Below are positions 1 through 64,000 of a stretch of 64,000 bases of DNA, in pieces. The stretch is from a virus. The notes beneath the pieces were generated by a model. That model made no database searches, had not been told where the DNA came from, and worked only from the letters and a program-made list of their open reading frames with translations. The stretch's first letter is position 1, and each line of letters opens with the position of its first letter. The position numbers and the translations under genes are program-made. The stretch spans positions 1 through 64,000 of the IMG/VR virus record IMGVR_UViG_3300042261_002385; one strand, given 5' to 3'.

Positions 1-531
1 CTATTTTAGTAAAGAATTTAATTTATCTTCTCTTAATTCATCTACAGTTTTTATTCTATATTTTTTTTTAAGAATAACGTCATAAAAATTCACTTTAGTG
101 CTTACTCCATTTTTTGATAGTTTCCAGATTTGTGGATATTCTTCTTGACACTGAGTAGCTCTATCAAATTTAGATTTGGTCTTATCTGTTTCATATTGAT
201 AGTAAAGCCAACTTTCCCAATAGTGGTTTTCTTCAATAGCTGAAATTATGATTGCGATTTGCCACTTAAAAAAGACAAATGAAATTAGAGGTGACCACTC
301 AAATCTAAATTCACCAAACTTTGTTTTCCAACCAAGAGTTACAATATCAAATCCGATTTTTTTTGGCACATATTTTAAATATCCCGGTTTATCAGGATCT
401 TTAATCGTCTTTCTGGGTAAAAAATAAGGCGTGCCAATTTTTACTTTACCGATATAGAATTTTAGTTTTGGTCTAACAAATGGTGTATTGAAATATGAAA
501 GAAACTCTTTGAGTTTTTTAAAGCCAGTCAT
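1..531 (-). CDS. Hypothetical protein, 176 aa
   Basis: Complete frame ending in TAG at the window edge. The product is basic and aromatic-rich, with one hydrophobic stretch around residues 83-96 that could be a membrane-associated or buried segment; no signal peptide is visible. I do not recognise the family. Its start overlaps by 14 bases the end of the 59-aa gene at 518-697, so the two are probably translated together from the promoter at 702-733. Confidence 0.6.
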   Translation of the reverse strand: MTGFKKLKEFLSYFNTPFVRPKLKFYIGKVKIGTPYFLPRKTIKDPDKPGYLKYVPKKIGFDIVTLGWKTKFGEFRFEWSPLISFVFFKWQIAIIISAIEENHYWESWLYYQYETDKTKSKFDRATQCQEEYPQIWKLSKNGVSTKVNFYDVILKKKYRIKTVDELREDKLNSLLK

Positions 532-697
532 TTTTGTGTTTTAATTTACGAGTATAGTCTTTTGCGGACTTATGGATTTTATGTTTTGCAATCCATCCAG
601 TAGCGTTCTGGAGCTCAATTTCACGCGAAGCTTTTTTAGAAGCCTTCAAAGAATCTAATTTTGTAAAAGTTCCGATATGTATCACTCCAGATTTCAT
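518..697 (-). CDS. Small basic protein, 59 aa
   Basis: Short frame starting at ATG 697 and ending TAA at 518-520, overlapping the next gene start by 14 bases. The product (begins MKSGVIHIGTF, ends KHKNDWL) is Lys/His-rich and soluble, with no recognised domain. Support comes from its position: a complete Bacteroidota promoter lies immediately upstream and the overlap suggests translational coupling. Function unknown; a nucleic-acid-binding role would only be a guess from charge. Confidence 0.55.
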   Translation of the reverse strand: MKSGVIHIGTFTKLDSLKASKKASREIELQNATGWIAKHKIHKSAKDYTRKLKHKNDWL

Positions 698-701
698 AAT
701 A

Positions 702-733
702 CAAATATAGTAATAATAAGTGAAGTTGACAAA
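702..733 (-). promoter_or_regulatory. Bacteroidota-type promoter for the 518-697 / 1-531 pair
   Basis: Reading on the minus strand: TTTG (733-730), a 20-base spacer, then TATATTTG (709-702). This is an exact match to the known Bacteroidota -33 TTTG / -7 TAnnTTTG promoter. It lies 5 bases upstream of the ATG at 697, so the transcript would be nearly leaderless. Confidence 0.65.
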
Positions 734-744
734 TTAATATATAC
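734..744 (+). promoter_or_regulatory. Putative late promoter (TTAATATATAC)
   Basis: TTAATATATAC placed 18 bases before the ATG at 763. The same element recurs before many plus-strand genes here and resembles the T4 late -10 box TATAAATA. Strand is inferred from the gene it precedes, since TATATA is self-complementary. Confidence 0.45.
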
Positions 745-762
745 ATAAAATTCGAAATCAAT

Positions 763-1563
763 ATGAACGAGGTAAATGGATATGGCGACTCTTATGTTCC
801 TTATCAGGGTGGTTATACAATAGAAGAATTTATAGACTTAGTTCAAACAGAGTTGACAATAGCATGTGCTTTACCTAAGACACTACCAGATGTTTCAATC
901 AGACAGATTGTTGAGTCTAAATGTTTGCCTTATTTCTATCGCAGATACCAATATGCTGTTCAGAAAATGTATTTTTTAATTCAGAAAGAAGCTTTCTTTA
1001 CAGAAGAATTTACTAAGTATAATTTTGTTAATGTTCCATGTGAAATTCAATCTGTAATTTACTTATATGAAGTTAGAGGACAAAGTCTTTTTCAATTAGG
1101 TATTAACACACCAAACCTTTCTGTGAACTTAGGTGTTACTAATCAACCTTACTTATCATCATATGTGACCACTATTGGTGAGTTAGGAGTTTACAAAACG
1201 TTGTTGGATAATATGTCAGATATGTTAAATCAACTTAACAAATACACACTGAAACATCATTTTAATCAACTGAACCATAGACTTCACATTTTGACCAATG
1301 TTCAGTATGACGTTATTATGGAAGCTTATGCTAATATACCAAGAGAAAATTTATTCAGAGATGATTTATTCTACAAATATGTAGTTGGTCAATCAAAAGT
1401 AATGTTAGGCAACTTAGTTGGTCGTTATGACTTTACATTACCTGGTGGAGTTAAAATTCAAGCATCTGATTTAATTTCTCAGGGTAAAGAAGAAATTCAA
1501 CAAGTAGAAGAGGAAATCAAAGGACAATCTGATTCAGCTTGGTTTGTGTTAGTTAAGAAGTAA
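763..1563 (+). CDS. Probable virion protein (neck/head-completion-like)
   Basis: 266 aa, soluble. Features visible are a Tyr-rich N terminus, a helical first half, and a C-terminal block near residues 196-235 (FRDDLFYKYV, then LGNLVGRYDF and LPGGVKI) that resembles C-terminal regions of phage neck proteins, followed by a Glu/Gln-rich helix. It is preceded by the late-type TTAATATATAC element, as expected for a morphogenesis gene. The structural assignment is inference from context and a remembered pattern; the exact T4 equivalent (gp13 or gp14?) cannot be fixed from sequence alone. Confidence 0.4.
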   Translation: MNEVNGYGDSYVPYQGGYTIEEFIDLVQTELTIACALPKTLPDVSIRQIVESKCLPYFYRRYQYAVQKMYFLIQKEAFFTEEFTKYNFVNVPCEIQSVIYLYEVRGQSLFQLGINTPNLSVNLGVTNQPYLSSYVTTIGELGVYKTLLDNMSDMLNQLNKYTLKHHFNQLNHRLHILTNVQYDVIMEAYANIPRENLFRDDLFYKYVVGQSKVMLGNLVGRYDFTLPGGVKIQASDLISQGKEEIQQVEEEIKGQSDSAWFVLVKK

Positions 1564-1564
1564 T

Positions 1565-2590
1565 TTATTTGTTATATCTCATAAAAGAATTCTGAGAAAT
1601 AATCTCATACTTGACTTCTCCAATAAAATCTTTAAGATTTCTACTATCACAATAAGACATAGCAGACTTAAGATAATCAGTAAAATTTTCACACCAACCT
1701 TCTAATGTATATTCTACTTTATTGTATTTTGTTATACCTTCACCAGTCTTAAGTTCAGCTCTATTCCAAGATTTCTGAACTTCTTTTGTAGACATACCTC
1801 GATAGTATTTGTAAATATCAACACCTGCATCAAAAGCATTCATTGCTTTTTTGAAATCTACTTGATAGTATTGAGACTGTGAATCTTTCATAAAGGTCTC
1901 ACCACAACTATCTAAACACTTATTAAAGATTCCACCAAGCATCACATAATCAGCTCCTAAAGCTAAAGCTTTAATAATATCAGAGAAATTTTTAAATCCA
2001 CCATCTGCAACAATCTTAGTTGGTTTATCATAAATAGCTTTAAAATAAGCACATTCTGAAATTAGTGAAGCCATCGGATAATGAATAGAGACGTTGGCGG
2101 ATGTCGTGCAAGCAGAACCTCCACCAATTCCCACTCGTATATAATCGACGCCTATTTCACAATACTTTTTATAAGTATCTGGGTTGGCGATATTCCCAAT
2201 CATCAACTCACATTTATCACCATAAGTTTCTTTAATTCTCTTTGATGTATCATATAGTTTTTGCATATGACCATTTGCAACATCGATTAAAACTCTTTTG
2301 GGTAATTGTGATTTACTATTCAATAGTTCAATTATTTCATCTAATCCATAAGAATAGAAAAAATCATCTGATCCATCAATTTTAATATCTTTCCACTTGA
2401 CATTTCGAGGCAGACATATGTTAATGTTGTTATTTACAAATTGACTAACATTTGTTTCATCAATTACTTTATCCATTGGTGCAGTAAAAAGAGGTAGTTT
2501 ACCAACATAAGTAGGGTCAATTTCTTTTCTCGAAGAAATACTACTCAAAGTTTCAGGCACAATCGAAATATCGTTCCAATCAAATTTCAT
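1565..2590 (-). CDS. IMP dehydrogenase / GMP reductase family enzyme
   Basis: 341 aa TIM-barrel purine enzyme. Visible motifs: DVANGH (103-108), the GIGGGSACTTS catalytic loop with Cys161, ADGG (195-198), LGADYVMLG (211-219), and a C-terminal RGM...GEG flap-like segment. IMPDH oxidises IMP to XMP; GMP reductase converts GMP to IMP; both use this Cys. There are no CBS domains, and the length (GuaC-like) fits either GMP reductase or a CBS-less IMPDH. It probably adjusts the purine pool during phage DNA synthesis, alongside NrdB. The flap sequence is divergent, so I do not choose between guaB and guaC. Confidence 0.85.
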   Translation of the reverse strand: MKFDWNDISIVPETLSSISSRKEIDPTYVGKLPLFTAPMDKVIDETNVSQFVNNNINICLPRNVKWKDIKIDGSDDFFYSYGLDEIIELLNSKSQLPKRVLIDVANGHMQKLYDTSKRIKETYGDKCELMIGNIANPDTYKKYCEIGVDYIRVGIGGGSACTTSANVSIHYPMASLISECAYFKAIYDKPTKIVADGGFKNFSDIIKALALGADYVMLGGIFNKCLDSCGETFMKDSQSQYYQVDFKKAMNAFDAGVDIYKYYRGMSTKEVQKSWNRAELKTGEGITKYNKVEYTLEGWCENFTDYLKSAMSYCDSRNLKDFIGEVKYEIISQNSFMRYNK

Positions 2591-2607
2591 AAAAAGTGGA
2601 TTATTTT

Positions 2608-2919
2608 TTAATAGAAGATGTATCTATCTTCTTCTTGAATACAGTAAATTGAAATTGGATAAAGTCTAACTTCTCCTTCTGATTCATCAATTACAAATCT
2701 CATAGTGCCATCAATTATGTCTTCATTTACAACTTTGACAGTTGAGTTGTGTAGACCATTAAATATTATCCAATTGATTTCATCGTCTTGTGGAATTGTC
2801 AGGAAATGTTTTTTTCCAATTATCTTACCACCAAATCCTTCTTCAAAATAGGCTAATTGAATTAGGTTTTTAATTTCTTCTGTTCTTTTGATTTCTACTC
2901 TGATTTCGTGTTTTGTCAT
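2608..2919 (-). CDS. Hypothetical protein, 103 aa
   Basis: Short acidic protein predicted to be mainly beta-strand after an N-terminal helix (residues 8-26). It sits directly upstream of the IMPDH-like gene with a 17-base gap and is probably co-transcribed with it. No recognised family. Confidence 0.55.
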   Translation of the reverse strand: MTKHEIRVEIKRTEEIKNLIQLAYFEEGFGGKIIGKKHFLTIPQDDEINWIIFNGLHNSTVKVVNEDIIDGTMRFVIDESEGEVRLYPISIYCIQEEDRYIFY

Positions 2920-2978
2920 TGTTTTAATTTTGAATACTTAGATTTTATACGTTTTTTTTAGAAAGTTGTTAGGTAAAA

Positions 2979-2992
2979 TTAAATATATAATA
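2979..2992 (+). promoter_or_regulatory. Putative late promoter (TTAAATATATAATA)
   Basis: Variant of the recurrent TTAATATATA element, ending directly against the ATG of the HNH endonuclease at 2994. The very short spacing makes it less certain than the others. Confidence 0.3.
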
Positions 2993-2993
2993 T

Positions 2994-3575
2994 ATGATTT
3001 GTAAAAAATGCAATACTGAAAAAAGTCTATCTGATTTTCATAATGATACCAAATCAAAAACTGGTAAACAATGCTATTGTAAAACTTGTGCAAAAAAAAT
3101 ACAAAACCAATACTATAAAGAAAACAAAAACAGAGTATTACAGAGAAAAAAAATCTATAGAAATACGGATGAATATAAAAAAAGGAGTAGAGAGTATGAA
3201 TTGGAATATTCAAAAATTCGAAAAGTAAGAGGTAAAACACTTACTGTAAGATTTTCTATGTCATTAAGAGATATACTAAAGAGATGTCTAAAATATAAAG
3301 GAATAAAAAAGAATAGTAGAACTTTCGAAATACTTGGTTATGATGTAAAAAAATTTAGACAGAGAATAGAATGTCAATTTAAAGATGGTATGTGTTGGGA
3401 AAATTATGGAGATTGGGAAATAGACCATAAAAAACCAATTAGTAAATTTGATAAAAGTGCAAAAATTAGTTTAATTAATTCATTATGTAATTTACAACCT
3501 TTGTGGAAAAAAGATAATAGAATGAAAGGAAACAAATTTGATTTAAAAAACGGCTTAGGACCCGTTATAGTTTAG
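2994..3575 (+). CDS. HNH homing endonuclease with N-terminal zinc ribbon
   Basis: 193 aa. The N terminus has paired CxxC motifs (CKKC near residue 3, CKTC near residue 29) typical of a zinc ribbon. A basic linker of about 60 residues follows, then the nuclease domain: WENYGDWEIDHKKPIS near residues 135-150 contains the D-H of HNH, and the distal half has NLQPLWKKDN and a K-N-K ending. Such stand-alone nucleases spread by cutting alleles that lack them. It is related to the protein at 9879-10625, which keeps the same WENYGxWxxDHKxPIS core. It is flanked on the right by a hairpin terminator. Confidence 0.85.
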   Translation: MICKKCNTEKSLSDFHNDTKSKTGKQCYCKTCAKKIQNQYYKENKNRVLQRKKIYRNTDEYKKRSREYELEYSKIRKVRGKTLTVRFSMSLRDILKRCLKYKGIKKNSRTFEILGYDVKKFRQRIECQFKDGMCWENYGDWEIDHKKPISKFDKSAKISLINSLCNLQPLWKKDNRMKGNKFDLKNGLGPVIV

Positions 3576-3596
3576 CCCCACCGGGTAGACTGAAGA

Positions 3597-3625
3597 AAAA
3601 AGGGGAATTCGCTACTCCCCTTTTT
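3597..3625. terminator. Bidirectional hairpin terminator
   Basis: AAAAAGGGGA (3597-3606) pairs with TCCCCTTTTT (3616-3625) around a 9-base loop. Runs of A and T on the two sides make it usable from either strand. It separates the convergent HNH gene and the 3630-3830 gene. Confidence 0.75.
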
Positions 3626-3629
3626 CATT

Positions 3630-3830
3630 TTATAGATGTAGAATTTCTAATTTATCTAGCGTTCCTCTTTTAACCTTATCAAACTGTTCTGGATTATTTA
3701 GAGTTCTGGCTTTTTGCCAATCGCCATCAAAATAGGGATAGCCACCTTTGAGACCGACAAAAACTTGGTCATATTGATTAACTATGATATACTCAGATAA
3801 TTTTTTTTCGATAATTTTTTTTCTCCCCAT
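3630..3830 (-). CDS. Hypothetical protein, 66 aa
   Basis: Small protein with a Lys-rich start (MGRKKIIEKKL) and a compact remainder that includes VGLKGGYPYFDGDW. No recognised domain. It reads toward the shared terminator at 3597-3625, which supports it as a real unit. A TAAATTTG box (3838-3845, minus strand) is a weak promoter candidate without a clear -33 element. Confidence 0.5.
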   Translation of the reverse strand: MGRKKIIEKKLSEYIIVNQYDQVFVGLKGGYPYFDGDWQKARTLNNPEQFDKVKRGTLDKLEILHL

Positions 3831-3876
3831 AATTTGACAAATTTACCAAATTTTAATTAAACAACCACATTCTTTT

Positions 3877-3888
3877 ACAATATATAAT
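3877..3888 (+). promoter_or_regulatory. Putative late-type promoter before nrdB
   Basis: ACAATATATAAT, 23 bases before the ATG at 3912; one of the recurrent AATATATA elements. Confidence 0.4.
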
Positions 3889-3911
3889 CTAAATAATCTA
3901 AATAATAATTT

Positions 3912-4871
3912 ATGAATGAACATATACTAACTGAAAATCCTAACCGTTTTGTATTGTTTCCCCTAAAGTATAATGAAATATGGGAACTTTACAAAACTGC
4001 TGAGCACTCTTTCTGGACTGCTGAGGAAATCGATCTTGCACAAGACTTAACTGACTGGAACGAAAAACTTAACAAAGATGAAAAACATTACATCAAACAC
4101 GTATTAGCTTTCTTTGCTGCGTCTGATGGTATTGTAAATGAAAATTTAGCTGAAAACTTTCTTAAAGAAGTTCAATATCCAGAGGCAAAGTGTTTTTACG
4201 GATTTCAAATTGCTATTGAAAATATTCACTCTGAAACTTATTCACTTTTGATTGACACTTATATCAAAAATGCTGAAGAAAGAGATTATCTTTTCAATGC
4301 TATACAAACTGTTCCAGCTGTTACTAAGAAAGCAGAGTGGGCTCTTAAGTGGATTTCATCAGAATCATTCGCTGAAAGACTTATTGCTTTTGCAGCAGTT
4401 GAGGGTATCTTTTTCTCAGGTTCATTCTGTTCAATTTTCTGGTTAAAGAAAAGAGGATTGATGCCAGGTCTTACTTTCTCTAATGAGTTAATCTCGAGAG
4501 ATGAAGGTTTACACTGTATGTTCGCTTGTCTTTTACACAATAAATATATTCAAAACAAAGTTTCTGAATCTAGAATTAAAGAAATTATTTGTGAAGCTGT
4601 TGAAATTGAAAAAGAATTCATTACAGATTCACTACCTGTTGCCTTAATCGGTATGAATGCCAAATTGATGCAACAATACATTGAATACGTTGCTGATTTC
4701 TGGTTATCAGAATTAGGATGTTCAAAAGTTTATAATGTAGAGAATCCATTTGATTTTATGGAAATGTTATCTCTTCAGAATAAATCTAATTTCTTTGAAA
4801 AGAGAGTTTCAGAATATCAGAAAGCATCGGACAAAGCTATTGACTTTGATAATTTGGATGATGATTTCTAA
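3912..4871 (+). CDS. nrdB: Ribonucleotide reductase class I small subunit (R2)
   Basis: 319 aa, near-complete R2. The di-iron ligands are all present with correct spacing: Asp72, Glu103, His106 (ExxH), Glu164, Glu198 and His201 (ExxH). Tyr110, four residues after His106, is in the position of the radical tyrosine. The C terminus (DNLDDDF) is an acidic R1-docking tail. With the large subunit NrdA it reduces ribonucleotides to deoxyribonucleotides. NrdA is not in this window, so it is either elsewhere in the genome or supplied by the host. The gene is monocistronic: AATATATA element upstream, strong terminator downstream. Confidence 0.95.
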
Positions 4872-4895
4872 TCGTTTTTTCTTTTTTTTGTTTTT

Positions 4896-4920
4896 AACCC
4901 ACTTAATTAAGTGGGTTTTT
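4896..4920 (+). terminator. Intrinsic terminator after nrdB
   Basis: Perfect 22-base inverted repeat (AACCCACTTAA / TTAAGTGGGTT, 4896-4917) followed by a T run; starts 25 bases after the nrdB stop. Confidence 0.85.
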
Positions 4921-4924
4921 TATT

Positions 4925-4936
4925 TTAATATATAAT
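4925..4936 (+). promoter_or_regulatory. Putative late promoter (TTAATATATAAT)
   Basis: Lies 20 bases before the ATG at 4957, directly after the nrdB terminator. It would head the run of leader-bearing genes to 6299. Confidence 0.5.
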
Positions 4937-4956
4937 TGTAGAAAATATAAATATTT

Positions 4957-6027
4957 ATGAAGTATTTAAAATTATTTGAGGATAATTCCGACTCTAAATT
5001 AGAATTGGTCAAAAATATAATTAAAGAAAACCAATTCTTGTCTAAATATGCTGAACAAATTTCACAAGAATCTTTAAAAGAATTCAATGAATATATTTAT
5101 GTAAAGTTACCAGAAGAATTAAATTCACCACATATAAATAAGCATTTTGATAAAAACAATCCTGGTTCTATTTGGTCCATAAGTAAAGAAGAAGTTAGTG
5201 AACTCATACTTGAAACTCTTACTAAAGAGCCTACAAAATCTTTACAAGAAGGACCTACTTTCAAATATAAGTGGCTTAATTTAGAATATACAAAACCCGT
5301 TGGGTTTGATAGTCTGAAAAAAGTTGATGGTGATATATCAAAAGAGGTTGACCTAGAACCATTCGGAATGGTTGACAGAGTCAAAGAGTGGGAAAAAGTT
5401 GACGCTGTTGCTAAACAAAATGGATATGAACTAGTTGCAAAAGAAGGGGGTGAAACAAGAGAATATACTGAAGAAGATTTGAAAAATAACGTTGCTTGTT
5501 TTATTAAACAAGAAGTTGGTGTTGTTGAAGGTGATAAAATGCAAAATCCAACTAAAACTTATAATTTAATCACTGCTAAAGTAGGAGAGGTTGCTGGAAA
5601 ACCAGTCTTAACACTTATGACGGTTTTTCCAGGTATTAATCCAGTAGACAAAGATGGTAAAGATATAACTAATAAAAAAGATTTATCAGTGGCTGGTTAC
5701 GCACTTATAAAATCTAAACCAACAAACGAAAATAATTTATCTAAAGTCAAAAAATTTGAAGATTTCATAAAAGAGTCTCTACCTCGTCAACATACAGTCG
5801 ATCAGTGGAAAAAACTTAGAAAAATGACTAAAGGTGTCGATATAGGTGATCGTATTTCTGATTTAAATAAACAGGGAGCTAATATTCAGTACTACCAAAA
5901 TGTAGTAGACTCAGGAATTGAATCTTATGAAGATTTTGAAAAACACAATAAAAAATTTATACCTGGTTGGAATGTTAAAGGTTTAACAAGTCCATTTTCA
6001 GGAGAAGGAAAAAAATTAAAGAAATGA
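4957..6027 (+). CDS. Leader-bearing phage protein, possible two-part fusion
   Basis: 356 aa. It begins MKYLKLFED, the first of a series of proteins here that share this N-terminal pattern, comparable to the T4 capsid-targeting leader of internal head proteins. A second copy-like segment (VKKFEDFIKES) lies near residues 262-272, followed by a distinct basic C-terminal domain containing RKMTKGVDIGDR and NIQYYQNVVDSG. This suggests two leader-bearing proteins were fused. The first 260 residues are soluble and mixed alpha/beta, with no enzyme motif. Function unknown; packaging into the head is inference from the leader only. Its last 4 bases overlap the next start. Confidence 0.65.
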   Translation: MKYLKLFEDNSDSKLELVKNIIKENQFLSKYAEQISQESLKEFNEYIYVKLPEELNSPHINKHFDKNNPGSIWSISKEEVSELILETLTKEPTKSLQEGPTFKYKWLNLEYTKPVGFDSLKKVDGDISKEVDLEPFGMVDRVKEWEKVDAVAKQNGYELVAKEGGETREYTEEDLKNNVACFIKQEVGVVEGDKMQNPTKTYNLITAKVGEVAGKPVLTLMTVFPGINPVDKDGKDITNKKDLSVAGYALIKSKPTNENNLSKVKKFEDFIKESLPRQHTVDQWKKLRKMTKGVDIGDRISDLNKQGANIQYYQNVVDSGIESYEDFEKHNKKFIPGWNVKGLTSPFSGEGKKLKK

Positions 6028-6299
6028 AACATTTAAAAACATTTGAATCTTATGGTAAAATAGATTCTGATATACATCAAGATATAGCAAATGACCTTCT
6101 ACCAAGATTTCAGAAAATCAAAGATGAGCAAGGTAAATTTACAATGCAAGATTATATTAAATATATGGAGGACAGAGGAGCCGATCCAATGATGGTTGAT
6201 TGTGTTGCATCATGTATTGTCAATATGGGGTTTGACTTTGATTTTGAAAAGAACGATGATGATGATATTGAATTTGTATTGAAAAATACTATTTATTAA
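6024..6299 (+). CDS. Leader-bearing small phage protein, 91 aa
   Basis: Begins MKHLKTFESY, matching the shared leader, and starts inside the end of the preceding gene (ATGA overlap), so translation is coupled. The rest is acidic with a C-terminal Asp/Glu cluster (residues 72-83). Not recognised. Its 3' end overlaps the convergent gene at 6289-6483 by 11 bases. Confidence 0.6.
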   Translation: MKHLKTFESYGKIDSDIHQDIANDLLPRFQKIKDEQGKFTMQDYIKYMEDRGADPMMVDCVASCIVNMGFDFDFEKNDDDDIEFVLKNTIY

Positions 6300-6483
6300 T
6301 CAACTTCAATATATCTTTATATTCATTTATCATCTTTTCAAAAAGAGGCTCATCAAAACTTTTCATCATATTTAGAAGTCTTCCAATTCCAGATTCAGCT
6401 GGTGTCAATTTTCTATTTTTAATTTGAATCATTTTACTTTTGATTTCTTTCTCTAATCTAATTAAGTCTCTTTCTCTTGCCAT
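6289..6483 (-). CDS. Hypothetical helical protein, 64 aa
   Basis: Highly charged, almost entirely helical small protein (begins MARERDLIRLEKEI). Convergent with the upstream plus-strand gene and overlapping it by 11 bases. A TATCTTTG box (6506-6499, minus strand) lies 16 bases upstream of the start, although the matching -33 element is weak. Function unknown. Confidence 0.5.
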   Translation of the reverse strand: MARERDLIRLEKEIKSKMIQIKNRKLTPAESGIGRLLNMMKSFDEPLFEKMINEYKDILKLINK

Positions 6484-6529
6484 ATTTTAACGTTTCTACA
6501 AAGATAATAATCCTTTTTAAGATGAAAAA

Positions 6530-6540
6530 ATAATATATAC
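6530..6540 (+). promoter_or_regulatory. Putative late promoter (ATAATATATAC)
   Basis: Recurrent element ending 4 bases before the ATG at 6545; the gap is shorter than at most other sites. Confidence 0.35.
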
Positions 6541-6544
6541 CATT

Positions 6545-6937
6545 ATGAAGAGACTAAGAAGATTCAATGAAAGTAAAACTGATATAGATTATGACTATGT
6601 ATATCAATGCTTTGCTGACCTTTTAGATGATAATAAGGCAGAAATTAGACAATATGAAACTGATTATCAAAAGTATATTACTATAGATTTAAAAATTAAT
6701 CAATCTAATCCAGAAAGAAGAGACACTGGAAGAACTATGAAGATTGAAGACTCTAAATTATTTGACTATATAAACGGTGTAAAATCAAATAGCGAATTGT
6801 TACAAGAAGTTGAAATTGCATTAAATAGACTATCGGAAGAATATCCAGAATATAGAGTCAATTTTGATGTATATGCTTATTCAATTCATATAAATGTCTT
6901 TGGTGGAGAGGAGAAAAAAGAACAGTATCCATTTTAA
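6545..6937 (+). CDS. Leader-bearing phage protein, 130 aa
   Basis: Begins MKRLRRFNES, a version of the shared leader. The body is soluble, charged and mixed alpha/beta, with no recognised motif. First of four closely spaced leader-bearing genes ending at 9129; the next start follows its stop by one base. Confidence 0.6.
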   Translation: MKRLRRFNESKTDIDYDYVYQCFADLLDDNKAEIRQYETDYQKYITIDLKINQSNPERRDTGRTMKIEDSKLFDYINGVKSNSELLQEVEIALNRLSEEYPEYRVNFDVYAYSIHINVFGGEEKKEQYPF

Positions 6938-6938
6938 G

Positions 6939-7775
6939 ATGAAAAAATTAGAAACATATAAGTCTTTCTTTGAATCTCAAAAACAATATTCTATTTATGA
7001 CTTCTATGATTATCTTAGAAATAACCATTGGTCAAATACTGATATATCAACTTTAGAAAGATGGACTGACCATTTTGTAGGTGAAGGTTGGTGGAATAAA
7101 ATCAAATCACATGTTGATAGAATTTTTCAGGTTCTTTCAGAAGTTGACATGAATCATATCAGTGATGCAATGCTCGAAATATTTGATACAGTTCCTGATG
7201 AAAAAGAAAAGAATATCTATTGTGCCGTTCTTTATGGAGATTACGAAAAGATAAATGATAGCAATGAGTATAAATATAATGGAACTATGCCTATTTTTGA
7301 ATCAGATGATATGAAAAGAAAAAGTTATATTTTACATAATATAATTTTTGAAATTGTAAGACCAACAATATCTTACTCAAAAATAACAGGCAATGATATA
7401 GAATTTAGACCGACACCAGAAGCATATTACGTTACCGATAAAAAGTGGCAATGTCAAAATTTTGACTTTTCTCAATTTACCGAACTCAAAGACTATGAGA
7501 TGAAAAGTCTGAAATTCTATTCTCCAGAAAATGTGCTTAGTATGTATAAACCAGGTGTTGTAATTGATATTGGTGGTTGGTCATCTTTAGATTCTCGTAG
7601 AACAGGTGAAATGAGTTTAGTAGAGTTAGAAAAAGAGTTAGATGATAGAATTAATTTAATTACAGCAGAAATAGAATATGAAGAAGTCTTTTGGCCATTT
7701 TCAAGAAAAGAAAGATACTTTGATACATCACAACCAATATATGACTATACTTTAAAAATATTATTGAAAATGTAA
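6939..7775 (+). CDS. Leader-bearing phage protein, 278 aa
   Basis: The ATG at 6939 is chosen over an in-frame one at 6894 because it starts one base after the preceding stop and gives the leader MKKLETYKSFFES. The body is Trp/Tyr/Glu-rich and soluble, with no enzyme signature. The stop overlaps the next ATG (TAATG), so the genes are coupled. Unknown function. Confidence 0.6.
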   Translation: MKKLETYKSFFESQKQYSIYDFYDYLRNNHWSNTDISTLERWTDHFVGEGWWNKIKSHVDRIFQVLSEVDMNHISDAMLEIFDTVPDEKEKNIYCAVLYGDYEKINDSNEYKYNGTMPIFESDDMKRKSYILHNIIFEIVRPTISYSKITGNDIEFRPTPEAYYVTDKKWQCQNFDFSQFTELKDYEMKSLKFYSPENVLSMYKPGVVIDIGGWSSLDSRRTGEMSLVELEKELDDRINLITAEIEYEEVFWPFSRKERYFDTSQPIYDYTLKILLKM

Positions 7776-8584
7776 TGAAGTATCTAAAAAAGTACATTCA
7801 ATTTATTTCAGAAGAGATTTTTAATCTTCCATCTTGGCCTTCACTATTTAATCAAGACAAAAATGGATATGTTTTACCAATGTTAATTTGGTCACAGGAT
7901 GTATTCGATGGTGCTTTTAGAGAAGGTGACTATGATACAAAAAAAACACCAACTGGTGTGAAACTTGTAAAGAGTTGGAATTTAGAAAACAATTTAATGG
8001 GTTCATTTTTTGAGTTTGTTGGTGAATTTGTAATTTTCACACATATTAAAGAAGTTAATTTAGAATTTTGTGAATCTAAAGAAAAGGGATATACACTTCC
8101 GGAAAATTTAAGTGAAAGAGTAAATAATTTATATGAACAATATGGTTTAGGAACTCCTATTTTTGTCACAGTTGTTAAAAAATATGAAGATGGTGTAAAG
8201 GTAGTGACCACTGGTTCTAATTGGCACTTAGTTTCTAAATTAGGTATTAAAAAGTTAGGCACAACTACTTATAAAGGATTTGTAAAAGAAACAAAGATTC
8301 CACTTTATAGTGATGATACACAAACACCGGAATCAAAAGAAGCTATTTGGAAAAAACTTTTACAAGATGAAAGTTGTGAGGTAGTTGTTTGGTCTCAAAA
8401 TATGAAAAAAGAATTTCCAATTGAGATGATTGATGGAAATCCTTACTACAGTGGAAATATTCCTGTTTATTTTGGTGATAAAGAAATGAACCAACAATTT
8501 TTAGATTTAGCTGGCGAAGATGAAGAAAAGTATAAAAAGATAAAATCTCTAACAAAAAACTTAAAATTGAAATCGGTTAAATGA
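7775..8584 (+). CDS. Leader-bearing phage protein, 269 aa
   Basis: Begins MKYLKKYIQFISEE, the closest member here to the T4 pattern MKTYQEFI-E. The body has conserved-looking beta segments and a C-terminal charged helix, but no family I can name. Overlaps both neighbours by 1-4 bases, consistent with one translation-coupled unit. Confidence 0.6.
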   Translation: MKYLKKYIQFISEEIFNLPSWPSLFNQDKNGYVLPMLIWSQDVFDGAFREGDYDTKKTPTGVKLVKSWNLENNLMGSFFEFVGEFVIFTHIKEVNLEFCESKEKGYTLPENLSERVNNLYEQYGLGTPIFVTVVKKYEDGVKVVTTGSNWHLVSKLGIKKLGTTTYKGFVKETKIPLYSDDTQTPESKEAIWKKLLQDESCEVVVWSQNMKKEFPIEMIDGNPYYSGNIPVYFGDKEMNQQFLDLAGEDEEKYKKIKSLTKNLKLKSVK

Positions 8585-9129
8585 AATATTTAAAATCATA
8601 TAAATTATTTGAAAAAAAGAAAGAAGACAAAGTTGAACTACCTAATCTTTCAGAACTCAAAATTGTTGAATTAAAAACAATTGAGGGTAAAAATAAATGG
8701 CATCACAAAAAAGATAAATTGATACATATGGTTTTAGATTTAGGAGAGTGGGAAGAATTTCCATCAAGTAAAATTCCAAACTTTCATAAAAACATTAAAA
8801 AATACATTCCATCAATGAATGAACATAGATGTTCAATTGGTCGTAAGGGTGGTTTTTTCACAAGAGTTAAAAAAGGAACCTGGCTAGGTCACATAATTGA
8901 ACATATAGCACTTGAATTACAAACATTAGCTGGTCATGATACAGGATTCGGTAGAACAAGAGGCACTGGAAAAAAAGCAGAATATAATGTCATATTTAAT
9001 TATGAAGAAAAACAAGTTGGTTTATTAGCCGCTAGAGAAGCTGTTAAAGTAGCCAAGTCTTTAATTAAAGAAGAAAATCCTGAAATAGAAGATATAGTAA
9101 AAAAGTTAAAGGATAAAATTAAAAAATGA
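8581..9129 (+). CDS. Stand-alone cyanophycin synthetase N-domain protein with phage leader
   Basis: 182 aa. After the leader MKYLKSYKLFE, residues 19-165 match the N-terminal domain of cyanophycin synthetase (CphA) along its whole length: LGEWEEFPSSKIP (54-66), EHRCSIGRKGGF (81-92), GTWLGHIIEHIALELQ (99-114), LAGHDTGFGRTR (116-127) and the final ANREAV-like helix. The ATP-grasp and Mur-ligase domains of CphA are absent. In CphA this domain binds the polymer and has been reported to have hydrolytic activity; H-I-I-E-H (104-108) resembles a zinc-peptidase HxxEH signature. A phage use (for example cutting a peptide or storage polymer) is inference. Confidence 0.8.
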   Translation: MKYLKSYKLFEKKKEDKVELPNLSELKIVELKTIEGKNKWHHKKDKLIHMVLDLGEWEEFPSSKIPNFHKNIKKYIPSMNEHRCSIGRKGGFFTRVKKGTWLGHIIEHIALELQTLAGHDTGFGRTRGTGKKAEYNVIFNYEEKQVGLLAAREAVKVAKSLIKEENPEIEDIVKKLKDKIKK

Positions 9130-9836
9130 AGTATCTAAAATCATATAAATTATTTGAATCTGTTGATAAATCAAAATTCCCAACTTATACAGAATTACAT
9201 GACTTCTTTGTAGAATTAGAAGATGATGATATTACTAAATTCAATTATAGAGGTGATATGCTTTATCTATTTTTTCCACAAAGATGGGAAAGATCCATTC
9301 AATCACGATTATATTATGATATGTCTTTTGAAGAAGACTTTTTAAATCATAAACCAAAAGAACTAATGGGTGAAACTTGGAGTGAATTTTTTATGGATCC
9401 ACTGGATTATTCAGATAAAAGATTTCTTAGAAGCAGAGCAGAATGGATCCACTTAAATGATATAGAGGAAAAAAGAACAAATATACAACAACTAAGAAAA
9501 GATGTTAAAACATTCGAAGAATTATTTGTAGAAGAAATAGAAAAAGGCAATATAAAAGCTTATCCATTTATACGTATGAGATTTGATATCTTTAAACCAG
9601 AACACTTAGATGAAGTAATAGAAAGACTAAAAATGGTTTATGAAGCTACTGATTTCAGACCACTCTGGGGATTCTGGCTTGAAGATTATGCTGATGAAAA
9701 TAGTTTTGATGTAATGACTTTTGTAAACTCAAGTCTTTATTTAGTTAACTGCTCAGATGAAGAATATCAACATTTAGCTGAAATATTTAATGAAAGTAAT
9801 TTAGATAAACAAGTAACAAAACATTTCATAAAGTAG
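9126..9836 (+). CDS. Leader-bearing phage protein, 236 aa
   Basis: Begins MKYLKSYKLFES, identical over ten residues to the leader of the preceding CphA-like protein, yet the bodies are unrelated. The body is acidic and Trp/Phe-rich, with no recognised motif. Starts inside the end of the preceding gene (ATGA). Its stop is followed by a short 9-base tandem repeat. Confidence 0.6.
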   Translation: MKYLKSYKLFESVDKSKFPTYTELHDFFVELEDDDITKFNYRGDMLYLFFPQRWERSIQSRLYYDMSFEEDFLNHKPKELMGETWSEFFMDPLDYSDKRFLRSRAEWIHLNDIEEKRTNIQQLRKDVKTFEELFVEEIEKGNIKAYPFIRMRFDIFKPEHLDEVIERLKMVYEATDFRPLWGFWLEDYADENSFDVMTFVNSSLYLVNCSDEEYQHLAEIFNESNLDKQVTKHFIK

Positions 9837-9857
9837 AAAAGGTAGAAAAGGTAGAAG
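9833..9857 (+). repeat. Short 9-bp tandem repeat
   Basis: GTAGAAAAG repeated about 2.8 times directly after the stop of the 9126-9836 gene. Probably replication slippage; no function implied. Confidence 0.6.
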
Positions 9858-9864
9858 TTTTATC

Positions 9865-9876
9865 TTAATATATAAC
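9865..9876 (+). promoter_or_regulatory. Putative late promoter (TTAATATATAAC)
   Basis: Exact recurrent element 2 bases before the ATG at 9879 of the second HNH nuclease. As with the first nuclease (2994), the spacing is unusually tight, as if the mobile gene carries the element with it. Confidence 0.4.
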
Positions 9877-9878
9877 TT

Positions 9879-10625
9879 ATGAAAACATGCTCTAAATGTA
9901 AAATAGAAAAAGAATTATCTGATTTTTATAAAAAGAAAGCCTCTAAAGATGGCTTTAGAAGTGAATGCAAGAAATGTATTCTAAATAAAGGAAAAATTTA
10001 TTACCAGGATAATAAAGATGAAAGATTAGATTATTACTACAATAACAGAGAAGAAATTCTTGAAAAGAAAAAGGTATATTACCAGGATAATATAGAGAAA
10101 ATATCTGAAAAGGATAAAAAACGTTATAGTGAAAATAAAGAAAAAGAGAATGAACGAACTAAAATGTATTATTCCGAAAATAAAGATATTATTTCTGAAA
10201 GAAAAAGAAAAAAGTATAATGAAAATCCAGATAAAGAACGAAAACGTATTTCCTTATATAGAAAGAAAAATAAAGATAGAATAAATGAGAAGATTAGATT
10301 AAGAAAACAAGATGATACTTTGTATAAAGCAAAAATGGCAATACGCTCAGTCATATCTTGTTCAATTAGAAACCAAGGATATAAGAAAAATAGTCTAACA
10401 TATGAAATACTATGTTGTTCTTATGAAGATTTTAAGTCATATATAGAGGAACAATTTACAGAAGGAATGTCTTGGGAGAATTATGGAGAATGGCATTTGG
10501 ATCATAAAACACCGATAAGTTGGGCAGATAGTGAAGAAAAAGTCTATGAATTAAATCATTACTTAAATTTTCAACCATTATGGGCTTTTGACAATCTATC
10601 AAAAGGAAACAAATGGTCAGATTAA
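9879..10625 (+). CDS. HNH homing endonuclease with zinc ribbon and coiled basic linker
   Basis: 248 aa. N-terminal CSKC...CKKC zinc ribbon (residues 4-33), then about 110 residues of repeated basic, tyrosine-containing helices (YYQDN / YSENK / YNENP units recurring every 16-18 residues), then the nuclease core with WENYGEWHLDHKTPIS near residues 198-213 and NFQPLWAFDN...KGNKW. Paralogue of the nuclease at 2994-3575, with an expanded linker probably used for DNA contact. It interrupts the boundary between the leader-bearing genes and the gp32-like gene. Confidence 0.85.
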   Translation: MKTCSKCKIEKELSDFYKKKASKDGFRSECKKCILNKGKIYYQDNKDERLDYYYNNREEILEKKKVYYQDNIEKISEKDKKRYSENKEKENERTKMYYSENKDIISERKRKKYNENPDKERKRISLYRKKNKDRINEKIRLRKQDDTLYKAKMAIRSVISCSIRNQGYKKNSLTYEILCCSYEDFKSYIEEQFTEGMSWENYGEWHLDHKTPISWADSEEKVYELNHYLNFQPLWAFDNLSKGNKWSD

Positions 10626-10638
10626 AATATAATAAATT

Positions 10639-10788
10639 ATGAAATCAAAAACAAAAAGAAAGTTAAAAATATACTTTTCTATGGATCCTGACTTATATGG
10701 AATATTTGAAAAACATATAGATCAAAATCTATTAGACAAGTCTAAAGTTATAGAGAAATTAATTGAGGAATATATGAAAAATAAATAA
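10639..10788 (+). CDS. Small ribbon-helix-helix-like protein, 49 aa
   Basis: Complete 49-codon frame between the HNH gene and the gp32-like gene. Layout fits an Arc/CopG ribbon-helix-helix fold: a basic start, a short strand (KLKIYFSM), helix (DPDLYGIFEKHI), turn, and second helix (DKSKVIEKLIEEYM). Such proteins are dimeric DNA-binding repressors. The assignment rests on pattern and length, not on an alignment. Position suggests a regulator of nearby replication genes. Confidence 0.6.
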   Translation: MKSKTKRKLKIYFSMDPDLYGIFEKHIDQNLLDKSKVIEKLIEEYMKNK

Positions 10789-10860
10789 ACTTTCCAAATT
10801 AATTTTGATATAAATCATATCAAATCAAAAGATTTGAATAACAAAAAATAAAAAGCAATT

Positions 10861-11829
10861 ATGGCAATTAATGAATTAGATGACCTATTCAATGGCGGAC
10901 TGGACAGTAAAATGGACTTCTTAAATGAGCAAAAAACAACAACAAACAACGACGGTATTTACCGAGTTGATCTTTCAAAATGTAAGGATAAAAAGAAGGG
11001 TTGGCGCAGTGTTGTTCGTTTTCTCCCTAACTTGACCAAAGATGGTAAAGTTGGTCAATCAGCAATTGAGAAAATTACTCATTATGTTGATATTAAACAA
11101 CCTAAAGAATTAAGCGGATGGTTTGATAGTCCAAAGAATTTCAATGAGAAATGTGCTTTGACTGATCTTTACTATACAATGCAAAATTCTAAAAATGCAA
11201 TTCTTATTGAGAAGTCAAAACAGTTGAAGTATTCTAAAAAATACTACTCTTATGTTTTAGTATTAGAAGATGAGCAACAACCAGAAAATGTTGGAAAAAT
11301 TATGATTTTCCAATATGGTAAAACAATCAAAGATAAAATTCAAGCTGAGAAGAACGGTGAAATCTCAGGTGTTCCTTGTAACGTATTTGATTTAGCAGCA
11401 GGAAAAGATTTCGTTCTTGTAGTTAAAGAAATTCAAACTGGTGACGAAACATATCCTGATTACAAAATGAGTATGTTTAAACCAGAAACTACTTCTCTTC
11501 CAATTTACTTTAAAGAGAAAGGAGCTTTCAAAAATGCACCTCTTAATGAAGGTAAAATCGAAGCTTCGGTTCAAGGTAAAATCAAAGATTTTTTACTTGA
11601 AAGAGACCACGATTTAGAAGAGTATTCACCAAAAGCTCTTACCGAAGAACAACAAGCTAAAATCACTGAGATTACAAATTTCTTAACTGGTAAAGCTTCA
11701 TCTTCTTACAGCTCAGCTAAGGCAGAGTCAAAACCTTCTTCAGATGATTTTGATTTTGATGATAATTTCTCTTCAACTACATCTTCTGCTACAGAAGAAG
11801 AAGAGGATGACTTCTTCGCTGATATGTAA
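10861..11829 (+). CDS. gp32-like single-stranded DNA-binding protein
   Basis: 322 aa. The pattern matches T4 gp32: a short N-terminal cooperativity arm, the core strand WRSVVRFLPN (48-57), a central OB-fold containing KKYYSYVLVLEDEQQPENVGKIMIFQYGKTI near 125-155 and DFVLVVKEI, then a Ser-rich linker and a strongly acidic tail (after residue 295, ending EEEEDDFFADM) used to dock replication partners. The gp32 zinc module (His-Cys-Cys-Cys) looks lost: only His74 and Cys98 remain and there is no CxxC. It coats replication and recombination intermediates. Followed by its own terminator. Confidence 0.9.
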   Translation: MAINELDDLFNGGLDSKMDFLNEQKTTTNNDGIYRVDLSKCKDKKKGWRSVVRFLPNLTKDGKVGQSAIEKITHYVDIKQPKELSGWFDSPKNFNEKCALTDLYYTMQNSKNAILIEKSKQLKYSKKYYSYVLVLEDEQQPENVGKIMIFQYGKTIKDKIQAEKNGEISGVPCNVFDLAAGKDFVLVVKEIQTGDETYPDYKMSMFKPETTSLPIYFKEKGAFKNAPLNEGKIEASVQGKIKDFLLERDHDLEEYSPKALTEEQQAKITEITNFLTGKASSSYSSAKAESKPSSDDFDFDDNFSSTTSSATEEEEDDFFADM

Positions 11830-11847
11830 TAATATCAAAAAACTAAT

Positions 11848-11878
11848 AAAATCCCACAATTTTTGTGGGATTTTTTTG
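11848..11878 (+). terminator. Intrinsic terminator after the gp32-like gene
   Basis: AAAATCCCACAA-type arm pairs with TTGTGGGATTTT (11848-11874), followed by a T run. Confidence 0.85.
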
Positions 11879-11925
11879 TTTTATATAAACTTAGCCACTA
11901 AATAAGAATATAAAAAGTGACTAAA

Positions 11926-11938
11926 GTTATATATACTT
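11926..11938 (+). promoter_or_regulatory. Putative late promoter (GTTATATATACTT)
   Basis: Recurrent TATATA element 20 bases before the ATG at 11959. Confidence 0.45.
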
Positions 11939-11958
11939 CAAAAAATTGAACCTCTTTT

Positions 11959-12951
11959 ATGAGTTTAGAAAATAAAAAATTTAGAAATAATAAAACTGGT
12001 GAAGTAGTAAAAGTAATCAGTGCATTTGAAAATATTGCAGTTCTTGAGAATAAGCAAAAAACAACAGTAAGTGATTTGATGAATCCATCAATTTATACTG
12101 AAGAAATTGATCCAAGTAGTTTTTTTTCAAATCAATCAGCTTATAACATTCTGGCTGAAAAAATAAAAACTATTCCAACACATATGATTAAAGACGATGA
12201 AACAAATCCAGTTGTAAATTTGAATCCAACATATAATTCAAACATGCAGTTTTCACCAACAGTGAATGAAAGTGCTATTGTTATGACGACAGAGGAAGAT
12301 GAAAGAGCCGAGCTAGCAAGAAAGTATGGAGTCACTGAAGATTCAACACAAAGTCTTCAAAGACAAAATGAGGCTTTTGCTAGAATTTTAGGTGAAGATT
12401 CCGATAATGAGTTACCACAAATACCGGTAAGACAATTTGATGAAACACCAGTTCAAAGAGTTGAAGTTAATAGAGAAGAAATGAATGTAGTAAATCAAAT
12501 TAGTCCTCAGAATTCACAACAAATTAATAATCAAACAGTTCAACAAATTGAAGATCCAATTATTACGATGTTTAAAAGAACTAAAAGGTCTGTTGACTTT
12601 AAAGTAACTGTTGATATATCTGATAAAATTCCAAGACTTGACTTTATTGAAATGATGGAGGACTCATATGAAGTATCAATGATTGATTACTTAGCTGAAG
12701 AGTTCACTAATAAAATTTTAAATGATCCTTCTTTAATCAAAGAATCTATCAAAAGTAAAATCAAACAATTGGTATATGGTGGAGATGTGAAATTTCAACC
12801 ACCAATAAATTCTCAAATCACCGATGCGGTCACTCAAATTGAAAAACATGAATCACTTTCTCACGAGAAAGAACCAGTTTTGTCAAAAGACCTTCCTAAA
12901 AAAACAACTACTAGAAAGCCAAGAGCCAAAAAAGAACCAATTCAAAAATGA
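11959..12951 (+). CDS. Hypothetical phage protein, probable virion-associated, 330 aa
   Basis: Three-part layout: an N-terminal beta-like segment (1-50) with KTGEVVKV resembling a small SH3-like barrel; a long Asn/Gln/Glu-rich low-complexity middle (90-205); a compact region 210-270 (FKRTKRSVDFKVTVD); and a basic Lys/Arg/Pro tail. Late-type element upstream and translational coupling (ATGA) to the next gene put it at the head of a tail-gene block. No homologue recognised. Confidence 0.55.
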   Translation: MSLENKKFRNNKTGEVVKVISAFENIAVLENKQKTTVSDLMNPSIYTEEIDPSSFFSNQSAYNILAEKIKTIPTHMIKDDETNPVVNLNPTYNSNMQFSPTVNESAIVMTTEEDERAELARKYGVTEDSTQSLQRQNEAFARILGEDSDNELPQIPVRQFDETPVQRVEVNREEMNVVNQISPQNSQQINNQTVQQIEDPIITMFKRTKRSVDFKVTVDISDKIPRLDFIEMMEDSYEVSMIDYLAEEFTNKILNDPSLIKESIKSKIKQLVYGGDVKFQPPINSQITDAVTQIEKHESLSHEKEPVLSKDLPKKTTTRKPRAKKEPIQK

Positions 12952-13346
12952 TAGATGAAAGTTTTATAAAAGCCGCCATAAAAATCAGAAGACAATATCT
13001 TAAATTAACAAATAATCTGTCCTTTTACAAAAGAAAAGCAGAAGACGTAATCGCGAATTTAGAAGATATTGTTAATAAGATTGAAAAAATTCAAAAAGAA
13101 TCAGAAGTTCAAGTCAATACAAATAATGAAGCAATAACTGTTCAACTAACAAAACTTCTTGTTGATATAGAATCTGAAGGAAGAGCCGTCGAATCATTAA
13201 TAGATCCACTAAATCAAGAAATTGAAAAATTAGGCTTAGAAGAGCAAGAATTATGGAGAAATATTAAAAATAAATATCCAAATATTTCTGATGAAGAAAT
13301 TGTCAATCACGTAAGAAATAGACTTATTGATGAAGGCCTTTCTTAA
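12948..13346 (+). CDS. Coiled-coil phage protein, 132 aa
   Basis: Almost entirely helical, with heptad-like spacing from residue 30 to 110 and a final helical segment (SDEEIVNHVRNRL). Overlaps the preceding gene by 4 bases. Its stop lies in the loop of the downstream terminator. Likely a structural or assembly helper; unknown. Confidence 0.6.
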   Translation: MIDESFIKAAIKIRRQYLKLTNNLSFYKRKAEDVIANLEDIVNKIEKIQKESEVQVNTNNEAITVQLTKLLVDIESEGRAVESLIDPLNQEIEKLGLEEQELWRNIKNKYPNISDEEIVNHVRNRLIDEGLS

Positions 13347-13365
13347 TAGAAAGGTTTATTTTTTT
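13337..13365 (+). terminator. Intrinsic terminator overlapping the 12948-13346 stop
   Basis: CCTTTCT (13337-13343), loop TAAT containing the stop codon, AGAAAGG (13348-13354), then a T-rich tract. Confidence 0.75.
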
Positions 13366-13375
13366 ATATATACTA
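13363..13375 (+). promoter_or_regulatory. Putative late promoter (TTTATATATACTA)
   Basis: Recurrent element 16 bases before the ATG at 13392, overlapping the T tract of the preceding terminator. Confidence 0.45.
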
Positions 13376-13391
13376 CAAAATAATTCTTTAA

Positions 13392-15458
13392 ATGGCGAAG
13401 CTATCTAAGTTTGTTAAAGTAGATAAAAATGTTCTTCTAGAATATGTTTACGATGATGAAAATAACATTGGTGAATCTTACGAAGTCTTAGTAAACTCTA
13501 AAGATAGAAGACAGTCATACTTTGCTACATCCACATCTGGAACTAATAATACTCTGAATAATTCACTTTTTGTATTAGACAAAGTATCTAACAAATACGG
13601 TAAGATAAATACATCACAATATAGTTTTTTACAAACAAAAAGTTATTCTTCTTCGACTCCAATTACACATGATAAGCTGATAGTTCATTTACCTATAAAC
13701 TGGACTTTTGGAGAGTATTTAGGATTTTATGTAAAAATATTTGCATATGACGTCCTCAATCAAACAAGCTATGATTTAAGTAATTACTATTTTGATATGA
13801 CAGATTCAGCACAAAGTTATATGCTGAATTTTACATCACCTCCTCTACTATTCGCAGAGAAATTGTGGGGAAAAAATTTGACCATAGAGTTTCCATCAGT
13901 ATCAGCTATTGCCTCTCAAAGAGTAAATAATAGACCTAAAGAGAGTAGTTTAAATGCAAATTTAACAAATGGTTCGGGTTTCAGCTTAACAACTCCAGTT
14001 TTTATAGATTTTCACTTTATTAATAATATACAAACTATTAATGCGGTAACAAGTTATTTACTAAATCCTAAAGTTTCTGTAAGTGTTCCTCAGACTCCAG
14101 AGTTTGAAAATTTAGGACTCAAAATTGAACACTCTCCAAACGGAGACTATTTCGAAATTTATGGAACCTACAACGGAACTATTGCAGGATTTAAGCAGTT
14201 CATAGATGATTCATTTGTTGCGGGTAGTAGATACTATGTTCAGTATAGTATTACTACTTTTGAACAGAATGTTAGAGGAAAAACAATAACCGCAGAAGTA
14301 ATAGATAATTTTAACGAAACAATTGAATTTAGACCAATTATAAAAGCTTCAACAACTACAGCTATAATTGATGTCGAAATGAGATTAATAGACGCAGTTA
14401 CTGAAAGCACAATCATGAGAAGAGCGTCATATGGTATGTTGCAAGATGAGGTTTCAAGATATTCATTAAATCTAATTAAAATCAATCTTAAAAATGCTAA
14501 TAAACCAAAGATTTATAATACTAAACTTAATAGACCAATTGAGACTAAAGGTATTGAAGATAGGATTAGAAATATTCAAAATAAAAACAAAGGTCTTGGT
14601 CCTGTAAAAAATAAAACCATCGATAATGGAGTCTCTTCTATTCAATTTGATCCTACTATAACTGGTTTGATATCAACTGGTATAAAAGATATTGTGATGG
14701 GTGCATTTCCAACGATGGGAACAGACCAGAGTAATCTCAATTTAGTGATTCAAAAAATAGCAAGTGAAGTAGCCAGAAACCTCTCAGGTGGAACTAATCC
14801 TGTAGGTATCGCTTCGTCTCCTCCAGCGACTGTTGAATATCAATTCTTTGATAAGAAAAATGTTACTGTAAAGATTGATGGTAATGCAGAATACGATGCT
14901 CAAGGACAAGGTTTAATAGTAATAGATATGACGGCTGATACAATAGCTCCTATAAACTTTTTGATAACCGACGGACCAGCAAATGAGCCGAAAAATTTAT
15001 CAAGACTTAATGATATTTTATTAGTTTTTAGTGATGCTAGAAGCACAGAAAAAATACCAGAAAGTTCATACAGAACATCTGGTGCTTCTGACTTAGATAG
15101 AGGTTTAGTTTATTTCGAAATTAACGATAGAAGTAAACAAAATATTAGAAAATTCTATGACGGTGGAAACAAAAACTTTTCAATAGTAGGTGTTTCAAAT
15201 GGTAAAGAGTTTCAAATTTATAGAGGAGTTTTCGAACTCTCAGATTCTAAAACTATGTTAGCTCAAAACGAAGCTATCATAAAAGCTAAATTAGATAAAC
15301 AAAAAGAACAAGCTGCAGCTGCTCTCAACGGCACACCTAATCCATCTACAAAATCAGATCCGTCTAATACTGCAGCCGCTGCTGCAAATTCAGGAACTAC
15401 AGGTGGAACAGGTGATCCTAATGATAAAACTGGAAATGCTCCAAAAAAGAAGGGATAA
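13392..15458 (+). CDS. Large tail/baseplate-type virion protein, 688 aa
   Basis: Predicted mainly beta, soluble, without signal peptide. The first 200 residues are strand-rich (LIVHLPINWTFGEYLGFYVKIF near 97-118). A basic linker (385-420) leads to a second beta region. The last 55 residues are an Ala/Pro/Ser/Thr/Gly-rich, probably disordered tail ending in KKKG. Length, composition, late-type promoter and the adjoining tail-tube-like gene support a virion role. I cannot name the T4 counterpart. Confidence 0.55.
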   Translation: MAKLSKFVKVDKNVLLEYVYDDENNIGESYEVLVNSKDRRQSYFATSTSGTNNTLNNSLFVLDKVSNKYGKINTSQYSFLQTKSYSSSTPITHDKLIVHLPINWTFGEYLGFYVKIFAYDVLNQTSYDLSNYYFDMTDSAQSYMLNFTSPPLLFAEKLWGKNLTIEFPSVSAIASQRVNNRPKESSLNANLTNGSGFSLTTPVFIDFHFINNIQTINAVTSYLLNPKVSVSVPQTPEFENLGLKIEHSPNGDYFEIYGTYNGTIAGFKQFIDDSFVAGSRYYVQYSITTFEQNVRGKTITAEVIDNFNETIEFRPIIKASTTTAIIDVEMRLIDAVTESTIMRRASYGMLQDEVSRYSLNLIKINLKNANKPKIYNTKLNRPIETKGIEDRIRNIQNKNKGLGPVKNKTIDNGVSSIQFDPTITGLISTGIKDIVMGAFPTMGTDQSNLNLVIQKIASEVARNLSGGTNPVGIASSPPATVEYQFFDKKNVTVKIDGNAEYDAQGQGLIVIDMTADTIAPINFLITDGPANEPKNLSRLNDILLVFSDARSTEKIPESSYRTSGASDLDRGLVYFEINDRSKQNIRKFYDGGNKNFSIVGVSNGKEFQIYRGVFELSDSKTMLAQNEAIIKAKLDKQKEQAAAALNGTPNPSTKSDPSNTAAAAANSGTTGGTGDPNDKTGNAPKKKG

Positions 15459-15461
15459 AAA

Positions 15462-16061
15462 ATGAGATTAAGTAGTCAAGCCAGTCAGTTTATATTCAAT
15501 TTACCATCGGATTTTTTACCTACAGAAATTTTAGAAACATATAGTCCGATTCTTGAAAAAAATTGGATTCAATATGAAGATGTAGTCTCATATTTGAACT
15601 CTACTATTAAATCGGTCAATTTTCCAGGAGTCAATTTTGAGATGCCAAAGCAAATAACAATGAGAGGTAAAGAAAGACAATTCAAACCAGCTAAAAACGT
15701 TCAAGATATTACGACAACTCATGATTTGACAGTGACTTTTAGAAGTGTGGATTCTGATCTTAACTATTGGCTAATGTTTGACATAATAACTAAACATTAT
15801 TTAGATCTTGAAAATGCCTTTGTTAATCCGTTTACCATAACCTGTGTAGACATACATAGAGATGCAATTTACGTTATAAGGTTTTACGAAATAATACTCA
15901 AAGGCATGTCTGAAAATACTTTTAATTATTCACTACAAAAAGTTGCTACGAAAGACTTTACGATTACATTTCACTTTAATTTCTATGATATTCAGTTCCT
16001 ACTTAATCAAAGTAAAGTTTTAGAATTAGGAGCAGTTCCGTCAATTATTCAGAGAATATAA
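15462..16061 (+). CDS. Tail-tube-fold-like or baseplate protein, 199 aa
   Basis: Starts 3 bases after the preceding stop. The pattern resembles tail-tube/baseplate-hub proteins: an N-terminal arm, a GKERQFKPAKN loop, then long strands (THDLTVTFRSVDSDLNYWLMFDI near 87-110; ITCVDIHRDAIYVIRFYEIILKGM; FTITFHFNFYDIQF). This order of beta-hairpin, helix and paired strands is typical of gp19/gp54-like tube domains. The family is inferred, not aligned. Convergent with the glycan operon, with only 3 bases between stops. Confidence 0.5.
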   Translation: MRLSSQASQFIFNLPSDFLPTEILETYSPILEKNWIQYEDVVSYLNSTIKSVNFPGVNFEMPKQITMRGKERQFKPAKNVQDITTTHDLTVTFRSVDSDLNYWLMFDIITKHYLDLENAFVNPFTITCVDIHRDAIYVIRFYEIILKGMSENTFNYSLQKVATKDFTITFHFNFYDIQFLLNQSKVLELGAVPSIIQRI

Positions 16062-16064
16062 AAG

Positions 16065-17060
16065 CTAAATCATTTTTTTTGAAATCCACTCATATGTTTT
16101 ACGTAATCCTTTTTCTAAAGGATAATTTATCTCATATCCGATTTTTTCAAAGAATAATTTATTATCAGATTTTCTACCCATTACTCCAATCGGACACTTA
16201 TGACCATATTTTTTTTCAAAATCCTCACCAAAAATGTTATTAATTTTGATGGATTTGTCTGCAATTTTAGAAACGATTTCGACCAATTGATTGATTGTAA
16301 CCATTTCTTCTGAACCAATGTTTACAGGACCAGTAAATTCCGAATTCATTAATTTATCAACTGCCGTCAAACATTCATCAATAAATAAGAAAGATCTTGT
16401 TTGAGTTCCATCACCCCAAATCTCAATCTCACCATTAGATTCTAGAACTTTTCTACAAACTGCTGCCGGTGCTTTTTCTTTTCCACCAGTCCAAGTCCCT
16501 TCAGGACCAAAGATGTTATGAAATCTAGCTATTCGAACATTTAGATTATAATTTCTCATATAAGCCAAGTATAATCTTTCACTGAATAATTTTTCCCAAC
16601 CATACTCGGAATCCGGATTAGCTGGATATGCTGAACTTTCCTCACAATTAGGATTATTCGGGTCTAATTGATTGTGCTCAGGATAAATACAAGCAGATGA
16701 AGAATAAAAAACTTTTTTTACTTTTGTCAAAACACACTCATTTACAACATTTAGATTTATCATAGCTGAATTATGCATGACATTAGCATCATTTTCACCT
16801 GTAAAGATGTAACCAGCACCTCCCATATCAGCTGCTAGTTGATAAACCTCATCAAATCCATTTTCAATATGGAAAACATCTTTAATAAAATTCAAATCTT
16901 TCAAATCTCCTTTGTAAAAATCATCACAAATAATATTATGTCCTAAATGCTCATGATTTTTTATATCAGCGATTCTCACATAAGAATTTTCACTTTTTAG
17001 TTTTCTACCAAGATGACCACCAATAAAGCCACCACCACCAAGTATTAAAATTTTTTTCAT
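16065..17060 (-). CDS. GDP-mannose 3,5-epimerase-like enzyme
   Basis: 331 aa short-chain dehydrogenase/epimerase. The NAD motif GGGGFIGGHL is at 8-17. The diagnostic GME segments are all present: AADMGGAG, SSSACIYPE, YGWEK catalytic Tyr/Lys, RFHNIFGPEGTWTGGKEKAPAA, WGDGTQTRSF and PVNIGSEEMV. The plant enzyme converts GDP-mannose to GDP-L-galactose or GDP-L-gulose. Last gene of the operon. It would branch from the same GDP-mannose pool used by Gmd/Fcl. Strong family match; the exact product in a phage is inference. Confidence 0.88.
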   Translation of the reverse strand: MKKILILGGGGFIGGHLGRKLKSENSYVRIADIKNHEHLGHNIICDDFYKGDLKDLNFIKDVFHIENGFDEVYQLAADMGGAGYIFTGENDANVMHNSAMINLNVVNECVLTKVKKVFYSSSACIYPEHNQLDPNNPNCEESSAYPANPDSEYGWEKLFSERLYLAYMRNYNLNVRIARFHNIFGPEGTWTGGKEKAPAAVCRKVLESNGEIEIWGDGTQTRSFLFIDECLTAVDKLMNSEFTGPVNIGSEEMVTINQLVEIVSKIADKSIKINNIFGEDFEKKYGHKCPIGVMGRKSDNKLFFEKIGYEINYPLEKGLRKTYEWISKKMI

Positions 17061-17063
17061 TTT

Positions 17064-17996
17064 TTAAAATTGTTTTTTGTAAATTTTATAGAAATCTTTA
17101 GTTCTCTCAGGTAAATAAGACTCGAAATTACTTAAATCGTTAATCAATTTAAGAGTATTTCTATATCCAATAATCTCATTTTCTAAGTTCTTTATAAGAT
17201 CTTGAACATTTCTATCCTGATACACTGTAGCTTTTGAATAAGCCACTGAATTAGGAAAGTGATATTGAAGTATATAAGAAGCCCATATATCATCCATTCT
17301 GCCAATGAATGGAAATACACAATATACTGGTATGACATCTCTTGATAAAAAAGTATTCTGTGAATTAAATGGTGAAATAACATTTGAACAATAAGGTTCT
17401 TGTATATCAGAATATTTGACAATTGGCTTGAGAGTCAGTCGGGCCATTGCGTCTATATCAGGATCACCATCCCACAAATCAGCCTGAACAAGAATTTTTC
17501 TTTTTGTTTTACCTTTATATTGAACATTATGTCTTTTTTGTAGATACTCAATAGGATATCCTCTATGCCAAACGTAATTGTCTTTAGTTATAGATAACGG
17601 ATCAAATACATTTAGTTCAGGCTCATAAATATCCAACTCGACTTCTTTATTTACTAAAATGTTTTTACCCCAATCGTCATAAGGTATATTATCATCATCG
17701 ACAGTAGCTACTATTTCCGAACCAAGTTTGTAAGCTTCGACAAATCCAATATTTCTTCTTTGAATAGTGTTCCAACCAATTACTTCACTTAGTTCTGTGT
17801 ATTTTTCATCCTGTTGTTCAGGAGTCAAATATATGACATTTTTATACTTCGACTGAAGTTCTAAATATTCGGAATGTGGTGTTTTTTTATCTCCTATAAT
17901 TATAAAATTCCAACAATCATTTTCTGATATCTGACAGAATTTGAGTGTTGCCTCTGTTGGTTTATTTATCGTTGTAGTAACTATTGATTTAATCAT
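17064..17996 (-). CDS. STELLO-like (DUF288-type) glycosyltransferase
   Basis: 310 aa GT-A-like protein. Visible: N-terminal strand MIKSIVTTTINKPT, IGWNTIQRRNIGF, the metal-binding VDDDNIP (about residue 98), HRGYPIEYL, and QADLWDGDPDIDAM near the middle. This combination is characteristic of STELLO/DUF288 proteins found in plant Golgi and in bacterial polysaccharide loci. Lies 3 bases from the epimerase gene. Donor and acceptor cannot be read from sequence. Confidence 0.7.
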   Translation of the reverse strand: MIKSIVTTTINKPTEATLKFCQISENDCWNFIIIGDKKTPHSEYLELQSKYKNVIYLTPEQQDEKYTELSEVIGWNTIQRRNIGFVEAYKLGSEIVATVDDDNIPYDDWGKNILVNKEVELDIYEPELNVFDPLSITKDNYVWHRGYPIEYLQKRHNVQYKGKTKRKILVQADLWDGDPDIDAMARLTLKPIVKYSDIQEPYCSNVISPFNSQNTFLSRDVIPVYCVFPFIGRMDDIWASYILQYHFPNSVAYSKATVYQDRNVQDLIKNLENEIIGYRNTLKLINDLSNFESYLPERTKDFYKIYKKQF

Positions 17997-18005
17997 ATTT
18001 CTAAT

Positions 18006-18890
18006 TTAATTTTTGTAGATTATTACATCTTGCTCATTAATAAGACCCCATCCATCTTCATTAGCTTTAAATTTAGGAGCAACATTGGCTTGGTTATAAC
18101 CATTTACGTCTCCACCTATACCTTTGTGACATAAATGGAAAAAGGTCATGCCTAAGTCATACAAATCACCCATACATTTGTATTGTCTGGTGTATCTATT
18201 GTGCATTTCCACATCTACAAATCCCCATCTTGTTAATTCTTCGTAAAAAAAAGTTGACTCTTCACAGATTTTTCTACTGAGTAGAGTTCCAATTGCACCT
18301 CCTCCGAATTGAGAAAGGGAAATTTTGGAAAGTATAGGAAAAACACCATGATCTACTTCTATTGGAGGCCAGCAAGTTCTACCACTGGCTTCCCATTTTT
18401 CTATCTCTGTATCTAAATTTTTAATTCCGTCACAAGACTCATGTAATTTTTCACTGATATGCCATCTAGAAGCCCAATAGAACGCATTGTCATCAGATGT
18501 CAACAGCAGCTCATACATTTTTTTAAAGCTATCAAAAGGTATATAACCATCCGCATCTATGACTAATATAAATTTACCTTTAGATCTTCTAAAAGCCGCG
18601 TTAGCTGCATGTGAAGTAGAAAACGGAGAGTCTGTATATTTTCTACAAACTTCTTTTGGTATATAAACCCAGTTTAAAAAATCATTCTGATTAATTTCTA
18701 AATAATCCGATAATTTTATATCACTTCCCCAATCAGAAACTACTATTTCGATATCATTTGCTCCAAGTTTTGAGATATTATCAACTAGCTTACTTAAGTT
18801 AAGTTTTAGTCTGTGTGGAAAGTTTCCTAAATAATTGTCATTCCTACCATATGTTATAATAGAAAGTAAAATTTCTTTTTTTTCTGTCAT
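18006..18890 (-). CDS. Family 2-type glycosyltransferase
   Basis: 294 aa GT-A fold. Starts with LLSIITYGRND, has VSDWGSD, the acceptor-side HAANAAFRRSKGKFILVIDADGYIP segment with the DAD metal site near residue 114, and a C-terminal WGFVDVEMHNRYTR motif typical of chondroitin-polymerase-like GT2 C-terminal regions. Cytoplasmic, no membrane segment. Transfers a sugar in the operon's glycan; specificity unknown. Confidence 0.8.
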   Translation of the reverse strand: MTEKKEILLSIITYGRNDNYLGNFPHRLKLNLSKLVDNISKLGANDIEIVVSDWGSDIKLSDYLEINQNDFLNWVYIPKEVCRKYTDSPFSTSHAANAAFRRSKGKFILVIDADGYIPFDSFKKMYELLLTSDDNAFYWASRWHISEKLHESCDGIKNLDTEIEKWEASGRTCWPPIEVDHGVFPILSKISLSQFGGGAIGTLLSRKICEESTFFYEELTRWGFVDVEMHNRYTRQYKCMGDLYDLGMTFFHLCHKGIGGDVNGYNQANVAPKFKANEDGWGLINEQDVIIYKN

Positions 18891-18966
18891 TATGTTATTT
18901 TATTTTTTTCTTTCAAAAATTGAAAAACCACATCTATCCTGTAGGTCATCAACAATATTTGTCCAA

Positions 18967-19758
18967 TTATGTTTTATACTTATCCTTTATCTCATTCATT
19001 TTATTTATGAGTGTAAAATCATCAGTATATTCAATATTAAATTGTAGATTAGGTTTTCTAAAATGATGTATTCTAAGTTTATAGTCATCAATTCTATATT
19101 TCGAATCTATTAGCTCTTGTAAAGTCGCCTCTGTTCTACCTTCAATAAGTCTTAAATAATGAACATGAACGGCTTCATCCATTTTACTAGAAATGACTAA
19201 AGACTTATATCGGTTAAGTCCATATTCTTTAAATTTTAAAGAATCCCATCTTTTACTTGTTCTTTTATTTGTAGTATACCAATCACCTAATTCATAACCG
19301 TCATCTAAAACATCAAATGAATTTATAACTAATTGGTCTATGTTTCTATTTTTTAACTCATTTTCTATCGTAGTAGATATTTTCTCATCTAAATTAGATA
19401 CTAAAAATTCATCGACATCTACAAAAACTGATATTGCATCTGGATTTATAGACTTCACAATATTATTACCACTTGTAAAAGACCTTCTAATTCTATCACT
19501 AAGAGTTACATCTCCATGGTAAGACTCCGAATTTTTACAGTTTTCAAAAGAATATACATTGCCAAATCCATCAGACTTATTGATTATAATATTTATATTG
19601 TAAGAATCGCTTATTAATTTCATCTTCTCTACGGTATCGTCTTCAGATGAATCATCATACATTATAAAAGTGTCAAAACCTTGTTCATGGTGATATAATA
19701 ACCAATCTTTAATTCTATCAGATTGGTCTTTGAGTTGTGTTATAATTACATTTTTCAT
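18967..19758 (-). CDS. GT92/Glyco_tranf_2_4-type glycosyltransferase, C terminus frameshifted
   Basis: 263 aa as read. Motifs: DWLLYHHEQGFDTFIMYDDSSEDDT (18-42) and the metal site FVDVDEFL (about 111-118), both typical of the DUF23/GT92-like group. The frame ends TAT-AAA-ACA-TAA. Removing one A from the AAAA run restores TAT-AAA-CAT-AAT and a coherent 23-codon continuation (NWTNIVDDLQDRCGFSIFER...) to a TAA at 18900. So the full-length gene is probably 18900-19758, truncated by a one-base insertion or a sequencing error, or read by frameshifting. Confidence 0.75.
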   Translation of the reverse strand: MKNVIITQLKDQSDRIKDWLLYHHEQGFDTFIMYDDSSEDDTVEKMKLISDSYNINIIINKSDGFGNVYSFENCKNSESYHGDVTLSDRIRRSFTSGNNIVKSINPDAISVFVDVDEFLVSNLDEKISTTIENELKNRNIDQLVINSFDVLDDGYELGDWYTTNKRTSKRWDSLKFKEYGLNRYKSLVISSKMDEAVHVHYLRLIEGRTEATLQELIDSKYRIDDYKLRIHHFRKPNLQFNIEYTDDFTLINKMNEIKDKYKT

Positions 19759-20618
19759 AAATTTTTTTCCTTTAATTTTATATTGTTAAAAATTAATTCA
19801 CATCTTTTTTCGAAAGAATGGTTTTCTAATACATATTCACTAGCTCTTTTTGCGATATCTTCTCGTTCTTGTTCGTTTTCAAGATAATATTTTATCTTTT
19901 TTGATAAATCATCATCTGAATAATAAAACATTTTTGAAACGTCTTCATTATAATCTACAAACTTGTGAAAATTCTCGTTGTAGTTTGTAAGCATGAATGA
20001 ACCAGCTGCTATTATTTCAAAATATTTACTATTCATGTCGTAAGACATAGATAAATTAAAACATATTTTTGTTCTTTGCATCTCCTTTATGTAGTCATCA
20101 CCAAAAGCCATAAGGTGTTCAATTCCAAATTTTTCACACATAATTTTTCTTTCCGGAATCATTCCACCAATCAAAGCCAAATCTCTAGTTTTTTCACTAA
20201 TGTATCTTGGTCCATAATGTATTTTAGAAACCGCTAATGGCATCCAAAACGAATTAGGTAAATTATATCTCTCAAAATCTTCTTTGTTATTAAATGCGAC
20301 AAAGTCAATTTTACCCTGTTGAATAAATGGTCTATAATCAACAATGTGAGTATCTATTGCCCAGAACAATTTTGGTGTTTTAATCTTGCTCCAATCCCAC
20401 CATTTCCAATCACTATATGTCCAATAATTCTCAGTAATAATAACTAAATCATACAGATGTGCTACAAATGGAATTTCTATTTCTGATTTCTCACCATTTG
20501 GTCCATAAACATCACACTCATGTCCTAAATTTCTTAATGCATAACAGAACTCATAACCTTCTTTCCAATCAGAGTGTGGTTTACCCGCTAGTAATATATC
20601 AGCTACTAATATTTTCAT
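19755..20618 (-). CDS. GT-B glycosyltransferase, CgeB-like
   Basis: 287 aa. N-terminal Rossmann start MKILVADILLAGKPHSDW, then AIDTHIVDYRP, and a C-terminal nucleotide-sugar half with CFNLSMSYDMNSKYFEIIAAGSFMLTNYN (about 195-223) and YLENEQEREDIAKRASEYVLENHSFEKR, the usual CgeB/GT4-like ending. Overlaps the following gene by 4 bases. Likely adds one residue in the glycan; donor unknown. Confidence 0.75.
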   Translation of the reverse strand: MKILVADILLAGKPHSDWKEGYEFCYALRNLGHECDVYGPNGEKSEIEIPFVAHLYDLVIITENYWTYSDWKWWDWSKIKTPKLFWAIDTHIVDYRPFIQQGKIDFVAFNNKEDFERYNLPNSFWMPLAVSKIHYGPRYISEKTRDLALIGGMIPERKIMCEKFGIEHLMAFGDDYIKEMQRTKICFNLSMSYDMNSKYFEIIAAGSFMLTNYNENFHKFVDYNEDVSKMFYYSDDDLSKKIKYYLENEQEREDIAKRASEYVLENHSFEKRCELIFNNIKLKEKNL

Positions 20619-20631
20619 ATTTTCTTTTATT

Positions 20632-21360
20632 TTATATTATTGTAACTCCTCTATGTTTTACAACCTCGGAAGCACATTTATTAGCAAAAATTATCGATTT
20701 ATGAATATCTCCACTTTTGAGAAATTCTATAACTAAACCCGACATAAAGCTATCACCAGCACCTGATGTATCTTTAACTTCTACTCTGTCAACTTTGTAT
20801 TTTTTTCCATTGAACTCACAACCATCACCACCCATTGTGTGTATTATTTTATGAGAAAATTCGTCTGTGATAAAATCTTTTGACTTATTGAACTCAAAAT
20901 CATTTATTTTGATAAATTTACAATCTTTTATCCAATTACCTAATATTTTTTTAGTATCAACAAAAACATTATCATGTTTAGCTGAAATAGATTGTATATC
21001 ACTTTCAGTAAGAAAACCCTTATTATAATCTGATATAACAATAATATCATAATCATAATTTATTTTTGATAAATCTATTCTTTCTATTTTATCATTTGAA
21101 TCAACTCTGAAAAACATATGGTTTGATTGGTCATGAACATATCTTGTTTTAGTAATATTATACCAATTATAGTTAGTAATTATGTCACACTCAATATATT
21201 GTTCTATATTTCTTTGAACGTTTTTCGCCATTCCTCCATTTTCTTGTTGATTTATAACATTCAATACAGGAACTGGTGCATCAGGACACAATCTATGAGC
21301 ATTACAGTAAACAAAAATGTCCCTACAACTTTCACCAATTATCAAAACTCTCTTCTTCAT
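20632..21360 (-). CDS. PfkB-family sugar kinase, heptose-7-P kinase-like (HldE N-domain)
   Basis: 242 aa ribokinase fold. Motifs: LIIGESCRDIFVYCN start, CPDAPVPVL and NGGMAKNV (the RfaE/HldE substrate-site pattern P-E-APVPV and GGA-N), VISDYNKGFLT, and DTSGAGDSFMSGL with the catalytic Asp near residue 213. Shorter than stand-alone HldE kinase (about 320 aa), having lost part of the lid. In HldE this domain makes heptose-1,7-bisphosphate. A separate nucleotidyltransferase of the matching type lies at 46193-46615. Confidence 0.75.
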   Translation of the reverse strand: MKKRVLIIGESCRDIFVYCNAHRLCPDAPVPVLNVINQQENGGMAKNVQRNIEQYIECDIITNYNWYNITKTRYVHDQSNHMFFRVDSNDKIERIDLSKINYDYDIIVISDYNKGFLTESDIQSISAKHDNVFVDTKKILGNWIKDCKFIKINDFEFNKSKDFITDEFSHKIIHTMGGDGCEFNGKKYKVDRVEVKDTSGAGDSFMSGLVIEFLKSGDIHKSIIFANKCASEVVKHRGVTII

Positions 21361-21361
21361 T

Positions 21362-22420
21362 TTAAATAGTTTCTTTATCTTTTAGCAAGCTTTCAACTGT
21401 TTCTTTTGGTCCAAAATTTAATTCTTCAAAAGATAACTCTTCATTTAGTCGTTCTTTTCCAAAAATCTCTAAAATTCTATTAGCGATAGTGACCTTTGTA
21501 GGATAGTAGTGTTTTGTTAAATGATGAGATGTCGGAACTGGAACATTTGGTGCGGATACTTTACAGGGCTTATACTTAAGACTATCAAAAACTTCTGTAG
21601 TTATGTTTGATATTATTTCAGAACCAATACTAAACGCATCATTGCAAGTATCAACGGTCAGAATTCTACCAGTTTTCTTGACTGATTTGATTATAGAATC
21701 ATAGTCAATAGGATTCACACTTACTAAATCAATCAACTCAACATCAATACCAGTATTTTTAATCATATCAACCGCCTTCATTGAATCTATCAATCCATCA
21801 CCATAAGCGACAACAGTTATATCATTTCCCTCACAAACCACATTTACTTTGTCTAACGGTTTCTTAAAGTATTCTGTTGAAACATTCTGTTTCATTCCTT
21901 TTAACCATAGATGTTCTAAAATAATTACAGGGTTGTTATCCTCGACAGCTGATATTAATAAACCTTTGGCCATTTCGGGTGTCGATGGAATTACACATTT
22001 TAAACCAGTCGTGTTTCCAAACATCGAGTATAAAGACTGCGAGTGCTGAGGTCCAGTTCCCCATTGTCTTCCTACAACCAATCTAATTACAATTGGAACC
22101 GGATTATCACCCCCAAAACTGTAATTCCATTTAGAAGCCTGTGTTAAGTATGAATCAGCAGCGAATAGTCCAAATTCAACTCTATCATGATGTATTATAG
22201 GCCTCAAACCACCCAGAGCAGCACCAACACAGGCCATAGTTGTCGAAAATTCAGAGTTTGGAGTATCAAAAACTCTATCGGGGTGTATATTTTTCAAACC
22301 TGGAGCTGATACATAATTAGCACCTAATCCCATTATAAAGACTCTTGGGTCATTTTCAATTGATTGATGGATAGCTTCTTTTATAGCATCTCCGTAAGTA
22401 ATTTCTCTTTTATCTTTCAT
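21362..22420 (-). CDS. TPP-dependent 2-oxoacid dehydrogenase E1 beta-like subunit
   Basis: 352 aa from the ATG at 22420 (MKDKREITYGDAIKEAI), preferred because the earlier in-frame ATG at 22468 lies far inside the alpha gene. Pattern of E1 beta: FDTPNSEFSTTMACVGAALGGLRPI, GRQWGTGPQHSQSL, and the C-terminal transketolase domain with VDTCNDAFSIGSEI. Overlaps the E1 alpha gene by 11 bases, so the two form a heterotetramer pair. No E2 or E3 gene is present nearby, which suggests non-oxidative chemistry on a glycan precursor. Confidence 0.85.
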   Translation of the reverse strand: MKDKREITYGDAIKEAIHQSIENDPRVFIMGLGANYVSAPGLKNIHPDRVFDTPNSEFSTTMACVGAALGGLRPIIHHDRVEFGLFAADSYLTQASKWNYSFGGDNPVPIVIRLVVGRQWGTGPQHSQSLYSMFGNTTGLKCVIPSTPEMAKGLLISAVEDNNPVIILEHLWLKGMKQNVSTEYFKKPLDKVNVVCEGNDITVVAYGDGLIDSMKAVDMIKNTGIDVELIDLVSVNPIDYDSIIKSVKKTGRILTVDTCNDAFSIGSEIISNITTEVFDSLKYKPCKVSAPNVPVPTSHHLTKHYYPTKVTIANRILEIFGKERLNEELSFEELNFGPKETVESLLKDKETI

Positions 22421-23393
22421 AAACATCTTCGTATAAATCTTTTTTATCAGGATCAACATCCAGTTCACACTCTCTAATAGTGGATTTTATATAGTCTAAA
22501 ACTTCACTTTTGATTTGATTAATTTCATTTTTACCACCTAAATCAATAATTTGATTTTCTATTTTGACAAGTGGACAATTTTCAACTCTATTATGAAAAT
22601 TATCATCTTCACTTCGATACCAAGAAATTTTATCTTTATCATCAAATAAAGGCGAACTATGTGACATATGTCTATAAACAAAACATTCCAACACAACAGG
22701 TAGATTGTTTTCTTTAATACTTTCAATTGCTAATTTTGTGGTATTAAAAACACTAAAGTAATCATTTCCATCAGCTTTAAAATAGTTAGCACCTAAACCA
22801 TTTACTATTGTTTTGACATCATAATTTGTAGATCTTCTATCTTTTATAACACTATTTATAGAATAGCTGTTATTTTCAACAATTATCAATAGAGGTAAAT
22901 TGAAAAGACTTGAAAAATTTAGACTCTCGTAAACAATTCCTTCTTCTGAAGCTCCATCACCTAAAAAACAGACCACAATATTATCAGTTTTGTTAAATTT
23001 TTCACTTAGAGCTAGACCAGATGCTAATCCAGTAACACTTCCCAAAATTGGTGTGCTACCCATAAAATTTACACTTTTGTCAATCATGTGCATTGAGCCA
23101 CCTTTACCTGAACAACATCCGGTTTTTTTACCTAACATTTCAGCAATCATTCCTTTTAAACTCCCTCCTTTTGCAAGATAATGACCATGTGAACGGTGAT
23201 TTCCTAGAACTTTATCATCATGTTTAAGATTGTCACAAACTCCAGCCGCAATAGCCTCTTGTCCAACGTAAAAGTGTACAATACTAAAAATTTTATTATC
23301 GATATAATACTTTGCCATTTCCTCTTCAGCAGACCTGATTAGAAATAAGTTCTTATAAATTTTTAGCAAAGAATCTAATTTTTTTTCTTCCAT
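22410..23393 (-). CDS. TPP-dependent 2-oxoacid dehydrogenase E1 alpha-like subunit
   Basis: 327 aa. Contains FYVGQEAIAAG, GNHRSHGHYLAKGG, GCCSGKGGSMHM, and the thiamine diphosphate site GDGASEEG...ENNSYS (about 145-180), all canonical for E1 alpha of pyruvate/acetoin dehydrogenases. Partner of the adjoining beta gene. Its place among nucleotide-sugar enzymes, with an alcohol dehydrogenase directly upstream, suggests it modifies a sugar or makes a small acyl/aldehyde unit rather than feeding central metabolism. Confidence 0.85.
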   Translation of the reverse strand: MEEKKLDSLLKIYKNLFLIRSAEEEMAKYYIDNKIFSIVHFYVGQEAIAAGVCDNLKHDDKVLGNHRSHGHYLAKGGSLKGMIAEMLGKKTGCCSGKGGSMHMIDKSVNFMGSTPILGSVTGLASGLALSEKFNKTDNIVVCFLGDGASEEGIVYESLNFSSLFNLPLLIIVENNSYSINSVIKDRRSTNYDVKTIVNGLGANYFKADGNDYFSVFNTTKLAIESIKENNLPVVLECFVYRHMSHSSPLFDDKDKISWYRSEDDNFHNRVENCPLVKIENQIIDLGGKNEINQIKSEVLDYIKSTIRECELDVDPDKKDLYEDVYER

Positions 23394-23401
23394 ATTTTTT
23401 T

Positions 23402-24439
23402 TTATTTTTTATTTATATTTATCATTATACGACCAGCCTGTCCAGACTTTAATAAATCAAATGCTTCATTAATATTGTCTAAATTAAAAGTATGAGTTAT
23501 TAATTTTTCAAAATTCAATAATCCCATTTTGTGTAGTTTTATATATCTCGGTATATCTTCCGTAGGATTTGTCTTACCACCTTGAGTTGCCTTTATTGTT
23601 TGACCATTACCAGAGAAAAGTTTGTTAGCATTTGGTATATTAACACTTTTACCTGGTTTTGTTTGACCAACCAAAATTAGTCGACCATTACCAGACAATT
23701 TTGGAATTACTGACTCTAATACTGAAGAAATTCCAGTAGTTTCTATAATCACATCAATTGAACCATCTTTAATTAAGTCATTTATATCCAAATCTTTCAC
23801 ATTAAAATAGTCAGTCGCTCCGATTTCTTTAGAAATTTTTTCTTTTTCATTATTTACATCAATACCAATTATTGGATAAGCATTTGATAATTTAGCAGCT
23901 TCAATTAAATGAAGTCCAAGACCTCCACAACCAACAACCAAAACACTTTCTCCAAATTTCACTTGAGCTTCATTTGTAATAGTGCCCATTGCGGTCGTCA
24001 TAGCGCAACCTAATAAAGCACATAGCTCTTCTGGTGTATCAATAGGCACAGATGTTAGTCTATTTTCAGAGACTACTGAATACTCACTTATGGTTGTAAC
24101 TTTACCACTTGACATTTTTTTTCCATTAAAAGTGTAAGTTGGAAAATTCGATTCTATACCGTCTCCTTTTCTCCAGTGCATCACGACTTTATCACCAACT
24201 TTCACAGTTGTGACACCAGGTCCTATTTCTTCGACAATTCCACATCCCTCATGTCCCATCAAATGAGGAACAAAACCTGCGTTACCTTTTTCTCCAGCAA
24301 TTTCTTGTAGCTGAGCTCCACACAATCCACTTACAAGTATTTTGACTAAAACTTGACCAATTTGTAATTCCGTTGTTTGAATTACATCCACTGAGAGTGG
24401 TTTATTAATTTCAGTTAGAATGGCTGCTTTGAATTTCAT
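23402..24439 (-). CDS. Zinc-type medium-chain alcohol dehydrogenase
   Basis: 345 aa MDR protein. Catalytic zinc region SGLCGAQLQE with Cys near 40 and MGHEGCG (about 61-67); Rossmann motif VVGCGGLGLHLIE (about 168-180). The four-Cys structural zinc lobe is replaced by a GDKVVMHWRKGDGIESN segment, so probably only the catalytic zinc is bound. Oxidises or reduces an alcohol/aldehyde with NAD(P). Directly upstream of the E1 alpha/beta genes (8-base gap), so it may act on their product. Confidence 0.87.
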   Translation of the reverse strand: MKFKAAILTEINKPLSVDVIQTTELQIGQVLVKILVSGLCGAQLQEIAGEKGNAGFVPHLMGHEGCGIVEEIGPGVTTVKVGDKVVMHWRKGDGIESNFPTYTFNGKKMSSGKVTTISEYSVVSENRLTSVPIDTPEELCALLGCAMTTAMGTITNEAQVKFGESVLVVGCGGLGLHLIEAAKLSNAYPIIGIDVNNEKEKISKEIGATDYFNVKDLDINDLIKDGSIDVIIETTGISSVLESVIPKLSGNGRLILVGQTKPGKSVNIPNANKLFSGNGQTIKATQGGKTNPTEDIPRYIKLHKMGLLNFEKLITHTFNLDNINEAFDLLKSGQAGRIMININKK

Positions 24440-24440
24440 T

Positions 24441-25121
24441 TTAATTAATTATTTTTTTTACGTATTTATAAATTGGAGTTTCCATAAACCCCTGTTTTCT
24501 AGCGTATCTATGTGCATAAGTTTGAGAATTTAAATTCAAAGAATCAATTATGAATAAAAAAGAACTCTCAATCAAGTGAGCTTCTTTGGCACATTCTATA
24601 ACTTTGATATAGTCAAAAATATTATCTGTAATATCTCTATTTGGTCTTATAATTCTAAGACCATTAGTTTGAAATTTACTAGTGTCAATTTGAAATCTAT
24701 CATCTTCGTGAACAAAAATATAATCCTGCCCATCGACCAAGTCAAAATAAGTAAATATTTTTTGTTCTCTATCAACATCTCTATCAAGTTTAAAATTAGA
24801 CCATCTAACTTCAAAATCAATTCTGAATTGGTTATAAAAGGATGCATCAAAATTTTCAGATTCCGATGAATACATATTATCAAATCCAACTATTATCACA
24901 TCATTCATATTCTTTGATTGTAAGAAATTGATAACGTCTGAGTCGGTTGGTAATGAGATAATACTTAAATTATTGAGGTCTCTATACATGAATTCAACAC
25001 TTTCTTTATTGTGTGGTTTACAAAACAAAGAAATATTTTCAAATTCACTAGCAAATTTCCTTACTAAACCATTACATATTATATGGTCGCCAAGTCCAAG
25101 ATGATGATAGATGTATTTCAT
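24441..25121 (-). CDS. Glycan-locus protein, glycosyltransferase-like (heptosyltransferase-type start)
   Basis: 226 aa. Begins MKYIYHHLGLGDHIICNGLVRKF; the GLGDHI...N-LVR pattern is like the N-terminal domain of GT9-type heptosyltransferases and related GT-B enzymes. It ends with SSFLFIIDSL followed by an Arg-rich tail. It is short for a full GT-B. One base separates it from the dehydrogenase gene. Tentative family; role unknown. Confidence 0.5.
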   Translation of the reverse strand: MKYIYHHLGLGDHIICNGLVRKFASEFENISLFCKPHNKESVEFMYRDLNNLSIISLPTDSDVINFLQSKNMNDVIIVGFDNMYSSESENFDASFYNQFRIDFEVRWSNFKLDRDVDREQKIFTYFDLVDGQDYIFVHEDDRFQIDTSKFQTNGLRIIRPNRDITDNIFDYIKVIECAKEAHLIESSFLFIIDSLNLNSQTYAHRYARKQGFMETPIYKYVKKIIN

Positions 25122-25177
25122 TACATTTTTATTTTTTTATCATTCCGATTTCTTATGAATTTCAATGACATTTCAAA

Positions 25178-25855
25178 TTATCCGATTATATTTTTTATCA
25201 ATTTCCAATGGTCGGAATGTCTAACGTCATTTTCATCAAATATTTCACCAACGAATTCGTAATCAATTCTCTTAGTTGGAAAAGGTCTTATTTCTTGTCC
25301 AAATTTTAGATTGAACTCTGAATGCTCTAAAGATTTATCTTTGACAAATGGATAGATTACTTGACCTAAAAAATCTTGATCTATACCTTTTCTATGAAAT
25401 TGATTCCACTTTTCAATTGTTTGTGAAAAATTCACATTCCTTAATATACCATTTCGACATCCCCACATACCTCCCAGTATTGGAACAGTATGATATGGAT
25501 GATCTCTCATAATATGAAAGTCTTTATCTGATTCAAGCCACTCTTGTATGGCATTAAACTCTCTATCAGAAAACCTTGAATCACAATCTCTTGATAAATA
25601 TATGTCTACATCTGGTTCTTCAACAGCCCAGAATCTCCAGAACATACCATGAAATGAATCTTTTGATTTTACTAAAATCACTTCAACATTTTCGCCCTTT
25701 ATAGTGTCTATAAGTTCTTTATCAGAAGAATCATCTATGTAAAATCTACAAATCCAACCGGGAAAATATTTTGAAGCCAATTCTATATTTCTCAAAGCAC
25801 CAACCCAATACATAGGGTGATTGCCCCATAAAGAATAAGCAACTATATTTTTCAT
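25178..25855 (-). CDS. GT-A-type glycosyltransferase
   Basis: 225 aa. Starts NIVAYSLWGNHPMYWVGALRN; contains SKDSFHGMFWRF, a metal site in YLSRDCDSRF (about 88-97), and MRDHPYH...ILGGMWGCRNG (about 115-134), a conserved signature of capsule-locus transferases that act on hexoses. Cytoplasmic. Its first base overlaps the next gene's stop. Confidence 0.65.
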   Translation of the reverse strand: MKNIVAYSLWGNHPMYWVGALRNIELASKYFPGWICRFYIDDSSDKELIDTIKGENVEVILVKSKDSFHGMFWRFWAVEEPDVDIYLSRDCDSRFSDREFNAIQEWLESDKDFHIMRDHPYHTVPILGGMWGCRNGILRNVNFSQTIEKWNQFHRKGIDQDFLGQVIYPFVKDKSLEHSEFNLKFGQEIRPFPTKRIDYEFVGEIFDENDVRHSDHWKLIKNIIG

Positions 25856-26526
25856 TATATTTGGAAATCATTTTTTACAAAGACAGAATCCCACTGAATA
25901 TTTCCAAGAAGTCTATATCCTTTAGATTTTAAAAACTCTGTTTCTTTTTCTAATCCATAGTTGTTTTCTATAAGAAATAGTGTGATATCTACTTTATCAA
26001 AATTTATTGAATTTAGGACTTGTAGCTCAGCTCCTTCGACGTCAATTGATATAAAATCGATTGATTTTAAATCGTGTTTATCAAAAAGAGTCTCAAGTCT
26101 AACAGCCTTCATTGGAATTTCTTGACTTTTTGAAAAAAGTTCGTGGCCTTCGGGATATGATTTATACATTTCTAGCTCTCTATTAATTCTATCCAGATGT
26201 TGTGTATTGTAAAACTCCATAATACCACTAAGAACATTACAAGGACCTTCAATTGATAAAAAATTAATATCCATTTCTGTATCAGAAATAGCACAGTTTT
26301 CGAATACTGAATTAGGTCTTGGATGTTCATTTCTTTTGTTGTATTCTACTGGATTTGGTTCTATTAAAAGACCTTTCCAGTTTCTTTCTTTTTCAAAAAA
26401 CCAAGTATTAGAAGCTCCAAATCCATCAAGTGCTCCTACTTCTACGAAAACACCTTCAGTTTTACCTCTAAATATTTGTTGATCAAGAATTAAATCTTGT
26501 TGAATTTGTGATTTACTATTATTCAT
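25855..26526 (-). CDS. FkbM-family SAM-dependent methyltransferase
   Basis: 223 aa. Starts with SQIQQDLILDQ; the SAM-binding motif is GVFVEVGALDGFGASNT (about 25-41), followed by LLIEPNP (about 54-60), ENCAISD, and DFISIDVEGAELQVL (about 157-171). These are the standard FkbM motifs. Enzymes of this type O-methylate sugars in polysaccharides and natural products. Likely methylates a sugar of the operon's glycan. Confidence 0.88.
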   Translation of the reverse strand: MNNSKSQIQQDLILDQQIFRGKTEGVFVEVGALDGFGASNTWFFEKERNWKGLLIEPNPVEYNKRNEHPRPNSVFENCAISDTEMDINFLSIEGPCNVLSGIMEFYNTQHLDRINRELEMYKSYPEGHELFSKSQEIPMKAVRLETLFDKHDLKSIDFISIDVEGAELQVLNSINFDKVDITLFLIENNYGLEKETEFLKSKGYRLLGNIQWDSVFVKNDFQI

Positions 26527-26530
26527 TTAT

Positions 26531-27358
26531 TTAGTCAAAAATTTTATACAAGAAAGATTTTATGTTTTCAATCTTATTATCTTCTGGAATATTATAGTCA
26601 TTGAACCAAGGTTGGTTTAACTTCTCCAAATATTTATCATCATTTTTATCAAGCTCAATTATGTATCCAATTAAGTCATCTTCACTATTAAAGTCATAAT
26701 AGTTTACAAAAGATTTAGTGTTAAACTCTTTACCAATTAGTGGATTACCCCAATATATTGGCATTGAATTGACTGTCATTGGTTCCATAATTTTTTCAGT
26801 AGTATAACCCGGATGCTCGGGTCTATACGCATTGTTTTCAAAAGATATTGTAAATTTATACTCTGATTGAAATTGTCTTTTATTTTGTACAGGTCCACCG
26901 ACGTTGTTCATAAATCTACCACCGGAATCAACTTTTTTATATTTTGATAACTTAGTAAAAAAACTATTTCTTCTGTCACAGTTACCATTTGAAACAACAA
27001 AATTGCAAAACTTTCTTTTTGCTAAATTCTTTTCTATCATTTTAGGATTTACTAAATCATAGTATCCATCATATAATAAATAATGTGGAAGACGATAATT
27101 TCTTGAATCATCTAAATAGTCAAAAGAAAAAGAGTAGTCACAATAATCTAAAGGTGGAGCAACGTTTTCTCCGGTATAGAATATTTTCTTACAATTGAGC
27201 TGTTGATGTTGATTACCAAATAAAGAAAAGAATAGATAGTCAGGATTATTTGAAATCTCAACGTCAAAATTTTCTTTAAGTAAATTATAAAAATAGTTGT
27301 CTGTTCTATTGAAACCTCCCCAAAAATCAGAGAAGTTTATTTTAATTTTTTTCTTCAT
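26531..27358 (-). CDS. Alpha-1,3-fucosyltransferase (GT10)
   Basis: 275 aa. The GT10 donor-binding signature is clear: YKFTISFENNAYRPEHPGYTTEKI followed by PIYWGNP (about 167-205), preceded by NGNCDRRNSFFTKLSKYKKVDSGG. Transfers L-fucose from GDP-fucose. The donor is made by Gmd and Fcl in the same operon, so substrate supply and transferase are encoded together. Confidence 0.88.
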   Translation of the reverse strand: MKKKIKINFSDFWGGFNRTDNYFYNLLKENFDVEISNNPDYLFFSLFGNQHQQLNCKKIFYTGENVAPPLDYCDYSFSFDYLDDSRNYRLPHYLLYDGYYDLVNPKMIEKNLAKRKFCNFVVSNGNCDRRNSFFTKLSKYKKVDSGGRFMNNVGGPVQNKRQFQSEYKFTISFENNAYRPEHPGYTTEKIMEPMTVNSMPIYWGNPLIGKEFNTKSFVNYYDFNSEDDLIGYIIELDKNDDKYLEKLNQPWFNDYNIPEDNKIENIKSFLYKIFD

Positions 27359-27359
27359 A

Positions 27360-28061
27360 TTATACTAATATTCTTTTTTCAACTTCCATAAGTTTTCTTT
27401 TATTCCAAGTTATGTCATCCTCAGCCCATTTTGAATTATACGCTTGGTCAGCTTGGTCAGCATTTCTTTTACCAGCTGCATAATGAAGATGTTCAAATGT
27501 AGTCTCATCGTTTAATCTATCATCGTAAAGTAATCCTAAATCTTTTAAGTTCATGTATAACTCACAATCTGAGAACATATGATTATAAGCTGGATGATAT
27601 ATTGTCATATTTAGCTTTTTTAGACAACCATAAGTCATTATAGGTATAGTAATTGCAGCATGTAACATATTGGTAGAATCAGGTAGTTGATATCCATCTC
27701 TGACCATAAGCCCAACATCTCCTTTACCTTCTAATTTATTTACTAAATAAGTGTCCCAACCGTTGGGTGCTAAAAAATCATCTGATGCAAAAACAACTAT
27801 ATCACTATCATTACAACTTCCCATCTTGACACCTAAGTTTGAAGACAGTTGATATGATGGAAAACAAACTCCAATTTTGTTTGTATTGAGTGTAATAAGA
27901 AAATTATTTTTTAAATATTCTTTTAACTCAGAAGCATGTTGTTCCCAGTTGACAGCAACATAAGTCTGTATATTTTGTGGATTGTCAGCTCTCTTAATCC
28001 ATTCAGAGTGCATTTCTTTGAATTGAGCTGGTCTTAAAGTGCACCATAAGATATGTATCAT
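27360..28061 (-). CDS. Putative GT-A glycosyltransferase
   Basis: 233 aa. Features: MIHILWCTLRPAQF start, a Rossmann-like N-terminal half, VVFASDDFLAPNGWD with an acidic metal site near residue 91, then HPAYNHMFSDCELYMNL and TFEHLHYAAGKRN toward the C terminus. Consistent with a GT2-like sugar transferase. Overlaps Glf by 4 bases. Confidence 0.55.
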   Translation of the reverse strand: MIHILWCTLRPAQFKEMHSEWIKRADNPQNIQTYVAVNWEQHASELKEYLKNNFLITLNTNKIGVCFPSYQLSSNLGVKMGSCNDSDIVVFASDDFLAPNGWDTYLVNKLEGKGDVGLMVRDGYQLPDSTNMLHAAITIPIMTYGCLKKLNMTIYHPAYNHMFSDCELYMNLKDLGLLYDDRLNDETTFEHLHYAAGKRNADQADQAYNSKWAEDDITWNKRKLMEVEKRILV

Positions 28062-29158
28062 AAGTCATTTTTAATTTTATTTACGAAATGTAAAGCACTT
28101 TCAATGACTTTGTGCATGTCGTAATATTTATATTCAGCTAATCTACCTCCGAAATAAACATTCGGAATGGTATCAGCTTCATTTTTATATTCTAAATATT
28201 TAGAATTGTTTTCTAAATCATTCACTGGATAATAAGGTTCTGTCTTAGTAGCAACATACTCTATTGGATACTCCCAAGATACCCAAGTTACTTCTGAATC
28301 AGAATTTTCAAAGTGTTTATGTTCTATTATTCTTGTCCAATCAACTTCATCACTGGTATAATTCATCATAGCTACTCCCTGATAATTATCGGCATAAAAT
28401 TTCTTGTGTTCAAATTTAGTTGTTTTATACTCTAATTCTCCAAATTTAAAATTAAAAAATGCATCTATTGGACCTGTATAGATAATTTTATCTGACAAAG
28501 AATCCCAGTGTTTTTTATTACTAAGGTAGTCTTCTTCTAATCGAACTTCAACTCCTTTGAGTAACTTATCAAATATTTGTGTATATCCACCGATTGGAAT
28601 TCCTTGGTATTTATCATTGAAGTAATTATTATCATACGTGAACCTCACCGGAAGTCTTTTAATTATCTCTTTTGGTAAATCTTTAGGATCTTTTTTCCAT
28701 TGTTTCTTTGTATAACCTTTAATTAATTTCTCATAAACGTCTCGACCTACAAGTTTAATTGCTTGTTCTTCAAGATTATTTGGATTATCTATTTCAGAAG
28801 ATTGTTTTTGAATTATGGATTTAGCTTCTTTTGGACTTGTCACACCCCATATTTTGTTGAATGTCCACATATTGAATGGTAAAGAATATAACTCACCATT
28901 GTAATTTGCTACTGGTCTTAAAGTGAAATTATTAAAGTCAACAAACTGATTTATCCAGTTCCAAACCTCATCATTAGATGTGTGAAAAATGTGAGGTCCA
29001 TAAGTATGTATATTTATATTGTCTCGGTTTTCTGTATAGCAATTACCGCCTATATGATTTCTTTTTTCTAGAACTAAACATTTTTTTCCTAACTTGTTTA
29101 ATTCATAAGCACATATTGAACCAAAAAATCCACTTCCAACAATTATAAAATCATACAT
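28058..29158 (-). CDS. glf: UDP-galactopyranose mutase
   Basis: 366 aa flavoenzyme. FAD site GSGFFGSICAYEL with LVLEKRNHIGGNCYTE (7-44); HTYGPHIFHTS; VANYNGELYSLPFNM; GYTKKQWKKDPKDLP; RFTYDNNYF; and the C-terminal PNVYFGGRLAEYKYYDMHKVI. All key Glf motifs are intact. It interconverts UDP-galactopyranose and UDP-galactofuranose, so the glycan probably contains galactofuranose. A galactofuranosyltransferase is presumably among the unassigned transferases here. Confidence 0.95.
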   Translation of the reverse strand: MYDFIIVGSGFFGSICAYELNKLGKKCLVLEKRNHIGGNCYTENRDNINIHTYGPHIFHTSNDEVWNWINQFVDFNNFTLRPVANYNGELYSLPFNMWTFNKIWGVTSPKEAKSIIQKQSSEIDNPNNLEEQAIKLVGRDVYEKLIKGYTKKQWKKDPKDLPKEIIKRLPVRFTYDNNYFNDKYQGIPIGGYTQIFDKLLKGVEVRLEEDYLSNKKHWDSLSDKIIYTGPIDAFFNFKFGELEYKTTKFEHKKFYADNYQGVAMMNYTSDEVDWTRIIEHKHFENSDSEVTWVSWEYPIEYVATKTEPYYPVNDLENNSKYLEYKNEADTIPNVYFGGRLAEYKYYDMHKVIESALHFVNKIKNDL

Positions 29159-29160
29159 AC

Positions 29161-30198
29161 TTATTTTTGATTTTTTATATCATTAATAATCATCAATTTG
29201 ACAAGTTGCTCAAATTTAATTTTAGGTTGCCATCCTAATATATTTTTAGCTTTTGTATAATCACCAAGTAAAATATTTACTTCAGCTGGTCTGTAGTATT
29301 TTTCATCTACTTCTATGATTGTCAATCCGTTATCTAAAATACCTCTTTCAGAAACTCCTTCTCCAACCCAATTGATATTCCATCCACATTCTTTACAAGC
29401 TAATTCGACAAACTCTTTTATAGTATGAGTTTCTCCGGTGGCTAAAACATAATCATCACCTACTTCTTGTTGAAGCATCATCCACATTCCCTCTACAAAA
29501 TCTTTTGCGTGACCCCAGTCTCTCTTAGAATAAAGATTACCTAATTTCAAAATAGGAAAATCTTGACGACCTTCATCTAAGTACTTTTTGATTTTAGCAA
29601 GTCCTAATGTAATTTTTCTAGTAACAAACGTTTCACCTCTTCTTTCACCTTCATGATTAAATAATATACCATTACTAATGTGCATACCGTATGATTCTCT
29701 ATAGTTTTTTGTAATCCAAAGTCCATAAATTTTTGCAACACCATAAGGGCTTCTAGGATGCATTGGTGAAACTTCTGTATATCCAGATTCAGGCATGTTA
29801 TAACCCATACCCCCATATAATTCAGAAGTTGATGCTTGATAAACTTTTGATTTAGGACAGTGGTTTTTTACAGCCTCTAATATAGATAGTGTTCCAAGTC
29901 CATCACACTGAGCAGTATAATAAGGTATTTCAAAACTTACTTTAACATGAGATTGAGCAGCCAAGTTATAAACTTCATCTGGTTGTATTTGTGAAACAAG
30001 ATTAGAAATTACTAATGGATCAGTAACATCTCCGTAATGAAGTGTGAGTTTATCAAAGATGTGGTCTATTCTATCGGTATTAAACGTAGAAGTTCTTCTT
30101 ATAATACCATGCACTTCGTAATCTTTTTCTAGTAATAATTCAGCAAGATGAGATCCATCCATACCTGTAATTCCTGTAATTAGTGCGATTTTTTTCAT
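29161..30198 (-). CDS. gmd: GDP-mannose 4,6-dehydratase
   Basis: 345 aa. NADP motif GITGMDGSHLAELLLEK (8-24), IIRRTSTFNTDRIDHI, AAQSHVKVSFE, STSELYGG, catalytic Tyr/Lys in SPYGVAKIYG, FNHEGERRGETFVTRK and ATGETH are all present. Makes GDP-4-keto-6-deoxymannose, the first step to GDP-L-fucose; Fcl at the operon head completes the pathway. Full length and apparently functional. Confidence 0.95.
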   Translation of the reverse strand: MKKIALITGITGMDGSHLAELLLEKDYEVHGIIRRTSTFNTDRIDHIFDKLTLHYGDVTDPLVISNLVSQIQPDEVYNLAAQSHVKVSFEIPYYTAQCDGLGTLSILEAVKNHCPKSKVYQASTSELYGGMGYNMPESGYTEVSPMHPRSPYGVAKIYGLWITKNYRESYGMHISNGILFNHEGERRGETFVTRKITLGLAKIKKYLDEGRQDFPILKLGNLYSKRDWGHAKDFVEGMWMMLQQEVGDDYVLATGETHTIKEFVELACKECGWNINWVGEGVSERGILDNGLTIIEVDEKYYRPAEVNILLGDYTKAKNILGWQPKIKFEQLVKLMIINDIKNQK

Positions 30199-30199
30199 T

Positions 30200-31069
30200 T
30201 TATATTTTAGTTTTTATATAATCTTTTAGATTTTGTTTAGCAGACCAACCTATTCTATAAAAGGTTTCTTCCCAATTAGATTCGGTGTGAAGTCCTTCAT
30301 TTCTTCTGAGTGGTGTAAATTTAATCTTAGAATCATCATTTTTTACAATCATCATAGCCAAGTCAATAATTTTGATAGGATTTCCCATACCTAAATCAAA
30401 GTTATCAGCTTTCCACTCTCCTTCACTTATCTTTATCAAACCATCACAAATATCATTTACTGATGTAAAATCTCTTGATTGTTGACCATCACCAACTACA
30501 GTCAATTTTTGACCACTTCTCATTTGAGACAAGAATTTAGCAACAACAGTAGCCCATTCACCTTTATTTGGCTCGCGGTTACCGTAAACATTATAGAAGG
30601 TGGCCATAGCACAGTTTAATCCATAACACTCAGCATACATTTTTAAAACACCTTCTCCTACTACTTTTGAAAAAGTGTATGGGCTAATATAATCAGAGCC
30701 ATGATTCTTAGAAGATGTTGTTGAGTATACAACAATACCTGAATCGGATTTGTGTGCGAATTCCATAATTTTCATAGTCCCAAGTGCATTAGACTCAAAC
30801 CACTGCATTGGATCATCAAATGAAGGTTGGATTCTAGCTTCAGCAGCTAAATGAAATATTCTATCATATCTTTTGCCTTTTAAGACATCAAAAATGTGTA
30901 AGATGTCTGATACATAATATTTGGCTTTGGAATTTTTATAATCAATTGAAGATGAGGTAGAACTTAAGTTATCCAGCACATCGACTTCGAATCCTAAGTC
31001 AACTAACTTATCAACTAAATTCGAACCAACAAAACCAAGACCACCAGTTACTAAAACTTTATTTGACAT
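30200..31069 (-). CDS. NAD-dependent sugar epimerase/dehydratase (GalE-like)
   Basis: 289 aa extended SDR. GGLGFVGSNLVDKL (8-21), DNLSS, HLAAEARIQPSF, catalytic SPYTFSK, and a C-terminal RRNEGLHTESNW. Closest in pattern to UDP-glucose/GlcNAc 4-epimerases, which would supply UDP-galactose to Glf, although specificity cannot be read. Its start overlaps the end of Fcl by 11 bases. Confidence 0.8.
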   Translation of the reverse strand: MSNKVLVTGGLGFVGSNLVDKLVDLGFEVDVLDNLSSTSSSIDYKNSKAKYYVSDILHIFDVLKGKRYDRIFHLAAEARIQPSFDDPMQWFESNALGTMKIMEFAHKSDSGIVVYSTTSSKNHGSDYISPYTFSKVVGEGVLKMYAECYGLNCAMATFYNVYGNREPNKGEWATVVAKFLSQMRSGQKLTVVGDGQQSRDFTSVNDICDGLIKISEGEWKADNFDLGMGNPIKIIDLAMMIVKNDDSKIKFTPLRRNEGLHTESNWEETFYRIGWSAKQNLKDYIKTKI

Positions 31070-31979
31070 ACTCTGCGTAAGTTCTTTCTAATCCTTCTCT
31101 TAAAGGTGTTTTATAAACCCAACCTAATTCCTTTAATTTAGAAACGTCAGATAATTTCTTTGGAGTGCCATCTGGCTTGTCTGTATTGAAATAAATATCA
31201 CCTTGGAATCCAATAACATCTTTGACTAAATAGGACAATTCTTTAATTGTTAAATATTCACCTGTTCCAATATTTACTATTTCAGATGAATCATAATTTT
31301 GCATAAGATAGACACAAGCATCAGCTAAATCATCGACATACAAAAATTCTCTCATAGGTGTTCCTGTTCCCCAGATTTCAACTACATCTCTATTTTCAAT
31401 TTTAGCTTCATGAAATTTTCTAATAAGGGCTGGTAAAACGTGTGAGTTATTTAAGTCGTAATTATCGTTTGGTCCATATAAATTTGTTGGCATAACTGAA
31501 ATAAAATTATCACCATATTGTTTATTGAAATCCTGACACATTTTTATACCAGATATTTTAGCTATCGCATAAGCATCATTAGTTGGTTCTAACAAACCAG
31601 TCAAAAGATATTCTTCTTTTATTGGCTGTGAACTTAATTTTGGATAAATACAAGTGGAACCTAAAAAGAGTAACTTTTTACAATGGTTATCATGAGCTGC
31701 TTTGATGATATTTGATTGTATCATTATATTCTCATAGATAAAGTCAGCTCTAAAATCATCATTAGCTTTTATACCACCGACTTTTGCGGCAGCTAAAAAA
31801 ACATACTCAGGCTTTTCAAAGTGAAAAAAATGATTTACTTGAAACTGATTTGTCAAATTCACCTCTTTTCTGGATTTTGTTATTATGTTAGTAAATCCTA
31901 ACTCTTTGAGTTTTCTTACTATTGCTGAACCGACCATTCCATTATGACCAGCTACATAAATTTTTGAATCTTTATTCAT
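31059..31979 (-). CDS. fcl: GDP-L-fucose synthase
   Basis: 306 aa. NADP motif VAGHNGMVGSAIVRKL (9-24), AAAKVGGI, GSTCIYPK, catalytic Tyr/Lys in YAIAKISG, NLYGPND, GTGTPMREFLYVDD and PDGTPKKLSD are all canonical for the 3,5-epimerase/4-reductase WcaG/Fcl. Converts the Gmd product to GDP-L-fucose. First gene of the 18-gene operon, starting just after the terminator that ends the ClpC-like transcript. Confidence 0.95.
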   Translation of the reverse strand: MNKDSKIYVAGHNGMVGSAIVRKLKELGFTNIITKSRKEVNLTNQFQVNHFFHFEKPEYVFLAAAKVGGIKANDDFRADFIYENIMIQSNIIKAAHDNHCKKLLFLGSTCIYPKLSSQPIKEEYLLTGLLEPTNDAYAIAKISGIKMCQDFNKQYGDNFISVMPTNLYGPNDNYDLNNSHVLPALIRKFHEAKIENRDVVEIWGTGTPMREFLYVDDLADACVYLMQNYDSSEIVNIGTGEYLTIKELSYLVKDVIGFQGDIYFNTDKPDGTPKKLSDVSKLKELGWVYKTPLREGLERTYAEYVK

Positions 31980-32007
31980 TTAACAATTCATTTATTTTTT
32001 ATTATAT

Positions 32008-32040
32008 AAAAAAAAAGAGAGAAGTTACTCTCTCTTTTTT
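32008..32040 (-). terminator. Terminator between the ClpC-like gene and the glycan operon
   Basis: GAGAGA (32017-32022) and TCTCTC (32029-32034) pair, extended by A/T runs on both sides, giving a stem of 12 or more pairs ending in U on the minus strand. It closes the ClpC transcript, so the glycan operon needs its own promoter in 31980-32008, where TTTATATAATAA (minus strand) is a weak late-type candidate. Confidence 0.75.
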
Positions 32041-32043
32041 TAA

Positions 32044-34176
32044 TTACTCTTCGGTTTTCTTCTTACGAGTTTTCTTTTTCTTTTCTGATTCAATAGTTAC
32101 TACCATTTTTTCTGACTCACTGTTATAATCAAGAATTAAAGTAGAACCTTTTTCAGGATTATATTGAATAATGTCCTCTGTTAAAACATCTTCAACGTGT
32201 CTTTGTATTGCTCTTTTTAAAGGACGTGCTCCGTATTGTGGATCAAATCCTTCAGAAGCAATATACTCGATAGCAGAGTCAGTAATTGTAAGTTTGAATT
32301 CCATTTTCTCAACTCTTTCAATCAATTTTTCTAATTCAATTTTGATAATTTGATTAATATCATCTTTAGAAAGAGAATTAAACATAACTACATCATCTAC
32401 ACGATTTAAGAACTCAGGTGCAAATTTTTTCTTCAACTCTTTTTCAATCACAGCTTTTGATTCATCTTCAGCTGCTGCTAATTTATTTTTAGTTGAGAAT
32501 CCAACTCCAGTTCCAAAATCTTTCAACTGACGTGAACCAGTGTTTGAAGTCATGATGATAATTGAGTTTTTGAAATTTACTTTACGACCTAAAGAATCTG
32601 TTAATTGGCCATCATCTAAAACTTGTAAAAGTAAATTGAAAACCTCAGGATGAGCTTTTTCAATCTCATCGAGTAAGATTACAGAATAAGGCTTACGTCT
32701 AACTTTTTCAGTTAACTGACCACCTTCATCGTGACCAACATATCCTGGAGGAGCTCCGACTAAACGAGAGACTGCGAATTTCTCCATATACTCAGACATA
32801 TCAATTCTTACAAGTGCATCTTCTGAATCAAAAAGATATTTAGCTAATACCTTTGCCAACTGTGTTTTACCGACACCAGTTGGTCCTAAGAACATAAATG
32901 AACCAATAGGTTTGTTAGGATCTTTTAATCCAACACGACCTCTTTGAATAGCTTTAACAATTTTTCTAACTGCTTCTTCTTGACCAATAACTTTACCAGT
33001 AATTGATGTTCCCATTTTAGCAAGTTTTTCATTTTCATTCTGAGAAACTTTTGTTACCGGAATCCCAGACATCATTGCAACAACTTCGGCTACTGCGTCT
33101 TCATCAACTGTTTGACGATTGTTTTTCTGGTCTTCTTCCCAAGACTTGCGAGCTTTTTCTAAGTCAGTGTTTAATTGTCTTTCAACATCTCTCAACTTAG
33201 CAGCTTCTTCATATTTTTGAGAACGAATTACATCATTTTTCTTTTCTTTAATTTCAATAATCTTTTTTTCAATGTCTGTGATTTCTTTAGGAACATTGAT
33301 ATTAGAAATATGAACTCTTGCTCCTACTTCATCTAAAGCATCAATTGCTTTATCTGGTAAAAATCTATCATTAAGATATCTTTCAGTCAAGTCAACACAA
33401 GCTTTTATAGCAGCATCTGTGTAAGAAACATTGTGATGATGTTCGTAACGGTCTTTAATATTATTCAATATCTGGACAGTCTCTTCAGCAGTAGCTGGCT
33501 CAACTTGCACTTTTTGAAAACGTCTTTCTAAAGCTCCATCTTTTTCAATGTGTTTGCGATATTCATCTAACGTAGTTGCTCCAATGATTTGAATCTCACC
33601 ACGAGCTAAAGCTGGTTTTAACATATTAGATGCATCCAAAGAACCAGAAGCTCCACCTGCACCGATGATAGTATGAATTTCATCAATAAAAAGAATAATA
33701 TCTGGTTCTTTTTCCATTTCAGACATAAGTGCTTTAATACGTTCTTCAAATTGTCCACGATATTTAGTTCCAGCGACCATAGAAGCCAAATCTAACATCA
33801 CAACTCTTTTATTAAAAAGTAATCTTGAAACTTTTCGTTGAACGATTCTCAAAGCCAGTCCTTCAGCAATTGAAGACTTACCAACACCTGGCTCACCAAT
33901 TAAAATTGGGTTATTCTTTTTTCTACGAGAGAGAATTTGTGATACTCTTTCAATTTCTTTTTCTCTACCTACGATTGGATCTAGTCTGCCATCTTCAGCC
34001 ATTTTAGTCAAATCTCGGCTATAAGTGTCCAAAACTGGAGTTTTAGACTTACCTTCATTCTTCTTTGAAGAACTAGAACCAAACTTATCATCATCTTCAT
34101 CATCCTCTAAAGAAGCTTTAATGTCTGGACTTACATAATCTTTACCCTCTAAGTTATTTGTTGTGTTATTCATCAT
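32044..34176 (-). CDS. ClpC-like AAA+ unfoldase lacking the N-domain
   Basis: 710 aa with two ATPase modules. D1 Walker A GEPGVGKS (94-101) and FIDEIHTIIGAGG; a short middle segment with a UVR-like pattern (KYEEAAKLRDVERQL); D2 Walker A GPTGVGKT, VRIDMSEYMEKFA, GYVGHDEGG, LLDEIEKAHPEVF and the C-terminal YGARPLKRAIQ. A GVGF loop in D2 matches the ClpP-docking loop. The usual 140-residue Clp_N repeat domain is absent, replaced by a disordered acidic/Ser/Lys leader (1-50). It may pair with host ClpP to redirect proteolysis, or act as a remodelling factor. Confidence 0.9.
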   Translation of the reverse strand: MMNNTTNNLEGKDYVSPDIKASLEDDEDDDKFGSSSSKKNEGKSKTPVLDTYSRDLTKMAEDGRLDPIVGREKEIERVSQILSRRKKNNPILIGEPGVGKSSIAEGLALRIVQRKVSRLLFNKRVVMLDLASMVAGTKYRGQFEERIKALMSEMEKEPDIILFIDEIHTIIGAGGASGSLDASNMLKPALARGEIQIIGATTLDEYRKHIEKDGALERRFQKVQVEPATAEETVQILNNIKDRYEHHHNVSYTDAAIKACVDLTERYLNDRFLPDKAIDALDEVGARVHISNINVPKEITDIEKKIIEIKEKKNDVIRSQKYEEAAKLRDVERQLNTDLEKARKSWEEDQKNNRQTVDEDAVAEVVAMMSGIPVTKVSQNENEKLAKMGTSITGKVIGQEEAVRKIVKAIQRGRVGLKDPNKPIGSFMFLGPTGVGKTQLAKVLAKYLFDSEDALVRIDMSEYMEKFAVSRLVGAPPGYVGHDEGGQLTEKVRRKPYSVILLDEIEKAHPEVFNLLLQVLDDGQLTDSLGRKVNFKNSIIIMTSNTGSRQLKDFGTGVGFSTKNKLAAAEDESKAVIEKELKKKFAPEFLNRVDDVVMFNSLSKDDINQIIKIELEKLIERVEKMEFKLTITDSAIEYIASEGFDPQYGARPLKRAIQRHVEDVLTEDIIQYNPEKGSTLILDYNSESEKMVVTIESEKKKKTRKKKTEE

Positions 34177-34199
34177 AAGTGTTATTTTTTATCTTTTAT

Positions 34200-34613
34200 T
34201 TATATGTTTTTATTTTTAGAAGTTTCATTAAGTAATTCATCTATGATTTCGTCTCTTCTTTCATCCACTGGTCTTACTTTTGCAAAATCACTAATTATAT
34301 CCATAACTATTAAATTAGTAGTCGGATCTGTAATGATTGATTTTATTCTACAACCGTTAGCCGTAAAACTACTTGAAGACATATTAAATTTATATCCTAT
34401 TGTCTGTGATTGATTTCTTTTATCAAATAAATTAAAGAAATAATCTGAGTTTGTCTTGCTGTAATCTACTGATATTTTTATATCGATTGTTTGACTATTC
34501 TGTTGTATTATTTTAGCGTATCCGTAATTATTATTAGCAGTGTCGATGTTAAATTGAATTCCTATATCTCTAGCTGTAAAATTATCTTCATCTATTTTGA
34601 ACCAATCACCCAT
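34200..34613 (-). CDS. Hypothetical protein, 137 aa, beta-rich
   Basis: Starts MGDWFKIDEDNF; alternating strand pattern through residue 105, then a charged helix ending in Asn/Lys. Abuts the 34613-35203 gene (1-base overlap) and precedes ClpC. A virion or assembly role is possible from the beta layout but unsupported. Confidence 0.5.
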   Translation of the reverse strand: MGDWFKIDEDNFTARDIGIQFNIDTANNNYGYAKIIQQNSQTIDIKISVDYSKTNSDYFFNLFDKRNQSQTIGYKFNMSSSSFTANGCRIKSIITDPTTNLIVMDIISDFAKVRPVDERRDEIIDELLNETSKNKNI

Positions 34614-35203
34614 TAAGCTAATTTAAAGTTTTTTAAGAAGTCTCTTAGGAAAACATTTTTTTCACCTCCAACTATTTTTTTCCATTCTTCATACACTTTT
34701 TTATCCTCTTTTTTGTCAGATGCCTTAATCTGTTGAGCCAACATAAAAGAAGTAGTATAGTAGTCTGAACGGATTAAATCACCATAATTATCGATAACCC
34801 AATCTTCAAAGTCAGGATATTTTTTTCTATTAAAGACTCTTTCATCGGCAATAAAAACTATTGCAGTAAGTTGGTCTCCTAAATCCGGTTCATTAAAAAT
34901 TGCTAAATCTACATTATGTTCTTTAAGTAATTGTAAATGATTATTTAGTGTTCCAAACTGTGAACCATCTTCATTATATTTATAGTTAGTTGTTCCACCG
35001 TTAAGTATGATGAATGTTTTCCAATTATCAGCCCAATCGTCGTAGATTTGAGATGAATTGAGACTCAATTTACTAAGTGAAATTGTCATTTTTACACGTT
35101 GACCATACTCTACGACAGCGTGACCGAATTGTATAGCTTGTTGTATCGGTGAAATGTTGTATGGGACTAATCCATACATTCTAAGTTCTAATTTTTCTTC
35201 CAT
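34613..35203 (-). CDS. PTH2-like (peptidyl-tRNA hydrolase II fold) protein
   Basis: 196 aa. The first 120 residues follow the PTH2 plan: opening strand LRMYGLVPYN, helix with SPIQQAIQFGHAVVEY (19-34; the conserved Q..HA), a Trp-containing turn, KTFIILNGGT, helix, then FNEPDLGDQLTAIVFI (103-118), which resembles the D-x-T-A-I core. The C-terminal 60 residues are extra. Similar proteins occur in other phages. Whether it hydrolyses peptidyl-tRNA is unknown; the fold call is by pattern only. Confidence 0.45.
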   Translation of the reverse strand: MEEKLELRMYGLVPYNISPIQQAIQFGHAVVEYGQRVKMTISLSKLSLNSSQIYDDWADNWKTFIILNGGTTNYKYNEDGSQFGTLNNHLQLLKEHNVDLAIFNEPDLGDQLTAIVFIADERVFNRKKYPDFEDWVIDNYGDLIRSDYYTTSFMLAQQIKASDKKEDKKVYEEWKKIVGGEKNVFLRDFLKNFKLA

Positions 35204-35242
35204 AGAAATTATATAAAATCGCTACTATAAGTTTTAGATAAT

Positions 35243-35749
35243 TTAATTGGTTTGATTTTTATTTACAAATTTGTTTGACAAGTTTCTATTTCCGAATTGC
35301 TTCATACCGGTGACTTCCATCAATAATTTATCAGAGATAAATTTTGGAATTTTGACTTCAAACTCCATAGAAGGAACTTCAATTTCAGCTACAATTAAGT
35401 GATGTCCATTATTAAAGACATCAACTTCCCATTTTAAATCACCATCTGGATAAATTAGTCTTTCTTTAGAAATATATTTAGACTGAGATACTTTGCACCT
35501 TTCAACAAACTGATTAAATTCTTCAGAAGTGATAATCTTTTCATCTTCTTCATTAATACCAGGTGCAATATTTTTCTTGATAGTGTGAACAAAATAAAAT
35601 CCTTTAACATCAGAGTAACATGATCTGGCTCTTTCCCAGATACCTTCTGTGTTTTTTAAATACCATTGAAATATTTCTATGGTTTCAGATGGTTCACCTT
35701 TTGGTATTGCTTTCAAAAGATATTTTCGTTCAATTTCTATATTCATCAA
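35243..35749 (-). CDS. CYTH-domain triphosphate phosphohydrolase
   Basis: 168 aa. The CYTH signature EIERKYLL opens the protein (residues 5-12), followed by WERARSCY, FVHTIKKN, RLIYPDGDLKWEVDVF and AEIEVPS, giving the alternating basic and acidic strand residues of the triphosphate tunnel. Family members hydrolyse inorganic or thiamine triphosphate, or act on RNA 5' ends. Substrate not determinable. Confidence 0.8.
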   Translation of the reverse strand: MMNIEIERKYLLKAIPKGEPSETIEIFQWYLKNTEGIWERARSCYSDVKGFYFVHTIKKNIAPGINEEDEKIITSEEFNQFVERCKVSQSKYISKERLIYPDGDLKWEVDVFNNGHHLIVAEIEVPSMEFEVKIPKFISDKLLMEVTGMKQFGNRNLSNKFVNKNQTN

Positions 35750-35774
35750 ATTACTACCTTAAAAAATTAATAAA

Positions 35775-35797
35775 TAAAAAACCCATCCGAAGATGGG
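35775..35797 (-). terminator. Terminator of the tRNA / giant RNA operon
   Basis: On the minus strand CCCATC-TTCG-GATGGG followed by TTTTTTA (35797 down to 35775): a six-pair stem with a UUCG tetraloop and U tract. It lies 24 bases after the Glu-like tRNA and defines the 3' end of the RNA-only operon. Confidence 0.9.
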
Positions 35798-35820
35798 ATT
35801 TCAGTACACGTCTGGGTTAG

Positions 35821-35926
35821 CAGCCCGTAGAGGATTCGAACCTCTGTATCCTAATGAAAAGTTAGGCGTCCTCTACGTTCACGAAGTTTCTGTATCTCTT
35901 TTAAGAGTCCACTAGACGAACGGGCC
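35821..35926 (-). tRNA. tRNA-Glu-like with a ~34-nt D-loop insertion
   Basis: Seven-pair acceptor stem (GGCCCGT / ACGGGCT), Glu-type GTCTAGTGG D-arm start and AGGAC end, T-arm AGAGG-TTCGAAT-CCTCT. Between GTCTAGTGG and AGGAC is an insertion of about 34 bases (35873-35908). The anticodon stem CCTAA/TTAGG encloses CTTTTCA, which would read UUU with an unusual C37, instead of the normal Glu UUC register. A normal tRNA is about 73 nt; this is 106. Last RNA of the operon. Could be a decoy or a tRNA-like domain of the preceding RNA. Confidence 0.6.
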
Positions 35927-35931
35927 AAGTT

Positions 35932-36956
35932 TTTTTAGTGTGGGGTTACAGTACCCACCCTGTCCTCAAGAAGACAGACTCCCTAACTTAAAGGGTAAAG
36001 TTAACCACTACGAAAACTTCGTGGTCGGTCTGAGTCTCGCTCTCAGAGGTTCCTATGAACCGACCAAAAAAGGTTGAGATTACACCTTTGACGACAGAAC
36101 TTTAGTTGGATTATTGTTTCCCTTCTTATCCACTTCCTTTTGAGAAGTATTCTGTCAGTGACGATTGGTTAGACCAATCACTTCTTGAGTTACTAACTAC
36201 TCTCTACTTATTCCGCTTATTCAATCCTGCCGGACTGATTCGAGATTCGACTCTCTATAATTTTTTCGGTAAAATCACATTGGCCTTTCGAGCTTCAGTG
36301 GCTATGGACATCCCATAACTATGTAGTCACCTTTCATTAGTAACTAGGCGACACTTTCGATTTCTTAATTTTAAATGTTTCCAATTAACAGTTAGAAATT
36401 TAGTGCCTTGTAGATTTGTCGAAGTCGTGGTCACCTCTCAGCTCCCAAAGCTTTTGACCTCAGGAATACTGGACAACTCCGTGTAGTGCCTCCACTACAA
36501 CTCTTTAAGATATCTTCACTACATTTCCCCTGGTAGAGAAAAGAGTGTCAAATAACGACACCACTCGTACATTTGATTGTCTTTCAACTTTAAGACACCT
36601 CTTGAGTTGGATTCCGCAATGATAACAACCGGTGAGTCACTACTTCTTGCAACAATCCTATGGGTTAATCCTGTTCCTCTTCCGAGGTCAACCAAACAAT
36701 CTACAATTGCCTGGTCACAAATCCATTTCATCTACAGTGTTACCCTCGACTAATAAGGTTTTGTGGTGTCCCACTTGCTTACTCGACCTCAAACCCGAAG
36801 GTTTAAGACGCAAACACACTTAGCAATTGTGTTCACTTTATCCCGCTTTCACGGTTTATTTTAAGGACTATAAGCCGCCCTTCTCAACAGTCAGCCGAAA
36901 CCGACTGTTAAAGACTAATATTTCAAAGAACTATGTTCTCCGTTGAGAACTCTTTG
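35932..36956 (-). ncRNA. Giant structured noncoding RNA (~1 kb), GOLLD/ROOL-like candidate
   Basis: About 1,025 bases between tRNA-fMet and the Glu-like tRNA with no convincing gene in any frame, GC-richer than its surroundings, and dense in perfect helices on the minus-strand transcript. Examples (plus coordinates): 36924-36956 nested hairpin; 36886-36909; 36788-36807 eight-pair stem with UUCG loop; 36676-36687 with GGAA loop; 36483-36498; 36163-36179 seven-pair stem; 36023-36065 three-way junction with two hairpins; a distant seven-pair closing helix GACAGAA/TTCTGTC (about 36091-36156). Promoters lie upstream and a terminator downstream. Size, complexity and tRNA neighbours recall phage GOLLD and ROOL RNAs; family membership is unproven. 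Confidence 0.75.
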
Positions 36957-37029
<73 letters not shown>

Positions 37030-37067
37030 ATGTGTATTTTTATATATCTTATTTCATTTTTGTTTTA

Positions 37068-37099
37068 CAAAGATAAAAACTTTTTTTTAAAAAAACAAA
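37068..37099 (-). promoter_or_regulatory. Bacteroidota-type promoter upstream of tRNA-fMet and the giant RNA
   Basis: Minus strand: TTTG (37099-37096), 20-base spacer, TATCTTTG (37075-37068). Exact -33/-7 consensus. Start expected about 40 bases before tRNA-fMet. Confidence 0.75.
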
Positions 37100-37116
37100 T
37101 CTTTTGTAAAATTTTG

Positions 37117-37204
37117 TGGGAAAGGAGTGGACTCGAACCACCGAAGATCTATTGAGACCAGTCACATTACTATGTAACTCCATTTGCCGCTCTGGAACTT
37201 CCCC
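37117..37204 (-). tRNA. Type II tRNA (Tyr-like), atypical 8-nt anticodon loop
   Basis: 88 nt. Acceptor GGGGAAG/CTTTCCC, CCAGAGCGGCAAATGG D-arm like bacterial tRNA-Tyr, long variable arm (GGTCT-CAAT-AGATC), T-arm GGTGG-TTCGAGT-CCACT. The anticodon stem GTTAC/GTGAC encloses eight bases (ATAGTAAT) instead of seven. GTA (Tyr) is present but out of the normal register. Anticodon therefore undetermined. Confidence 0.7.
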
Positions 37205-37218
37205 GTCGTTTGTGAATA

Positions 37219-37250
37219 CAAAGATAAGGCAAGTTTATGGTTTTACCAAA
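37219..37250 (-). promoter_or_regulatory. Bacteroidota-type promoter at the head of the RNA operon
   Basis: Minus strand: TTTG (37250-37247), 20-base spacer, TATCTTTG (37226-37219), 15 bases before the Tyr-like tRNA. Identical -7 box and spacer to the second promoter at 37068-37099. Confidence 0.75.
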
Positions 37251-37266
37251 TAATTTAGAAAAAAAA

Positions 37267-37776
37267 TTAATTTAATTGTGGAGTATAAGGAAGAAGGTCT
37301 TCATCACCAATGATATTCAGTTGTTTACAAACTTTAATAAAGGCGTCAGCTATCTGGAAAACATCTTCTATGTCTTCAAAAGTAAAAGTGTGTTTTACCC
37401 ACTCTTCTTCATTTTCATGATCTTCAATATTTCTAAGAATACTACCTATATAAAAACCACCATCGTGATAAGCAAATGATAATTGAGCGTAATACTCATT
37501 GTCGTTATCAACAGGCTCTTTAGAAGTTGCATAAAAAGAAATTAATAACGAACCTTCTAATCTTTTAGCGTCTTTTCTAAATCTTGTTAATATAGGATAT
37601 CGAAATAAGATTTTTTTTAATTCACTTTCAGTGTTTATCTTATTGGAGTGTGTATAATAAGATTTCATAGTTTGACTACCAGGTTCAAATTCACCTCTTA
37701 GATTAGGAATTTCTAATCTATCTCTCATCTCTTCATCGTCAAAACCTACTTCTTCATAAAATCTTCTGATTCTCAT
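37267..37776 (-). CDS. Hypothetical protein, 169 aa, possible leader
   Basis: Begins MRIRRFYEEVGF, a loose version of the leader shared by several proteins here. Acidic, mixed alpha/beta, no known motif. The TTTAATATATAATT element at 37778-37791 lies immediately upstream. Confidence 0.55.
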   Translation of the reverse strand: MRIRRFYEEVGFDDEEMRDRLEIPNLRGEFEPGSQTMKSYYTHSNKINTESELKKILFRYPILTRFRKDAKRLEGSLLISFYATSKEPVDNDNEYYAQLSFAYHDGGFYIGSILRNIEDHENEEEWVKHTFTFEDIEDVFQIADAFIKVCKQLNIIGDEDLLPYTPQLN

Positions 37777-37777
37777 A

Positions 37778-37791
37778 AATTATATATTAAA
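37778..37791 (-). promoter_or_regulatory. Putative late-type element (TTTAATATATAATT)
   Basis: Minus-strand copy of the recurrent element directly before the ATG at 37776. Confidence 0.35.
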
Positions 37792-38656
37792 TTTCTGTTT
37801 TATAAATATTTTCTTCTAAATAAGTCAATAGATTTTCAAGTAGATTGTTTGCTCTTTCAAAAAACTCTTTTGTTTTTTTAAAGTTTTTATTAGCCGTATT
37901 ATAGTCGATTCCTCTATTGACGTAAAAAGCCTCAACTAACTCATCTGGAACATAAATACCAGAATATTTTAATTGCATAATAAATGGCATTACTACGTTT
38001 TTAGGATTATGAGCAAATCCATCATCTAATACATCACTGTATGATGGTGGTAATTCTTTGCCTTCATAATCATTGGCACCATCATCACCGTGAACATAAA
38101 AAGCAGCAACTTTTCCTTCTAAATGGTTTCTTAATAAATGATTATGATTTCCAGAACGAGCGAATTTTCCAGTAACTTCTGAGTTTTTTATATTATCATC
38201 ACCCATTAACTTTTTTGCATCACTTATTGTGAGTGTTTGATTAACACAAACAAGTCTATCAAAAAGTAATTTAATTTGAGAAGTTAGTGAGTGCCAATGA
38301 ATTGGTGAAACAACAATAAACGCATCACATTGTTTTAGTAGGTCGTATACACCTTCTTCTTTTAGTAAGTCAGGTTTTTCTGAATCTCCTTTAAAATAAC
38401 AAGAACAGGAAAAGTGACAGTGAAATCCACCTGAAGTTGAGATACATCCTTTACAAGGTTGTATAGTAGGTCTTTTGGATTGATTTACAGATAAATCTAT
38501 TACTTGAAAATTGATAAATGGTGACCATTTTTTTAAAATGTATTCAACAACTTTATGAGTCTTAGACTCCATGTTGGAACAAGTCTCAGGATCTCTTGGT
38601 GAGCCCTGAAAAACTAATACTCGTGGTTTCCAATCCCCTAATTTTCTAATTTTCAT
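37787..38656 (-). CDS. NAD(P)H-dependent FMN reductase / flavodoxin-fold oxidoreductase
   Basis: 289 aa. Flavodoxin start VLVFQGSPRDPETCSNMESKT (13-33; phosphate-binding loop), a Cys cluster CKGC...CHFSCSCYF (about 69-88) as in iron-sulfur flavoproteins, and the FMN-site segment FIVVSPIHWHSLTSQIKLLFDRLVC (about 112-136). C-terminal extension is helical. Likely reduces a flavin or quinone-like substrate; could serve redox supply. Longer than the usual 180-200 aa. Confidence 0.75.
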   Translation of the reverse strand: MKIRKLGDWKPRVLVFQGSPRDPETCSNMESKTHKVVEYILKKWSPFINFQVIDLSVNQSKRPTIQPCKGCISTSGGFHCHFSCSCYFKGDSEKPDLLKEEGVYDLLKQCDAFIVVSPIHWHSLTSQIKLLFDRLVCVNQTLTISDAKKLMGDDNIKNSEVTGKFARSGNHNHLLRNHLEGKVAAFYVHGDDGANDYEGKELPPSYSDVLDDGFAHNPKNVVMPFIMQLKYSGIYVPDELVEAFYVNRGIDYNTANKNFKKTKEFFERANNLLENLLTYLEENIYKTEI

Positions 38657-38660
38657 TAGG

Positions 38661-38673
38661 GTATATATTAAAA
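38661..38673 (-). promoter_or_regulatory. Putative late-type element (TTTTAATATATAC)
   Basis: Minus-strand recurrent element 4 bases before the ATG at 38656. Confidence 0.35.
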
Positions 38674-38680
38674 GATAAAA

Positions 38681-38995
38681 CTAACTAGCGGTATTTCCAG
38701 TAAAGAATATCTTTTTTTCATCAATTAATCTTTCTAACAAAACTGGATCTTCGGATTCTATGATATAATGAACTCCTTCATTTCTCATTAAGAAGAAATA
38801 TTTGATACCATCTATTTCAACATCATAAACTCTGATATGTTTAGGGTATTTTTCCATATCAAAACCTCTTGTCCAAGAAAGTATTTGATTTACTTCTTCA
38901 TTTGTTTCATAGTTTACAGTCTTGAAGGTATAAAGGTCTTCTGGTTCAGAAACGAACCAATGCTTTTTTTCTTTACTAAAATAAACTTTATTCAT
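38681..38995 (-). CDS. Hypothetical protein, 104 aa
   Basis: Starts MNKVYFSKEKKHWFV; compact alpha/beta protein with no recognised motif. One base separates it from the upstream gene at 38997-39344, indicating one transcript. Confidence 0.5.
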   Translation of the reverse strand: MNKVYFSKEKKHWFVSEPEDLYTFKTVNYETNEEVNQILSWTRGFDMEKYPKHIRVYDVEIDGIKYFFLMRNEGVHYIIESEDPVLLERLIDEKKIFFTGNTAS

Positions 38996-38996
38996 T

Positions 38997-39344
38997 TTAA
39001 ATATTTTTTTTAACTAAACTTTCTAAAGTTTTTTTAAGCTCCTTAGTAAGTTCAACTTCATCTTCATCAATGTAGAGATAGTCAATATCTATTTCTACAT
39101 CAGTGATATGCACTTCACCATCTTCTGGTTCCATATAAGTCGCAGGTTGATACCAAGACCAACCTCTAATTGTGAGAGTAAAGTCAATCATAACTTCAAC
39201 ACCACCACAATCAAATGTCAGAACTTGTGCATCTTGACTGTAGTAACCGTCATACTCACAAATATAATAATCCCAATCATCAAAAACTTCTTTACTCTTA
39301 AGAACTAAGTTATCAAAATCAATCAGTTTTTTTATTGGAATCAT
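38997..39344 (-). CDS. Hypothetical protein, 115 aa
   Basis: Strongly acidic; central hydrophobic strand region with FDCGGVEVMIDFTLTIRGWSW, then alternating Asp/Glu strands and a basic helical end. No family recognised. A TATCTTTG box (39372-39365) with a near -33 TTTC at 19 bases lies 21 bases upstream. Confidence 0.5.
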   Translation of the reverse strand: MIPIKKLIDFDNLVLKSKEVFDDWDYYICEYDGYYSQDAQVLTFDCGGVEVMIDFTLTIRGWSWYQPATYMEPEDGEVHITDVEIDIDYLYIDEDEVELTKELKKTLESLVKKNI

Positions 39345-39364
39345 ATATATACTTATTATTTATA

Positions 39365-39395
39365 CAAAGATAGTAAGAACTAACGAAATTAGAAA
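39365..39395 (-). promoter_or_regulatory. Bacteroidota-like promoter for 39344-38681 genes
   Basis: Minus strand TTTC (39395-39392), 19-base spacer, TATCTTTG (39372-39365). The -33 box deviates by one base. Confidence 0.45.
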
Positions 39396-39407
39396 GTATT
39401 TAAGGAT

Positions 39408-39884
39408 TTAATTTAGAAAAATTATTTGATCGAAGCCTTCTTCGTATGTAGGTTCCTGGTATGAGTCAATCATAGATTTTATTACAGATGGAGGTATCCA
39501 CTTATTCTCTTTTGAATTTCTATCAATGTTTCTTTTTTGATATTCTTCATCGGACAATATTGGAAATACTACGGCAACTTTTGTGTGGTTAGGAAAATTT
39601 AACAATGTTGCTTTTCTTCTTTTAGCACTCATATTTGTCATATCAATTGTAGTAGAAATACCGTTGAGACCAGCTTGTTGTAGTCTTTCTAATAATAATT
39701 TATCAACTTGTTTTTGGTCTACAGTTTCAAAGGCTAAGTTATAGTCTCTAGTTCCTGCGACTTCCATAACTATTTCATCTCTTGATATAACGTAAGTATT
39801 TGGATAGTTGTTTCTTATCCAAGTTGATTTACCAGATAAAGTAGGTCCAACCAAAACCAAAACAAAAGGTTCTTTTAATTTCAT
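39408..39884 (-). CDS. P-loop kinase, T4 polynucleotide kinase-like (kinase domain only)
   Basis: 158 aa from the ATG at 39884 (MKLKEPFVLVLVG). An earlier in-frame ATG at 39962 is rejected because it would add a Tyr/Ile-rich leader across the promoter-like element. Walker A GPTLSGKST (13-21), VISRDEI (the general-base R-D of T4 Pnk), IDMTNMSAKRRKA (compare T4 SDTNLNPERR), and NRDSK-like lid followed by PPSVIKSMIDSYQEP. Transfers phosphate from ATP to a 5' end. The 3'-phosphatase domain of T4 Pnk is absent. Confidence 0.75.
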   Translation of the reverse strand: MKLKEPFVLVLVGPTLSGKSTWIRNNYPNTYVISRDEIVMEVAGTRDYNLAFETVDQKQVDKLLLERLQQAGLNGISTTIDMTNMSAKRRKATLLNFPNHTKVAVVFPILSDEEYQKRNIDRNSKENKWIPPSVIKSMIDSYQEPTYEEGFDQIIFLN

Positions 39885-39890
39885 ACTACA

Positions 39891-39904
39891 AATATATATT
39901 AAAT
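39891..39904 (-). promoter_or_regulatory. Putative promoter (ATTTAATATATATT) for the kinase gene
   Basis: Minus-strand recurrent element 7 bases before the ATG at 39884; it overlaps a TATATTTG box, so host-type recognition is also possible. Confidence 0.4.
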
Positions 39905-39921
39905 AATTTAAAACAGGAAAA

Positions 39922-39933
39922 TTAATATATAGA
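39922..39933 (+). promoter_or_regulatory. Putative late promoter (TTAATATATAGA)
   Basis: Plus-strand recurrent element 3 bases before the ATG at 39937. Confidence 0.4.
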
Positions 39934-39936
39934 TTT

Positions 39937-41847
39937 ATGATTTTAAGATATAATAATTTCATTGAAGGAGATACACTTTTTGAAAGTTTAATAAATGAAA
40001 CTTATGTTTATTACGTAAAAGACTTTAAAGATGTTCTTTATAAATTATCAAGACAATCTCAGATAGCAAAAGATCTTATTGATTTAGAATATAGAGATGT
40101 TAAAAATGATATGACTTTTATTTCTCTTTCTGATAGAGAAGGATACATTTCAGGTTCTACATTAAGAAACTTAAAAAAGAATGTAGAAAAATCTTTCAAA
40201 GATTGGGCTGAAGGCCAAAATTTAGGTGATGAACGAACTCAAAAAGTTTTAGACACAATGATTGACAAAATTGAAAAAGGTGAGACCTCTCAATCGGATG
40301 TCAATTTTATGTTTAAAGAATATGATTTAGGGACCAAATCAAGAAATGATGTAAAACTAGGTAGATTGATAAATGCACTTTTGCCAGGAAAATACACTTC
40401 AAAAGATATTGAAGAATTTACAAATAAATTTAAAGCTACTCTTTCAAACCAAGGTGAACGCTTTGAAGAAGTTTCTGGTGAGGATATTGAAAATTGGTAT
40501 TCAGCTGGAAACTATAAAGAAATGTCTGGAACTCTTGGAAACTCTTGTATGGCACAAAAAACTGGACTGTTTAAGATTTATACTGAAAATCCAGATGTTT
40601 GTAAGATGTTAATTCTTTTAGAAGACGATAAACTAATTGGAAGAGCCCTAGTATGGAAATTGAGTTCAATTAAAATTTATGGAAAAGATCCAGCACAAGA
40701 TAGTTGGTTTATGGATAGACAATATACAATTAAAGATTCCGATGTTGAGAAATTCAGAAACTACGCTAAAGAAAAAGGTTGGATTTATAAGTCATCTAAT
40801 AATCATCATTCGTTTAGTAATGTAACAATAGAAGGAGAAGAAAAAAATGCCACATTAGAAGTTCAAGTGAAAGCAACTAACTACGGTCAATATCCATATA
40901 TGGATACTTTCAGAAGATTTGATCCGAATGAAGGAATTCTTTATAACGATGATGATGAAGATGAAAGCTATGAAGGTCAATACATTTTATCCGATACGGG
41001 TGGTGGATATCAAGAAATTGAATCCGGTGTTTGGTCTGAATGGCATGATAGAAGAATTCCACATGATGAAGCAGTTTGGTCTGATTGGGCCGATTCTTAT
41101 CTTTATAGAGATAGTGCAATTTATATAGAAACAGGATCTCGTAGATATAGAGACTCTTGGTATCCAGAAGATTGTGATGACATTGTTTATGATGAGTGGA
41201 TTGATGAACCAATACATACTGATGATGCTGTTTACTCAGATGCTTATGGTTACCATCTTTATGACGAAAATGCTGTTGAAGCTATTAAGAAAATAGACTC
41301 TGATGGAGAAGCAATTGGAGCTGATTCAAACTGGTATCATCGTGATGATGATGATATTATTCATGCAGGTTATTACAGAGGTCAAAAATGGTATAAAATA
41401 CTTTCACAAGAATGGTCGAGTTGGGTCGATTATGATTGGGCTTTAAGAGAATTATTTACATTAGACTATAAAGATGAGCCTATTCCAGTAAGATATGAAT
41501 TAGATGTTTATAAAATAATTGGTGAAAAACCAGAGGAGTTAGACAATGTTAAATATCTATCTAAGGTAGATGCATTAGTTTTAGGTATTAAAATTGATAA
41601 TGAGACCGAAAGATTTACTGACAAATTTGCTTATGAAGATAGTATCTTATCTATAAGAGATATGATTAAATCTAAACTTAACTCAGAAATAAAAAGAATT
41701 GAAGATATAATTGAAGAAAGGGGTCAATTACAAATTAAATTCAGTGACGAGGAGAAAGAAAATTATAGAAAACAAATCAGAGGTAAATTAGAAAGATATC
41801 AAACCAGATTAGAAGAAATAGACACAAATGAATTTATTGAAAAATAA
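39937..41847 (+). CDS. Large conserved phage protein with acidic Trp/Tyr repeats, 636 aa
   Basis: Starts MILRYNNFIEGDTLFESLINE, a variant of the shared leader. Residues 180-290 hold a compact domain (GTLGNSCMAQKT, LILLEDDKLIGRALVWKL, FMDRQYTIKDSDVEKF). Residues 330-480 contain at least four imperfect repeats of the form W/V-S/E-x-x-D/H...DDAVYSDAYG / DEAVWSDWAD / DSWYPEDCDD, very rich in Asp, Tyr and Trp. The end is a coiled coil. The repeat style suggests binding to a basic or polysaccharide partner, or metal binding. No enzyme motif. I recall similar proteins in other large phages, function unknown. Confidence 0.6.
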   Translation: MILRYNNFIEGDTLFESLINETYVYYVKDFKDVLYKLSRQSQIAKDLIDLEYRDVKNDMTFISLSDREGYISGSTLRNLKKNVEKSFKDWAEGQNLGDERTQKVLDTMIDKIEKGETSQSDVNFMFKEYDLGTKSRNDVKLGRLINALLPGKYTSKDIEEFTNKFKATLSNQGERFEEVSGEDIENWYSAGNYKEMSGTLGNSCMAQKTGLFKIYTENPDVCKMLILLEDDKLIGRALVWKLSSIKIYGKDPAQDSWFMDRQYTIKDSDVEKFRNYAKEKGWIYKSSNNHHSFSNVTIEGEEKNATLEVQVKATNYGQYPYMDTFRRFDPNEGILYNDDDEDESYEGQYILSDTGGGYQEIESGVWSEWHDRRIPHDEAVWSDWADSYLYRDSAIYIETGSRRYRDSWYPEDCDDIVYDEWIDEPIHTDDAVYSDAYGYHLYDENAVEAIKKIDSDGEAIGADSNWYHRDDDDIIHAGYYRGQKWYKILSQEWSSWVDYDWALRELFTLDYKDEPIPVRYELDVYKIIGEKPEELDNVKYLSKVDALVLGIKIDNETERFTDKFAYEDSILSIRDMIKSKLNSEIKRIEDIIEERGQLQIKFSDEEKENYRKQIRGKLERYQTRLEEIDTNEFIEK

Positions 41848-41848
41848 T

Positions 41849-42436
41849 TTATTTTAGGCTCATAACCTTCTTTGCTTCATTAAAAGAATCCTTACATCTT
41901 TCAGGAGTCATACAATAACTTCTTGTGTGAAGATAACCACTACTATTATAAATCTCTCTTACAAACTTATCTTCAATCTTTCGAAAACCATGAAGTTTCA
42001 AAACAAGTTTATAGTAATCTAAACAATTGTCTAGGCTAATTGGTGCTTCATAAAGAATAAAATTAGAATGACCAGATAGTAGTTTAGAAATATTCGATTT
42101 TACAAATGGTGTAATTTCTAATTTTGAAAGAAAAGAAACTTTTTGAGGACTTGATTTGACAGATTCAACAATTAAATCTTTTAGTTTTTGAACATTTTGA
42201 GCATATTCATCACCAAGCATGATATCTAATTTATTTTCTCTGGTAAGAATTGATTGATAAGTATCTAAAAGTTCAGAACCAGTCAAATCTGATTTTATCT
42301 CAGCTTCTAAAACTCGGATTCTATATTTAGAAATATCTTTACGATTAATTTTATCATTGGTTAGTAGTTTAGCAACAGAGTCTTCATCGTATAAGACTTT
42401 AACATCATCATTTGTATAAACTAAATATAACATCAT
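41849..42436 (-). CDS. Hypothetical protein, 195 aa
   Basis: Mixed alpha/beta, with an N-terminal LYLVYTNDDVKVLYDEDSVAK and a Cys/Tyr-containing C-terminal helix. Convergent with the 39937 gene with a 1-base gap. Preceded by a good Bacteroidota promoter. Not recognised. Confidence 0.55.
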   Translation of the reverse strand: MMLYLVYTNDDVKVLYDEDSVAKLLTNDKINRKDISKYRIRVLEAEIKSDLTGSELLDTYQSILTRENKLDIMLGDEYAQNVQKLKDLIVESVKSSPQKVSFLSKLEITPFVKSNISKLLSGHSNFILYEAPISLDNCLDYYKLVLKLHGFRKIEDKFVREIYNSSGYLHTRSYCMTPERCKDSFNEAKKVMSLK

Positions 42437-42441
42437 AATTA

Positions 42442-42472
42442 CAAAAATAATGATTTAGTTCAAACTCACAAA
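42442..42472 (-). promoter_or_regulatory. Bacteroidota-type promoter for 41849-42436
   Basis: Minus strand TTTG (42472-42469), 19-base spacer, TATTTTTG (42449-42442), 6 bases before the ATG. Confidence 0.55.
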
Positions 42473-42477
42473 ATTTT

Positions 42478-43200
42478 TTACAATCTTTCTTCTGCTAATT
42501 GACAATAATCTTCTGTAATATCAAAACCAATATAATTTCTTCCTAATTTTTTTGCTACTGATGTCGTTGTTCCACTACCATTAAATGGATCCAAAACGAC
42601 GCTTCCGATGTAAGAGTGCATTTTGATACAGCGAATTGCCAATTCTTCTGGATAAGGTGCTGGGTGATTTCTTTTTTTAGCACTTTCTGGAGCAATTACC
42701 CAAAGACCATTTGTCCATTGAACAAACTCTTCTTTAGTTAAATCAGTTTCACCTTTTTCTAAAATCTTAGGTGATCCTTTATGAAAATTGATTATCATTT
42801 CAAAAGGAGGGAGAATTCTTGGATTTGATGGACTTTTCCAACTACCCCAAGCCGTTCTTTTGGGAATTTGATTTTTATTCCAAATAATAAACTCTCTAAA
42901 AGTGAATCCTACTTCTTGAAATATATTTGTAAAGGTCGCGTAAGATGGTTCATTTAACTGAGACTGAAAACAACCAATTTGTAAACAAAATCTACCACCT
43001 GGTTTCAGAACTCTATAACACTCTGAAATCCACTCTTTACACCAGTTGTAATAAGCTTCGAGTTTCATCGAGTCATTGTGATGAGCGTATTCTATATTTA
43101 GATTATAAGGAGGTGATGTTAAAACTAAATCAACCGTTGCCTCAGTCATTTGTTTTAAACCCTCAATACAATCACCGTGGTAGATTTTATTTACTTCCAT
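42478..43200 (-). CDS. Beta-class DNA methyltransferase (N4-cytosine/N6-adenine)
   Basis: 240 aa from the ATG at 43200; the in-frame ATG at 43227 lies inside the preceding gene. Catalytic motif IV TSPPYN (28-33), then target region, then SAM motif I DPFNGSGTTTSVAKKLGRNYIGFDI near the C terminus, i.e. motif order of the beta class. ILPPFEMIINFHKGSP and KRNHPAPYPEELAIRCI are typical of phage and Type II enzymes. Modifies phage DNA, probably against host restriction. No partner endonuclease nearby. Confidence 0.88.
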   Translation of the reverse strand: MEVNKIYHGDCIEGLKQMTEATVDLVLTSPPYNLNIEYAHHNDSMKLEAYYNWCKEWISECYRVLKPGGRFCLQIGCFQSQLNEPSYATFTNIFQEVGFTFREFIIWNKNQIPKRTAWGSWKSPSNPRILPPFEMIINFHKGSPKILEKGETDLTKEEFVQWTNGLWVIAPESAKKRNHPAPYPEELAIRCIKMHSYIGSVVLDPFNGSGTTTSVAKKLGRNYIGFDITEDYCQLAEERL

Positions 43201-43201
43201 A

Positions 43202-43969
43202 TTATTTAAAAGGATAACAATTATCAATCATTCTGTGATGAAGGTTAGCAATTCTAACAACCTTTGTTACTGGAAATTCAAAATCTTCAGTGTCTATTGC
43301 TTCGTTACAAGAGTCAATCATATTAATCCATTGGTCAGAGATATATTCCCACTTACCTTCATTATGCCATTGTTCAAAGGTTTCTCTCATTTCTTCCTCA
43401 TCCCAACTTTCAACGTCCTCCTTTTTAGTATAAGAATCTTCTGAACATTGACTAAGAAGATATTCTTTAACTTCTTCGATGTCTTCATCACCGTTTACAT
43501 AGTATGCTGGATCTCCGATACACTCATCTTCTAAAGAATTTTCATCTTCTGAGTATACACCATTATAAATACGAGCGACTCCACACTGAGTTTCAGTTTC
43601 ATCCCACCATTTACAAGTCAACTCAACATTTGGAAAATCCTGACAAAGACTATATAACTTAATTAAAAAACCATCGGGAATGTATGAAGGTGATTCAATT
43701 CTGATATCATCATCGATTCCTACAGTAATCCATTTTGTTCCAACATTGTCATAAAGCCAACCATGCATTACACCAGAATCTGAAATTGGATATTCAGTCT
43801 CACCATTGTTGTAAGGTTTGCTAAGTTCTTCTTCTGTGTAAAAAGTTTTAACGATTTGTAGAGTTTCTTTACCATATTCAGCACTAGGCATAGATTCAAT
43901 CATATCACAGATTTTGTCCATAGCTTCTTGTGGTTCTATAGTAACGCGAGAGTAAATAAAATTTGCCAT
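43202..43969 (-). CDS. Api92/YubB-like ferredoxin-fold phage protein, copy 1
   Basis: 255 aa. Shares with the next gene the start MANFIYS-VTI-PQEAM-KI-DMI, a central block WLYDNVGTKW...SPSYIPDGFLIKLY...CKWWDETETQCGVA, and the end RM-I-NCYPF. The N-G-TKW and late beta strands resemble the Api92-like/YubB ferredoxin fold of phage and plasmid proteins. Strongly acidic. Arose by tandem duplication with 43995-44747. Function unknown. Confidence 0.6.
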   Translation of the reverse strand: MANFIYSRVTIEPQEAMDKICDMIESMPSAEYGKETLQIVKTFYTEEELSKPYNNGETEYPISDSGVMHGWLYDNVGTKWITVGIDDDIRIESPSYIPDGFLIKLYSLCQDFPNVELTCKWWDETETQCGVARIYNGVYSEDENSLEDECIGDPAYYVNGDEDIEEVKEYLLSQCSEDSYTKKEDVESWDEEEMRETFEQWHNEGKWEYISDQWINMIDSCNEAIDTEDFEFPVTKVVRIANLHHRMIDNCYPFK

Positions 43970-43994
43970 AATTTAGTTATTATTTTTTTGTTTA

Positions 43995-44747
43995 TTAATT
44001 TTCGAATGGATAGCAATTAGGAATCATTTCAAATCTCATTTTTGCTATTTTTTTAATTTTTAAGATAGGTGTTTCTTCAAGTGGATTTTTTATAGCTTCA
44101 TCACATAGTTGGAACATTTCAGACCAACTATTTGAAATACTATTCCACTTTTCATCAATTTTACTATTTTCGAATAAATCTCTTAAGTCATCTTCTTGCA
44201 TAAGTTCAATATCTTCAGAGTAGACAACATTCGACAAATTCGTTCTAATCCAGTCTTTTACAATTTCAATGTCTTCAAAACCAGATGGATAATAACACGT
44301 ATCGAAAACTCCTTCAGATTCAAAATAAACTTCATCTTCAGTGTAGTGACCGTTTTTGACAAGTGCAACACCACACTGAGTTTCAGTTTCATCCCACCAC
44401 TTACAGTTTATAGAGACATCATCAAATTCTTGAATACAGTGTTCATATAATTTTATAAGAAAACCAGCTGGAATTATAGTAGGTGAGTTGATAGTAATTT
44501 CATCATCTTCAACATTAGCATTAACCCAACTTGTTCCGATATTGTTTTCTAACCAAACACGGTCAACAGTTGTTTCAGATATATTTGATAAAAAATCTTC
44601 ACTAAATTGGTCAGAATAAAATTTTTTGATAACTGCTTTTGTTTCTTGTCCAAAAGGAACATTTGAAATACTTTTAATCATATCATAAATTTTATTCATA
44701 GCCTCTTGTGGTTGAATTGTGACTTTAGAATAAATAAAATTCGCCAT
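43995..44747 (-). CDS. Api92/YubB-like ferredoxin-fold phage protein, copy 2
   Basis: 250 aa paralogue of the downstream gene, with the same N terminus (MANFIYSKVTIQPQEAM), WLENNIGTSW, SPTIIPAGFLIKLYEH, CKWWDETETQCGVA and NCYPFEN ending. Roughly 45 percent identical by eye, so the duplication is not recent. Both copies are retained, suggesting distinct roles or heterodimer formation. Confidence 0.6.
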   Translation of the reverse strand: MANFIYSKVTIQPQEAMNKIYDMIKSISNVPFGQETKAVIKKFYSDQFSEDFLSNISETTVDRVWLENNIGTSWVNANVEDDEITINSPTIIPAGFLIKLYEHCIQEFDDVSINCKWWDETETQCGVALVKNGHYTEDEVYFESEGVFDTCYYPSGFEDIEIVKDWIRTNLSNVVYSEDIELMQEDDLRDLFENSKIDEKWNSISNSWSEMFQLCDEAIKNPLEETPILKIKKIAKMRFEMIPNCYPFEN

Positions 44748-44776
44748 AATTTAAAGTTTATTTTTTATATAAATTT

Positions 44777-45502
44777 TTACTTCAAAGTTTGACTACAAAT
44801 TAAAACTCTGACTTTATTATTTTCGGTCTTTACAAGTCTGTGATAACCATCTATCACTTTAAAATTAGTGCCATTTTTTTTAACAATACCTCTTATACCA
44901 GAATATTCTTTATCAGAGTAATGATGAAGGCCATCTATAATAATATTTGATTTGTGTTCTCTGTTAGGAAATATTATACTATCAATTGAAATAGTATCAA
45001 CATAATAATCACAGTCCTTTATACTATCAATTAAAAATCCATTTTCAAGTATAAGCAATCCTTCTACTCTTTCAGATAAATCATCTATTAATAGATGTTG
45101 TTCAATTTTATCAGAAAGCTTTACTAATATTTCTTCTTTAAGTTTGATTTCTTCTATTTCTTGTCCATAATAACCGTTACAAATAGTTGTTTGCCAATTT
45201 TCGGATTTCCAAACATTAAATATTCTTAATATTCTATCAATAGTGTATTTTTCTATTTCAGAAGATATACCCCACAGTGAATTTATTTTATTATTTCTCT
45301 TTGTTGATAGTGTATTTGAAAAAATGTCAGAGTAAATCTCATTAGTCAATTTAGAAATATCAATGTAATTAATTTTTATATTAGTAATTACACCACATCT
45401 ACAAAGACCTTCTTCATAGCAACAAGAAGTTTCGCAACTATATTCAGTATCATAAGTATATGAGACTAAGTGTTGAAAATCATTTCTTAAGAATTCTATC
45501 AT
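44777..45502 (-). CDS. Hypothetical protein with ParB-like DGYHRL motif, 241 aa
   Basis: N-terminal Cys cluster (CETSCCYEEGLCRCG, about 23-37) that could bind metal. The C terminus has VIDGYHRLVKTENNKVRVLIC (about 216-236), the signature of ParB/Srx-like folds that bind or hydrolyse nucleotides, with an upstream YSGIRGIV strand. The middle is helical. Overlaps the preceding gene by 4 bases. Function not assignable. Confidence 0.5.
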   Translation of the reverse strand: MIEFLRNDFQHLVSYTYDTEYSCETSCCYEEGLCRCGVITNIKINYIDISKLTNEIYSDIFSNTLSTKRNNKINSLWGISSEIEKYTIDRILRIFNVWKSENWQTTICNGYYGQEIEEIKLKEEILVKLSDKIEQHLLIDDLSERVEGLLILENGFLIDSIKDCDYYVDTISIDSIIFPNREHKSNIIIDGLHHYSDKEYSGIRGIVKKNGTNFKVIDGYHRLVKTENNKVRVLICSQTLK

Positions 45503-45801
45503 TTTTTATTTTTAATTCTCATTTTATGAGACTTTCCTTCTAAAATCTTATAGATGTAAACCTTGTTATCTTTCACTTGTGAAAAAACGTCTAGTAAAGC
45601 AGAACCATTAATTTGATACCAATTCATAGGCAGCAATTCTTCTTTTGGGTAAATCGCATGTTGGTTCAATCTATTGATTGTTTTTGTTTTATCGTTGATA
45701 GGTTTATCTAAATAAAAAAACCCCTCAAATTTAAGAACTTTTTGTTTTTCTTTAATCTGTTCCTTAATTTTTGATATAATGTGAGTTCTGATAAAGTCCA
45801 T
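45499..45801 (-). CDS. Hypothetical basic protein, 100 aa
   Basis: Lys-rich; helical N terminus (SKIKEQIKEKQKVLK), middle LLPMNWYQINGSALLDVF, basic tail MRIKNKK. Overlaps the upstream gene by 1 base. No family recognised. Confidence 0.5.
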   Translation of the reverse strand: MDFIRTHIISKIKEQIKEKQKVLKFEGFFYLDKPINDKTKTINRLNQHAIYPKEELLPMNWYQINGSALLDVFSQVKDNKVYIYKILEGKSHKMRIKNKK

Positions 45802-46196
45802 TAGAATAAATGTTTGTTTGCGTTATCTAAATATGATTGTATGTTTTTTCTACCTGCAGGATTTGCAGAGTGAACGATATATTTTGGAAGAATACTTCCG
45901 TTGTCTACACAATAATCTACTAACCATTTAGCACAATCAAGTCCAGTCTCTTCAACTCCAAGTTGATCTGATGAAAACTCCCAATCAGAAAAGTCAACTT
46001 CGTAATGAATGTCTGCTAAATCGTGGTCAAAACTTATTAAGTCTGGAACACCATTAGATAATATCCAGTTTACAAACTCTCTATAATTTCTTACAATAGA
46101 CCAATCGTTATCCCAAAATATCTTGTTGTAGTTAGATGGAACCAAGTTTATTGCATCTTTCGGCTGTCTTATATCATCTAAAAATAGTTTTTTCAT
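45801..46196 (-). CDS. Cyclic-phosphate processing receiver-like protein
   Basis: 131 aa. Pattern of the receiver-related family tied to RNA end processing: LFLDDIRQP (4-12) acidic pair, FDHDLAD (54-60), TGLDCAKWLV, and the C-terminal IVHSANPAGRKNIQSYL. In this family HSxNPxGR replaces the usual receiver lysine region. Encoded with a nucleotidyltransferase, and a Pnk-like kinase lies elsewhere in the window, so RNA or nucleotide repair is plausible but unproven. Confidence 0.65.
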   Translation of the reverse strand: MKKLFLDDIRQPKDAINLVPSNYNKIFWDNDWSIVRNYREFVNWILSNGVPDLISFDHDLADIHYEVDFSDWEFSSDQLGVEETGLDCAKWLVDYCVDNGSILPKYIVHSANPAGRKNIQSYLDNANKHLF

Positions 46197-46615
46197 TTTT
46201 TCTCTTTTTTATATCTATCAATTACTCTACCTCTAAGTTCTGTAGTAGAAAATGAATGTTTTCTTGAGTTGTAATAAATTTCTACGTGTTGTAAATCTTT
46301 ACCAGTAAAATCTTTTTGTTTATATTCATCACCAACAATTCTAATATCAATCGGATAAGAATGTAGTATGTCCAATAATTCTTTTTCTGTAGCGTAAATT
46401 ACAATTTCATCAACATATTTACAGGCTTCTAATTGAACAAATCTTTCAAATATACTTTGAATAGGTTTATTTTTATCTGGTCTATCAACAGTCGGATCGG
46501 TTTGTAACCCTACAATAAGATAGTCACACACGGATTTTGCTTCTTTTAACATCATTATATGCCCTGCGTGAAAAAGATCAAAACAAGAGCAAGTAAATCC
46601 AACTTTTTTACTCAT
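46193..46615 (-). CDS. TagD/HldE-type nucleotidyltransferase
   Basis: 140 aa cytidylyltransferase-fold enzyme. GFTCSCFDLFHAGHIMML contains the HxGH catalytic motif (16-19); LIVGLQTDPTVDR follows; FSTTELRGRV near 121-130 is the nucleotide-binding STTxLR motif. Such enzymes transfer CMP or AMP to glycerol-3-phosphate, FMN or heptose-1-phosphate. Could pair with the PfkB kinase at 20632-21360 as a split HldE, or make CDP-glycerol. Substrate unknown. Confidence 0.8.
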   Translation of the reverse strand: MSKKVGFTCSCFDLFHAGHIMMLKEAKSVCDYLIVGLQTDPTVDRPDKNKPIQSIFERFVQLEACKYVDEIVIYATEKELLDILHSYPIDIRIVGDEYKQKDFTGKDLQHVEIYYNSRKHSFSTTELRGRVIDRYKKEKK

Positions 46616-46797
46616 TAGTCTAAATAAATTTCATGGAAGACAATACAGTAAGCATTGAGTTTAGCCGCTTGTTCAAAAGTCATAGAAAAAGAGTCTTTAT
46701 CATTTTGTGACAATTCCTTTTCCATTTTTTGAATTAGTGCGTTAGCGTAAATTTGAGCTAAATTTTTGATAATATTTATTCTTAATTTCTTTAACAT
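46615..46797 (-). CDS. Small helical protein, 60 aa
   Basis: Begins MLKKLRINIIKNLAQIYANAL; helical throughout with an acidic C terminus. Overlaps the nucleotidyltransferase start by 1 base and heads the minus-strand operon down to 44777. Unknown. Confidence 0.45.
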   Translation of the reverse strand: MLKKLRINIIKNLAQIYANALIQKMEKELSQNDKDSFSMTFEQAAKLNAYCIVFHEIYLD

Positions 46798-46827
46798 AGA
46801 TACTTTTTTTGCTAATATACAAAAAAA

Positions 46828-47292
46828 TTAAGGAAGTTGAAAGTTTTTTAGAAATTCTTTTTCAATTGTAGATAATTTATCTACGGAACCAAGAGCCGAT
46901 ATCCGGTCTAATACGTTATCTATATTTAAATGTTCAAATATCCAGTCATTTACATCGTCGATAAAAAAACTATACTTTATAGAATTGATTGTGCTCAATA
47001 ATGGTTTTAATTCATCTTCTAAGTCAATTTTAAACTCTAAAATGTCGTTAGACAAGTCTGATATTGCATGAATTATAAGATTATTAATTAGAATATCTGA
47101 ATATTTTTGTAATTCAGTAGGTTTACAAATGACGTAACAAATATATCTGTCTTTATAATCTTGATAGTCAAAGAAAGATTCGGCATCTAAATCAGAAATT
47201 TTTTGTTTTTCATGTTCAGAAAGCCTTTCATATTCATCATTTAGACCAGATGAAGACTTTTCAAACATAATTTTGTAAACATGACTTTTCAT
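46828..47292 (-). CDS. Hypothetical protein, 154 aa
   Basis: Acidic, mainly helical; Tyr-rich segment FFDYQDYKDRYICYVICKP near 40-58. AAAAAATATATAC lies directly upstream as a possible late-type element. No recognised family. Divergent from the 47356 gene. Confidence 0.5.
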   Translation of the reverse strand: MKSHVYKIMFEKSSSGLNDEYERLSEHEKQKISDLDAESFFDYQDYKDRYICYVICKPTELQKYSDILINNLIIHAISDLSNDILEFKIDLEDELKPLLSTINSIKYSFFIDDVNDWIFEHLNIDNVLDRISALGSVDKLSTIEKEFLKNFQLP

Positions 47293-47355
47293 AGAGTATA
47301 TATTTTTTTATTTTTTTAAGTTTAATCTTTATGCTTGTTTTTAGATATAATATTG

Positions 47356-47745
47356 ATGGAAGAAAAAAAACTACCAGATTCATATGTTCCTGACAGAAGA
47401 CTCAAAGAGTACCCAACCGAATTAGGCTCTCAGAACTTCTCTCCTGATGATATACAATTATTTAAATTAGAAAAAACTAGTAAACTTAAACATCACTTCT
47501 CATCTAAATTCGAAGAAATTCAAAAAGAATATCAAAAATTGATTAAAGAAATTTCAATAAACGAAAGACTTTATTTAGCAAAACATAACTTTGAACCATT
47601 AGCTGGTCACACTTACTTTCTTTATCAAAAAAACAACGAAGAGTTCTTATCTATAATTTCACCAGAAGAATGGAAAAATAGATATACTTATATAGGTAAG
47701 TTTCAATTTTTATCAGATGGTCGTTGGTTAGAAATTGATGACTAA
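47356..47745 (+). CDS. DUF2452-like protein, 129 aa
   Basis: The ATG at 47356 is preferred over 47335 because it starts at the conserved-looking MEEKKLPDSYVPDRR. The C-terminal half has GHTYFLYQKNNEEFLSIISPEEW followed by a Trp-ending strand, the pattern seen in bacterial DUF2452 proteins (GxxYxLYxK...LSxxSPxEW). Function of that family is unknown. Stops 2 bases before the QueC-like gene. Confidence 0.55.
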   Translation: MEEKKLPDSYVPDRRLKEYPTELGSQNFSPDDIQLFKLEKTSKLKHHFSSKFEEIQKEYQKLIKEISINERLYLAKHNFEPLAGHTYFLYQKNNEEFLSIISPEEWKNRYTYIGKFQFLSDGRWLEIDD

Positions 47746-47747
47746 TT

Positions 47748-48449
47748 ATGAAAAAAAACATTTTCTGGACTGGTGGATTTGATAGCACATTTAGACTTTT
47801 ACAGATTGTAAATGATATCGAAGTTGAGGAGATTAACATTTTTTATGTTTCTCTCTTAATAGATAATAAAGAATCTTCTAAAGTATCAAGACGTAGTTTA
47901 GACATAGAGCTAAAAACTATGTCAAACATATTATCAGAAATTGATACTACTAAAATTAAATGTTTTACCATAATTGGAAAATCAGAAACACTACTACTCT
48001 GTAATTTAATCTTTAGCTTTGGATTTATGAATTACATCACAAAAGAAGAAGTAATTTACACAGATAAGACTAAAATCAACTTTTTTGATTTATATAGAAA
48101 CAATTTTGTAAATAGACCGATATCACAATATACTTACATATCTCAACTTCTTGAGGAATTAGATATTGAAGCAGAGATATCTTTAGAATTCAATCCTAAC
48201 AACTCTGCTTCCTTCTGGAGTTTGTTGTCTTCAGCCATACAAAATAATAGAATAATAAAAATAAGACCGGAACTTGAAGCTTTTTCAAGATTTCAATTAC
48301 CTATAATTAATCTTACAAAAGAAGATATGCTAGAGATTGCTATAAAAAATGGTTGGGAAAAAATACTTCAGTTGACATGGTCTTGTTGGTATCCAATCGG
48401 TGAAACATCTTGTGAATCTTGTTTTGCTTGTAAAAGACGAGTTCTTTAG
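47748..48449 (+). CDS. QueC-like PP-loop ATPase
   Basis: 233 aa. PP-loop WTGGFDST (7-14, equivalent of SGGxDS) at the N terminus, and the QueC zinc site at the C terminus with Cys213, Cys222, Cys225 and Cys228 in the C-x8-C-x2-C-x2-C spacing. QueC makes the 7-deazaguanine precursor preQ0, used in tRNA queuosine and in phage DNA hypermodification. No QueD, QueE, FolE or DpdA-like gene is in this window. The middle is divergent, so a different adenylation substrate is possible. Confidence 0.7.
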   Translation: MKKNIFWTGGFDSTFRLLQIVNDIEVEEINIFYVSLLIDNKESSKVSRRSLDIELKTMSNILSEIDTTKIKCFTIIGKSETLLLCNLIFSFGFMNYITKEEVIYTDKTKINFFDLYRNNFVNRPISQYTYISQLLEELDIEAEISLEFNPNNSASFWSLLSSAIQNNRIIKIRPELEAFSRFQLPIINLTKEDMLEIAIKNGWEKILQLTWSCWYPIGETSCESCFACKRRVL

Positions 48450-48522
48450 TCGGGAAGACAGGACTCGAACCTGCGGCCTGATGGTCCCAAACCACCCGAT
48501 CTACCAACTGATCTACTTCCCG
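48450..48522 (-). tRNA. tRNA-Pro(UGG)
   Basis: Acceptor CGGGAAG/CTTCCCG (C1-G72, typical of Pro), D-arm ATCAGTTGGTAGAT, anticodon stem GGTGG/CCATC with loop TTTGGGA (UGG), T-arm GCAGG-TTCGAGT-CCTGT. 73 nt with A73; CCA not encoded. Confidence 0.93.
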
Positions 48523-48530
48523 AAATTTTA

Positions 48531-48605
48531 GCGGACGTGACGGGAGTTGAACCCGCTCCGAACTGCGTGACAGGCAGACATCTTAACCGTTTGACCTCAC
48601 ATCCG
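48531..48605 (-). tRNA. tRNA-Asp(GUC)
   Basis: Acceptor CGGATGT/ACGTCCG, anticodon stem TCTGC/GCAGT region with loop CTGTCAC (GUC), T-arm GCGGG-TTCAACT-CCCGT. 75 nt. Discriminator C is unusual. Confidence 0.88.
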
Positions 48606-48621
48606 TATATCAATTATATTG

Positions 48622-48694
48622 TTGTCCCACAAGGGTTCGAACCTCGACTCTTCTGGACCAAAACCAGACGTGTTGCCAATTACACCATAGGACA
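48622..48694 (-). tRNA. tRNA-Gln(UUG)
   Basis: Acceptor TGTCCTA/TGGGACA, anticodon stem TCTGG/CCAGA with loop TTTTGGT (UUG), T-arm GAGG-TTCGAAC-CCTT. 73 nt with A73. Confidence 0.92.
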
Positions 48695-48698
48695 ATAA

Positions 48699-48731
48699 AA
48701 AACCCGATTAGTTTTTGACTAACCGGGTTTT
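48699..48731 (-). terminator. Strong terminator downstream of the 31-codon mini gene
   Basis: AAAACCCG / CGGGTTTT outer stem plus TTAGT / ACTAA inner stem around TTTTG, with A/T tracts on both sides. On the minus strand it follows the mini gene at 48755-48850 and precedes the tRNA trio. It could also work on the plus strand after the QueC-like gene. Confidence 0.8.
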
Positions 48732-48754
48732 ACAAATTCGTTTTAATTAAAACA

Positions 48755-48850
48755 TTAACTTATTGTAAAGACATAGTTAGCCATTCTCCCAGGGTCCTGA
48801 TCCTGAGGTTGTGGATTAACTTGTGTAATATTCATTTTAAATGTTTTCAT
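48755..48850 (-). CDS. Mini protein, 31 aa
   Basis: ATG 48850 to TAA 48755; product starts MKTFKMNITQVNPQPQ and ends NYVFTIS. It has its own upstream AATATATAAC element (48854-48868) and a strong terminator 24 bases after the stop, which supports a real transcript. An internal ATG would give a 26-residue form. Pro/Gln/Asp-rich centre; function unknown. Alternatively the transcript itself is a small RNA. Confidence 0.45.
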   Translation of the reverse strand: MKTFKMNITQVNPQPQDQDPGRMANYVFTIS

Positions 48851-48853
48851 TAT

Positions 48854-48868
48854 TTGTTATATATTGAA
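48854..48868 (-). promoter_or_regulatory. Putative late-type promoter for the mini gene
   Basis: Minus strand TTCAATATATAACAA, 3 bases before the ATG at 48850. Confidence 0.45.
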
Positions 48869-48928
48869 TTATTATTCTCTGTTTGTCAAATTTATATACA
48901 AAAATACAAAAAAGATTTTAAAATATTT

Positions 48929-50344
48929 CTATTTTCTTATGAAATTTTCATAAGTAGCTAATTTTACTAGTTTAGGTTGTTTTAGATTTCTACACTCTTG
49001 AACAAAATTATCTAATATAATCCAAGTCTCCTGTAATTCTTCAGGATGAAATAATATTCCATATCTACCTAATTTTTTATTAGATATACCTGCAATGGTT
49101 TCACCAAGCATTGCAATATTTTCAAAATCAACAGGAACATTTACTGGGTAGTCGTGAAAACAAAAATTTACTTTCTGCTGTGTCAAGTCAATTCCTTTGA
49201 ATAAAAAATGTTCAGTATCAAAATCAGTCAAGTTGAAAAATCCGCAGTTTAGTTCTCCTCCATCGATACTTCGTCCGTAAAACTTAGCCATAGACTGAAA
49301 TCCATAACACATTGCTAAAATTGGACAGGTAAGAATTTTTAACGCCTCCTCTGAAGCTTCATATTCTGTGTTTGAATCCGGCTTTCTCATACTGTAATCA
49401 GAACCAGTTGATAAAGCACCAATGATGTTATATTCTTGATTATATTTTCTTACTTCTTCAGGTGAACAAGCCGCTTTAAAAGGAATATCTCTGACTCTCA
49501 AATATCTAGCTACTTTAGGAAAATATTTAAATTGAGGTGATTTAGCATTGTTTATAATTAAAAATATATCCTCTTTGTCAGAGTTGGATTCTTTGTATGC
49601 ATTTCCAAACTCAATCAAATCAGAATCATCATTATATAGGTGTTTTGGATTGTCATTTTCATGTTCATAACTTTCGTAGTGCTCATCAAGAAATTTTAAG
49701 TCTTCTGAAGTAATTTTGATACCATGGTCAAAACAATTAAAAAATTTCACCAAGTCTTCTATTGACTCATCAGTAAATCCCCAATGAGTTTCAGGATCAT
49801 ACTTTGAACCAACTGAAGTATAATGAATTACATTAATTTTATTTGGAGCTTCAAGTGTAAACTCAACAGCCATATTGTTACCATAAGTAATATCAACCAA
49901 AAGTTTGATTTGGTCTTCTTCTGTGTGTAGATCTCCTTGGCCAATTTTTGAAAAGTGTATATCAAACTCAAGCATTGCTGGTTCACCATTTTGTAAGGCG
50001 TAGTTAGGGTCTAGAGGTATAGGCTCACCAGAATTTGTAGATTTAGATTGGTCAGCACTATTATAGTAGTATGTAAACTGCACTAATGCATTATCAATAG
50101 AACATTCGTTTTTATCAAATACATATTCTTTTGTTCCAGTAACGTCTGTTAGAGTTAAATCTTTGTTTAACTTCTTTAGATTCGGATTTGAATGGATCGT
50201 GAATGTCTCTGGTAAAAGTTTTTCAAACCAATCTTGTTGAAACATAGAAATTCTACCGTCAATATGAATTGGTTCACCAGCGTGAGGAAGTGATTTATTT
50301 CTATACTCTTTACTGAGACCTTCATATTTTTTAAGATATTTCAT
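48929..50344 (-). CDS. Leader-bearing protein with class I glutamine amidotransferase domain
   Basis: 471 aa. Begins MKYLKKYEGLSKEY (shared leader). Residues 1-250 are a novel region. Residues 258-450 are a GATase1 domain: DIFLIINN start, PILAMCYGFQSMAKFYG with nucleophile Cys346, and the His433/Glu435 pair in LFHPEE. Such domains release ammonia from glutamine for a synthase partner, or act as peptidases. No synthetase domain is attached and none lies next to it. The C-terminal KLATYENFIRK also resembles a leader motif. The leader suggests packaging into the particle; inference. Confidence 0.7.
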   Translation of the reverse strand: MKYLKKYEGLSKEYRNKSLPHAGEPIHIDGRISMFQQDWFEKLLPETFTIHSNPNLKKLNKDLTLTDVTGTKEYVFDKNECSIDNALVQFTYYYNSADQSKSTNSGEPIPLDPNYALQNGEPAMLEFDIHFSKIGQGDLHTEEDQIKLLVDITYGNNMAVEFTLEAPNKINVIHYTSVGSKYDPETHWGFTDESIEDLVKFFNCFDHGIKITSEDLKFLDEHYESYEHENDNPKHLYNDDSDLIEFGNAYKESNSDKEDIFLIINNAKSPQFKYFPKVARYLRVRDIPFKAACSPEEVRKYNQEYNIIGALSTGSDYSMRKPDSNTEYEASEEALKILTCPILAMCYGFQSMAKFYGRSIDGGELNCGFFNLTDFDTEHFLFKGIDLTQQKVNFCFHDYPVNVPVDFENIAMLGETIAGISNKKLGRYGILFHPEELQETWIILDNFVQECRNLKQPKLVKLATYENFIRK

Positions 50345-50347
50345 AAT

Positions 50348-50360
50348 ACTATATATTATT
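50348..50360 (-). promoter_or_regulatory. Putative late promoter (AATAATATATAGT)
   Basis: Minus-strand recurrent element 3 bases before the ATG at 50344. Confidence 0.4.
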
Positions 50361-50391
50361 TTTTTATTACGAAATATAATATATTCAATGA

Positions 50392-50811
50392 TTAGAGACC
50401 TAAATTATTTATTTTTTTATTTCTGACATCAGAAAGATTATGTATTGCGTAGACTGAGTTTTTTGTAATAATTATACAATCATCTATAATTTGTTCAACT
50501 TTAGAAGTATACCAACTCGAATTTTTTATAGTAAAAGATTGACCAACTACTGGATCCCCATCTGATAGACCTTTAAGCGTATCCATAAATTGATTACCGA
50601 GCAAAGAACTTCTAAAAACTTGAGGTTTTCCAACAATCGATTTAGATGTTTTTAAGAAACTATATTCATCACAATTCTGTATTAATATAGAAACATAGTA
50701 GTCAAATAATTGTTCTCCATCAGAGACAATCATAATAGTTTTTTTACCAGAACTTGAAACAGCTGGTAAAATATTACCTATTTTTAATATTTCAACTACT
50801 TTGTTCATCAA
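50392..50811 (-). CDS. Hypothetical protein, 139 aa
   Basis: Beta-rich: repeated short strands such as KKTIMIVSDGEQLFDYYV and DPVVGQSFTIKNSSWYTSKVEQIIDD, suggesting SH3-like barrels. Overlaps the preceding gene by 20 bases. No named family. Confidence 0.5.
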   Translation of the reverse strand: MMNKVVEILKIGNILPAVSSSGKKTIMIVSDGEQLFDYYVSILIQNCDEYSFLKTSKSIVGKPQVFRSSLLGNQFMDTLKGLSDGDPVVGQSFTIKNSSWYTSKVEQIIDDCIIITKNSVYAIHNLSDVRNKKINNLGL

Positions 50812-51286
50812 ATAAACTGTCTAAAGCGTGTTTTCTTTTAACATATGAATCGAATGCAACTTTTAAAGTCATATTTTTCATATAAAAATGAAAAAAAGAA
50901 TTTATATCAACTCTTATTAACCAACCTGGATTTGTCTCACCGATTATTATTGATTTTTTTTGTTTTTCATCCCATCTTTTTTGGAATTTCTTCACCACCT
51001 CAATAACGATTGATTTTTTATTCTTTTTTGATATTTTAATCTTTTCACCAGAGCTAAAAGAAGTATTGGCTTTTGGGTCTTTACAATATCCAGAAAATGA
51101 GTAATAGTTACTAAACTCTATTAGCTCACCAATTTGTAAATAGTCTACAAACTCTTGCATTTCAAGTTGGTTGAATTGTTCTCTCAATCTATTTAAATCT
51201 TGATGCAACTCATTTAATTGTTTATGTAAGACTTTTGACTTATTGGTTTTTTCGTCAATTAAATTTTGTAGTTGTGATAAGTTCAT
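50792..51286 (-). CDS. Hypothetical coiled-coil/SH3-like protein, 164 aa
   Basis: Residues 1-45 form a clear coiled coil (NLSQLQNLIDEKTNKSKVL... with heptad Leu). Residues 50-140 are beta-rich and Lys-rich. Its start codon overlaps the stop of the 46-aa gene (ATGA), so translation is coupled. Confidence 0.5.
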   Translation of the reverse strand: MNLSQLQNLIDEKTNKSKVLHKQLNELHQDLNRLREQFNQLEMQEFVDYLQIGELIEFSNYYSFSGYCKDPKANTSFSSGEKIKISKKNKKSIVIEVVKKFQKRWDEKQKKSIIIGETNPGWLIRVDINSFFHFYMKNMTLKVAFDSYVKRKHALDSLFDEQSS

Positions 51287-51423
51287 TTTTGGTCTAATTT
51301 TAGAAAACGTTTAGAAAGAATTCCAGATCTAAAATAATCTTTAGCCTCTATAGCTTTCTCAAAGTCTTTATAGATTAAATTTTTAATTTTTTTCTTCTGG
51401 TTATATTTTTTTATCAAACGCAT
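51283..51423 (-). CDS. Small basic protein, 46 aa
   Basis: ATG 51423 to TGA 51283, overlapping the next start as ATGA. The product begins MRLIKKYNQKKKIKNL and is Lys/Arg-rich and helical. A TATATTTG box (51435-51428, minus strand) lies 5 bases upstream without a clear -33. First gene of a three-gene unit to 50392. Confidence 0.5.
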   Translation of the reverse strand: MRLIKKYNQKKKIKNLIYKDFEKAIEAKDYFRSGILSKRFLKLDQK

Positions 51424-51440
51424 GTTACAAATATACGAAA

Positions 51441-51467
51441 AAAAAGTCGGAAATTATCCGACTTTTT
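51441..51467 (-). terminator. Terminator at the 3' end of the 51454-51675 gene
   Basis: AAAAAGTCGG (51441-51450) pairs with CCGACTTTTT (51458-51467); the loop holds the TAA stop of the gene. A U tract follows on the minus strand. Confidence 0.85.
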
Positions 51468-51675
51468 CTAACAAATTTTTATTAATTTTTTTAAACTGAT
51501 TTTCTAAATGTAGTTCAAGTTTTTCATTTATAAATTCTCTATCTGAAGAAAGCCAAAGTATGTCTACAGTTCTATTTTTATATCCATAATGATATCTTCT
51601 AAAGTATTTATTGTCTAACTCAACTTTAGTGTATCTAGCACAATTAGTTATAAATTTATCTTTAATAATCTTCAT
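51454..51675 (-). CDS. Hypothetical protein, 73 aa
   Basis: Start chosen at ATG 51675 (MKIIKDKFITNCARYT), 4 bases after the stop of the peptidase gene; an earlier in-frame ATG at 51699 lies within that gene. Basic, Tyr/Arg-rich middle (NKYFRRYHYGYKNRT). Co-transcribed with the peptidase and closed by a terminator. Confidence 0.5.
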   Translation of the reverse strand: MKIIKDKFITNCARYTKVELDNKYFRRYHYGYKNRTVDILWLSSDREFINEKLELHLENQFKKINKNLLEKVG

Positions 51676-51679
51676 ATTT

Positions 51680-52924
51680 TTAATCATAAAATCCATCACA
51701 CATATCTAAATATGACTCAGTGTCAAAAAAACTATCACCGGTATCACCTAAATCGTCTGCTTTTGAGTAATCTAATTCAGGTAAATATTGAATCAAATCA
51801 TTTCTATCACACTCAGTTGAGTAATTGTGTTTGTAATTAACTTTAAGTTTGAATCCATTCCATTCCGATGTTTCATATTCGAGGTCAAGTGATTTTAACA
51901 AAGAGTCAATTATGACTTTTTCTTCTAAAATCCTCTCTTTACACAAATCAACTGATACAACTTTTTTAGTCCATTCTTCTATTTCTATCTTTGAGACATA
52001 GTTGTATTTCTTATCGTGAAACCAAATATTTTCGGTTTTAGTTTTAGGCTTAGTAATTGAACCCCAATTATTGTAACTACTGTAACCACTTTGTCTAGCT
52101 CCATATCTAGTTCCATAGTAGTAATCATCATCATCCCAACCTGGATAGCCCCAGCCACCATAACCACCATATGATTTATACTCTGTTTTAGAAGGGTCTC
52201 TTTCGACAGGTAGATTATTCCAATCAACTTTCAAACAAGCCTCAGCTAATTTTTCTAAGTGTTCAATATTTTGAGTCTCAGAAAAAGTGTGTTCTGATTG
52301 ATATCCTACAGAAATGTTAGTACATTCTGGGTAGATAGAAATAAACTGAAAAGAATCAGTCAAAACACCAGTTGGGTCATTTTCATATTTGAAAGTGTTA
52401 TCAGCTAAATTTAATTGCTCAGATAACGCTGTTCCGAAAGCATCAGAAGCACATCTTCTACTACTTTGATAAGTAATTACAGATTTTGTTCCTCTACGGT
52501 CAAAAGATATAACTTTATTAATACCTTCTATTTTAGTTTCTTTTTGAATACCAGCGACTTTCTTAGAACCAATACATCCTACTTCTTCACCTAAGAAGAA
52601 ATAATAAAGACCAGGTATGTTGTTTTTAATCATATACAACATAATAGTGACTCCTGCTTTATCATCCGCTCCTAAAATAGATTTACCATCTGTTTTGATT
52701 ATGTTTCCATCAAATACGTGATTTACAGGTGTGTTAGCAGAAGTTGCTGTATCTAAGTGAGACGTAAACATTACATCACTTTCTCCTATTTTAATAAATA
52801 GATTTCCGAATTCATCCTCTTTAAGACCATCTACAGTGGAGAAAAGTATAGGAAATAATTCGGTTTCTGTTCCGTGAGGATAAGTCCGACTAGTCAACTC
52901 TAAGAACTTTTCTTTAATTTTCAT
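51680..52924 (-). CDS. M20/M28-type zinc metallopeptidase with Gly/Tyr-rich insert
   Basis: 414 aa. Zinc-site residues are visible: His56-x-Asp58 (TSHLDT), Asp in LGADDKAG (86-91), catalytic Glu pair LGEEVGC (112-118), Asp142 in SFDRRG, and His in SEHTFSE (about 220). This matches peptidase T/aminopeptidase-like enzymes. Between the catalytic part and a separate C-terminal domain is a Gly/Tyr/Asp-rich low-complexity insert (about 258-295; GGYGGWGYPGWDDDDYYYG). Cytoplasmic, no signal peptide. Might process phage or host proteins. Confidence 0.8.
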   Translation of the reverse strand: MKIKEKFLELTSRTYPHGTETELFPILFSTVDGLKEDEFGNLFIKIGESDVMFTSHLDTATSANTPVNHVFDGNIIKTDGKSILGADDKAGVTIMLYMIKNNIPGLYYFFLGEEVGCIGSKKVAGIQKETKIEGINKVISFDRRGTKSVITYQSSRRCASDAFGTALSEQLNLADNTFKYENDPTGVLTDSFQFISIYPECTNISVGYQSEHTFSETQNIEHLEKLAEACLKVDWNNLPVERDPSKTEYKSYGGYGGWGYPGWDDDDYYYGTRYGARQSGYSSYNNWGSITKPKTKTENIWFHDKKYNYVSKIEIEEWTKKVVSVDLCKERILEEKVIIDSLLKSLDLEYETSEWNGFKLKVNYKHNYSTECDRNDLIQYLPELDYSKADDLGDTGDSFFDTESYLDMCDGFYD

Positions 52925-52990
52925 AGTTTAATTTTTTACTTCAATTAAGTTTAGAACTTTTCTAAACTACTATCCTTTGATAGATTTATA

Positions 52991-53022
52991 CAAATATACG
53001 GAAGTTTAGTTGTTTTAACAAA
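52991..53022 (-). promoter_or_regulatory. Bacteroidota-type promoter for the peptidase gene
   Basis: Minus strand TTTG (53022-53019), 20-base spacer, TATATTTG (52998-52991), about 65 bases before the ATG at 52924. Confidence 0.7.
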
Positions 53023-53053
53023 TTATTCACAAAATTATTGTGGATAAATATTT

Positions 53054-53064
53054 TTAATATATAC
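53054..53064 (+). promoter_or_regulatory. Putative late promoter (TTAATATATAC)
   Basis: Identical to the element at 734-744, 4 bases before the ATG at 53069. Confidence 0.45.
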
Positions 53065-53068
53065 TAAT

Positions 53069-55309
53069 ATGAATATTTCATCAGATCTTATATTAGGAAA
53101 ACTTGTAATTTCAGACAAATTTGACCCAACAGTAGGCACACAGTCAGCAAATGCATGTCCCACTTTTACAAATATTGGCGACGAGTATATTTTATCATTT
53201 CCCGAAATTCAAAATGTCAAAACTTTAACAAGATTTTTTTATGACACAATAGGTTTAACAGATGGTAGATACCTACTAAACTATTATAGAGTCTCGAGAG
53301 ATGGCCAAAATTGGTCAGAATGGTTAGACTTGACGCTTAAGATTACTAATTTTCCAATTGTAGATCCATTAGATCCATTCTACTTAGAGATAAAATGGGT
53401 AAGAAAAGGTGTTTCAAATATTGGTATTATTAGAATTTTAGAGTATAATATTCAAGGTGAATTAGAAAGAAGTATTCAAGAAGAGGAAGGAACATCAGTA
53501 ATACCAGCTGGTAAAACACTAATAATCAAACCTCCATTTATTTTTAAAGTTTTTAAGATAAACGACATTGAAATTATTTCTTCATCAGGTATACCAACTG
53601 GTTGTAAAATATCTTACAGATTTTCACAGGATAGTGCAAGAAGTTGGTCTGATTATGAATTATTCACAAAAGAAAATATATTTAGTAGAAGAATTAATCC
53701 GATAAGATTTTTTCAGATTGAATATTTAATTGAAAACAATTCTACACAGAGTGTAACAATTCAAGATATAAATTTGATTGGTGATTTTCAAAATGTTTCA
53801 GAAGACTCAAAGAAAACTAACTTATTTGGAATTAGACAGTGTTGTCAATCAAACATAATGGGCACATATGATGAGAACGGCAATTTTGTTCCAAACACAA
53901 ACTTAAATGCTAGTGGAAGCTCAGGCGGACCAGGATGTGATACTGATAATTCATCTCTGCCGAAAATGACAACTGATGAAAAAGCAAATCTATTTAATCC
54001 ATATCAACAAAGTCAAGCAATGAATTTGCTTCAAAAACTGAGTAATGATGCTCAAATGGTATTTGGTCACCGTGTAATCTACTACGCCACTGACCCAGAT
54101 AGAAAAGGACAAGATTCTATACTACATGAATATCAATTATACAATGTAGTTTGTGATGGTGAATTGAAAGTTTCAGTCGAAGGAAATCAATTTCCAGACT
54201 CTCAGATTGTTATGAATCAGTTTGATTTGACTTTATTTGAAACATTTCAAGTTCACATTACCAAACAACAATTCAAAGAAGTCTTTGGCGCTCAAAGAAG
54301 ACCAGCTAAAGAAGATTTTCTTTACTTCTGTGATCTTAACAGGATGTATGCTGTTGACCATGCTCAGCAATTTAGAAATTTTAATAACGCTGCAATTTAT
54401 TACAAATTAGTTCTGAAAAAATATCACAAAACTGCAAATATCAATTATGGAGATGAAAATATCAAACAGAGTGTTGATAAGTTAACTAAAAATACAACTA
54501 TTAATGAGTTATTTGGAACTGAAGATAACCAAGAAAAGAAAGCAATTGCTAACAAAGACCAATTTAAACCATTAACAACTGAAGTAATTCGATTAGAATA
54601 CAATGCTACAATTGACAAAGAATTGATTGAGAATTCAACTACAATAATATCTAAAGCTCATTATGATTTAGCTTCATTAAATTATAGAGCACTGGCGGTA
54701 AAATATGTAAATTCTAACCCAATACTATCACCAAGTAATAATATCGGTTTTATGTGTTGGTTCAACATAAATAATTATATAGCAGGTGAAAAATATAATT
54801 TCTTGAGTTATTACAACTATGCACTAAATCTTGGTTACAAGTTTGAACTTGAAAGTGATGAATTAAAATTTACTCTGAACGGAGTCACCTACAGTCAACA
54901 TCTTATGGGTCAACCTACAAACAATGCTTTAGCTCTGAATGAAGATACTTGGTATTGTTATTTAGTAAATATTGATCAAAGAAATAGAAAAGCTGAACAG
55001 TTTATTTATAAGAGAAATGTTGATGAAGAAAGTGAGGCAGCTAATTTATCTTACACGATGCTTAGACAAGTTTACAAACAATCGTTTGAAATTGAACCAA
55101 TTGAATTTGAAGCTGAAGGATTTAATCCACAGATATACGCTTCGGATATGAAACTTACAAATCTTAGATTGTTTAGTGAAATTATACCTGAAAAAGAACA
55201 TAATAAACTATGTAATCAATATATTATTAGAGATGACTCTAAATATCTAATATTTGCAGACAACGCGACTACAAGATTGTATCTACCGAGATTCCCATTA
55301 TTTGAATAA
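53069..55309 (+). CDS. Large virion (tail/baseplate) protein with ConA/laminin-G-like C-terminal region
   Basis: 746 aa, no signal peptide. Residues 1-240 are repeated beta domains with fibronectin-like strands (YLLNYYRVSRDGQNWSEWLDL; CKISYRFSQDSARSWSDYEL). A Gly/Ser/Asn linker (275-300) follows, then a helical region (300-480). Residues 560-700 show a jelly-roll pattern (IGFMCWFNINNYIAGEKYNF, LKFTLNGVTYSQ, TWYCYLVNIDQRN) as in concanavalin-A-like domains used for glycan binding. Likely an adsorption-apparatus or baseplate component; exact role unknown. Confidence 0.55.
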   Translation: MNISSDLILGKLVISDKFDPTVGTQSANACPTFTNIGDEYILSFPEIQNVKTLTRFFYDTIGLTDGRYLLNYYRVSRDGQNWSEWLDLTLKITNFPIVDPLDPFYLEIKWVRKGVSNIGIIRILEYNIQGELERSIQEEEGTSVIPAGKTLIIKPPFIFKVFKINDIEIISSSGIPTGCKISYRFSQDSARSWSDYELFTKENIFSRRINPIRFFQIEYLIENNSTQSVTIQDINLIGDFQNVSEDSKKTNLFGIRQCCQSNIMGTYDENGNFVPNTNLNASGSSGGPGCDTDNSSLPKMTTDEKANLFNPYQQSQAMNLLQKLSNDAQMVFGHRVIYYATDPDRKGQDSILHEYQLYNVVCDGELKVSVEGNQFPDSQIVMNQFDLTLFETFQVHITKQQFKEVFGAQRRPAKEDFLYFCDLNRMYAVDHAQQFRNFNNAAIYYKLVLKKYHKTANINYGDENIKQSVDKLTKNTTINELFGTEDNQEKKAIANKDQFKPLTTEVIRLEYNATIDKELIENSTTIISKAHYDLASLNYRALAVKYVNSNPILSPSNNIGFMCWFNINNYIAGEKYNFLSYYNYALNLGYKFELESDELKFTLNGVTYSQHLMGQPTNNALALNEDTWYCYLVNIDQRNRKAEQFIYKRNVDEESEAANLSYTMLRQVYKQSFEIEPIEFEAEGFNPQIYASDMKLTNLRLFSEIIPEKEHNKLCNQYIIRDDSKYLIFADNATTRLYLPRFPLFE

Positions 55310-55532
55310 AAATATTCAATGAAACTCATAAAATTCTAGTCTATAATCAGCATATAATAACTTAGAAGAGTAAATACACATTAAATTTACACATATGCAA
55401 TATATAGATTGTTGTGCTTTGCATAATAAAATTGCTCGACCGGCCCATGGTAGATGGGGGTTTCTGAGAGTTGAATAGTGAGTGTGGAAGATTCTTCAAG
55501 TGAGTGAAAAATTATAAAAATAGTTTTTTGCC
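55310..55532 (+). other. Intergenic leader before the T9SS cargo cluster
   Basis: 223 bases without a convincing gene. Holds a weak hairpin after the preceding stop (GAATA/TATTC, about 55304-55317) and an AATATATAGA element (55399-55408), which would give a leader of roughly 115 bases before the ATG at 55533. Confidence 0.35.
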
Positions 55533-58500
55533 ATGAGAAATTTTCTTTCTTGTTTTTTTTTATTTCTAACATCTTATCTTTTTTCTCAAAGTTGTTTACA
55601 CACACTTTACATGACCGACACATATGGTGATGGCTGGAATGGTAATTATGCGTCAGTTTCTGTGAACGGCGTTACAGTAATTTCTAACGTGACTTTAAAC
55701 AGTGGATTAGGACCAGCAACTGTCACATTTAATGCAACAGCCGGTCAAACAATAAGAGTGTGGAGATCTATCACTGGTTCTTGGACTAACGAGTGTCAAA
55801 TCCGCGTAACTAGTAGCACAGGTGCAACAGTAATAGCTCTACAAACTTTACAACCCGGTTCACCAACATCAGGAGGATCGACAGGTTCAGCTCAGTGTTC
55901 AGCCGGTGGCGGTGGATCAGCGACCTTAGTTCCTTATAGTGGATTCAACTCAGTAAATTGTGGAACAAACACAACACTCTATGACCACGGAGGTCAATTT
56001 GGTAATTACTCAAACAATGCAAATGGATATACTGTATTAAATAACGGAGGTTCGGCTGTAATATCTCTTAACGGAACTTCATCCGGTGAATCCTGTTGTG
56101 ATAGAGTAAGGATTTATTTAGGCATAGGAACTGGAGGAGCTTTAATTGGAACGTATTGGATGAATTCAAATATACCGAACATCAACTCATCTCCTGGTCA
56201 ACCTTTGACTGTTCAGTTTCTTTCAGATGGTTCAGTCACAGGAAGTGGATTCACCATAAACGTGACTTATTCAGGCAACTGTTCATCTGGTGCTCCTCCA
56301 GATCCTTCATCTATATCATCAACAAGTGCTACGATATGCACTGGACAATCAGTGACATTAACAGCGAATGGTTCAGTAGGAACTACTTATTGGTTTACGA
56401 ATGGTTGTAATACCGTAGGTCAAATTGGTACAGGTAATTCTATCACAGTCAATCCAAACACAACTACGACCTACTGGGCTAGAAACTTCAATTCCGGCTT
56501 CTGGTCTTCAGGTTGTGCTCAATACACAGTTTCAGTCACATCACTACCACAACCACCAAACCAATTAACTTATACTATCAACTGCGGAGTATCACCAACA
56601 CTTACAGCGGTCGGTGGAGCGGGAAATTACCAGTGGTGGTCTAACTCAAACGCTACTGGCTTACTGTGGTCTGGACAAACATATAATCCAGGAGCGTTAA
56701 ATCAAAATACGACTTTTTGGGTTACTACATCGAATGGTGTTTGTAACTCGACAACTAGTGCCTATCAAGTAAATACTACAGCATTAACTCAACCAACAGC
56801 AAACAACACCTCAGTGAATTGTGGAAGTTCAACCACTTTGAGCATCACAAATGCGGCAAGTAATGTCAATTGGTATACCAATTCTAATGGAACAGGACAA
56901 GTTGGTAGTGGATCAACATTTACAACACCTCAACTCACTACTAATACGACTTATTATGTTGGTTCAGGTTCTGGCGCATGTGCAACACCACTTACTCCGG
57001 TTACTGTTAGTGTAAATAATAATCTAGCACAACCTACATCAAACAACACTTCTATTAATTGTGGACAGACTTCTACACTAACCGCTTCTGGTGGAACTGG
57101 AACTTACGCCTGGTATTCTAATTCAAATGCAACTGGTCAACTCGGAACAGGTGCAAATTTTACAACACCACAACTTACAACAAATACTACTTATTATGTC
57201 ACTTCAACTGCTGGATCGGCTACTACTCAAAGCGTTGGTTTCAACAATTGTTACGCCATAAATAACTGGTCACTTCAACATTTAAACGGAGGAAATGGTT
57301 CAGTCAACACTACTGGATCACCAAATAGTATACAACTTACTGGACCTGATGGAACCGGTGGTAACTCTTATACATTATATCAAATTACTGTTGCAGCGAC
57401 AGGAACCATAAGTTGGAACTGGACAGTTTCTCACAATGACTGTAGTTATGACACCTATGGTTATAGAATAAACGGAACGGATTATCCATTGGCAACTTGT
57501 AGTGCTTCAGGTTCGACTTCAGTGAATGTAACGGCTGGTCAAACATTTGCCTTTTACGGAAGATCTCACGATGGTTGTTGCGGAACTTTTACTGCAACAA
57601 TCTCTAACTTTAACAAACCTTGCTCTGGCCAAGCTTGTTTCTCTCAACCTGTAGCTGTCACAGTAACGGTGAATCCGTTAACCGCGCCTGTAGTAAATAA
57701 CACTTCTATTAATTGTGGTTCTACTGCGACGATAAACGCTTCTGGTAATGGAACTATAACCTGGTATCAAAATTCTAACCTGACTGGATCTGTTGCCACC
57801 GGAAATCAATGGACAACTCCGACTCTTACAACATCAACAACATATTATTTACAATCAACTAGTGGTTCATGTCAGAGCTCGTCGACTCCGGTTACGGTGA
57901 CCGTAAACCCACTAGCGTCTCCTACTGTTTCCGGAAACACATCATTGTGTGTTGGAAATAATACTACACTCTCAGCGTCTGGTGGTAGTAGCTATACCTG
58001 GTTTGCAAACTCTAACGGAACTGGTCAATTAGGAACCGGATCAAACTATACCACTCCAAATTTAAATTCAAATACGACATATTATGTTCAATCAGGAACT
58101 GCTCCTCAGACACAAACCGCAGTATTCAATATTAATAGTTTTGGCCAATTAATCAATATGAACTCAAATTGTGGAGGCGGTTCTTATTATAATGGATGTA
58201 GTGGATCAACAGGGTTTAGTTGGGTTAGTTCTATACCAGCTGGAGCTACTATTACATCAGTTCAGATTCAGTTATCGGTCGGTGTTGAGTGTCAAGCAGG
58301 AACGAGGTCAACAACACTCAATGGTGTTGGTGGTCCTACTTTCAACACAATTGGTAATTGTAGCTGTTCAGGTAGTGTAAACCCAATAATTACCCTAAAT
58401 ATGAATGTGGCTAATTATATAGCCAATGGAACTAATCAATTTTTAATTACTAATCCACCAAGTTGCTTTGGTTTATTCAGTGGTAGTGGTGGATTACCAG

Positions 58501-60722
58501 GTCTATTTGCTAGAGTGACCGTAACTTATCAAACAGGGTCAGCTTGTGTTTCACAACTAACCGCCGTGCCTATAACAGTAAATGCGAGTCCAACTATCAC
58601 AGCAACGGCAACAAATCCTACAATATGCCAAGGTCAATCTACACAACTAAATGCATCAGGAGCTACAACTTATAGTTGGTCAGGGGGAGCTGGTAATGGC
58701 TCACAAATTTCTGTTAGCCCAAATGCTACCACAACTTATACGGTTACCGGTCAAGTGGCCGGTGGATGTCAAGGTCAGACACAATTGACTATAACGGTAA
58801 ATCCCCTGCCAAATTCAAATGCCGGTCCTGATATCATAGGATCTGTCACTTGTGGAAAAGATAATATTAACTTACAAGCTACTTCACTTTCTGCCGGACA
58901 AACAGGAGCATGGCAGATTATAAGTGGTCCGAACGGAATCGCTAGTTTGAACACACCAACAACTTTATTTCAAGGACAATATGGAGCAACTTATACACTT
59001 CAATGGAATGTTACAAATACTACTACAGGTTGTGTTGGGACAGACCAAATGATTCTCACATTTAATCAACCAAACGCGGCTTCTTTATCCGGTTTAATCG
59101 GAAACGGTGACCTACTCTGGTGTGGCTTAACAAGTAATGATTGGTCGACATCAACCAACTGGTATCAGAATATGGGTAGTTATTATCAAAGAATGTCAGG
59201 AGCTGCTCAACCTGTAATCTCTAGCCAAGTGTTTACACTTAATCAAGCAACTGGTGGTATATGTATAGGAAGTCAAAACCCAACACTGAGTATCACAAGT
59301 AACGCATACGATGTTTTTGTCAATCCTGGAATCACTCTAAATCTTACAAATGATAGTTTGAATATTGCTCATGACCTAAACAATAGTGGAACAATCGTAG
59401 CATCTACTGGATTAGTCAATTTCACCGGTAGTCTCAACTCAAATATTAACGGTTCCGGTTCAACCCAATTGTTTAATATGAGAGTTAACAAATCCGCGGG
59501 TTCCACACTGACACTAAACCAACCAGTCAGTGTTACAAATAATCTTAATATGGTTCAGGGTAATATTTTTACTACAACGACTAATTTACTAACTTTAGGT
59601 TCAAGTAGTGCTAATCCCGGAACACTCGTCTATAACACAGGAACTATCGTAGGTCCTTTCAGAAGATATTTTTCAAATTCAACTACAAATGGAAATGGTG
59701 GTTTGTTTCCAGTTGGAACTCAAACTTACAACAGATACTCTGATTTTAATTTCACATCTACTCCTGGCACAAATCAGTTCTTAACGGTTCAATATAAAAC
59801 AGGAGCGCCTCTGGTTGGAGGAACTCCACTATACAATGGTCTTCCATTAGTAGTTTCTGGCTCATTGATTCAAAATTACTCAATAGATGGATATTGGGAA
59901 GTTACACCTACTTCAAATAATTACTCGTCTTCAATTTGTCAAACACCTTACAATGTCACTCTATTCGCTAATAATCTAACCGGTATGAACACACCCCAGA
60001 TTTGTAGAATAATTAAATCACCGGGTTCAAATCACACAACTTGGCAAGCTTGTGGCGCACACGTAAGTATTCCTGGTAACGCAAATGCACAAGCATTTTT
60101 GATTACAAGTAACAACACACAAGGATTCAGTTGGTTTAATATTGGAACTCCAAATTCACAGGCACTACCTGTTGAGCTTTTGAGTTTTGATGGTGAGTGT
60201 CAGAATGAATTTATTAAATTAAATTGGTCAACTTCTACTGAACACAATTCATCTTATTTCGAAGTTCAAAAATCTATCGATGGAATTTCTTGGAGAAGTT
60301 TGACTACTTTGTCAGCTGCTGGTAATTCAACTCAAAAGTTAGATTATACAACTTCTGATTTCGAAAAAATCGAGGGAAATAATTACTATAAGCTTGTTCA
60401 ATTTGACTATGATGGCCAGTCTAAAGAATATGGACCAATAAATATCAGTTGTGAATCAGTGTCAAAAGGATATTTTTCAGTATTTCCGAATCCAAGTTCA
60501 GGTCAATTCCAATTGGTCTTGAATGATAAAAATTTGCTCGGTGAAAGTGAGGTTATAGTCAATGACACTAAGGGTTCGCAAATTTTTAACAAAATAATTA
60601 ATGTGAAACCTGGAATAAACACCTTTTTAATCGAAGAATTAAAAAATTCAAATGGTTTATACTATATATACATCAGAAACAGTAGTGTAACAACATCTGT
60701 AATAAAAATTGAAATTAGATAA
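55533..60722 (+). CDS. Giant secreted adhesin-like protein with CUB, Ig-like repeats and T9SS type A sorting domain
   Basis: 1,729 aa. Sec signal peptide at 1-19 (MRNFLSCFFLFLTSYLFSQS). Residues about 20-110 are a domain with TDTYGDGWNG. A CUB domain spans about 135-250 (YDHGGQFGNYSNNANGYTVL). About 260-1,190 are Ig-like repeats with the recurring NNTSINCG...YxNSNxTGxxGTGxxFTTPQLTTNTTYYV unit. About 1,200-1,560 is a beta-repeat region. It ends with LPVELLSFDGEC...INLNWSTSTE-type domain and the Por-type sorting domain FPNPSSGQFQL...GLYYIYIRN (about 1,648-1,729). Exported by Sec then T9SS to the cell surface in Bacteroidota. Such cargo is normally a host trait. Confidence 0.85.
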   Translation: MRNFLSCFFLFLTSYLFSQSCLHTLYMTDTYGDGWNGNYASVSVNGVTVISNVTLNSGLGPATVTFNATAGQTIRVWRSITGSWTNECQIRVTSSTGATVIALQTLQPGSPTSGGSTGSAQCSAGGGGSATLVPYSGFNSVNCGTNTTLYDHGGQFGNYSNNANGYTVLNNGGSAVISLNGTSSGESCCDRVRIYLGIGTGGALIGTYWMNSNIPNINSSPGQPLTVQFLSDGSVTGSGFTINVTYSGNCSSGAPPDPSSISSTSATICTGQSVTLTANGSVGTTYWFTNGCNTVGQIGTGNSITVNPNTTTTYWARNFNSGFWSSGCAQYTVSVTSLPQPPNQLTYTINCGVSPTLTAVGGAGNYQWWSNSNATGLLWSGQTYNPGALNQNTTFWVTTSNGVCNSTTSAYQVNTTALTQPTANNTSVNCGSSTTLSITNAASNVNWYTNSNGTGQVGSGSTFTTPQLTTNTTYYVGSGSGACATPLTPVTVSVNNNLAQPTSNNTSINCGQTSTLTASGGTGTYAWYSNSNATGQLGTGANFTTPQLTTNTTYYVTSTAGSATTQSVGFNNCYAINNWSLQHLNGGNGSVNTTGSPNSIQLTGPDGTGGNSYTLYQITVAATGTISWNWTVSHNDCSYDTYGYRINGTDYPLATCSASGSTSVNVTAGQTFAFYGRSHDGCCGTFTATISNFNKPCSGQACFSQPVAVTVTVNPLTAPVVNNTSINCGSTATINASGNGTITWYQNSNLTGSVATGNQWTTPTLTTSTTYYLQSTSGSCQSSSTPVTVTVNPLASPTVSGNTSLCVGNNTTLSASGGSSYTWFANSNGTGQLGTGSNYTTPNLNSNTTYYVQSGTAPQTQTAVFNINSFGQLINMNSNCGGGSYYNGCSGSTGFSWVSSIPAGATITSVQIQLSVGVECQAGTRSTTLNGVGGPTFNTIGNCSCSGSVNPIITLNMNVANYIANGTNQFLITNPPSCFGLFSGSGGLPGLFARVTVTYQTGSACVSQLTAVPITVNASPTITATATNPTICQGQSTQLNASGATTYSWSGGAGNGSQISVSPNATTTYTVTGQVAGGCQGQTQLTITVNPLPNSNAGPDIIGSVTCGKDNINLQATSLSAGQTGAWQIISGPNGIASLNTPTTLFQGQYGATYTLQWNVTNTTTGCVGTDQMILTFNQPNAASLSGLIGNGDLLWCGLTSNDWSTSTNWYQNMGSYYQRMSGAAQPVISSQVFTLNQATGGICIGSQNPTLSITSNAYDVFVNPGITLNLTNDSLNIAHDLNNSGTIVASTGLVNFTGSLNSNINGSGSTQLFNMRVNKSAGSTLTLNQPVSVTNNLNMVQGNIFTTTTNLLTLGSSSANPGTLVYNTGTIVGPFRRYFSNSTTNGNGGLFPVGTQTYNRYSDFNFTSTPGTNQFLTVQYKTGAPLVGGTPLYNGLPLVVSGSLIQNYSIDGYWEVTPTSNNYSSSICQTPYNVTLFANNLTGMNTPQICRIIKSPGSNHTTWQACGAHVSIPGNANAQAFLITSNNTQGFSWFNIGTPNSQALPVELLSFDGECQNEFIKLNWSTSTEHNSSYFEVQKSIDGISWRSLTTLSAAGNSTQKLDYTTSDFEKIEGNNYYKLVQFDYDGQSKEYGPINISCESVSKGYFSVFPNPSSGQFQLVLNDKNLLGESEVIVNDTKGSQIFNKIINVKPGINTFLIEELKNSNGLYYIYIRNSSVTTSVIKIEIR

Positions 60723-61772
60723 ATGAAATTAAAGTTTTTATTATTGTTCATATTAAGTTGTCTACTGAATATTTCATTTTCACAAACACAGACCGTTAAT
60801 TTCAATTATACTGGTTCAGTTCAGACTTGGACTGTGCCACAGTGTGTAACTTCCATCAACGTAGTTGTAGCAGGTGCCAAAGGTGGTGGAGCTACAGGAG
60901 GAAATGGAGCTAGACTAACAGCAACTATCCCAGTCACACCGGGTCAAGTTTTGAATATTTATGTAGGAGGACAAGGCAGCTGTGGTAACAATTCAGGTGG
61001 TTGGAACGGTGGTGGAACAGGACATGCATCAAATCCAGCAAATGTTAATTATAATTCTTGTGGTGGCGGTGGAGCGACTGATATCAGAATCGGAGGAAAC
61101 GCACTAGTGAATAGAGTTATCGTTGCCGGAGGTGGTGGTGGAAAAAGTGGTGGTTCTTCTCCAGTCGCAGGTGGAGCAGCCAACTGTCAAAACGGCGCAC
61201 CAGGTGTTAGCACATACGGAGCAGGAGGCGGTGGTGGAACACAAGCTGCAGGCGGAGCTGGAGGAGCTCCTTGGGCAGGAACACCTCCTGGAGGTCAAGC
61301 CGGAACATTAGGTCAGGGAGGAAATGGTGGTTTCTGGTCAACTGCCTCTGGTGGAGGTGGTGGTGGTGGATACTACGGCGGTGGTGGCGGAGGTAACGAC
61401 GGCTGTTGCACTGGTTCAAATGGAGGTGGTGGTGGAGGTGCTGGTTCTTCTCTTCTACCAGCAGGAGGAACTTGTCTACCATCAAATAACACCGGAAATG
61501 GTTATGCTTCTATCACTTATACACCAGTCAATTTAGTTATAAATCCAACATCAACAAATGTGACTTGTTTTGGACTTTGTAATGGAACAGCAAATGCTAA
61601 TTATCCAGGTGCGACTTATCTGTGGTCAAATGGAGCAACAACACAATCAATAAGTAATCTCTGTCCAGGAAATTATACAGTAACTGTTAATTTGAACGGT
61701 TGCACGGCTACTGGCAGTGTCACTATAACACAACCACCTCAAATAGTTTTAGGCCCGATAAGCCACAACTAA
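60723..61772 (+). CDS. Secreted Gly-rich protein with SprB-like repeat
   Basis: 349 aa starting on the last stop (TAAATG). Signal peptide MKLKFLLLFILSCLLNISFS. Residues 25-265 are a Gly-rich beta region (VVVAGAKGGGATGGNGARL, AGGGGGKSGG, many G runs) like glycine-rich adhesin/receptor-binding folds. Residues about 275-340 form one SprB-type repeat (NVTCFGLCNGTA...YLWSNGATTQSISNLCPGNYTVTV). Ends LGPISHN without a sorting domain of its own. Probably surface-exposed with its neighbours. Confidence 0.8.
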   Translation: MKLKFLLLFILSCLLNISFSQTQTVNFNYTGSVQTWTVPQCVTSINVVVAGAKGGGATGGNGARLTATIPVTPGQVLNIYVGGQGSCGNNSGGWNGGGTGHASNPANVNYNSCGGGGATDIRIGGNALVNRVIVAGGGGGKSGGSSPVAGGAANCQNGAPGVSTYGAGGGGGTQAAGGAGGAPWAGTPPGGQAGTLGQGGNGGFWSTASGGGGGGGYYGGGGGGNDGCCTGSNGGGGGGAGSSLLPAGGTCLPSNNTGNGYASITYTPVNLVINPTSTNVTCFGLCNGTANANYPGATYLWSNGATTQSISNLCPGNYTVTVNLNGCTATGSVTITQPPQIVLGPISHN

Positions 61773-61790
61773 TAAAAATTAAATGAAAAA

Positions 61791-62357
61791 ATGAAAAATT
61801 TATTTTTACTACTATTGACTCTTTTGACAACAACAGTATTTGGTCAACTTGTTACAACAAATCCTGATACTGTATGTTATCAGACCCAGGCACTTTCTCA
61901 GTATCAAGTTACTTCAGTTGGTGCTGGAACTTACACTTGGACAGTTCCTGCCTGTGCCACTATAACTTCAGGTCAAGGCACGAATCAAATTCAAGTAAAC
62001 TGGTCTAACTGTCCTCCAGGATTAATCAACAATGCGATAAGTGTTGTTTACACTTCACAAGCTGGATGTCCTTCACCAGCTGTCAATTTGAATGTTTTGA
62101 TATACCAAGTCATACCAACTATAACACCTATTGGTCCTTTCTGTGTAACTGATCCTTGTGTTGCACTATCTGGATTACCAGCTGGTGGGACATGGACCGG
62201 AAATGGTGTTGTAAATGGTCAGTTCTGTCCTGGACAAGCTGGTCCAGGAGCTGCTACAATCACCTATACTTATACTAACAGTGGTTGTTCATTTACAGCA
62301 ACTACAAATACAGGTGTCTCTCCACAACCTACATTGACACCAATACAACACAATTAA
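61791..62357 (+). CDS. Secreted Ig/PKD-like small protein
   Basis: 188 aa. Signal peptide MKNLFLLLLTLLTTTVFGQ. The rest is two short Ig/PKD-like modules rich in Thr, Gly, Cys and Pro (YTWTVPACATITSGQGT; LSGLPAGGTWTGNGVV), similar to fragments of gliding/adhesin proteins. The end, LTPIQHN, resembles that of the preceding protein (LGPISHN). No sorting domain. Confidence 0.75.
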   Translation: MKNLFLLLLTLLTTTVFGQLVTTNPDTVCYQTQALSQYQVTSVGAGTYTWTVPACATITSGQGTNQIQVNWSNCPPGLINNAISVVYTSQAGCPSPAVNLNVLIYQVIPTITPIGPFCVTDPCVALSGLPAGGTWTGNGVVNGQFCPGQAGPGAATITYTYTNSGCSFTATTNTGVSPQPTLTPIQHN

Positions 62358-62364
62358 AAATTAT

Positions 62365-62934
62365 ATGAAACTATTTTTATTTTTGTTCTTACTTATTAGT
62401 CTAAATGTTTTTAGTCAACACTCGTTTGAAATATGTGAAAATTCAAATACGTTTACATATTCAACCACAATTGACTTAAACGGAACAGTAGAATGGTTTT
62501 TAAACGGTAGTTCAATTGGTCAGGGTCTTTCAATTGATATCACATATGATGAACCTGGAGAATTTCAATTAGTAGCAATGGGTTATAACGATTTAGGTTG
62601 TCCAGGAACACCACAAGTTTTAGATATTATAGTTACTCAATGTGATCCACTTATTTATTGGGTTCCTAATTCATTCACACCTGATGGAAATGAATTTAAT
62701 CAAACTTGGGGTCCTATATTGACAAGCGGTATTTCAGTTAATAATTTTTCACTAACAATTTATAATAGATGGGGAGCTATCATCTGGGAGTCCAAAGATG
62801 TCAATACTAAATGGGATGGAACATATGGAGGTTTTTTAGTTCCAGATGGAACATACTCTTGGATTATGAAATTAGATATGATAGACAATGATGGTAAAAA
62901 ATTAATTACCGGTCACGTTACAATCGTTAGATAA
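62365..62934 (+). CDS. Secreted protein with T9SS type B (gliding-type) sorting domain
   Basis: 189 aa. Signal peptide MKLFLFLFLLISLNVFSQ, a short Ig-like module (20-90), then the type B CTD: PNSFTPDGNEFNQTWGP, FSLTIYNRWGAIIWESKD, WDGTYGGFLVPDGTYSWIMKL and final GHVTIVR (about 97-189), the hallmark ending of SprB-like gliding adhesins. It may anchor itself, or the two preceding CTD-less proteins, on the cell surface. Confidence 0.88.
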   Translation: MKLFLFLFLLISLNVFSQHSFEICENSNTFTYSTTIDLNGTVEWFLNGSSIGQGLSIDITYDEPGEFQLVAMGYNDLGCPGTPQVLDIIVTQCDPLIYWVPNSFTPDGNEFNQTWGPILTSGISVNNFSLTIYNRWGAIIWESKDVNTKWDGTYGGFLVPDGTYSWIMKLDMIDNDGKKLITGHVTIVR

Positions 62935-62935
62935 G

Positions 62936-63005
62936 TGCCGTGTATGAGGTTCGAACTCACTTAGCCCACCTTATGAGAGTAGGTTCTTTTCCACTAAGCC
63001 ACGGC
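62936..63005 (-). tRNA. tRNA-Met(CAU)
   Basis: Acceptor GCCGTG/CACGGC (7th pair mismatched), anticodon stem CTACT/GGTGG with loop CTCATAA (CAU), T-arm GTGAG-TTCGAAC-CTCAT. 70 nt; elongator or Ile2 (lysidine) type cannot be told apart here. Overlaps none of the neighbours. Confidence 0.85.
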
Positions 63006-63011
63006 TTTTAT

Positions 63012-63338
63012 TTAATGACTATGTATTACATTTTCTATTTTCTCATACAGTTTTATTTTCGGTAATACACCAACTTGTCTATCAACTACTTCACCATTTT
63101 TAAAAAAGATTATTGTAGGAATTCCTCTTACCCCATATTTATCAGGACTGATTGGATTCTCATCAATGTTTACTTTATAAACCACAATTTTTTCTTCTAA
63201 ATCATTTGAAGCTTCTTCTAATGCTGGAGCTAATGCTTTACAAGGATTACACCAATCGGCCCAAAAATCGACTAAAATTAATTTATCTGAACTTTTAATT
63301 ATATCTTGAAAGTTATCATCTGTTATACTTGCTACCAT
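63012..63338 (-). CDS. Thioredoxin
   Basis: 108 aa, full length. DFWADWCNPCKALAP (24-38) has the redox pair Cys30/Cys33 with CNPC in place of the usual CGPC, the buried Asp is kept, and VRGIPTIIFFKNGE (about 70-83) carries the cis-Pro. Cytoplasmic, no signal. Likely reductant for the phage ribonucleotide reductase (nrdB at 3912) or for a polymerase. Confidence 0.93.
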   Translation of the reverse strand: MVASITDDNFQDIIKSSDKLILVDFWADWCNPCKALAPALEEASNDLEEKIVVYKVNIDENPISPDKYGVRGIPTIIFFKNGEVVDRQVGVLPKIKLYEKIENVIHSH

Positions 63339-63372
63339 ATCTAAATTTTTTCTTTTATATATTTAATTTTGG

Positions 63373-63458
63373 TACTTCTGGTCGGACTCGAACCGACACG
63401 GACACAATGTCCAAGGGATTTTAAGTCCCTCGCGTGCTACCAATTTCGCCACAGAAGC
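63373..63458 (-). tRNA. tRNA-Leu(UAA)
   Basis: 86 nt type II tRNA. Acceptor GCTTCTG/CAGAAGT, anticodon stem GGGA/TCCC with loop CTTAAAA (UAA), long variable arm (GGACATTGTGTCC), T-arm GTCGG-TTCGAGT-CCGAC. Confidence 0.93.
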
Positions 63459-63464
63459 TTGTTG

Positions 63465-63547
63465 TACCCTGGGAGAGACTCGAACTCTCACGCCTTTCGG
63501 CACCAGATCCTAAATCTGGCGTGTGCTACCAATTTCACCACCAAGGT
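63465..63547 (-). tRNA. tRNA-Leu(UAG)
   Basis: 83 nt type II tRNA. Acceptor ACCTTGG/CCAGGGT, anticodon stem CCAGA/TCTGG with loop TTTAGGA (UAG), variable arm TGCCGAAAGGCG, T-arm GAGAG-TTCGAGT-CTCTC. Confidence 0.93.
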
Positions 63548-63557
63548 AAGTAATTTG

Positions 63558-63631
63558 AGCATCCTGCCAGATTCGAACTGGCGTCTCTGGGTTACAAATC
63601 CAGAATAATTGACCAACTATACGAAGGATGC
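63558..63631 (-). tRNA. tRNA-Thr(UGU)
   Basis: Acceptor GCATCCT/AGGATGC, anticodon loop TTTGTAA (UGU) on stem CTGGA/CCCAG with the top pair A:C mismatched, T-arm GCCAG-TTCGAAT-CTGGC. 74 nt. Confidence 0.88.
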
Positions 63632-63638
63632 AATTTTG

Positions 63639-63712
63639 AGACACTGGTCGGATTCGAACCGACATACCACAGTTTTGCAGACTGGGACCTAAAGCCATTC
63701 AGACACAGTGTC
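63639..63712 (-). tRNA. tRNA-Cys(GCA)
   Basis: Acceptor GACACTG/CAGTGTC, anticodon stem CAGT/ACTG with loop CTGCAAA (GCA), T-arm GTCGG-TTCGAAT-CCGAC. 74 nt; discriminator U as in bacterial tRNA-Cys. Confidence 0.93.
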
Positions 63713-63718
63713 GTTTTG

Positions 63719-63793
63719 TTGGAATGATAGGACTTGAACCTACGACCTCCACGGTATCAGCGTGGCGCTCTCGACCAACTGAGCTACATTCCA
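63719..63793 (-). tRNA. tRNA-Ile(GAU)
   Basis: Acceptor TGGAATG/CATTCCA, D-arm GCTCAGTTGGTCGAGAGC, anticodon stem CCACG/CGTGG with loop CTGATAC (GAU), T-arm GTAGG-TTCAAGT-CCTAT, A73. Confidence 0.95.
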
Positions 63794-63800
63794 ATTTTTG

Positions 63801-63869
63801 AGGTCAGTATGGGTCTCGAACCCATGACTCGCTTGCGTCCCACTATGAAGCCTTTTATAGTGACCAACC
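63801..63869 (-). tRNA. tRNA-like element with a shortened anticodon arm
   Basis: 69 nt. Acceptor GGTTGGT/ACTGACC (two G:U pairs), D-arm CTAT...ATAG, and T-arm ATGGG-TTCGAGA-CCCAT are all good. Only 17 bases lie between D- and T-arms where about 22 are needed; they form at most a GAC/GTC stem around GCAAGCGA, with no usable anticodon loop or U33. Either a decayed tRNA gene or a tRNA mimic. Confidence 0.55.
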
Positions 63870-63874
63870 ATTTG

Positions 63875-63945
63875 TACCCCGAAGTGGGTTCGAACCACTG
63901 CCATCTCCATGTAAAAGAGATACGCTACCATTACGCCATCGGGGC
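63875..63945 (-). tRNA. tRNA-Val(UAC)
   Basis: Acceptor GCCCCGA/TCGGGGT, anticodon stem TCTCT/GGAGA with loop TTTACAT (UAC), T-arm AGTGG-TTCGAAC-CCACT, A73. 71 nt. Confidence 0.92.
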
Positions 63946-63952
63946 TTTTTTT

Positions 63953-64000
63953 GCGGACTGAGAGAATTACGATATCTCGACCTCAACCTTAACAGGGTTT
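63953..64000 (-). tRNA. Possible partial tRNA(-like) gene at window edge
   Basis: The 3' part only: a T-arm-like GAGA...TCTC followed by TCAGTCCGC as an acceptor 3' strand, spaced like its neighbours in the array. The T-loop (TATCGTAAT) is non-canonical, so this may be another degenerate member. The 5' half lies beyond the window. Confidence 0.3.

What the first reader, a model, noticed from the sequence alone, without database searches (positions are those of the whole stretch)
35932..36956. Kilobase-scale structured RNA inside a tRNA operon
About 1,025 bases show no plausible gene in any frame but many perfect helices with stable loops on the minus strand (UUCG at 36788-36807, GGAA at 36676-36687, a three-way junction at 36023-36065, a long-range seven-pair closing helix). 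A consensus promoter precedes tRNA-fMet, and a UUCG-loop terminator ends the unit after the next tRNA. Known giant phage RNAs next to tRNAs (GOLLD, ROOL) fit the size and setting, but I cannot match their consensus by eye, so it may be a new class.
Basis: partly seen in the sequence, partly recalled or inferred. Interest (0 to 1): 0.9.

Follow-up and report, generated by a model that had tools for sequence, protein, structure and literature searches.

The report
GOLLD RNA with rRNA-like leader
The stretch encodes GOLLD, a known giant phage RNA that self-assembles into hollow cages, here in a huge phage; what seems new is that in this type of phage the RNA is preceded almost without exception by a short hairpin plus the 'boxA' signal that bacteria use when transcribing ribosomal RNA, which hints at how the phage makes it.

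Summary
Rfam's GOLLD model (RF02032) matches minus strand 36481-36071 end to end: 294 bits against a cut-off of 150, E 4e-83. The less conserved 5' domain (~36884-36482) is homologous to that of every comparable phage GOLLD I found. A 30-sequence alignment supports 196 pairs, 120 with compensatory changes. The record is a 436-kb virus fragment. Its closest annotated relatives are 634- and 642-kb phages, sizes matching published Mahaphages of Bacteroidetes (PMC7162821).

GTTCTTTGA precedes GOLLD in 45 of 48 distinct phage loci, with a covarying hairpin before it in most. A leader-only scan of IMG/VR led to GOLLD in all 122 evaluable sites (85 new). I infer rRNA-type antitermination or chaperoned transcription (0.65), not shown. 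Four of nine ROOL RNAs checked have a similar 5' edge; Acinetobacter-phage GOLLDs lack it.

The three-way junction and flanks are lineage-specific extras. The next 'tRNA' is a tRNA-Glu-like gene with a 36-nt D-loop insert.

The parts
37068..37099 (-). Bacteroidota-type promoter (TTTG, 20 nt, TATCTTTG) ahead of tRNA-fMet
   Evidence: sequence by eye; the same promoter type (TTG-N17-23-TAnnTTTG) lies directly ahead of the GOLLD leader at 122 of 129 sites in other phages
   Evidence: ARAGORN, Rfam tRNA 63.6 bits
36935..36950 (-). boxB-like leader hairpin GTTCTC-AACG-GAGAAC
   Evidence: stems covary between phages while the AACG/AAAG loop and the 2-4 nt spacing to boxA stay
36923..36931 (-). boxA-like element GTTCTTTGA (extended: GTTCTTTGAAATATT, 36931-36917)
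   Evidence: 45 of 48 GOLLD loci; same sequence in the 16S-23S spacer of Bacteroidota
36886..36909 (-). lineage-specific UUCG-capped hairpin between boxA and the core
   Evidence: shared with L002 and L043
36482..36884 (-). GOLLD 5' domain
   Evidence: nhmmer homology to other phage GOLLD 5' regions, E 4e-18 to 1e-126 apart from one contig-end fragment; covarying helices
36071..36481 (-). GOLLD 3' domain (RF02032, complete model 1-416)
   Evidence: 294.4 bits, E 3.7e-83
36355..36402 (-). A/U-rich variable linker inside the 3' domain, without a tRNA
   Evidence: alignment A1, columns 605-665; corresponds to the disordered linker of the env-38 structure (PMC12286853)
36023..36065 (-). compact three-way junction in the 3' extension, at the site where L003 and L004 carry a tRNA-Glu; possibly a reduced tRNA
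   Evidence: Rfam DUF2693-FD only sub-threshold (18.6 bits, E 0.62)
35821..35926 (-). tRNA-Glu-like gene with a 36-nt insert in the D loop (about 35908-35873)
   Evidence: Rfam tRNA 21.9 bits on part of it; same insert in L103 and L104, other inserts in L003 and L004
35776..35797 (-). intrinsic terminator CCCATC-TTCG-GATGGG-TTTTTT

Best explanation
A huge phage, probably of the Mahaphage group infecting Bacteroidota, encodes a GOLLD RNA. Transcription starts at a Bacteroidota-type promoter, runs through tRNA-fMet, a boxB-like hairpin, boxA, the ~815-nt GOLLD and a tRNA-Glu-like element, and ends at a UUCG terminator. INFERRED: boxA recruits the host NusB/S10 complex used on rRNA, which keeps polymerase from terminating in a long untranslated RNA and may help it fold. 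INFERRED: tRNA maturation (RNase Z after tRNA-fMet, RNase P before the tRNA-Glu-like element) frees GOLLD. INFERRED from the solved env-38 GOLLD: the RNA folds into a 5' cap domain and a 3' ring domain and assembles into a closed multimeric cage. My preferred role, weakly held, is a high-copy RNA cage made late in infection that holds or sequesters translation components. Estimated likelihoods: GOLLD identity 0.97; rRNA-type antitermination 0.65; cage 0.75; release by tRNA processing 0.6; translation-linked cargo 0.3.
For: SHOWN. Complete GOLLD model at 294.4 bits. All four sequenced relatives checked carry it at 275-291 bits. The 5' domain is homologous across 52 loci. On 30 sequences, 97.5% of cells pair (shuffles 83.8%), 120 pairs have two-sided changes (shuffles 74.1), and the covariation score is 0.459 against 0.192 shuffled and at most 0.105 when slid. 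Loop L21a carries CG in the window's lineage and GC in the other 26, the switch reported for intermolecular bridge B8 (PMC12286853). boxA: 45 of 48 loci. Leader-only scan: all 122 evaluable sites lead to GOLLD, 85 of them in newly fetched loci, and 122 of 129 sites have a promoter directly upstream. GTTCTTTGACATATTG, exact in relative L043, occurs five times in 99 Bacteroidota genomes; four lie ahead of 23S rRNA, the clearest just after a tRNA. Literature: rrn elements run boxB-boxA-boxC, after the promoter and again before 23S, and boxA is necessary and sufficient (PMC10250234).
Against: No expression, processing or Nus-binding data exist for this phage. GOLLDs of Acinetobacter phages lack a recognisable boxA, and LR756502 (L004) lacks it too, so it cannot be universal. 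The loci of the leader scan share ancestry, so the counts are not independent. PMC4807359 argues that Nus factors at rRNA act mainly in folding rather than antitermination. The host is inferred, not shown.
Confidence: 0.88

Rival explanations
1. It is a new class of giant structured RNA.
For: The 5' leader, the 3' extension and the three-way junction have no Rfam match at the gathering score.
Against: The GOLLD model matches over its full length at about twice the cut-off, and the 5' domain is shared with all comparable phage GOLLDs.
Confidence: 0.01
2. The hairpin-boxA leader is not an antiterminator but another conserved 5' feature of these GOLLDs: a processing or packaging site, a binding site for a phage protein, or a strand of the GOLLD fold.
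For: In phages the strict leader pattern was found only with GOLLD, as expected if it belongs to the RNA itself. Some loci can pair TTTGAA with a loop TTCAAA at about +21 of the 3' domain.
Against: No consistent complementary partner exists across 45 loci. The sequence matches the boxA before 23S rRNA in Bacteroidota and has the rrn order and position: after a promoter or a tRNA, hairpin first, ahead of a long untranslated structured RNA.
Confidence: 0.3
3. It is a decaying GOLLD copy without function.
For: Neighbouring tRNA-like elements look irregular: D-loop insert, three-way junction, 8-nt anticodon loop.
Against: Pairing is kept through compensatory changes across relatives 72-95% identical; leader, promoter and terminator are intact.
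Confidence: 0.04
4. The interval codes for one or more small proteins.
For: One 70-aa ORF starts with ATG on the minus strand (36519-36731).
Against: It lies inside covarying helices of the 5' domain, and the alignment has indels not in multiples of three there.
Confidence: 0.01

Closest known systems
GOLLD RNA (Rfam RF02032; env-38 cryo-EM 14-mer, PMC12286853)
   Same: Complete 3' domain model, homologous 5' domain as in other phage GOLLDs, ~815-nt core (env-38: 833 nt), phage genome, downstream of tRNA-Met, A/U-rich linker in the 3' domain, palindromic L21a dinucleotide.
   Different: Sits in a huge Bacteroidota-type phage; has a hairpin-boxA leader, a UUCG hairpin before the core and a ~140-nt 3' extension with a three-way junction; no tRNA in the linker.
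GOLLD of LR745206.1 (634 kb) and LR756502.1 (642 kb), huge phages
   Same: Same RNA at 77% and 73% core identity, next to tRNAs, unannotated.
   Different: They carry tRNA-Glu genes at the 3' end where the window has the three-way junction; LR756502 lacks tRNA-fMet and boxA upstream.
ROOL RNA (RF03087)
   Same: Giant phage cage RNA often near tRNAs; four of nine ROOLs checked have a boxA-like sequence at the 5' edge.
   Different: No sequence or structure match in the window.
Bacterial rRNA leader and 16S-23S spacer antiterminator (boxB-boxA-boxC)
   Same: Hairpin then GTTCTTTGA(A/C)ATATT after a tRNA or promoter, ahead of a long structured untranslated RNA.
   Different: In a phage, ahead of GOLLD; function untested; boxC not looked for.

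Membership tests
GOLLD RNA (RF02032) | Match of the conserved 3' domain above the curated Rfam cut-off, whole model | tested here: met
   294.4 bits against 150, model 1-416, E 3.7e-83
GOLLD RNA (RF02032) | Less conserved 5' domain, total length above 800 nt | tested here: met
   5' domain homologous by nhmmer to 51 other loci, core ~815 nt
GOLLD RNA (RF02032) | Secondary structure conserved by covariation | tested here: met
   120 of 196 pairs with two-sided changes; none of 500 shuffles reaches the observed value on any measure
GOLLD RNA (RF02032) | Carried by phage or prophage, often near tRNAs | tested here: met
   G000 is a virus record; tRNA-Met directly upstream
GOLLD RNA (RF02032) | Self-complementary L21a dinucleotide (bridge B8), GC or CG | tested here: met
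   CG in the window's lineage, GC in 26 others; loop placement inferred from published numbering
GOLLD RNA (RF02032) | Assembly into a homo-oligomeric cage | not testable with these tools
   needs in vitro RNA and cryo-EM or mass photometry
GOLLD RNA (RF02032) | Expression rising during lytic infection | not testable with these tools
   no RNA-seq for this phage
ROOL RNA (RF03087) | Match to the ROOL model | tested here: not met
   no ROOL match in 35750-37260 at E up to 10
rRNA-type boxB-boxA antiterminator | boxA sequence as used ahead of host rRNA | tested here: met
   four of five GTTCTTTGACATATTG sites in 99 Bacteroidota genomes lie ahead of 23S rRNA; window has GTTCTTTGAAATATT, relative L043 the exact sequence
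rRNA-type boxB-boxA antiterminator | Hairpin just 5' of boxA, near the transcript start or after a tRNA | tested here: met
   covarying AANG-loop hairpin 2-4 nt upstream in most loci; promoter upstream at 122 of 129 sites
rRNA-type boxB-boxA antiterminator | Binds NusB/S10 and prevents termination | not testable with these tools
   needs binding and transcription assays

The most novel reading that the evidence does not exclude
Phage cage RNAs (GOLLD in Bacteroidota phages, and some ROOLs) are made as ribosomal-RNA mimics: they carry a host-type boxB-boxA leader that commandeers the NusB/S10 rRNA transcription and folding machinery, giving rRNA-like output of a giant untranslated RNA and possibly drawing that machinery away from host ribosome synthesis.
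Probability: 0.3. Interest if true: 0.75.

Novelty: new member of a known kind. Interest (0 to 1): 0.5.

Why it matters
GOLLD's function is a long-standing open question; its cage structure was solved only recently. A conserved rRNA-type transcription signal ahead of it gives a concrete, testable clue to how phages produce it and ties it to ribosome biogenesis. The leader alone also works as a finder for GOLLD genes, and the case adds huge Bacteroidota-type phages to its carriers. The open-access papers I could search on GOLLD, ROOL or huge phages do not mention boxA with GOLLD or GOLLD in Mahaphages; Weinberg 2009 and several other GOLLD papers were not held or not read, so priority is not established.

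Tried and rejected
New RNA class: rejected. ROOL: rejected. Coding region: rejected from ORF lengths and covariation. boxA as a strand of the GOLLD fold: no consistent partner in 45 loci. boxA in Acinetobacter-phage GOLLDs: not found. GOLLD in the plasmid collection with a consensus query: no match. A boxA-plus-5'-domain pattern built for Firmicutes: no hit in viral contigs. Wider ROOL and GOLLD surveys in Bacillota genomes failed on the server, so the ROOL observation rests on nine loci. The first ROOL leader check used the wrong strand and was redone. Of the genome-contig hits with a GOLLD pattern, none is a convincing GOLLD by nhmmer.

Full report
WHAT IS THERE. The minus strand from 37099 to 35776 reads as one transcription unit: a Bacteroidota-type promoter (TTTG, 20 nt, TATCTTTG; by eye), tRNA-Met (36956-37029), a small hairpin, GTTCTTTGA, about 0.8 kb of structured RNA, a 3' extension, a tRNA-Glu-like element and a UUCG terminator. 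The interval has no ORF above 70 aa, and the strand folds much better than dinucleotide shuffles (z = -6.6).

IDENTITY. Rfam's GOLLD model matches 36481-36071 end to end at 294.4 bits (cut-off 150; E 3.7e-83); the 436-kb virus record holds just one copy. The Rfam model covers only the conserved 3' domain. The 5' domain (36884-36482) is homologous to the 5' region of 51 other phage GOLLD loci fetched from IMG/VR and GenBank with 3'-domain sequence. An alignment of 30 diverse cores gives 196 pairs, 120 with two-sided compensatory change; 97.5% of cells pair against 83.8% in shuffles, and no shuffle of 500 reaches any observed measure. A caution: RNAalifold derived the structure from this same alignment, which favours cells paired; the slide control (covariation score at most 0.105 against 0.459) and the complete match to the independent Rfam model point the same way.

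THE PHAGE. The closest annotated relatives are LR745206.1 (634,780 bp) and LR756502.1 (642,428 bp), with core identities 0.77 and 0.73. Their sizes match two of the four largest huge phages in PMC7162821, which assigns the five genomes above 634 kb to the Mahaphage clade with Bacteroidetes hosts; the link by size is my inference. That paper's main text does not mention GOLLD. Two IMG/VR contigs, L002 and L043, are closer (0.95 and 0.89).

A LEADER THAT LOOKS LIKE rRNA's. Immediately after tRNA-Met lie GTTCTC-AACG-GAGAAC (36950-36935) and GTTCTTTGAAATATT (from 36931). GTTCTTTGA occurs 57-119 nt ahead of a fixed 5'-domain motif in 45 of 48 distinct GOLLD loci; the exceptions are L061, L048 and L004. 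In most, a hairpin ends 2-4 nt before it, with stems that differ completely (TCAGGA/TCCTGA, ATCGGA/TCCGAT, GTTCTC/GAGAAC, CTTGGT/ACCAAG, GTTACTC/GAGTAAC) and a loop that stays AACG or AAAG. This is covariation in the leader itself. In 99 Bacteroidota genomes the 16-mer GTTCTTTGACATATTG (exact in L043) occurs five times; four lie ahead of 23S rRNA, and the clearest (L161, L163) show tRNA, hairpin, boxA, 23S in that order. Flavobacterium lacus has GTTCATTGACATATTG ahead of its 23S. Published rrn biology gives the same order (boxB, boxA, boxC), after the promoter and again before 23S, with boxA necessary and sufficient (PMC10250234); a folding role has also been argued (PMC4807359).

SPECIFICITY. 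Of 129 sites held, 7 are cut by locus ends; all other 122 are followed by GOLLD, 85 of them in loci not fetched before. In 122 of 129, a TTG-N17-23-TAnnTTTG promoter lies directly upstream. So in most of these phages the unit is promoter, hairpin, boxA, GOLLD; in the window's lineage a tRNA-Met is interposed. These loci share ancestry, so the counts measure conservation and exclusivity, not independent origins.

LIMITS OF THE boxA READING. GOLLDs of Acinetobacter phages (225 and 215 bits) sit inside tRNA arrays without a boxA, so the element is a feature of Bacteroidota-type phages. I found no consistent intramolecular partner for boxA. Whether NusB/S10 bind it is untested. In ROOL, a different cage RNA, four of nine loci have GTTCTTTG or GCTCTTTGA at the 5' edge (L164-L167) and five do not; the sample is small and the test was post hoc.

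CAGE FORMATION. The solved GOLLD is a 14-mer (PMC12286853). In that work loop L21a forms a self-pairing bridge and switches between GC and CG. In my alignment the loop is TCGAA in the four window-lineage sequences and CGCAA in 26 others. This agrees with a conserved intermolecular contact, though the loop was placed from the published numbering, not from the structure file.

WHAT DIFFERS HERE. Between the core and the next tRNA lies a ~140-nt extension. Its three-way junction (36065-36023) occupies the place of a tRNA-Glu in L003 and L004 and may be a reduced tRNA. The following tRNA-Glu-like gene has a 36-nt D-loop insert shared by L103 and L104; L003 and L004 have different inserts in the same place. 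In L043 a neighbouring tRNA (CAU) has about 30 nt inserted in its anticodon loop that the L002 copy lacks.

VERDICT. The useful addition is the near-exclusive hairpin-boxA leader, which suggests that these phages transcribe GOLLD the way bacteria transcribe rRNA.

Noticed in passing
window 35926-35821; L103 about 2037-2143; L104 about 2044-2148; L003 3897, 5092 and 5269; L004 3776: tRNA-Glu-like genes with extra hairpins or inserts of about 18-45 nt in the D loop, differing between phages; ARAGORN misses the window's copy.
   Followed up: partly
L103 about 2201-2304 against L104 about 2220-2295: A tRNA with anticodon CAU in one phage has about 30 nt inserted between the first and second anticodon bases; the closely related phage has none. 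It looks intron-like but is too small for a group I intron.
   Followed up: no
window 37204-37118; L003 3635-3722; L004 4839-4912: A class II tRNA (Tyr-like) and tRNA-Glu genes with 8-nt (or 6-nt, with a longer stem) anticodon loops, so the anticodon is ambiguous; conserved between relatives.
   Followed up: no
window 36065-36023: Three-way junction with a sub-threshold full-length match to Rfam DUF2693-FD (18.6 bits, cut-off 44.5), conserved in L002 and L043.
   Followed up: partly
L164-L167 against L168-L172: Four of nine ROOL RNAs have a boxA-like sequence at the 5' edge, sometimes inside the closing helix.
   Followed up: partly
L105 and L106 (Acinetobacter phages Herod and AM24): GOLLD RNAs at 225 and 215 bits lie unannotated inside tRNA arrays; in phage Ab15 (PP763259) a hypothetical protein is annotated over the GOLLD match.
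   Followed up: partly
window 32044-34176: A phage-encoded ClpB/ClpC-type double AAA+ ATPase close to the GOLLD unit.
   Followed up: no
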